A stretch of 23,641 nt of DNA from a virus. Shown here one piece after another: positions 1 to 23,641 of this stretch (positions within the stretch are counted from its first letter, which is position 1; every line of letters starts with the position of its first letter). A model generated the notes under the pieces. It made no database searches. It had not been told where the DNA came from and saw nothing but the letters and a program-made list of their open reading frames with translations. A program made the translations under genes and the position numbers. The stretch is taken from IMG/VR virus record IMGVR_UViG_3300034156_000072, positions 1-23,641 of that record; one strand, 5' to 3'.

Positions 1-71
1 CGGTGGTCGCCGTATCATTAGTAATTCAAGCCGCGGGATTTGCGCAAAGTGTTTAGGGCATAGGGGGCAAT

Positions 72-623
72 ATGCGACTGTCTAGAAAGGATTTTTCGTT
101 TCTAGATATCCCTGGTTTGCAAGCCGATCTGGGGGAGTTGGTCGGGATTACGCAGTCGGTGGTGTCGGAGCTGATCGCCGACGGGGTGTTGCGGCCCGAG
201 GCGACGCTCCGCCAATGGCTGATCGACTACTGCGCGCACATCCGCGAAGCGGCGGCGGGGCGTGGCGGGGGGAAGCAAGCCCAGCAGGCGCTGGCCGAAG
301 CCCGGGTGCGGGAGAGCCTTTCAAAAGCGCTGCGCAACGAGGTGGAGACCGGCAAGGAATTGGGCCTGCTGATCTACGCCAGCCACGTGGAGGCGCAGCT
401 CGTCGACTGGGCGGCCTCGGGGGTGCAGTCGGTCGAGGCGGCGATTGATCGGATCTCCGACGGGATCGCGTCGGAGTTCAACATCGAGTTAGAGGATCGG
501 CATGTACGCGACCACCTACGCGGTGCCCTTAGAGATATTGCAGCCTACCCAAGCCGTGCTGCAGCAGCTGCTGCTGCGGGTCGCGAGCGAGTGGGAGCCG
601 CGGGAGCCGATCCCGACGGCTGA
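72..623 (+). CDS. terS: Terminase small subunit (putative)
   Basis: Likely recognises phage DNA and delivers it to the large terminase for packaging. The 183-residue product has an N-terminal helix-turn-helix-like stretch at about residues 15-50 (GELVGITQSVVSELIADGVL, then an RQWL segment), as in Nu1/DUF1441-type small subunits. A charged, helical oligomerisation-type middle follows (residues 65-110). The start at 72 has a G-rich Shine-Dalgarno stretch (AGGGGGC) just upstream. The 3' end overlaps the large terminase start by 122 nt, and the Ala-rich tail (SRAAAAAAAG) lies in this overlap, so the last 40 residues may be poorly constrained. Position directly before a GpA-type terminase is the strongest support for the function; sequence similarity alone is weak. 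Confidence 0.72.
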   Translation: MRLSRKDFSFLDIPGLQADLGELVGITQSVVSELIADGVLRPEATLRQWLIDYCAHIREAAAGRGGGKQAQQALAEARVRESLSKALRNEVETGKELGLLIYASHVEAQLVDWAASGVQSVEAAIDRISDGIASEFNIELEDRHVRDHLRGALRDIAAYPSRAAAAAAAGRERVGAAGADPDG

Positions 624-2625
624 GTTCGCCGAAGACCACCTGCGGCTTCCCCAAGAGGTCGCGGAAGCGCACGGCCGATTCGACCTCTACTACGCGCCGC
701 ACTTGCGGGGCATCTTCGCCGCGATGGACGACCCGCAGGTCCAGGAGATCGACTGCATGAAGGGCGCCCAGGTCGCCTGGACCACGGCCCTGATTGCCTA
801 CCTGGCCAACCGCATCTGCACCGCCCCGTGCGCCATGATCGGGCTGTTCGACAGCGACGGCGCGGCGCGCGACTTCCACGACGAAAAGCTCGTTCCTATC
901 GTGAGCGCGACCCCGGAGCTGTCGCGGCGGATCAACATCAAGCAGACCCGCACGGCGGGCAATCGGGCGGACTTCAAGCGGTTTCCGGGCGGATTCCTCA
1001 AGCTGGGCGGGTCCGGCCAGATCCGCAAACTCAAGTCCACCTCCGCCGGCGTGCTCTTCGTCGAAGAGCCGGACGACGCCAAGGACAACGTCCGGGACCA
1101 AGGCGACGCCATCCAGCTCTTGTGGGAGCGGGCCAAGCGGCGCAAGCGCGTGAAGCGCATCTTGGGTGGAACCCCGAGCCTTAAGGGATTCTCACAGGTC
1201 GAGTTCCGCCTGGAGCTCTCCGACAAACGCGTACTCCCGATCGCCTGCCACGATTGCGGCGAGAAGCACGTCATGGACCTAGACAACGTCTCCTGGCACG
1301 ACCACGACGGTCCGGCCCATCCCGTCTACGGTCGCGCCGTCCTCGATTCCGCCGTCTACGTCTGCCCCCACTGCGGCAGCGCCTGGGACGATCACCAGCG
1401 TCACGAAAACATCCGCGCCACCGTCCAGGCCGCCGTCCTCGCCTGCGACCCCTACTACGGATGGACCCCGACCCGACCCTTCAACGGCATCGCCGGATTC
1501 CACGAGCTGAACGAAGCCTACAGCTGCCTGCCCGGCGTCGGTATGACCGAGTTCGTGCGCGACAAGCTGGAAGCCGAACATGCCGCTGCCCAGGGCGACC
1601 AGAACAGACTCATCGTCTTCGTCAACAGCAAATACGGGCGCCCCTACGAATTCAGCGGAGAGCACGCGCGCAAAGACGACCTGCGCGCGGCGGCCCTCGA
1701 TTATCCGGAAGGCACGGTCCCCGCCGGCGGACTCATCCTCACCGCGGGCGTCGACGTGCAGCACAACCGCCTGTCCGTCCTCATCCGGGCCCATGGGCGC
1801 GACCGGCAAAGCTGGCTGACCCTGTGGACCGAGCCGGCCGCCGTGGTGGCCGTCAGCAATATCGGCGATGCGGTGTGGCTCGAGGCTGAAAAGATCCTGT
1901 TCGGAACCGAGTACTTCAGCGCCGACGGGCTCAGCCTACGCGTCTCGGCACTCACCATCGACAGTTCCGACGGCCAGACCAACGACGCCGTCTACGCCTG
2001 GGTCACCGCGATGCGACGCAAGTACCCGGCCGTCGCCATCATGGCGGGCAAGGGCGCCTCCTCCGGCGAGCCGGAAATCTTCACCCTGCCCTCGCCCAAG
2101 GCCGTCGACCCCAAGCGGGCAGACAAGGCCAGCAAGGCCGACCGCTGGGGTCTGCGCGTCCACCTGGTCGGCACCGCCAAAGCCAAGGACTACCTGTCGG
2201 AGCGCTGGCGCCTGGAGGCCAACGGCGCCGGGCACCAGCATGCCTATGCCGGGGTGCGCGAGGATTACTGGGAGCAGATCACCGCCGAAATCAAAGCCCC
2301 GAACCGATCCCTGCGCGGCAAACGGGTCTGGACCAAGAAGGTCGGCCATCCCAACGAGGCCCTGGACTGCGAGGTCTACGCGGAGCATGCCGCCCGGGCG
2401 ATCAAAGTCCACATCCGCACCGTCGCGCAGTGGGACAGCTTGGACGTGTTTTCGCGGCAAGGCCGCTTGTTCGATTCGGTTCCCGAGACGGCGCCATTCC
2501 AGGTCGACTCGGTTCCCGACACGGCGCCTTTCCAGGATCCGCCCGCGGACAGCCCACCCCCGGTGCCCCCGCGCGGCGGACCGCGGCCGCGCGGGGGTCG
2601 GGGCTGGGTCGACGGGTGGAAATAG
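502..2625 (+). CDS. terL: Terminase large subunit, GpA family
   Basis: ATP-driven motor and nuclease that packages DNA through the portal and cuts it. At 707 residues it is slightly longer than lambda gpA. Visible landmarks: a Walker A-like CMKGAQVAWTT at residues 85-95, a Walker B-like LFVEEPD at 185-191, a zinc-ribbon insert (Cys249/252 and Cys288/291), and nuclease-domain acidic residues at D418 (GVDVQ), D487/D490 (TIDSSD) and D622 (EALDCEVYA). The start at 502 lies inside the small terminase gene and has AGAGG about 6 nt upstream. The C-terminus carries two near-identical copies of DSVPxTAPFQ followed by a Pro/Arg/Gly-rich tail, a low-complexity extension beyond the usual GpA end. The family assignment is clear. 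Confidence 0.95.
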   Translation: MYATTYAVPLEILQPTQAVLQQLLLRVASEWEPREPIPTAEFAEDHLRLPQEVAEAHGRFDLYYAPHLRGIFAAMDDPQVQEIDCMKGAQVAWTTALIAYLANRICTAPCAMIGLFDSDGAARDFHDEKLVPIVSATPELSRRINIKQTRTAGNRADFKRFPGGFLKLGGSGQIRKLKSTSAGVLFVEEPDDAKDNVRDQGDAIQLLWERAKRRKRVKRILGGTPSLKGFSQVEFRLELSDKRVLPIACHDCGEKHVMDLDNVSWHDHDGPAHPVYGRAVLDSAVYVCPHCGSAWDDHQRHENIRATVQAAVLACDPYYGWTPTRPFNGIAGFHELNEAYSCLPGVGMTEFVRDKLEAEHAAAQGDQNRLIVFVNSKYGRPYEFSGEHARKDDLRAAALDYPEGTVPAGGLILTAGVDVQHNRLSVLIRAHGRDRQSWLTLWTEPAAVVAVSNIGDAVWLEAEKILFGTEYFSADGLSLRVSALTIDSSDGQTNDAVYAWVTAMRRKYPAVAIMAGKGASSGEPEIFTLPSPKAVDPKRADKASKADRWGLRVHLVGTAKAKDYLSERWRLEANGAGHQHAYAGVREDYWEQITAEIKAPNRSLRGKRVWTKKVGHPNEALDCEVYAEHAARAIKVHIRTVAQWDSLDVFSRQGRLFDSVPETAPFQVDSVPDTAPFQDPPADSPPPVPPRGGPRPRGGRGWVDGWK
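2473..2535 (+). repeat. Tandem repeat within terminase C-terminus
   Basis: Two 30-nt copies (2473-2502 and 2506-2535), separated by the codon GTC, encode DSVPETAPFQ and DSVPDTAPFQ. They differ at a few bases, so the duplication is recent but not identical. They lie after the conserved nuclease domain, in what is probably a flexible tail. Confidence 0.85.
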
Positions 2626-2628
2626 CCA

Positions 2629-2862
2629 ATGGACTTCTTCGACGAGCTGCGGGAGATCGCCGCCGCCGCCGGAGTGGCCCCCTCCCAAGCCGAGGCCCTG
2701 TGCGAGCTCATCGCCCAGCGCCTGGGCGGCTCGCGGCCCTACATCCGCCGCCGCGGCGTGGTGCCGGAGGTGCAGCCGAGCGACACCCCGGCGACCATCC
2801 AGCGGCGCTACGGCGTCTCGCGCTCGACCGCGGACCGGTGGGTGCATTCGTGGAAGCGGTGA
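2629..2862 (+). CDS. Mor/C-like helix-turn-helix protein
   Basis: A 77-residue protein starting 3 nt after the large terminase stop. The segment CELIAQRLGGSRPYIRR (about residues 25-41) resembles the core of the Mu Mor/C transcription activator family, in which an LGG-x-YIP motif precedes the DNA-binding helices. The C-terminal TIQRRYGVSRSTADRWVHSW is a typical helix-turn-helix. By family analogy it may bind DNA and control late-gene or accessory-gene transcription, but short proteins of this kind next to terminase genes are mostly uncharacterised. A purine-rich GGTGGAAAT upstream of the ATG can serve as ribosome binding site. It closes the packaging block; the next gene is 103 nt away. Confidence 0.7.
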   Translation: MDFFDELREIAAAAGVAPSQAEALCELIAQRLGGSRPYIRRRGVVPEVQPSDTPATIQRRYGVSRSTADRWVHSWKR

Positions 2863-2915
2863 GGCGAGTTTCGCTTACCCGTCTTGCGCGGAAAGCCCCG
2901 CCGTTCATCGCGAAT

Positions 2916-2941
2916 GATGCGGTTCACAAGCTCACCGCATC
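2916..2941. other. Inverted repeat between packaging and accessory genes
   Basis: GATGCGGT (2916-2923) and ACCGCATC (2934-2941) form a perfect 8-bp stem with a 10-nt loop, 25 nt before the next start codon. There is no T-run, so it is not a classical terminator. It could be an operator or an RNA processing site. Nothing else is seen in the 2863-2965 gap. Confidence 0.5.
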
Positions 2942-2965
2942 CTACTGCACTGATCGGGAAAAACT

Positions 2966-3178
2966 ATGTCGCTCGCCCTGAAGCTTCACCACCGCCAACG
3001 GCTCAAACGCAACCGGCGCTTTTATTGGGGCCGGGATCTTGGCAAAGAGCCGAAACGGCTGGCGCGCGTCGTCAACACCAAAAAGCCGTGCTCTTGCATC
3101 ATGTGCGGGAATGCGCGCAAGCATTCAGGCCCGCCGCGGCAGGAACGGCGCTTCGCTATGGCCTTGTCCGAGGTTTAG
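2966..3178 (+). CDS. Small conserved protein with CSCxMCGN motif
   Basis: A 70-residue, very basic protein. Residues 13-25 are rich in Lys/Arg and aromatics (LKRNRRFYWGRDL), followed by the Cys cluster CSCIMCGNARK at about 42-52 and then GPPRQERR. I recall this pattern (an NPR/NAR-K sequence after CxCxxC) from small proteins of unknown function found widely on bacterial chromosomes. The three closely spaced Cys suggest metal binding, but one typical ligand is missing, so this is inference. Only a weak GGGA lies upstream of the ATG. It sits convergent with the minus-strand toxin-antitoxin pair (10-nt gap) and seems to be part of an accessory insertion between packaging and head genes. Confidence 0.68.
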   Translation: MSLALKLHHRQRLKRNRRFYWGRDLGKEPKRLARVVNTKKPCSCIMCGNARKHSGPPRQERRFAMALSEV

Positions 3179-3187
3179 CCGCCGATC

Positions 3188-3538
3188 TCAAGCTGCCTTC
3201 GCGCCCCATCTCAAATGAATATCGACCCCCGCATAAGGAAAATGCAGCTTGCCGTCATCGGTCTTGTCGATCAGCCCGATGGACGTTAGCCGCTGGGCAT
3301 CGGCGTGGACCGCGCGCACATCGCGACCCACCCGGCGTGCCAGCTCGCGCACCCCCAGCGGGCCGGCCCCTGCCAACGCCTTGATGACCGCAAAGCGGTT
3401 GCCCGTGAGCGTGTCGAGCAGCGCCTCATCGGTGTCGAAAAAATACCCCGGCGGTTGCGGCTCCTCGCGCTCGACGGCCCGCACGATCCGCGCGTTAAAC
3501 TCATCGTCGGTCGCTACTTCAATCGTCAGCGTTTCCAA
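3188..3538 (-). CDS. Winged-HTH antitoxin-like protein (TumA/HVO_A0114-like)
   Basis: A 116-residue protein with a MarR/ArsR-like winged helix: NRFAVIKALAGAGPLGVREL, then ARRVGRDVRAVHADAQRL and a short wing (IDKTDDGKLHFPY). It is the expected antitoxin and autorepressor for the upstream toxin gene, which it overlaps by 20 nt. I place the start at the TTG at 3538-3536 because GGAGG lies 7 nt before it on the minus strand. The reading frame is open further upstream, but that part translates to low-complexity residues and overlaps the toxin heavily. The pairing of an HTH protein with a DUF6516/TumE protein is a known genomic arrangement; the inhibitory pairing itself is inferred. Confidence 0.8.
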   Translation of the reverse strand: METLTIEVATDDEFNARIVRAVEREEPQPPGYFFDTDEALLDTLTGNRFAVIKALAGAGPLGVRELARRVGRDVRAVHADAQRLTSIGLIDKTDDGKLHFPYAGVDIHLRWGAKAA

Positions 3539-3821
3539 TTGCTTGCCTCCAACATTGAATGTCGCGGTCAAAATCGGCCAACAGCGCGTTAAGGCTGGTC
3601 CATTCGATCGGCGTTTCCAGCTCGCCCAGGTGCTTGTGGTCGCCTTTCCCGCGCTCGTTGTCGTAGCGCAGCACACAGCGGCCGTTCGCGATCAACGCCA
3701 GGCTGTACTTGTACGGGTGCGCACTGCCGGGGAGCGGTTCCGGCAAGCGCCACACCTTGACCTCTTTCACCAAATCGTCGGCGATGCGCTTCTTAAAGTG
3801 AATGAGGCGTTGCGCTGGCAT
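3519..3821 (-). CDS. TumE-like toxin (DUF6516 family)
   Basis: A 100-residue protein. It has the hallmarks I associate with the TumE/DUF6516 toxin family: a basic N-terminus (RLIHFKKRI), a predicted beta-hairpin region with the sequence YKYSLALIANGRCVLRYDNE (about residues 38-57), then KGDHKHLGELETPIEW and a C-terminal acidic helix. It is the first gene of a two-gene minus-strand operon whose second gene encodes the HTH antitoxin. The ATG lies directly after the predicted -10 box, so the message is probably leaderless or nearly so. A toxin-antitoxin pair on the opposite strand to the late genes, with its own promoter, is typical of a phage moron or a prophage-maintenance cargo. Confidence 0.8.
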   Translation of the reverse strand: MPAQRLIHFKKRIADDLVKEVKVWRLPEPLPGSAHPYKYSLALIANGRCVLRYDNERGKGDHKHLGELETPIEWTSLNALLADFDRDIQCWRQAIGNADD

Positions 3822-3876
3822 GTTGCTATCTTAGCAACACTTAACCGCGTTGTCTATCGAGCAACATGATAGACAA
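3821..3876. promoter_or_regulatory. Two operator-like palindromes
   Basis: TGTTGCTATCTTAGCAACA (3821-3839) is a perfect 8-bp inverted repeat with a 3-nt centre covering the -10 box and start codon. TTGTCTATC (3850-3858) and GATAGACAA (3868-3876) form a perfect 9-bp inverted repeat overlapping the -35 box. The motif AGCAACA occurs both in the first palindrome and in the centre of the second. Both are well placed for autorepression by the HTH antitoxin. The rest of the 168-nt gap (3877-3989) shows no clear plus-strand promoter. Confidence 0.7.
3828..3856 (-). promoter_or_regulatory. Sigma70-type promoter of the toxin-antitoxin operon
   Basis: On the minus strand, a -35-like TAGACA (3856-3851) and a -10-like TAAGAT (3833-3828) are separated by exactly 17 nt. 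Transcription would begin within about 1-2 nt of the toxin ATG at 3821, which predicts a leaderless mRNA. Confidence 0.7.
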
Positions 3877-3989
3877 GCGAAAACTTGGAAACGGTCGCAG
3901 ATCTCCCGCGATTCCCGGTCCCCACCCACCGCAAAACTCGTCCCATTTTCGCCTTATTTTGAACAACGCCCTGGCCCACACTTCAGGCC

Positions 3990-4577
3990 ATGAGCGACCC
4001 CACCGCAATCCCCGCCACCCTCCGATCCGGCGATAGCTGGACCTGGCCGGTCGGCCTCGCCGTCGCCGTCGCGGACTACCCCGCCGACACCTGGTCGCTG
4101 GCCTACCTTCTGCGCAGCGCGGCGGATCGCTTCCTCGTCCCCGCCTCCGTCACCGGCGGCGAAGCCCCCGAGTGGCGCGTGAGCGTCGCACCCGCCGCCA
4201 CCGCCCTCCTGGCCGCCGGGCGTTACGACTGGGTCCTGTTCGCCACCCGCCTGGAGGGCGAGGCCATTGCCGAGCGCCGCTCGCTCGCCACCGGGACGGT
4301 CGAGATCGTCCCCGATCCCGCGACCCAAGACCTGTCCGGCCCCGTCTCCCATGCCCGGCGGATGCTCGACGCCATCGAATCCGCCTTGGAAGGCCGTGCG
4401 ACCGAGGGCGATCTCGACCTCATCGAAACCGCCCACAACGGCCGCTCGGCCCGTTACGACCTCGCGGCGCTGCACCAACTGCACCGCTACTACGCGGCCC
4501 GGGTGGCGGCGGAAGAGGCCCTGGTCGCCGGCACCATGGGTGCGCGGTCGGGAATCGTTCAGGTGCAATTCCGCTAA
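3990..4577 (+). CDS. Conserved phage head-region protein upstream of portal
   Basis: A 195-residue protein with an N-terminal beta-rich half (GDSWTWPVGL, RYDWVLFATRLEGEA, TGTVEIVPDP) and a helical C-terminal half containing SHARRMLDAIESALEGRAT and a long helix LHQLHRYYAARVAAEEAL. Proteins of this layout commonly sit before lambda-type portal genes and are probably head-completion or head-tail connection factors of gpW-like role. The function is inferred from position and general resemblance, not from a catalytic motif. It starts after a short AGG upstream of the ATG. Its TAA stop overlaps the portal ATG (TAATG), implying translational coupling. Confidence 0.75.
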   Translation: MSDPTAIPATLRSGDSWTWPVGLAVAVADYPADTWSLAYLLRSAADRFLVPASVTGGEAPEWRVSVAPAATALLAAGRYDWVLFATRLEGEAIAERRSLATGTVEIVPDPATQDLSGPVSHARRMLDAIESALEGRATEGDLDLIETAHNGRSARYDLAALHQLHRYYAARVAAEEALVAGTMGARSGIVQVQFR

Positions 4578-6142
4578 TGGCCTCCTCCGCCAAAATCCTG
4601 CCCCATCCGGCGACCGTCAATCGGGCCTACGAAGGGGCCGGCGCATACTCCGCGCTCACCTCCTGGACCTCCTTCTCCGCCCCGCCGGATGTCGACATCC
4701 ATGCGGCCCTGCGCGCCTTGCGGGCCCGCTCGCGGGAGTCCGCGCAGAACGACGACCACATGTCCTACTTCCTGACGCTGGTGGAATCCAACGTCATCGG
4801 GCTGCAAGGCATCGCCGTTCAGGCCCGGCCCAAACTCCTGAGCGGCAAGTTCGACAAACGGCTTGCCGGGCGGATCGAGCTCGAATGGACCCGCCAGTGC
4901 AAGCGCGGCGCGTGGGATTGCACCGGCCAACTGAGCCGAACCGCCTTCGACCAACTCGGCGTGCGCACCACCGCCCAAGACGGCGAAGTCCTCATCCGCC
5001 TGCACGAGGGCGACCCCGAGTCCCCCACCGGATTCAGCGTCGAGCTGATCGATGCCGAAACATTAGATATCGACTACAACGCCGTGTTGCCGAACGGAAA
5101 CGTCGTGCGCATGGGCGTCGAAATGACCCGCCGCCGCCGCCCGGTCGCCTACTGGCTCTTTTCCGAGCCGGCCAACCCCTGGGGCGGCTACGGCTCCACC
5201 TACAGTGCCAGCCAGCGCACCCGCGTCCCGGCCGACGAAATCATCCACGTCTACCTGCCCCATTGGGTGTGGGGCTCGCGCGGCGTCCCCTGGGCGCGCA
5301 CCGCGCTGCGTCGCATGAAAATGCTCTCCGGCTATGAAGAGGCCGCCATCACCGCCGCCCGCATGGCGGCGGTCAAGGGCGCCAAATACGTGGCAAGCCC
5401 GGATGCCGACCCGCGCCAAGGCATGAACGGTGCGCCAGGGCCGGACGGACAATTCGCCCAAGAAGTGCGCCCAGGGCAAATCGAACAAGTCCCCTGGGGC
5501 TGGGATCTCCAGGCCCTGGATTGGTCCTGGCCCAATACCGAGCACGGCGAGTTTTGCAGTGCGGCCCTGCGCGGCATCGCTTGCGGGCTCGGGATCGACT
5601 TTGCGTCGGTCTCCAACGACCTGCGCGAGGCCAACTACTCCTCCATGCGCCACGGCGCGCTCAACTCCCGCGACCTCTGGATGCGCCTCCAGGGCTGGTG
5701 GATCGAATGGGTCTCGGAGCCCATCTACCGGCGCTGGGTGGCCTATGCCATCCGCACCGGCCGCATTGCCCAAGTCAACGGCGAGACCCTCTCCCTGGAT
5801 CGGATCGAGGCCCTGAGCGAGGCCGTCTACCAAGGGCGCCGCTGGCCCTGGGTCGATCCCCTCAAGGATCTTCAAGCGTCCCAGCTCGCCGTCAACCTGC
5901 GCACCCGCTCCATCAGCTCCATCATCCGCGAAAGCGGTCTGGAGCCGGAGGACGTGTGGACGGAGCTTGCGGAAGATTTCGAGACCCTCGCCCGCCTCAA
6001 GATCGCGCCGGTCGCCGCTGCCGATCCGCCCGGGGCGTCGGGCCCCGTCCCGGGGGCGCCCCCCGAGGCCCCCGAGGCCCCCGAGGACCCCGCGCTCAGC
6101 ACCGACCCCAAGGACCCCGAGGAGGCCCCGCCCGATGCCTGA
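4577..6142 (+). CDS. Portal protein, lambda gpB type
   Basis: Forms the dodecameric channel at one capsid vertex that DNA passes through. The 521-residue product has the lambda-like portal pattern: RELEWTRQC-type residues around 90, a conserved RLHEGDPESPTGFSVELIDAET-type block near 150-170, VPADEIIHVYLP near 220, GVPWARTALRRMKMLSGYEEA near 240, and NYSSMRHGALNSRDLWMRLQ near 355. The start at 4577 overlaps the previous stop. The C-terminus is a Pro/Glu/Ala/Asp-rich tail of about 45 residues (repeated PEAPEAPED), probably disordered. It overlaps the following protease-capsid gene by 8 nt. Confidence 0.94.
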   Translation: MASSAKILPHPATVNRAYEGAGAYSALTSWTSFSAPPDVDIHAALRALRARSRESAQNDDHMSYFLTLVESNVIGLQGIAVQARPKLLSGKFDKRLAGRIELEWTRQCKRGAWDCTGQLSRTAFDQLGVRTTAQDGEVLIRLHEGDPESPTGFSVELIDAETLDIDYNAVLPNGNVVRMGVEMTRRRRPVAYWLFSEPANPWGGYGSTYSASQRTRVPADEIIHVYLPHWVWGSRGVPWARTALRRMKMLSGYEEAAITAARMAAVKGAKYVASPDADPRQGMNGAPGPDGQFAQEVRPGQIEQVPWGWDLQALDWSWPNTEHGEFCSAALRGIACGLGIDFASVSNDLREANYSSMRHGALNSRDLWMRLQGWWIEWVSEPIYRRWVAYAIRTGRIAQVNGETLSLDRIEALSEAVYQGRRWPWVDPLKDLQASQLAVNLRTRSISSIIRESGLEPEDVWTELAEDFETLARLKIAPVAAADPPGASGPVPGAPPEAPEAPEDPALSTDPKDPEEAPPDA

Positions 6143-7985
6143 CATCGCCCCCCGCTTGACCGCGCTGCGGGAGCACGAACCCCAGATCCCGTTGCAGATC
6201 GACCGCGCCGCGGCCGATGCCGCCGCGCTGGAAATCCCCTGCTCGTTCGCCTCCGATGCCATCGTCGAAGACCCCTGGAACGGGCCCATCCAGCTCTCCA
6301 TGGACCCGAGCGCGATCGACATCGCCGAAGCGCAGACCCGCGGCATCCCCGTGCAAGAGATGCACGCCCGCCACCTCCCCGTGGGCCGTGTCGTCAACGT
6401 GCGCCTGGACTCCGGGCGGTTGCTCGGCACCATCCGCTTCTCCCGCTCGGAGCGCGGCCGTCAGCTCTATCAGGACTGTGTGGACGGCATCATCACCGAC
6501 ACCAGCGTCGGCGCCTCCATCTCAGCCGTGCGCGAAGATCCGAACTATCTCATCGCTTTGCGATGGAAACCTCGCGAGGTTTCTTTAGTCGACCGCGGCG
6601 CCGACCCCTCCGTCGGCATCGCCCGTGCCGCGGCCCTCGCGGCTCCACCACTTGGAGTGAATCCCATGCCAGAGCCGACCCCGGCCGCCGAATCCGAAGG
6701 TTCGGCCAACAACCTCCCCGTTCTCGCCGTCGCCGCCGCCGGCGTCTCCGACGGACAGCGCACCGCCAACATCATGGAGCTCGCCCGCTATGCCTCGGGC
6801 CGTGCCCCGGAGCTTGGCATCGAACGCCTGGGGCAGGACTACATCCAATTCGGCCAGTCGTTCGAAGAATTCCGCGGCAAAGTCTGGTCCCTGCTCTCCG
6901 AGCGCAAGGCCAAAGAACCCGCCCTCGCCTGGCCCGATCCGGCGGCGCAGATCGGCATGAGCCCGCGGGAAGCGCAGCAATTCTCCATCGTGCGCGCCTG
7001 CAACGCGTCGCTCAGCGGCAACTGGCAAAAGGCCGGTTTCGAGCTGGAGGCATCCCGCGCGGTCGCCGACCGCCTCGGTCGCGCCCCGCGGGGATTCTTC
7101 GTCCCCCTGGAAGTCCAGGCCGACATCGGTCGCGGGGCCCTCGTCCAGCGCGCCGAGACCCTGAGCGCGGGCAACCCCACCTACGGCGGCTTCCTGGTCG
7201 GCACCGATCACCGGCCGGATCTCTTTATCGACGCCCTGCGCGCCACCTCTGTGGCCATGACCGCGGGCGTGCGCACTCTGACCGGACTGGTGGGGAACCT
7301 CAGCATCCCCAAGAAAACCAGCGTCGGGACCTTCTCCTGGATTAGCGAAGGCGAGGACGCGCCCGATACCGACATCCAATTCGGCGCGGTCGCCATGTCC
7401 CCGCGCACCATTGCGGGCGGCATCGCCATGACCCGCCGGTTGCTTCAGCAATCGAGCCCGTCCGTCGAAGCCTTAGTCCGCATGGACCTGGTCGACGGCT
7501 GCGCCCTGGCGCTGGATCTGGCGATCTTCGAGGGCGACGGCGTCAAGGCCCCGCGCGGCATCGTCAATCATCCGTCCATCAATACCGTCGCGGTCACCAC
7601 CGACGGCACCCCCACTTGGGGCGAAGTCGTCCAACTGGAAACCGAAATCGAGACCGACAACGCCTTAGTCGGCGCGCTCGGCTACATCACCACCCCGGCC
7701 GTCGTGGGCAAAATGAAGGTCACCCCCAAGGCGACCAACCAAGCCATCTTCATCATGGACGACAACGGCACCGTCAATGGCTACCCGGTGCGCCGCACCA
7801 CGCAATTGAGCACCAACGCCCTGCTCTTCGGGGATTGGTCGCAGATTCTGGTCGGCTATTGGGGCGTCTTGGATATCAAGCCCGACGAAGCCAAGCTGGC
7901 CGCGTCCGGCGGGCTCGTCATTCGCGCATTCCAGGATGCCGATGTGGCGGTTCGGCATGGCGAGAGCTTTGCGAAGGCGACTTGA
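6135..7985 (+). CDS. Fused prohead protease and HK97-fold major capsid protein
   Basis: One 616-residue polypeptide combines the maturation protease with the shell protein. The protease part (about residues 35-165) shows a His region EMHARHLPVGRV (H77/H80), a candidate catalytic Ser in ITDTSVGAS (S124), and the end motif REVSLVDRGADPSVGI. A Pro/Ala/Glu-rich linker (about 168-195) follows. The capsid part covers about 200-616, with HK97-like segments such as NPTYGGFLVG, ISEGEDAPDTDIQFG, a P-domain region ending in NHPSINTV, and the C-terminal LLFGDWSQILVGYWG. I infer that the protease cleaves itself off during assembly; fusions of this type are known in phages with lambda-like portals. No separate scaffold gene is visible. 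Confidence 0.93.
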   Translation: MPDIAPRLTALREHEPQIPLQIDRAAADAAALEIPCSFASDAIVEDPWNGPIQLSMDPSAIDIAEAQTRGIPVQEMHARHLPVGRVVNVRLDSGRLLGTIRFSRSERGRQLYQDCVDGIITDTSVGASISAVREDPNYLIALRWKPREVSLVDRGADPSVGIARAAALAAPPLGVNPMPEPTPAAESEGSANNLPVLAVAAAGVSDGQRTANIMELARYASGRAPELGIERLGQDYIQFGQSFEEFRGKVWSLLSERKAKEPALAWPDPAAQIGMSPREAQQFSIVRACNASLSGNWQKAGFELEASRAVADRLGRAPRGFFVPLEVQADIGRGALVQRAETLSAGNPTYGGFLVGTDHRPDLFIDALRATSVAMTAGVRTLTGLVGNLSIPKKTSVGTFSWISEGEDAPDTDIQFGAVAMSPRTIAGGIAMTRRLLQQSSPSVEALVRMDLVDGCALALDLAIFEGDGVKAPRGIVNHPSINTVAVTTDGTPTWGEVVQLETEIETDNALVGALGYITTPAVVGKMKVTPKATNQAIFIMDDNGTVNGYPVRRTTQLSTNALLFGDWSQILVGYWGVLDIKPDEAKLAASGGLVIRAFQDADVAVRHGESFAKAT

Positions 7986-7992
7986 TTGGTGT

Positions 7993-8012
7993 GCCCGGTC
8001 GATTGACCGGGC
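7993..8012 (+). other. Strong hairpin after capsid gene
   Basis: GCCCGGTC and GACCGGGC form a perfect 8-bp stem with a GATT loop, 7 nt after the capsid stop. There is no U-tract, so it is not a standard terminator. The flanks (GTGT before, GATGAGCGG after) recall subtype I-E repeats, while its position exactly beyond the spacer-like segment of the minus-strand I-C-like repeat would fit a degenerate terminal repeat. Either reading is tentative. Confidence 0.5.
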
Positions 8013-8013
8013 G

Positions 8014-8048
8014 ATGAGCGGCGTCAATGCCATCAAAATGCAGCAGGG
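8014..8048 (-). CRISPR. Spacer-like segment matching the decoration gene family
   Basis: A 35-nt segment, the usual length for I-C spacers, directly downstream (on the minus strand) of the I-C-like repeat. Read on the plus strand it encodes SGVNAIKMQQG, almost identical to GGVNAIKLQQG, residues 50-60 of the adjacent decoration-like protein. Aligned to 8272-8306, 26 of 35 positions match. Five of six internal mismatches are synonymous third-position changes and the sixth gives Met/Leu. The similarity stops at the repeat boundary. I read it as a spacer, or a captured fragment, from a related phage's version of this gene. Confidence 0.68.
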
Positions 8049-8080
8049 GTTTCAATCCACGCCCATCAATGGGCGAATTC
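8049..8080 (-). CRISPR. Solitary subtype I-C-like CRISPR repeat
   Basis: On the minus strand this 32-nt unit begins GAATT, has the stem CGCCCA-TTGA-TGGGCG (6 perfect pairs), and ends TGGATTGAAAC, the conserved 3' end of subtype I-C repeats that becomes the 11-nt crRNA handle. Length, stem position and 3' handle all fit I-C; only the first five bases and the stem sequence differ from common chromosomal repeats. No cas gene occurs in the window. It sits between the capsid and decoration genes, against the direction of late transcription, with a possible promoter of its own (8106-8135). Confidence 0.78.
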
Positions 8081-8105
8081 GGAAGAGGTCCCCTCTCCCA
8101 ACTCG

Positions 8106-8135
8106 ATTCTATCCGGAGTGAGTTTCCATGCACAA
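8106..8135 (-). promoter_or_regulatory. Possible minus-strand promoter for the I-C-like repeat
   Basis: A TAGAAT -10-like box (8111-8106) is preceded by TTGTGC (8135-8130) with 18-nt spacing on the minus strand. Transcription would start near 8099, about 20 nt before the repeat. The -10 box is good (5/6); the -35 box is weak (3/6). Confidence 0.35.
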
Positions 8136-8568
8136 CGGCTTCTTGTCCGCTCAGATAAAGATTAGCGTCGGCCTCGCCTACGGTACCGGCAACGCCGACC
8201 GTGAAGGCGCCGTGATCGATATGATGGGCTGGGATGGACTTCTCGTCATCGCCCAATTCGGTGCCGTCGCGACCGGCGGCGTGAATGCGATAAAACTGCA
8301 ACAAGGTTCTAATGGCACCGTCACCGATGCCGCCGACCTGGCCGCGACTAAAATCGCCGTCGCCGACGATGACGACAGCAAAATCAAATACATCGACATC
8401 TATCAGCCGCGCGAGCGCTACCTGCGCGCCGTGGTCGACAAAGACGCCACCAACGCCTGCGCGGAGACGCTGACTTATATCCAATACCGCAGCCGCGAGC
8501 TACCCGCGACCCATGGCACCGGCGTGGCGGGCGAGGCCCATCTGGCGCCGGCGGAAGGCACTGCGTAA
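8128..8568 (+). CDS. Head decoration-like protein
   Basis: A 146-residue beta-rich protein directly after the capsid gene, where decoration or cement proteins are often encoded. The pattern DMMGWDGLLVIAQFG, VNAIKLQQG, DLAATKIAVADDDDSK, YIDIYQPRERYLRAVV matches a common phage family with an Ig-like or jelly-roll appearance that probably coats the capsid surface; the exact role is inferred. GGAGTGAG lies 9 nt before the ATG. Residues 50-60 are the segment that recurs, in diverged form, in the spacer-like sequence upstream at 8014-8048. The acidic DDDD run and the Pro/Ala-rich C-terminus are surface-like. Confidence 0.72.
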   Translation: MHNGFLSAQIKISVGLAYGTGNADREGAVIDMMGWDGLLVIAQFGAVATGGVNAIKLQQGSNGTVTDAADLAATKIAVADDDDSKIKYIDIYQPRERYLRAVVDKDATNACAETLTYIQYRSRELPATHGTGVAGEAHLAPAEGTA

Positions 8569-8577
8569 GGCCGGACC

Positions 8578-8949
8578 TTGAGCGCCCTCTCTCGCCAAGC
8601 CCGCCTCTCCCGCGCCGCGCTCTCCCCCACCCGCGGCGGGGGCGAAGCCGTCCTGCTGCCCGGTGCGCTGGGCACCGTCTACGGCGAATTCGAACCCATC
8701 GGAGACCCCGCCGGCGGCGGCGGATGGGGCTCGGAGGTGGACCTCACCGGGCGGCTCACCAGCCAGCCCAACCCCGTCGTCTGGTTGCAGGATGCAGCCG
8801 CGGCGGGCGTCGTCGAAGGGGCCGAAGTCCAGATCCGCTGGACCCCCTACCGCATCGTTCGGATGGACCCGGACGGCGCCGGCCTCACCCGCTGCGAGCT
8901 CATGCCGGCCAGCGCGAGCGGGGCGAGCGAGACGGACCGGTACCGCTGA
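8578..8949 (+). CDS. Head-tail connector-like protein
   Basis: A 123-residue protein read from a TTG codon 10 nt after the decoration gene stop; a weak AAGGCCGGA lies upstream. No better in-frame start precedes the conserved part (AVLLPGALGTVYGEFEP). The body is beta-rich (GSEVDLTGRLTSQPNPVVWL, EVQIRWTPYRIVRMDPDGAGLTRCEL), resembling small head-tail joining proteins of the lambda gpFII type that occur between capsid and tail-completion genes. The assignment rests on size, fold-like pattern and gene order. Its TGA is 1 nt before the next ATG. Confidence 0.6.
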   Translation: MSALSRQARLSRAALSPTRGGGEAVLLPGALGTVYGEFEPIGDPAGGGGWGSEVDLTGRLTSQPNPVVWLQDAAAAGVVEGAEVQIRWTPYRIVRMDPDGAGLTRCELMPASASGASETDRYR

Positions 8950-8950
8950 C

Positions 8951-9547
8951 ATGTCCGGACTGGGCACCGAAATTGTTCGAATCGATACCCAGGGGACCCT
9001 GGCCGAAGTCCTCGCGCGGTTCGACCGGGCGCCCGAAGGCGTCGCACGGGCCCAACGGCGGGCGGCTAAAAAGTTGGAGACCTTCGCCCGGCGCCAGGTG
9101 CTGCGAGCGGCCGCCCAAGCCAGCGGGGCGACGCAAAAGACGCTGTTGGCGTTAGTGCGGTTCCGGGTGACACGGACAGGCGATATGGGATTAGTCATTT
9201 GGATTGGTACCAACGCCATCAAATTGCATTACTTGGGGAAGGTCACATGGACCCAGCGCACCCCCTCCGGACGCTATACGAAAGGCGCCCGAGTGGGACG
9301 CACGACCTGGCCCGGAACCTGGTCCTGGGGCCGCGGAGTAACCGGTCCGGCGGTCATGGAGAGAACGCGGCAATTCGGCCGCAACGGTAATCCGAATCTT
9401 GAAAAAATCGATGTCGTGTTAGTGCCTATACACGATGCCATCATTCACAAAATCAATATTCTCGCCCCCGAGATCGCCGAACGCTACCAAACCCTCCTCG
9501 CCCAAGAGCTGCGGTTCGCGCTCGAACTTGAGGACCGCGCCGCATGA
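8951..9547 (+). CDS. Minor tail protein Z-like (tail completion)
   Basis: A 198-residue protein resembling lambda gpZ, which acts at the head-proximal end of the tail during completion. Features: an N-terminal helical region with RAQRRAAKKLETFARRQVLRA-type sequence (about residues 35-56), then a basic beta-rich section (LALVRFRVTRTG, GLVIWIGTNAIKLHYLG), and a C-terminal GRNGNPNLEKIDVVLVPIHD-type segment leading into a long helix. The start at 8951 follows the previous stop by 1 nt, and the end overlaps the next gene by 4 nt (ATGA). The order gpFII-like, gpZ-like, gpU-like matches lambdoid organisation. Confidence 0.82.
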   Translation: MSGLGTEIVRIDTQGTLAEVLARFDRAPEGVARAQRRAAKKLETFARRQVLRAAAQASGATQKTLLALVRFRVTRTGDMGLVIWIGTNAIKLHYLGKVTWTQRTPSGRYTKGARVGRTTWPGTWSWGRGVTGPAVMERTRQFGRNGNPNLEKIDVVLVPIHDAIIHKINILAPEIAERYQTLLAQELRFALELEDRAA

Positions 9548-10038
9548 TTCCCCCCGCCGGCACCACCACCACCTATACCGCCTATAGCGCGGCCGTGCGC
9601 GCCGCGCTCAAAGACCAATTCGGCCCGTCGTTCCGATACGGCGAATACGAGCTGGAAGACGAATTAACCGGTGCCGCCGAGCGGGAGATCAAAACCCCCG
9701 CCCTGCTGCTGGAAGTGGATCAGTGGGATACGGAAGACACCGGCCAGCCCGACACCATGGGTCGGCGCCCGCGACGCTTCTCCGTCAACATTCATTGTTT
9801 ACTGGGATTCGAGACGGTCAAATTGCAATCCGCCTTACGCGAATTGTCATTGGAAGTGGATGACCTCCTCTTCCCCCCGGATGCCACGCATACCCGCCGC
9901 CGCGGGGCGGACTGGAGCTTGGGTCCTGCCGTCGATCCGGCCGAACGCTCTAACGGACAGAAGGGCGGATTCCGTCCCGGCCTGCACGGAATCGACTCCT
10001 GGATCGTCTCCTTCGAGCAAGTGGTTTACCTCGCATGA
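9544..10038 (+). CDS. Tail terminator-like protein (gpU-type)
   Basis: A 164-residue protein. It begins with a helix carrying YSAAVRAALKDQFGP, then beta strands (TPALLLEVDQWD, RFSVNIHCLLGF), a helix with LQSALRELSLEVDDLLF, and a C-terminal strand GIDSWIVSFEQVVYL. This alternation is typical of tail terminator proteins that cap the tail tube before joining to the head. It overlaps both neighbours by 4 nt, so it is tightly coupled to the gpZ-like gene and to the following unknown gene. The role comes from position and secondary-structure pattern; specific residues are not diagnostic. Confidence 0.7.
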   Translation: MIPPAGTTTTYTAYSAAVRAALKDQFGPSFRYGEYELEDELTGAAEREIKTPALLLEVDQWDTEDTGQPDTMGRRPRRFSVNIHCLLGFETVKLQSALRELSLEVDDLLFPPDATHTRRRGADWSLGPAVDPAERSNGQKGGFRPGLHGIDSWIVSFEQVVYLA

Positions 10039-10682
10039 CCCTCGACCGCGCCATCCTCCGCCGCGGCGATGCCTACCTCGTCAACCTGGAGACCCTGGAA
10101 ATGGCCACCGGCGAAGACGCCCGGATGCGCGCCGTCGTGATGACCGTGGCGCAGATGCACGACGCCTTCACCCGGCTGGTCGAGACCTCCCTCACCACGG
10201 ACGAATACTGCGCCGAAGATCCGCCCGACAGGGACCATGTGCGTGGCATCGTGCGGTCCGGGGATGGGTACGTTGCAGACCCGGATACGCTCAAATTGGT
10301 CTCCGGCCCCTGGGCGCGAGAACAGGCCGCGGTGGTCACCGTAGTCAAGATGCGGTCGATCACACACCGACTGCACGCGCAAGGACTCGAATGGGAATTT
10401 ATCGAAATCGAATCCCCACCCGATGCGCCTTCGCTGCCGGACCCCACGCATCAAGCCTTCTCTCCCGCCGATATCCATGCCGCCGCCAAGATGTGCGAGT
10501 GCTGGCGTCAGGCTATCGAAATCGAAGTCTCGACGCACCCGGAATGGCGCGCACCGCTCAATGGCGCCTTCGTCGATCTGTGCGTGGCCCGGGATGTACT
10601 CGCCGATTGCGCGATGGAAATCGAGCGGTTTTTCGCGCATCCGCCGACACAGCAACCGCGCACCCTCGAAGAGCATTCATAA
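10035..10682 (+). CDS. Unknown protein with internal duplication
   Basis: A 215-residue protein I do not recognise. Residues 7-48 and 72-113 are two copies of one module: ILRRGDAYLVNLETLEMATG aligns with IVRSGDGYVADPDTLKLVSG, and AVVMTVAQMHDAFTRL with AVVTVVKMRSITHRL, with no gap over 42 residues. The C-terminal half is helical (AAKMCECWRQAIEIEV, LCVARDVLADCAMEIERFF). It overlaps the tail terminator-like gene (4 nt) and the endolysin gene (1 nt), so it is co-translated with tail and lysis genes. No signal peptide or membrane segment is seen. It could be a tail accessory or a lysis-related factor. Confidence 0.75.
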   Translation: MTLDRAILRRGDAYLVNLETLEMATGEDARMRAVVMTVAQMHDAFTRLVETSLTTDEYCAEDPPDRDHVRGIVRSGDGYVADPDTLKLVSGPWAREQAAVVTVVKMRSITHRLHAQGLEWEFIEIESPPDAPSLPDPTHQAFSPADIHAAAKMCECWRQAIEIEVSTHPEWRAPLNGAFVDLCVARDVLADCAMEIERFFAHPPTQQPRTLEEHS

Positions 10683-11275
10683 TGGGCGACCTCTCCACCC
10701 ACTTCTCCGTCAGCGAATTCAAGTGCAAAGACGGCTCGCAGTCCGCAATCGATCCCAAACTGATCGAAATGCTGGAAGCCGTCCGCGAACGCTTCGGTCG
10801 CCCGGTTGCCATTATCAGCGGCTACCGGTCCCCCGCCTGGAACAAAAAAGTCGGCGGGGCGAGCCGCAGCTTCCATGTCAAAGGCATGGCCGCCGATATC
10901 AAGATCGCCGGCCTCTCCCCGGCCGAGCTCTATCGCTTCTGCGATACCCGCTGGCCGGTGTCCGGCCTGGGCTTGTACCGTTCCTGGGTCCATATCGACT
11001 GTCGGCCCTATAAGGCCCGCTGGGGCGGCACCCCTCGCGTGGCGCTGCAAAGCGAGGCCGTCCGCGCCTTCTCCTTGGGAGACGTGGTCGCCATCGGCGG
11101 CGTGGTCACCTCCACTAAATGGATCATCGCCAGGGCCCTGGCCGAAATCGCCGTCCGTTGGGGATGGAAAGCCCTGCGCGATTGGCGGGTCAGTCCGGAA
11201 GAGTTATTGGACCTGGCCGACGAATTGCTCGCCTATGCGCGCGCTCGGCAGCATGAGGCGGGCGGTGTCCCGTAA
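10682..11275 (+). CDS. Endolysin-type M15 peptidase (Zn-dependent)
   Basis: A 197-residue protein of the peptidase M15_3 type, likely cleaving peptide cross-links in peptidoglycan at lysis. The N-terminal motif HFSVSEFKCKDG and the catalytic block SGYRSPAWNKKVGG, then SFHVKGMAADIKI, carry the zinc ligands H65 and D72; WVHIDCR supplies H104 and D106. The C-terminal 70 residues are an extension with a hydrophobic stretch (LGDVVAIGGVVTSTKWIIARALAEIAVRWGW) and a terminal acidic helix, longer than minimal M15_3 lysins. It may associate with a membrane or carry a targeting helix. It is coupled by 1-nt overlaps to both neighbours. Confidence 0.87.
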   Translation: MGDLSTHFSVSEFKCKDGSQSAIDPKLIEMLEAVRERFGRPVAIISGYRSPAWNKKVGGASRSFHVKGMAADIKIAGLSPAELYRFCDTRWPVSGLGLYRSWVHIDCRPYKARWGGTPRVALQSEAVRAFSLGDVVAIGGVVTSTKWIIARALAEIAVRWGWKALRDWRVSPEELLDLADELLAYARARQHEAGGVP

Positions 11276-11706
11276 TGCCGACCATGCCTCCTCCGGTCGG
11301 TCCGCCGCCCGAGGAGCATGCGTTCTCGCTGCGTCATCAACGCCTGGAGCGGGTGGAGCTGCTCGCCGCCAAGACCGCGCGGGAGATTTCCTTACATGCC
11401 GCGCAGATGGCGCATATCGAAGACCGGGTCAACGGATTGGCCCATGCGCACGATGCCACGCGCCGCTCCGTCGATCAGTCCACCAAAGCGACCACCCGCC
11501 TCTCCAATACGCTCGACCGGATCGATGCGCGAATCGACACTCTAGTGAAAGAATTCAGCGGTCATCAACTGGACAACGAGCGCGACCGCCGACGGTGGCC
11601 GGCGGTGGCCATCTGGCTCTGGAGCTCGAGCCTCACCGCCATCGGGTCCGTCGCATTGTTAGTCTGGACCAATTGGCCGATGATCTCCCGATGGCTGAAT
11701 CGCTGA
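11275..11706 (+). CDS. Holin-like coiled-coil protein with C-terminal membrane segment
   Basis: A 143-residue protein. Residues 17-100 form a long amphipathic coiled coil (RLERVELLAAKTAREISLHA, then LSNTLDRIDARIDTLVKEF). A single hydrophobic segment follows near the C-terminus (AVAIWLWSSSLTAIGSVALLVW, about 111-132) and then a short basic end. This layout is like XhlA-type holin-associated proteins. Immediately downstream of an endolysin gene (1-nt overlap), a membrane-lesion or spanin-like lysis function is the best guess. The stop is 13 nt before the first CRISPR-like repeat. Confidence 0.68.
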   Translation: MPTMPPPVGPPPEEHAFSLRHQRLERVELLAAKTAREISLHAAQMAHIEDRVNGLAHAHDATRRSVDQSTKATTRLSNTLDRIDARIDTLVKEFSGHQLDNERDRRRWPAVAIWLWSSSLTAIGSVALLVWTNWPMISRWLNR

Positions 11707-11748
11707 AAGAATGAGATCAATGTTCCCCGTCCTTGCGGGGATGAACCG

Positions 11749-11780
11749 AGCGGTGCGGGTGCGGTACGCATCGTCATGGG
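11749..11780 (+). CRISPR. Spacer 1, antisense to a major tail gene start
   Basis: This 32-nt spacer, read on the minus strand, contains ATG and encodes MTMRTAPAPL. The major tail protein encoded just downstream begins MSLRTAPAPL. Of 29 aligned coding bases 20 match; over the RTAPAP codons all differences are at third positions and synonymous. Aligned to 11900-11931, the crRNA-like strand has two mismatches within the first three seed positions and an AAT flank, not a canonical I-E AAG-type PAM, so self-targeting is not expected. Confidence 0.75.
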
Positions 11781-11809
11781 ATGTTCCCCGCATATGCGGG
11801 GATTAACCG

Positions 11810-11852
11810 CGAACCGCGCTACCAGCGGCTATGTGGCCGCGGATGCCGCTAA
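11810..11852 (+). CRISPR. Spacer 2, over-long interval with hairpin
   Basis: At 43 nt this is 11 nt longer than a standard I-E spacer. GCGGC (11825-11829) and GCCGC (11836-11840) form a 5-bp stem with a 6-nt loop, and AGCGGC/GCCGCT (11824-11829 and 11845-11850) give an alternative larger stem. One frame reads ATSGYVAADAAK without a stop, so it may also be a captured coding fragment, but I found no convincing source gene in the window. Confidence 0.55.
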
Positions 11853-11902
11853 ATGTTCCCCGTACGCGCGGGGATAAAGCGAATTGAAACGGGAGTAATC
11901 TA

Positions 11903-12700
11903 ATGAGTTTACGCACCGCCCCTGCACCATTATTCACTCTATTAGAGGCCCGTTTTGGTTTCTGGGTCTCAGACACCGTCCCGCCGACGAGCTATTCCGA
12001 TTTCATCAACAACGAGAAATTGGAGATCTCCGCGCCCGAGCAGGAGATCAAAAAACTCATTTCCAGAATGACATCCACCCAAGGGGCCGCCATCGATTCG
12101 CAGTCCGTCCCCACGGAAAAAACCGCTCAGGTCACCCTGACCGCGTCCACCTTCACCCCGGACCTGCAAGCGATCGCGCTGGGCGCCACCGTCTCGGAGG
12201 TCACCCAGACCGCGGCCGCCGTCGCGTCAGAGGCCGTCAACACCGTGCTGGGCATGTGGGTCCCGCTGGCCAACTACGCCATCGCCGCGGCCGGCACCGG
12301 CACCGAGATCGCGCTTGTGACCTCCTCGGACGTGGCCGTTGCCGCCACCAAGTACGAGATCGACCATGTGCTCGGCATGATCAAAGCCACTCACGCCGAT
12401 GCCGTCGGGGTCGGGATGAAGCTCTCGTATCACCCGGCGGCCGGCACCTGGGAGCAATACCAAGGCGGACTCGCCCTCAATAAGTACGTCCATATCACTG
12501 GCCAGGCCAAAAACCAGGTGAGCGGGAAAATCGGGGACCTGGACATCTGGCGTGCCAACCTGGCCCCGGCCGGGACATTCGATGCGACCGGCGGCGATTA
12601 TCTGCGCGTCGAATTAAGCGGCGATATGTTAGTCCCAAGCGTCGCCGTGCGCGGATTTACTCCCGGCGCTCCGTATCGATTCCGCGTGCGTACCGCGTAA
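11903..12700 (+). CDS. Major tail (tube) protein
   Basis: A 265-residue protein expected to polymerise into the tail tube. It shows an N-terminal RTAPAPLFTLLEARFGFWVSD, beta-rich repeats (TAQVTLTASTFTPDLQAIAL), a central region with TYEIDHVLG-like strands, and a C-terminal LSGDMLVPSVAVRGFTPGAPYRFRVR typical of tail tube folds. Size and position before the tape measure gene support the call. GGGAG lies 8 nt before the ATG, just after the last CRISPR-like repeat. Its first ten residues are the ones mirrored in spacer 1 of the upstream array. I considered a second structural protein, but no other gene here fits the tube role better. Confidence 0.72.
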   Translation: MSLRTAPAPLFTLLEARFGFWVSDTVPPTSYSDFINNEKLEISAPEQEIKKLISRMTSTQGAAIDSQSVPTEKTAQVTLTASTFTPDLQAIALGATVSEVTQTAAAVASEAVNTVLGMWVPLANYAIAAAGTGTEIALVTSSDVAVAATKYEIDHVLGMIKATHADAVGVGMKLSYHPAAGTWEQYQGGLALNKYVHITGQAKNQVSGKIGDLDIWRANLAPAGTFDATGGDYLRVELSGDMLVPSVAVRGFTPGAPYRFRVRTA

Positions 12701-12717
12701 GCGCGTAGGAGAGTGAG

Positions 12718-12894
12718 ATGCCTTGCGTCGATTCGATGAATAAATGCCACTCCTGCGGACATACCTTATGCGAGCACGAGGCAGGGAAGACCGATTGCGT
12801 CGCGTATATCGGCGACGATGGAAGGGAGTGCGCATATTGCGAGGCATGGATCGATCCCGATCATCCTTGCTGCCTTGAGTGTGGCAAGGCGTAA
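12718..12894 (+). CDS. 58-residue Cys-rich zinc-ribbon-like protein
   Basis: A small gene with GGAGAGTGAG directly before its ATG. It encodes 58 residues with ten Cys: MNKCHSCGHTLCEHE at 7-21, C27, then ECAYC (C38/C41) and CCLECG (C51, C52, C55). The CxxC pairs at 10/13, 38/41 and 52/55 suggest one or two zinc sites. It lies 17 nt after the major tail gene and 21 nt before the next gene, so it is part of the late operon. I do not recognise a family. Possible roles are a host-takeover factor, a small DNA/RNA-binding protein or a tail assembly aid. Confidence 0.8.
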   Translation: MPCVDSMNKCHSCGHTLCEHEAGKTDCVAYIGDDGRECAYCEAWIDPDHPCCLECGKA

Positions 12895-12915
12895 TCCGCC
12901 GCGGCGATTTTGGGA

Positions 12916-13338
12916 ATGGCCAATACCCTCTCCAAGGGCAGCACCGTACTCGCGCTCCCGGGCAACCTCATGCCCTCGGACGAATGGCGCAACTGGAGCC
13001 CCATGGTCCAGAGCACGGAATACAGTCTCTCCGGCGCCATCGTCATCGAAAGCGCGGAGAAGCAGGCGGGTGCGCCGCTGACCCTGGAAGGCGGAGACCG
13101 CTGGGTCTGGTTGACCGGGGCCCAATGCGACGCCATCGACGCCTTGCTGGCCGATATCTCCGAACCGCTGACCCTCACCCTGCACGATGGCGTGGCCCGC
13201 ACCGTCCTGCCGCGGATCGAAGACGGCAAGAAGCCCCTGCGCCGCACCCCGGTTCCGATGCTGGCCGGATCGGGACTCGCCGATCCGACATCGGCAACGA
13301 AGTACGTGATCGAACAATTAATGTTCTGGGAGCTATGA
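12916..13338 (+). CDS. Tail assembly/minor tail protein, unknown
   Basis: A 140-residue protein between the tail tube and tape measure genes. It is beta-rich (GSTVLALPGNLMPSDEWRNW, EYSLSGAIVIESAEKQAG, LTLEGGDRWVWLTGAQCDAI, LTLTLHDGVARTVL). The ATG at 12916 is preceded by GGGA; a TTG at 12910 in the same frame is possible. The region before a tape measure usually encodes tail assembly chaperones, and this gene overlaps the next by 4 nt (ATGA). The sequence does not look like lambda gpG, and no slippery heptamer for a -1 shift is apparent. It may be a tube-binding or assembly factor. Confidence 0.7.
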   Translation: MANTLSKGSTVLALPGNLMPSDEWRNWSPMVQSTEYSLSGAIVIESAEKQAGAPLTLEGGDRWVWLTGAQCDAIDALLADISEPLTLTLHDGVARTVLPRIEDGKKPLRRTPVPMLAGSGLADPTSATKYVIEQLMFWEL

Positions 13339-13353
13339 TGGTTTTCATCATAG
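13333..13353 (+). promoter_or_regulatory. Hairpin over stop/start junction
   Basis: CTATGATG and CATCATAG form a perfect 8-bp stem with a GTTTT loop. It covers the TGA stop of the upstream gene and the ATG of the next one, so it probably sets translational coupling: ribosomes finishing the first gene would open the structure and expose the start of the second. Confidence 0.55.
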
Positions 13354-13661
13354 GCCGCTATCCGCCGGACTGGATAACCAAACCAATTCAGGCGATTTTC
13401 AATATCACCGCAGAGATCAAACGAATGAACGAAAAACTCGACACTCTCGTCCAACGCGTTTCCGCTATCGAAAACGCAGGCGATTCCGCCATCCTATTAT
13501 TGCAAGACCTGAAAACTTCACTCGATGCCGCTATTGCCGCAAGCGATTGGGTCGCGGTCAACGACATCAACGATCGTCTGGCCGCGCAAACCAATGAGCT
13601 GGCCGCCGCAGTGGCGACCTATACGCCAGGCTCAACCGAGCCGACCGATCCAGAGGTTTAA
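13335..13661 (+). CDS. Small coiled-coil tail protein
   Basis: A 108-residue protein starting at the ATGA overlap with its predecessor. The part from residue 31 (MNEKLDTLVQRVSAIENAGD, then ILLLQDLKTSLDAAIAASDW and NDINDRLAAQTNELAAAVATY) is a continuous heptad-like helix, ending in a Pro/Thr/Glu tail. The first 30 residues (VFIIGRYPPDWITKPIQAIF) are hydrophobic and less regular, so the ATG at 13425 is an alternative start. This resembles many short, poorly conserved phage coiled-coil proteins near tape measure genes. Role unknown; a tape measure chaperone is plausible. Confidence 0.7.
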   Translation: MMVFIIGRYPPDWITKPIQAIFNITAEIKRMNEKLDTLVQRVSAIENAGDSAILLLQDLKTSLDAAIAASDWVAVNDINDRLAAQTNELAAAVATYTPGSTEPTDPEV

Positions 13662-13681
13662 CGACCGATTAAAATCCGTAT

Positions 13682-13713
13682 CGCCAGGCCTTGCGCCTGG
13701 CGTGGATTGAAAC
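13682..13713 (+). CRISPR. Solitary subtype I-C-like CRISPR repeat upstream of tape measure
   Basis: This 32-nt unit has a perfect 8-bp stem, CGCCAGGC (13682-13689) and GCCTGGCG (13695-13702), followed by TGGATTGAAAC, identical at its last 14 bases (GGCGTGGATTGAAAC end) to the minus-strand repeat at 8049-8080. No second repeat is within reach, so it is a solitary repeat unit. The sequence after it is the tape measure leader and start codon. A TAAAAT box at 13670-13675 would start transcription at about its first base, though no good -35 is visible. Solitary repeats of this kind in phages are the hallmark of RNA anti-CRISPR candidates. Confidence 0.8.
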
Positions 13714-13728
13714 TAACCCCGACCCACG

Positions 13729-16437
13729 ATGCCACCCCCGAGCAACAACCTCGCCATCCGCCTTCTGATTGCGGCTGAAGATCGGGCCAGTCGCGTATTG
13801 CAAGCCGTCGGCGGCCGTGTCACCCAACTCGGCGCCGCCATCGCCGCGTACTTCACCGGCCGGGCGCTCGCCAATTACTTCGAGAGCGCCGTCGATTCCG
13901 CGGGCTCACTAGAGCAACAACTCTCCGTCCTGCAGCAAACCTCCGGGGCCAGTGCAGACGAGATGCTCGCCCTCAAGGCCGCCGCCGAAGCGGTGGCCGA
14001 CAGCCCCTTGCCCTATACCGCCGCCCAAGCCGCGGCGGGTCAGATCGAGCTCGCCCGGGCGGGCCAGAGCGCCCAAGAGGTCATCGCCTCCCTGCCCCCG
14101 GTCCTCAACCTCGCCGCGGCCGCTCAACTGGAGGTGGGTGAGTCCGCCGGCATCGTGACCGCCCAGCTCGGCGCTTTCGGGTTGTCCGCCCAAGAAGCCG
14201 GCCGGGTCGCCGACACCCTCACCGCGGGTGCCAACGCCAGCAACACCTCCGTCAAAGCCCTGGCCGAAGCCCTCTCCTATGCCGGGCCGATGGCCAAAGC
14301 CGCCGGCTACAGCATCGAACAGGCCGCCGCCGCCGTCGGCATCATGGCCAATTCGGGAATCGACGCCAGCCGGGCCGGCACCGCGCTTAACTCCATCTTT
14401 TCCCAATTACAGGACCCGGCCAGCAAAGCCAGCGCCGCCCTGTCCGGCATGGGCGTCACCTCCCGGGATCTCTCCACCGTCCTGGACGCGTTGGCCGCCG
14501 GCACCCCGGCCGCCGAAAAGGCCATCCTGGCATTCGGCACCGAGGCCGGCCCGGGACTGCGGGCCCTGGTCGCGTCCGGCGGGCAAGGCGTCGACGGACT
14601 GCGCGACAAGATCGCCGGCATGGGCGGGGAAGCCGCCAAGGCCGCCGCGGCGATGCAGGACAACCTGTTCGGGGCCTTCGGGGAGCTGGGCAAGCTGTGG
14701 GACAGCATCAAGACCAAGGTCGGCGAATCCCTCCTCGGACCCCTGGAGCGGGAGATCCGCTCCGTCTCCGCGTCCTTGCGGGCCTGGGTGCAGTCCGGGC
14801 AGCTCGACACCTTCCGTGCGTCCATCGTCTCCGCGTTCGAGGCCGCCGTAGCCGCTGCCAAGCAGTTCGTCGGCTCCTTCGACCTGGCCGCCGTTGCGCA
14901 GAACCTGGCCGACTTCGCCGCCCGGGCCGGCGCCGCCTTGGATGGGGCGCGGGCCAAGATCGAAGCGGTTGGGGAAGCCTCCGCCCGGGTGGTCGCGGCC
15001 GTCTCCGGGATCTGGAACGGCTTCCGCGCCACGGTCGAGGCGGTCGGCGCGGCCTTCTCCGCCTTGGCCACGACCGTCCTGTCCGCCTATGCCTCCATCG
15101 TGGAGGGCGCCAACAAAGTCGGGCTCGCTCAAGACCAGACGGCGCTCAAGGCCCGCGCCGCGGCGGATACCGCCGGGCAAGCCTGGGCGGATTTCAGCGC
15201 CGCGTCCCAACAACACTTCGCCGCGTCGGGCGATGCGTTCCTGCGCATGGTCGGCACCCAAACGACCGGCACCCAAACCCTCGCCGCCAATGCCCAGACC
15301 GCCACCCAATCGGTCGGCATCACGGCCGATGCGCTCGACGCCCTGGGCGCCTCGGCCGACTTTGCCGCGGCGGGTCAGGCATCCCTGACGGCCGCTACCC
15401 AAGCCGCCGTCCCGGTGGCCGAAGCCCACGCCGCCGCCACCGCCCAAGCCGCCGCGGCCGCCCAAACCGAAGCGCAAGCCAAAGCCGAGTCGGCGCGGCG
15501 CATCCAAGAGGAATCCAACGCGCGGCGCATCGCCATCGAAGCCGCCCAACTGGAGCTGGAAATCCGCGGTCGCTCCGTTGGCCTCATCCAGTCCGAGGGC
15601 GATGCTCGGGTGACCCACATGCAAAACCTGCGCGCGGAAGCCATCGCCCGCGGGGATGCCGCGGAAGCCGCCCGGCTGGGCGACGAGGTCGCGTGGGCCA
15701 GCATCCGTGCCGCCAAGGCCAACGCCCAGGCCAAGCGCGAGGAAGCCGATGCGGCCCAAGCCCTGGCCCTTGCCCTGCTTCGGCAGGCACAGGCGGAGGG
15801 CGATACCAGTCTGGAGACCCGCGCCGCCGTGGCCGCGGCGGAACAGGCCGCGCGCGCCAAACAACTGGAGGCGGATGCGGCCAAGGAGGCGCTGCGGCAC
15901 GAGCAGGCCCTGGCCGCCGCCGCGGATGAGGTGGCTAACGCCACGGGACGATCCGCGGACGAAGCCGAACGCGATGCCGGCGCACGCCAGGCCGGGGCCG
16001 ATGCGGAAGCCAAGAAGGCCGAAGCGGCGAACAATTTCTCGACGGCGGGGGCCACCGCGTGGGCCGCGAGCTGGAACGCCGAGAACCTCGCCAAGCAATT
16101 CGGCCAGACCCCAACGAACAAAGGTCGCGAGAAGGACTTGGCCGACTATCTGTTTCAGCGCACCCGCGGCGGCACCGGGGACAGAAGCCGCTTTATTGGC
16201 GACAAGCTCGCCGAAGTCCGCGCCATCTGGGCGAAAGAAGACGCTCAACGCCAACCGGCCGCCGCCACTGCCCCACCGGAATCCGCCGCCGCCGCGGAGA
16301 GAGAGCCGCGCAGAGCCTTCCGCACCGTGCGCGTCGAGCTGGTGTCCGGTGGCAAGACCGCTCACTTAGACCTGCCCGAGGGGCAGGATAACGCCCTGCT
16401 GGATGCCATACGGCGCTCGGGGCTCGCATCCACCTGA
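13729..16437 (+). CDS. Tape measure protein (TP901 type)
   Basis: A 902-residue protein that sets tail length and helps DNA entry. At about 1.5 angstrom per residue it predicts a tail of roughly 135 nm. The N-terminal half carries a TP901-like core (EQQLSVLQQTSGASADEM, GILNSIF-type SRAGTALNSIFSQLQDP, AFGTEAGPGLRALVASG, residues about 60-290). Long Ala-rich amphipathic helices follow, very marked at residues 560-770 with repeated AA/EA/KA heptads. The C-terminal part has a NKGREKDLADYLFQRT segment and a short beta-like end. No Shine-Dalgarno is visible: the bases before ATG are the I-C-like repeat and a C-rich stretch. This is the longest confident tail gene except the tip protein. Confidence 0.93.
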   Translation: MPPPSNNLAIRLLIAAEDRASRVLQAVGGRVTQLGAAIAAYFTGRALANYFESAVDSAGSLEQQLSVLQQTSGASADEMLALKAAAEAVADSPLPYTAAQAAAGQIELARAGQSAQEVIASLPPVLNLAAAAQLEVGESAGIVTAQLGAFGLSAQEAGRVADTLTAGANASNTSVKALAEALSYAGPMAKAAGYSIEQAAAAVGIMANSGIDASRAGTALNSIFSQLQDPASKASAALSGMGVTSRDLSTVLDALAAGTPAAEKAILAFGTEAGPGLRALVASGGQGVDGLRDKIAGMGGEAAKAAAAMQDNLFGAFGELGKLWDSIKTKVGESLLGPLEREIRSVSASLRAWVQSGQLDTFRASIVSAFEAAVAAAKQFVGSFDLAAVAQNLADFAARAGAALDGARAKIEAVGEASARVVAAVSGIWNGFRATVEAVGAAFSALATTVLSAYASIVEGANKVGLAQDQTALKARAAADTAGQAWADFSAASQQHFAASGDAFLRMVGTQTTGTQTLAANAQTATQSVGITADALDALGASADFAAAGQASLTAATQAAVPVAEAHAAATAQAAAAAQTEAQAKAESARRIQEESNARRIAIEAAQLELEIRGRSVGLIQSEGDARVTHMQNLRAEAIARGDAAEAARLGDEVAWASIRAAKANAQAKREEADAAQALALALLRQAQAEGDTSLETRAAVAAAEQAARAKQLEADAAKEALRHEQALAAAADEVANATGRSADEAERDAGARQAGADAEAKKAEAANNFSTAGATAWAASWNAENLAKQFGQTPTNKGREKDLADYLFQRTRGGTGDRSRFIGDKLAEVRAIWAKEDAQRQPAAATAPPESAAAAEREPRRAFRTVRVELVSGGKTAHLDLPEGQDNALLDAIRRSGLAST

Positions 16438-16449
16438 GGGCAGCACATC

Positions 16450-19400
16450 GTGGCGATAACAGCCAACAGCCTGCGGTTCTATAAATCCGAGCGCATGACC
16501 GACCAGCCAGATGGCGGCGGTCGAATGACCGGCACCGAGATCGTTGCCGATATCGAAAACCAGATCTTCGACGATATCTCGGACGTCGACTACGCGGCCG
16601 GGGACATCTCGATCCGCAAGGTCTATGCCCTGGTGAAGTCCGCGGACACCGACAAATATCTCGATTCGGGTTTCGCCATCTTCTCCCCGCCGACCGGGGC
16701 CGGCGTGTCCGTGCTCGCTTTCTCCACGGGCAGTTTCTACGACGAACGCTCGGCCCTGGTCGGCAGGCTGGAAGGGGCGATCATCCGCGGCGGCCGGTGG
16801 AACGGCTATCTGTGGAGCCATGGGACGCGCTCGATTACCCTCTGGCAAAAACCGGAAGCCGTCCTGCCGACGGTCAACGGGCGGATGTTCCTGGTTGCGT
16901 CCGGATACTCGGAAGTGATTTGGATCACCCGGGTTATCACGTCCGACTTGAAGCTCACCGACGACAAGGGCGACTACTACATCAAGCAGGTGGTCCTGGA
17001 GATTGCCGAGCCGATCCAGCACACCTACGTCGGGATGGAGCCTCAGCGCCTGACCCCGACGACGGCGCCGACAACGGGGATCTACGACTCCAACTACGAC
17101 CCCTATGCCGTGGAGATGGTCGGCATCAAGGCGCTGACCGCCCCCGCGGCCTTCGGGGACTATTCGGTCAAAGTCGCCAACCTCTATTCGCCGGTCATCC
17201 CGACGGCATTGGCCGAGACCCCCATTGCGGACACGACCCCCGCGGCCTCGATCACGACCCTGGTGCTGGCCAATACCGGGACCGTCACAGTCACGACCGC
17301 CCTCGATTGCATCGGGCCGACCAAGTCCTGGTTCCTTGGGTCCGGCATCTACCCGGGGACGCTGTCGATCTCTGTGTCCGGCTCGACCATCGTCGACGTG
17401 GCCGGGTCCGTGCTGCTCGGGGCGACGGTGGTCGGATCGGTCAACTACTCGGCCGGCGTCGTTACTTGGAACGCGTCCTGCCCGGCTTACGGAACGAACT
17501 CGAAGACCGCAACCTGGAAACCGGCCGCGGCCCCGATCCGGGTCGGCGACACGGACATGATCCCGGTCACCCTGGAGAATCAGGGCTTCGTCTATGTGAC
17601 GACGCTCGAACCCATCCCGTCGCCCGGCAGTCTGCGGGTGTCCTATCGCGCAGCCGGGACCTGGTACAGCCTCGAGGATGCCGGCAACGGGGTCATGACC
17701 GGCGTCAATAGCTCCTACGGGTCCGGCGTGCTGTCGCTCACGACCGGCACGGTGCAGCTCACCCTGGGGGCCCTTCCGGACGTCGACAGCGCGATCATGC
17801 TGACCTGGGGCGTACCGGTCACCACGGTGGCCCGCGGCGGCGAGGCACTGGCGTCTCCGGTCTGGCGCGGGCACCTGGCCAACGCGGGAACCGCGCCCGG
17901 GACGATCAGCGCCTCTTGGACGGTCGGAGGGACGACCTACACCCTGACCGACAACAGCGCCGGGGTGCTGGCGGGGACCGGCGGGGTGGGGACCATCCGG
18001 TATTCGGACGGCTTCTACGAGATTCGCCCGAGCGCCCTCCCGCCTTCCGGTACGCAGCTGAGCATCACCTATGCCCATGGGCCTGTCACCAGCGAGTCGT
18101 TCTCGTCGCCTGCGCGCGAGCCTGACGGGTCCATTCACCTGACACTGGCGTCTCCCCCGCGGCACGGGATGGTCGAGATCGACTACCCGGTTGTTATCAC
18201 CAAAGAGGGGGAAGTCGTCGTCGACTCGCGCGGCCAACCCATCGAAGTGACCAAGCGGGTGCGCGACAACGCGGCCGGCGTGCTGGTGGTGACCGGCGGG
18301 ACGAACGGATCGGTCAACTATACCGGCGGGATATTGGCGTGGTTCCCGGATTACACCGGGGCTTATCCGGTCCCGACCTACAAGAGCCACCGCAACGCGG
18401 GAACATTCTTGGGGTACTCGACGTGGTATGTCGGCAACGTCATGACCGCCTGCGATGCCATCTTCTCGAACGGGGACATCACGGTGAAATACCGCCCCGT
18501 CGAAAGCGACTCCACGGTCACCGAGACATCCACTCTGCTGGCCCTGGAGATCGACCTCAGCATGGCCTGGGGCGAGACCATCGCGCCCAACAGCCTACGC
18601 TTTCGTTTGGCCGGGGCCGTCTATGTGCAAACGGCCGGCGTCATCTACCGCGACCCGAGCGCCACGACCGGGGTAGGGACGCTGGCCGGCACCTTGGACG
18701 CGGCGACCGGTGTCGCCCGCATTACCTCCTGGGTCTCTGGCGGATCGCCCGCGGTCACCCTGGATGCGCTCACGACCCAGATCGGCGCCCATCCCGTCTC
18801 GCTCGCGGTCTTCGCGACGGTCATCTCGCCCATCCGCTCGGGCTCGCTGCAGCTGCGGTGGGTCACCCTGGAGGGGGTCCCCAAGAGCAAGACCGTCGAC
18901 GAGGACGGCTACCTGCAGGACACGGATGCCACGATCCAAGTCGACCCGCTGTTCGGTGTCGTGGTCGCCCGGTTCGGGCACTACCGGCCGGTCTCCGCCC
19001 TGACCCCGGAAGAGCTGGCGTCGGACTGGTACGACCCGGACGCGACCGAAGACATCGAAGGCGTCAACAGCATCTGGAAGCCGCAGCTGGTCCTGTCCGA
19101 CTCGATTATCTACAACGCGGTTGGCCAGACCTACATGCCGCCCGACAGCGACCTCCTCGGGGTCAACGCGGCCAAGCTCCCTCCGGACGGCAAGGCGCTG
19201 ATCCTGCGCCCCGGGATGCTGGCCCTGGTCCACCATACGGATTCCCTGGCGGCATCGAGTCTGGCCGCCGGGCAGGTCATCGACTGCGGGCGCACCCGGC
19301 TGTATCGGGTGGTGATCGAGGACAGCGCCGGTCTTCGGCTGGCGTCAGACCTGTTCACGCTCAACCGGGAGCTCGGCACGCTCACGATGGCCGACCCGCT

Positions 19401-20010
19401 TCCGCTCGACGGGTTCACCAGTCCCTATGCCATCCATCATTCCGTCGCCGATCTGCGGCGCATCCGCTCGGCGGACATCAACGGCACGGTCGCTTTGTTG
19501 GGGCCGACCACGCACGACTATCCAAGCGGCGAGTCGTACCTCAGCGGCGTGGTCTACATCGGGACGCTGCAGGCACGGGTCGCGGGGGTCTTCGCCCAAG
19601 CGACGTGGACCAACGTCTGGTCGGATGTCTTGATCGGATCGGCCCCGCTCGCCCAGTACAACAACGCCCTTTTCCCCATCGCGGTTACGAACGAGTCGGC
19701 CTACCCGGATCGGTTCCTGGTGCAGTTCACCAGCTCGACAGACTTCCGCGTCATCGGCGAGAACCTCGGGATTATCGGGATCGGCTCGGTCAACACAAAC
19801 TGCGAGCCGATCAATACGCTGACCGGAGAGCCGTACTTCAAAATCGACTATCGCGGGTGGGGGATCGGGTGGGCGACCGGCAACTGTCTGCGCTTCAACG
19901 TGGCAGGCGCGTGCTATCCCATCGACGTGGTGCGGGCGGTTCAGCCGGGGGACCCGATGTCTGCCATCGACAAATTCGAGCTTCTATTGATAGGAAATGT
20001 AGATGCCTAA
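16450..20010 (+). CDS. Large tail-tip/baseplate structural protein
   Basis: A 1186-residue protein from a GTG start with GAGGG about 10 nt upstream, 12 nt after the tape measure stop. The N-terminal 230 residues (FYKSERMTDQPDGGGRMTG, IFDDISDVDYAAGDISIRKVYA) match a conserved phage tail protein type that I recall only as uncharacterised. The middle contains several beta-rich repeats with a shared core (DVAGSVLLG, then GSVNYSAGVVTW near 315-340; similar at about 406-432, 498-524 and 605-631). The C-terminus is beta-rich and ends LRFNVAGACYPIDVVRAVQPGDP. It probably forms the distal tail or baseplate scaffold for the receptor-binding genes that follow. Confidence 0.8.
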   Translation: MAITANSLRFYKSERMTDQPDGGGRMTGTEIVADIENQIFDDISDVDYAAGDISIRKVYALVKSADTDKYLDSGFAIFSPPTGAGVSVLAFSTGSFYDERSALVGRLEGAIIRGGRWNGYLWSHGTRSITLWQKPEAVLPTVNGRMFLVASGYSEVIWITRVITSDLKLTDDKGDYYIKQVVLEIAEPIQHTYVGMEPQRLTPTTAPTTGIYDSNYDPYAVEMVGIKALTAPAAFGDYSVKVANLYSPVIPTALAETPIADTTPAASITTLVLANTGTVTVTTALDCIGPTKSWFLGSGIYPGTLSISVSGSTIVDVAGSVLLGATVVGSVNYSAGVVTWNASCPAYGTNSKTATWKPAAAPIRVGDTDMIPVTLENQGFVYVTTLEPIPSPGSLRVSYRAAGTWYSLEDAGNGVMTGVNSSYGSGVLSLTTGTVQLTLGALPDVDSAIMLTWGVPVTTVARGGEALASPVWRGHLANAGTAPGTISASWTVGGTTYTLTDNSAGVLAGTGGVGTIRYSDGFYEIRPSALPPSGTQLSITYAHGPVTSESFSSPAREPDGSIHLTLASPPRHGMVEIDYPVVITKEGEVVVDSRGQPIEVTKRVRDNAAGVLVVTGGTNGSVNYTGGILAWFPDYTGAYPVPTYKSHRNAGTFLGYSTWYVGNVMTACDAIFSNGDITVKYRPVESDSTVTETSTLLALEIDLSMAWGETIAPNSLRFRLAGAVYVQTAGVIYRDPSATTGVGTLAGTLDAATGVARITSWVSGGSPAVTLDALTTQIGAHPVSLAVFATVISPIRSGSLQLRWVTLEGVPKSKTVDEDGYLQDTDATIQVDPLFGVVVARFGHYRPVSALTPEELASDWYDPDATEDIEGVNSIWKPQLVLSDSIIYNAVGQTYMPPDSDLLGVNAAKLPPDGKALILRPGMLALVHHTDSLAASSLAAGQVIDCGRTRLYRVVIEDSAGLRLASDLFTLNRELGTLTMADPLPLDGFTSPYAIHHSVADLRRIRSADINGTVALLGPTTHDYPSGESYLSGVVYIGTLQARVAGVFAQATWTNVWSDVLIGSAPLAQYNNALFPIAVTNESAYPDRFLVQFTSSTDFRVIGENLGIIGIGSVNTNCEPINTLTGEPYFKIDYRGWGIGWATGNCLRFNVAGACYPIDVVRAVQPGDPMSAIDKFELLLIGNVDA

Positions 20011-20055
20011 GTTGCTCGCAATGACTGTCGAATTAGAAGTTAGGGGCGTGTAATC

Positions 20056-21180
20056 GTGACCATTCGAGACACCAGCGTTAAATACTTCGATTCGACAATG
20101 ACCGGGGCGCCGGTTATGAGCGGCACGGCTGGGGCCTTGATTGGGGTCCTGGACGCTTGCTTGATTAACGGATTCGGGTCGGTTGTCGCTTCAAGCCTTG
20201 TCGTCGTCAGTGGGGTGGCTACTCTGACGGTTTCCGCAGGGCATGGGCTTGTGAATCCTGGTGCAGCTTCAAGCGTCGATGTCGGTATCGTTGCGGTAGT
20301 CTCGGGAGTAACCGGGGCGCTTTCCGCTTTGAATAAAGAATGGCGGGTAACGGTTTCTAGCACTACGGTGCTGACCTGGGAGTGTGGGGTAGCCATTCCA
20401 GATGGGTCAGCGGCTGGAACAATTAGCGTAAAGCACGCGCCTGCTGGATGGACCAAGGCATTCTCAGGGACGAATCTTGCGGCCTATAAGTCGTCCGATA
20501 TCACGGCGACCGGATGCTATCTGCGCGTTGACGACACCCCGGCGCAGTATCCGACGCTCGTCATGTATGAGGCGATGACAGGGATTAATTCAGGGACCGG
20601 TCCGGCTCCAACGACAGGAAGTCTTTTTTTTGGAAAGAGCGATACGGCTAATGCTTCGGCGCGCCCCTGGCGGGTGTGTTCCGATTCTAAAATGTTTTTC
20701 ATTTTCTGCAAATTAGACAATGTTAACTGGTCTCCAAATATCTCATTTGGGGATTTTTTAAGCTATAAGCCTGGGGACGCTTTTAACTGTATGTTAATCG
20801 CTCAAGCGACGACAACTGGGTATGGTAATTTATTTTCATTAAGCAACAATAACGCAGGATCTTTTATCTCTAGGAGCTATACCCAGATTGGTGGTGCTGT
20901 CGCAAGCGGAAGATATAGCCATGGGTCTTGCGCGAATATTGGAAACGGCGTTATTGTCAGCCTAAATTTAGTAGACAACTCGGTTTGCAGTTGGCCGGTA
21001 GAGTGCTGGGAGGGGCTAATGTCCCGTGGACTTGTGCCGGGACTGTATAGCCCGATGCACGTTAATTATCCACCTGACGGAAACGTCTATCTTAGCTCGC
21101 AAGGAAAGGCGTTATTTACGCAAATTTTGTTGAATGCGACTTATCGCGCAATGATTGATGTGACTGGTCCTTGGAGGTAG
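20056..21180 (+). CDS. Putative receptor-binding/tail fibre protein
   Basis: A 374-residue protein from a GTG start with AGGGG upstream. N-terminal residues (TIRDTSVKYFDSTMTGAPVMSG) look like a tail-attachment motif common to phage tail proteins. Residues 60-140 are a Gly/Ser/Val-rich beta region. The C-terminal half is Cys- and aromatic-rich (PWRVCSDSKMFFIFC, YKPGDAFNCML, WPVECWEGLMSRGLVPGLY), suggestive of a folded host-recognition domain. From about 20560 the gene is clearly less GC-rich than the rest of the window and uses codons such as TTA and AAT, suggesting separate acquisition. A run of eight T (20624-20631) in the coding sequence is a possible slippage point. Confidence 0.72.
   Translation: MTIRDTSVKYFDSTMTGAPVMSGTAGALIGVLDACLINGFGSVVASSLVVVSGVATLTVSAGHGLVNPGAASSVDVGIVAVVSGVTGALSALNKEWRVTVSSTTVLTWECGVAIPDGSAAGTISVKHAPAGWTKAFSGTNLAAYKSSDITATGCYLRVDDTPAQYPTLVMYEAMTGINSGTGPAPTTGSLFFGKSDTANASARPWRVCSDSKMFFIFCKLDNVNWSPNISFGDFLSYKPGDAFNCMLIAQATTTGYGNLFSLSNNNAGSFISRSYTQIGGAVASGRYSHGSCANIGNGVIVSLNLVDNSVCSWPVECWEGLMSRGLVPGLYSPMHVNYPPDGNVYLSSQGKALFTQILLNATYRAMIDVTGPWR
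20624..20631 (+). repeat. T8 homopolymer in receptor-binding-like gene
   Basis: Eight consecutive T within codons CTT-TTT-TTT in an otherwise GC-rich genome. Loss or gain of one T would change the frame of the C-terminal half of the product, so it could act as a phase-variation or slippage site. Confidence 0.9.
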
Positions 21181-21182
21181 TT

Positions 21183-21479
21183 GTGGCCAATGTAAGGACT
21201 GGGTATTTCGGACAGCGTGCAAACATCCAAGACAGCGGCACCTATAGGATATATTCAAATGTATCGCGTCTTGGACTGTTTGGGGTTTACCGCGTAAGAC
21301 TTTTCGATAGGAGGTCTGGCAGGCTTGTCAGGGAAACTTGGAGCGCGTCTTCTGGGTCCTATTTATTCGATTATATTGCTTATTTCGACAAAGGCTATTT
21401 CGTTATGGCGTTCGATCATTCAGCCGAGCAAGTGAACGCAGCCGTTTCCGATCTTCTTACCCCGGTCCCAATGCCATGA
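21183..21479 (+). CDS. Small beta-sandwich tail accessory protein
   Basis: A 98-residue protein. I choose the GTG at 21183 because GGAGG lies 5 nt before it; an in-frame TTG at 21171 would overlap the previous stop. The core YRVRLFDRRSGRLVRETWSA, then SSGSYLFDYIAYFDKGYFVM, is the carboxypeptidase-regulatory-like (Ig/transthyretin-like) pattern found in many phage tail proteins, where a typical form reads RRVRL-DR-SG-LVRE-W-S--GSY-F. It probably decorates or attaches to the receptor-binding protein encoded upstream. It overlaps the next gene by 4 nt (ATGA) and belongs to the lower-GC block. Confidence 0.8.
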   Translation: MANVRTGYFGQRANIQDSGTYRIYSNVSRLGLFGVYRVRLFDRRSGRLVRETWSASSGSYLFDYIAYFDKGYFVMAFDHSAEQVNAAVSDLLTPVPMP

Positions 21480-21661
21480 ACGAGGTTCCGCTTGATCGCA
21501 GCGATGCGGCAGACGCGAAGCGATTCCGTTGGTTACTGTCCGGGAATGGATACTTTATGGAGGAAGAAATGCTCTGCGGATGCCATCGGTCAAGCTCGGA
21601 AAATAATAAAGATGACGCTCGACGCAAGATCGACGAAGCCATGAATTATGATGTGACTTGA
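21476..21661 (+). CDS. Small phage protein, unknown function
   Basis: A 61-residue protein that begins on the ATGA overlap with its predecessor. The sequence SDAADAKRFRWLLSGNGYFMEEE is a pattern I recognise from small phage proteins of unknown role (DA-RFRWL-x-GNGYFMEE), followed by a Cys pair (CGCH) and an Asp/Glu/Arg-rich helix KDDARRKIDEAMN. No enzyme motif is visible. Its place among tail genes suggests either a tail accessory or a small cytoplasmic helper translated with them. Confidence 0.75.
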   Translation: MNEVPLDRSDAADAKRFRWLLSGNGYFMEEEMLCGCHRSSSENNKDDARRKIDEAMNYDVT

Positions 21662-21676
21662 TGGAAGGTAGACGGT

Positions 21677-22075
21677 ATGAACGAATACGTGTCTTTAGCT
21701 TTAGCCCGTCGGCAAGTTCGCGCCACCCAACATAGCAATTGGTTAGACGGCGGAAAGCTCCAACTCTATACAACTCCGCGACCGGCCACGTCAGACACGG
21801 CGGTAACCTCGCAGGTCAAGCTCTGCGAATTCGAGCTTCCAGACCCGTCGGGTGATGTCGAAAACGGCATATGGACGGGGACTATTCCGGAACCCGTGAT
21901 GATCCTGGCGAACGGCACCCCGGTATGGGGCCGCTATTTGGATTCGTCCGGGGTAACGGTGTCCGATGCCGATGTGGGAGTGACCGGATCTGGGGCCGCG
22001 ATCATCGTCGAGAATGCGAACTTCGTGCAGGGGAGCTTAGCGGCTTTGATGTCTCAGGTGATCGAAGAAGGCTAA
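21677..22075 (+). CDS. Tail-region structural protein, unknown
   Basis: A 132-residue protein 15 nt after the previous stop, with GGAAGGTAGACGGT before the ATG. The N-terminal ALARRQVRATQHSNWLDGGKLQLYTT leads into a beta-rich middle (LCEFELPDPSGDVENGIWTG, PVMILANGTPVWGRYLDSSG, VGVTGSGAAIIVENANFVQG) resembling a short phage tail/baseplate protein family. GC content returns to that of the rest of the genome here. It precedes the tail-hub gene by 24 nt and probably assembles with it. Confidence 0.78.
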   Translation: MNEYVSLALARRQVRATQHSNWLDGGKLQLYTTPRPATSDTAVTSQVKLCEFELPDPSGDVENGIWTGTIPEPVMILANGTPVWGRYLDSSGVTVSDADVGVTGSGAAIIVENANFVQGSLAALMSQVIEEG

Positions 22076-22099
22076 AGCCAATTCTCGGGAGCGCCCGCC

Positions 22100-23641
22100 G
22101 TGCCTCTTGGGTCAGGAACACTCAATCTCGGCGGGCCGGTCGGCACCGGGCGCCTCGATTTAGGAGCGACGGATAACGACCGGAAAGTCACCGTCCAGGG
22201 CAAGACGCGTCCGCCGCAGTTGGCGGTCGCTGCATACCGAGTTCCGGCCGTCGTCGTCGCTGGCAAAACGCGCTCCCCGCGTCTGTCCGGTGCGCTCGGA
22301 CAAATCGAACCGGTCCGGGTTGCAGAAACCACCCATCCTCCCCAGTTGTCCGGGACGGTGCGCGACGTGCGGCAGGTGCGGCTGTACGCGCGCACCCAAG
22401 CGCCCCGCAGCTTTACGTCGGTCGCCTACGATCCCAACCTGCTGTCCGATGTTGTAGCCCTGCGCGAGACATCCTGGCGCGGCGCCGCGACGGTGGGCGC
22501 CCCCGCGGTCGAGCAATTCCGTGGCTCCATGCCGGTCCACTGTGGCACGGTAGCGTCGTTCGCGAGCGCCCCCCTGGCCGCCGCCGGGAGCGTTTCATCC
22601 TGGCACCAAGCGCTGACGCGCTCGTCGATCTCGGTGTCCGCGTTTCGCGCGGCGGGCCCGGCCCCCGGAGGGGTGGCGGCCTATTGGGTATCCTCCGACC
22701 GGGCGGTTGCCGGGTCGGGCGCGTCGTGGCGGCCGGGACGGTCGAGCGCTTATGGTGTCCCCACAACGTGGCTGCGCGGCATGCCTCTCGTTGCCGCGCC
22801 GCTCGCGGGATCGTGGCGCGCGGGCGGTCCCGTCTCCCGCGGGTTGTTCCTCGACTTCAAGAAAGCCGGGTTCCTTCCGGTCTCGCTGTTCGGAAGCTGG
22901 CGTTATGCGCAGCTCTGCCTGTACGTACGTCGCCGCCCGCCGCCCCCCGAGCCGCCCGGCCCCTGGGAGCCCAACTGGACCGCCCGGCTCTGCCTCGGCT
23001 ATCCGCTCACCGGGGGCCGACTCGATCTCGGAGTCGTCGGGTGCGCGTTCGTCCTCGCCGCCCACATCCCGCGCCAGAGGAGCTACCTCGTGCTGCATGC
23101 CATCTCCCTCGTCCGCCTCCCGGACCGCCTCCCCATCGAACATGCCTCCCTATCGGTCTTGCTCGATGCCGACTCCTGGGCTTGGAAGTGGTCCGGGACG
23201 CTCCTCGGGCGCACGGCCCTGGAAGCCGTCCAGGCCTCGGCATCCGGGGTTCCGGTGGTCCTGGAGGCATCGATCGACGCCCACGTCTGGCACCTCTTGG
23301 TCGAGGACTGGGCGGAGGACCGCACCCACGCCACCCGGCGCATCGCGGCCAGCGGTCGCGGGCTCACCGCCTGGCTGTCCGATCCCTCGGAGCTCCCCCA
23401 ATCCGGCGTCCTGGGCGAGGCCCGCAGCGTCCAGCAAGCCCTGACCGAACGCTTGCCGTTCGGCGCCGGGTGGACCCTGACCTTCGCGCCCGGCACCCCC
23501 GATTGGCTTCTGCCGGCGGGCGCCTGGAGCTGGCAAAACGCCACCCCCATCCAAGCCATGCACGCCGCCGCCGCGGAGGTCGGGCTCGTCATCGTGCCCG
23601 CCATGGCCGCCAAGGCGCTCACCGTGCAACCGCGCTACCCC
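22100..23641 (+). CDS. Tail hub/baseplate protein, 3'-truncated by window end
   Basis: A reading frame of 514 codons that stays open to the last base, starting at GTG with CGGGAG about 8 nt upstream. The N-terminal 290 residues hold irregular strands with repeated GAL/GTL patterns and an early GTGRLDLGA motif. From about residue 295 the sequence has the conserved tail-hub layout: GGRLDLGVVGCAF, SLVRLPDRLPI, LDADSWAWKWSGTLLG, AASGRGLTAWLSDPSELP, GWTLTFAPGTPDWLLPAGAWSW, TPIQAMHAAAAEVGL, ending at VQPRYP, which in relatives continues with more residues. It is likely the central hub at the tail tip. The second half is absent because the window stops. Confidence 0.85.
   Translation, partial: MPLGSGTLNLGGPVGTGRLDLGATDNDRKVTVQGKTRPPQLAVAAYRVPAVVVAGKTRSPRLSGALGQIEPVRVAETTHPPQLSGTVRDVRQVRLYARTQAPRSFTSVAYDPNLLSDVVALRETSWRGAATVGAPAVEQFRGSMPVHCGTVASFASAPLAAAGSVSSWHQALTRSSISVSAFRAAGPAPGGVAAYWVSSDRAVAGSGASWRPGRSSAYGVPTTWLRGMPLVAAPLAGSWRAGGPVSRGLFLDFKKAGFLPVSLFGSWRYAQLCLYVRRRPPPPEPPGPWEPNWTARLCLGYPLTGGRLDLGVVGCAFVLAAHIPRQRSYLVLHAISLVRLPDRLPIEHASLSVLLDADSWAWKWSGTLLGRTALEAVQASASGVPVVLEASIDAHVWHLLVEDWAEDRTHATRRIAASGRGLTAWLSDPSELPQSGVLGEARSVQQALTERLPFGAGWTLTFAPGTPDWLLPAGAWSWQNATPIQAMHAAAAEVGLVIVPAMAAKALTVQPRYP

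Follow-up and report, generated by a model that had tools for sequence, protein, structure and literature searches.

The stretch of DNA that was analysed here (the window; 23,641 nt, IMG/VR record IMGVR_UViG_3300034156_000072) belongs to a phage record that holds integrase, tail and terminase genes. IMG/VR has a second record of the same phage, which is 35.8 kb long and shares 23.6 kb at 100% identity; in it a tyrosine integrase, a repressor-like gene, an antirepressor-like gene and a primase/helicase were recognised. Given these genes, the phage is probably temperate. A search for its host with the tail protein and the integrase in GTDB genomes returned nothing, and the tail protein had no match among annotated phages. 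Between a gene of unrecognised family and the gene for the major tail protein, and in the same direction as both, lies a short series of CRISPR-like repeats (Table 1).

Table 1. Features of the mini-array locus, in window coordinates.
Feature	Position	Strand	Remarks
143-aa gene, family unrecognised, upstream of the array	11275..11706	+	
Repeat 1, type I-E-like, ATGTTCCCCGTCCTTGCGGGGATGAACCG	11720..11748	+	3 motif matches against 0.01 expected in shuffles
Spacer S1 (32 nt), which runs antisense to where the L005 major tail gene begins	11749..11780	+	30/32 to L005:4998-5029 (minus strand), AAG flank
Repeat 2, ATGTTCCCCGCATATGCGGGGATTAACCG	11781..11809	+	motif match in shuffle-controlled scan
Spacer-like S2, 43 nt	11810..11852	+	
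Repeat 3, end degenerate, ATGTTCCCCGTACGCGCGGGGATAAAGCG	11853..11881	+	motif match in shuffle-controlled scan
Repeats of the array, short form: ATGTTCCCCG...GCGGGGATNAACCG			
Own altered copy of the S1 target, tail gene start	11900..11931	-	flank AAT (11932-11934), 21/32 to S1
Major tail protein gene (phrog_807, major tail protein with Ig-like domain)	11903..12700	+	E 4e-26

The matches to the I-E repeat motif, three in the window, were all exact. The repeats, which were examined within 11700-11905, are 29 nt each and have in common the type I-E stem (CCCCG...CGGGG), while the loops differ among all three; they align with annotated CRISPR arrays of E. coli, be it with weak scores. The segment from repeat 1 to repeat 2, with its 29-nt repeats, G+C stem and a spacer of exactly the I-E length, appears to be a standard I-E unit, and it is for this segment only that we make the claim. 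S2 is around 11 nt longer than such a unit permits, which means that unit length is not uniform across the array; one of the frames of S2 reads NRATSGYVAADAA. Considering the length of S2 and the degenerate repeat 3, part of the array may be decaying. A source of S2 was found neither in the phage itself nor in the sister phage described below (degenerate pattern and local alignment), and all spacers joined as a single query had no match among annotated phages. Rfam gave no match within 11600-12000, and a consensus scan of 11200-12100 recovered no sigma-70-like promoter and no leader with promoter before the array. Cas proteins were not matched among the ORFs that were scanned, which are part of the ORFs of a record that is itself a fragment. 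On the basis of these features, the segment 11720-11881 can be classified as a phage-borne, leaderless type I-E-like mini-CRISPR array without recognised cas genes nearby.

According to the original prediction, S1 encodes MTMRTAPAPL when read on the minus strand and is antisense to a diverged copy of the start of the neighbouring tail gene, which begins with MSLRTAPAPL. A comparison of the translations confirmed both readings, and all differences between S1 and the own gene across the RTAPAP codons are indeed synonymous. The source was thought to be the homologous tail gene of a related phage, and such a gene was recovered. It resides in the sole other IMG/VR phage that has a closely related tail protein (L005; a 30.2-kb record, with a tail protein 90% and an integrase 95% identical to those of the carrier). 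Its tail gene starts with CCCATGACCATGCGTACCGCACCCGCCCCGCTCTTC, the reverse complement of which agrees with S1 at 30 of the 32 positions (BLAST E = 1.3e-12), a comparison that concerns a single sister phage and an imperfect match; the chance of 30/32 anywhere in this 30-kb record is ~4e-10. The match takes in the 3 non-coding bases that precede the L005 start codon, and the protospacer is preceded on its 5' side by AAG, the optimal PAM of type I-E Cascade (PMC5904413). A perfect match with an AAG PAM in the tail gene of a relative had been anticipated; the PAM and the gene were borne out and the perfect identity was not. When the viral collection was searched with a degenerate pattern for starts that encode MTMRTAPAPL, only the carrier and L005 were retrieved, and S1 is far closer to the tail gene start of L005 than to that of the carrier. 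L005 lacks repeats near the tail gene and elsewhere in its record.

The two mismatches between S1 and L005 are located at spacer positions 6 and 24 and are both synonymous (ACG/ACC and GCA/GCC). It has been established that every sixth guide position is flipped out in type I-E Cascade (PMC5904413), and the two mismatches should therefore go unread. The chance that both fall on sixth positions is 0.02 when any position is free and 0.29 when only third codon positions are considered, and we regard the coincidence as modest evidence. The match ends at the PAM-side edge of the spacer. Past the 3' edge, 8 of 12 bases, which lie in repeat 2, still match L005 (7% chance, corrected over 26 edges); this extension is borderline as a chance event and leaves some room for an origin of S1 by recombination.

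The copy of the target within the carrier itself is different from S1 at positions 2, 3, 9, 12, 18, 21, 23, 24, 25, 30 and 31. That two of these mismatches would be found within the first three seed positions, next to an AAT flank, had been noted beforehand and proved correct, and the orthologous site thus appears altered in the flank, at positions 2 and 3 and at nine others. The change of the PAM from AAG to AAT came about via a synonymous leucine swap (CTC to TTA), and for E. coli it was reported that mismatches at positions 2 and 3 reduce the binding of Cascade (PMC5904413). By DNA alone, the self match of S1 is insignificant (p = 0.38 over the whole phage and 0.04 within 2 kb), and the match to the own gene was for that reason rejected as proof, by itself, of the origin of S1; it is the match to L005 that decides the matter. 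Within the first 100 residues, the tail proteins of the carrier and L005 differ at residues 2 and 3 alone, both of which are encoded within the protospacer. In their first 20 codons the two genes are set apart by 17 nucleotides, more than the 10 expected (p = 0.02); synonymous changes are in excess, and the third positions in the carrier are AT-rich (GC3 of 8/20, against 16/20 in L005). Such a recoded gene start fits an escape by recoding, as far as can be judged from the comparison of the two alleles; that recoding could equally have arisen if weak mRNA structure is selected for at gene starts.

To put the array in context, IMG/VR was scanned for the I-E repeat, which yielded 47 stretches. 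The comparison of spacers with their own contig comprised 30 short-array spacers on 19 contigs, taken whole where possible, with 300 shuffles as a control. A match within the own phage at p <= 0.01 was obtained for 8 of the 30 spacers (0.3 expected), and in all eight cases it was located at most 2.5 kb from the array, on contigs that mostly measure 20-58 kb (Fisher p 1.9e-6 for closeness). For traceable I-E spacers, the target as a rule lies close to the array. An accepted I-E PAM is kept at three of the eight own sites (p 0.007). In a wider and less strict set of 13 pairs, which includes the window versus L005 and in which nearness helped to choose the weak pairs, an accepted I-E PAM is present in eight. 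Most of these 13 matches extend past neither edge of the spacer; only the 3' edge in the window described above and, trivially, a repeat-flanked site in L017 depart from this. The matched neighbours include a phrog_807 tail gene (L038), a tape measure gene (L034), a dCMP deaminase gene (L037), the genes for an Erf-like annealing protein and a repressor-like protein (L017) and an antirepressor-like gene (L014). Judging by these alignments, the own-matching spacers resemble units of 32 nt that were taken from the orthologous loci in relatives; for the phages other than the carrier no array-less relative was found, and for these we infer the origin from relatives.

The organization of the other loci is diverse. 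L017 (G006, 41.5 kb) has five separate I-E array loci (at ~1590, 11244, 13786, 15526 and 40951, array strand), four of which carry a spacer that resembles sequence 61-139 bp away, one of them at p <= 0.01; the two spacers of the fifth locus resemble each other. Its array at 15526-15613 (array strand) is situated in frame inside the start of the repressor-like gene and directly precedes a 31/32 copy of the spacer, the end of the repeat occupying the place of the PAM. An array-less allele of the fourth array of this phage was not present in IMG/VR. In L014:8630-9150, the array is found behind the antirepressor-like gene, and its repeats 1 and 2 enclose the 3' end of another, diverged allele of this gene, as if the gene was exchanged after the array had arrived; a search for E. 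coli relatives of this locus matched the CRISPR repeats alone. In L038 (G014:42088-42793) it is again a phrog_807 major tail gene that adjoins the I-E mini-array, and the spacer is a diverged copy of it. The own copy in L015 (G004, 13267-13460, array strand) keeps AAG and an intact seed, with mismatches from position 9 on, and for this phage self-targeting, priming or regulation should be considered. Five small contigs (L028, L030, L033, L042 and L043) have a spacer with a perfect self match (33/33; 32/32 in L030) 1550 bp off, flanked by TGA. Finally, two cultured Propionibacterium phages (L064:1440-1530 and L065:1440-1530) possess two I-E-like repeats between the lysis genes and the integrase region, which by eye represent a different pattern and were set aside.

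For the carrier, we consider it likely that a crRNA made from S1 acts with host Cascade-Cas3 to attack an L005-type sister phage during co-infection, while the carrier itself is spared. The anatomy of the array, the 30/32 match with its AAG PAM, the altered own copy and the array-less state of the sister can be read from the sequences, and the individual steps of the scheme draw on established I-E biochemistry. Read-through from the late operon would provide a pre-crRNA, which would be cut by host Cas6e. Provided that a compatible I-E system is present in the host, its Cascade would then take up the S1 crRNA, and Cas3 would be brought to the point where the major tail gene of the sister phage begins. 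The carrier would be spared because its own copy lacks the PAM and has two seed bases altered, and the net effect would be interference with a close competitor inside the same cell. Given the shared integrase, L005-type phages probably have the same host as the carrier. Considering that no promoter consensus was found upstream, the crRNA is possibly made mainly in productive infection, which would imply a role in co-infection rather than in the immunity of a lysogen. Expression may come from late transcription only, and this would be late for exclusion.

It has also to be considered that the repeats could represent an RNA anti-CRISPR (Racr), in which case they would mimic host repeats, tie up Cas6e/Cas7 and protect the phage, and S1 would be incidental. 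A conserved stem with variable loops agrees with such a role, I-E Racr candidates were shown to inhibit a type I-E system (PMC10651486) and several I-E units of our set are single repeats (e.g. in L016). Racrs are solitary units, however, whereas in the carrier three repeats enclose a unit of exactly 32 nt whose match in a sister phage is flanked by a PAM, which a mimic does not need, and we therefore hold this explanation to be improbable. It is unlikely as well that S1 dates from an earlier acquisition against an L005-like phage and that the array, having lost its expression or processing, is now a decaying and inactive remnant. Both mismatches to the sole known target are at unread positions, both assemblies have repeat 1, S1 and repeat 2 in intact form (they are 100% identical over 23.6 kb, though possibly from related samples) and the own copy still has the changes in PAM and seed, all of which has to be set against the 43 nt of S2, the degenerate repeat 3, the promoter that was not found and the mere presence of two mismatches. 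The partial match at the own start codon, 151 bp from the array, together with the AAG and intact seed of the own copy in L015, might suggest a role like that of CreR in CreTA, in which S1 would guide host Cascade to the start of the carrier's own tail gene and repress it. This is very unlikely, since poor binding is expected at a site with an AAT flank, seed mismatches 2 and 3 and only 21/32 identity, and the better match and the PAM belong to the array-less sister. A relic of the tail gene start, duplicated or inverted locally between chance hairpins and without a match elsewhere, was the outcome that would have told against the original prediction, and despite the nearness of the gene and the 8/12 bases past one spacer edge it can for practical purposes be discounted, as S1 resembles L005, non-coding bases included, far more than the own gene, ends at the PAM-side repeat border, is 32 nt long with an AAG flank in L005 and belongs to a pattern that recurs in unrelated phages.

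Attack on a sister phage could be part of a larger arrangement, in which the mini-array and the recoded allele next to it form one selfish cassette that acts by homing or by the killing of array-only recombinants, although we think this rather doubtful. In sister phages without the array, the homologous locus would then be cut by host Cascade-Cas3, and during co-infection the array would be copied, together with the immune allele, through repair or recombination; in a weaker version, recombinants that gain the array without the immune allele would at least be killed. A linked or homing cassette is a possible explanation of the closeness of array and target. If true, the cassette would be the RNA-guided counterpart, in nature, of intronless homing, and the position of arrays next to their target would be accounted for. 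A free-standing homing endonuclease adjoins the site that it attacks. For intron-encoded and free-standing homing endonucleases, interference or marker exclusion has been described (PMC11620839). The likeness with the array would be that of a nuclease-directing element that attacks a sister phage; unlike the homing endonucleases, the array comes without an endonuclease gene and the nuclease would be host Cas3.

Mini-arrays with spacers against close relatives are already known, both from archaeal viruses and from bacteriophages. As a viral array with no more than two spacers flanked by CRISPR repeats, the carrier array is of the phage type, and S1 is its only spacer for which a PAM-flanked match in a related virus was recovered. 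The mini-arrays of the Saccharolobus portogloboviruses SPV1 and SPV2 (Medvedeva 2019; PMC6858448) are archaeal and have a host-like leader with promoter, whereas the carrier is a bacterial tailed phage with I-E-like repeats, in which the consensus scan revealed no leader. Racrs (PMC10651486) have in common with the carrier array that host-like CRISPR repeats are borne by a phage without cas genes (in the carrier, none were recognised among the ORFs scanned), but they are solitary repeats without a targeting spacer and the carrier array has three repeats and S1. Leaderless mini-arrays in bacteriophages and prophages, with some spacers that target adjacent genes of close relatives and not the carrier, were described by Faure 2019 (as cited in PMC6858448 and PMC7099407). 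The lack of a leader and the adjacent-gene targets in relatives are as observed here, and relative to that account, as cited, we found no difference in kind, the variable repeat loops and the one unit of 43 nt being what sets the present array apart. A 2024 review regards mini-arrays as tools of inter-virus competition (PMC11656645). The present analysis adds a clear-cut example from a bacterial temperate phage, in which the target was traced and identified together with its PAM and an altered self copy, and a count that supports the closeness of array and target. The question raised in 2019, why the targets adjoin the array, has thereby become testable in terms of linkage selection, homing or a biased origin of the spacers.
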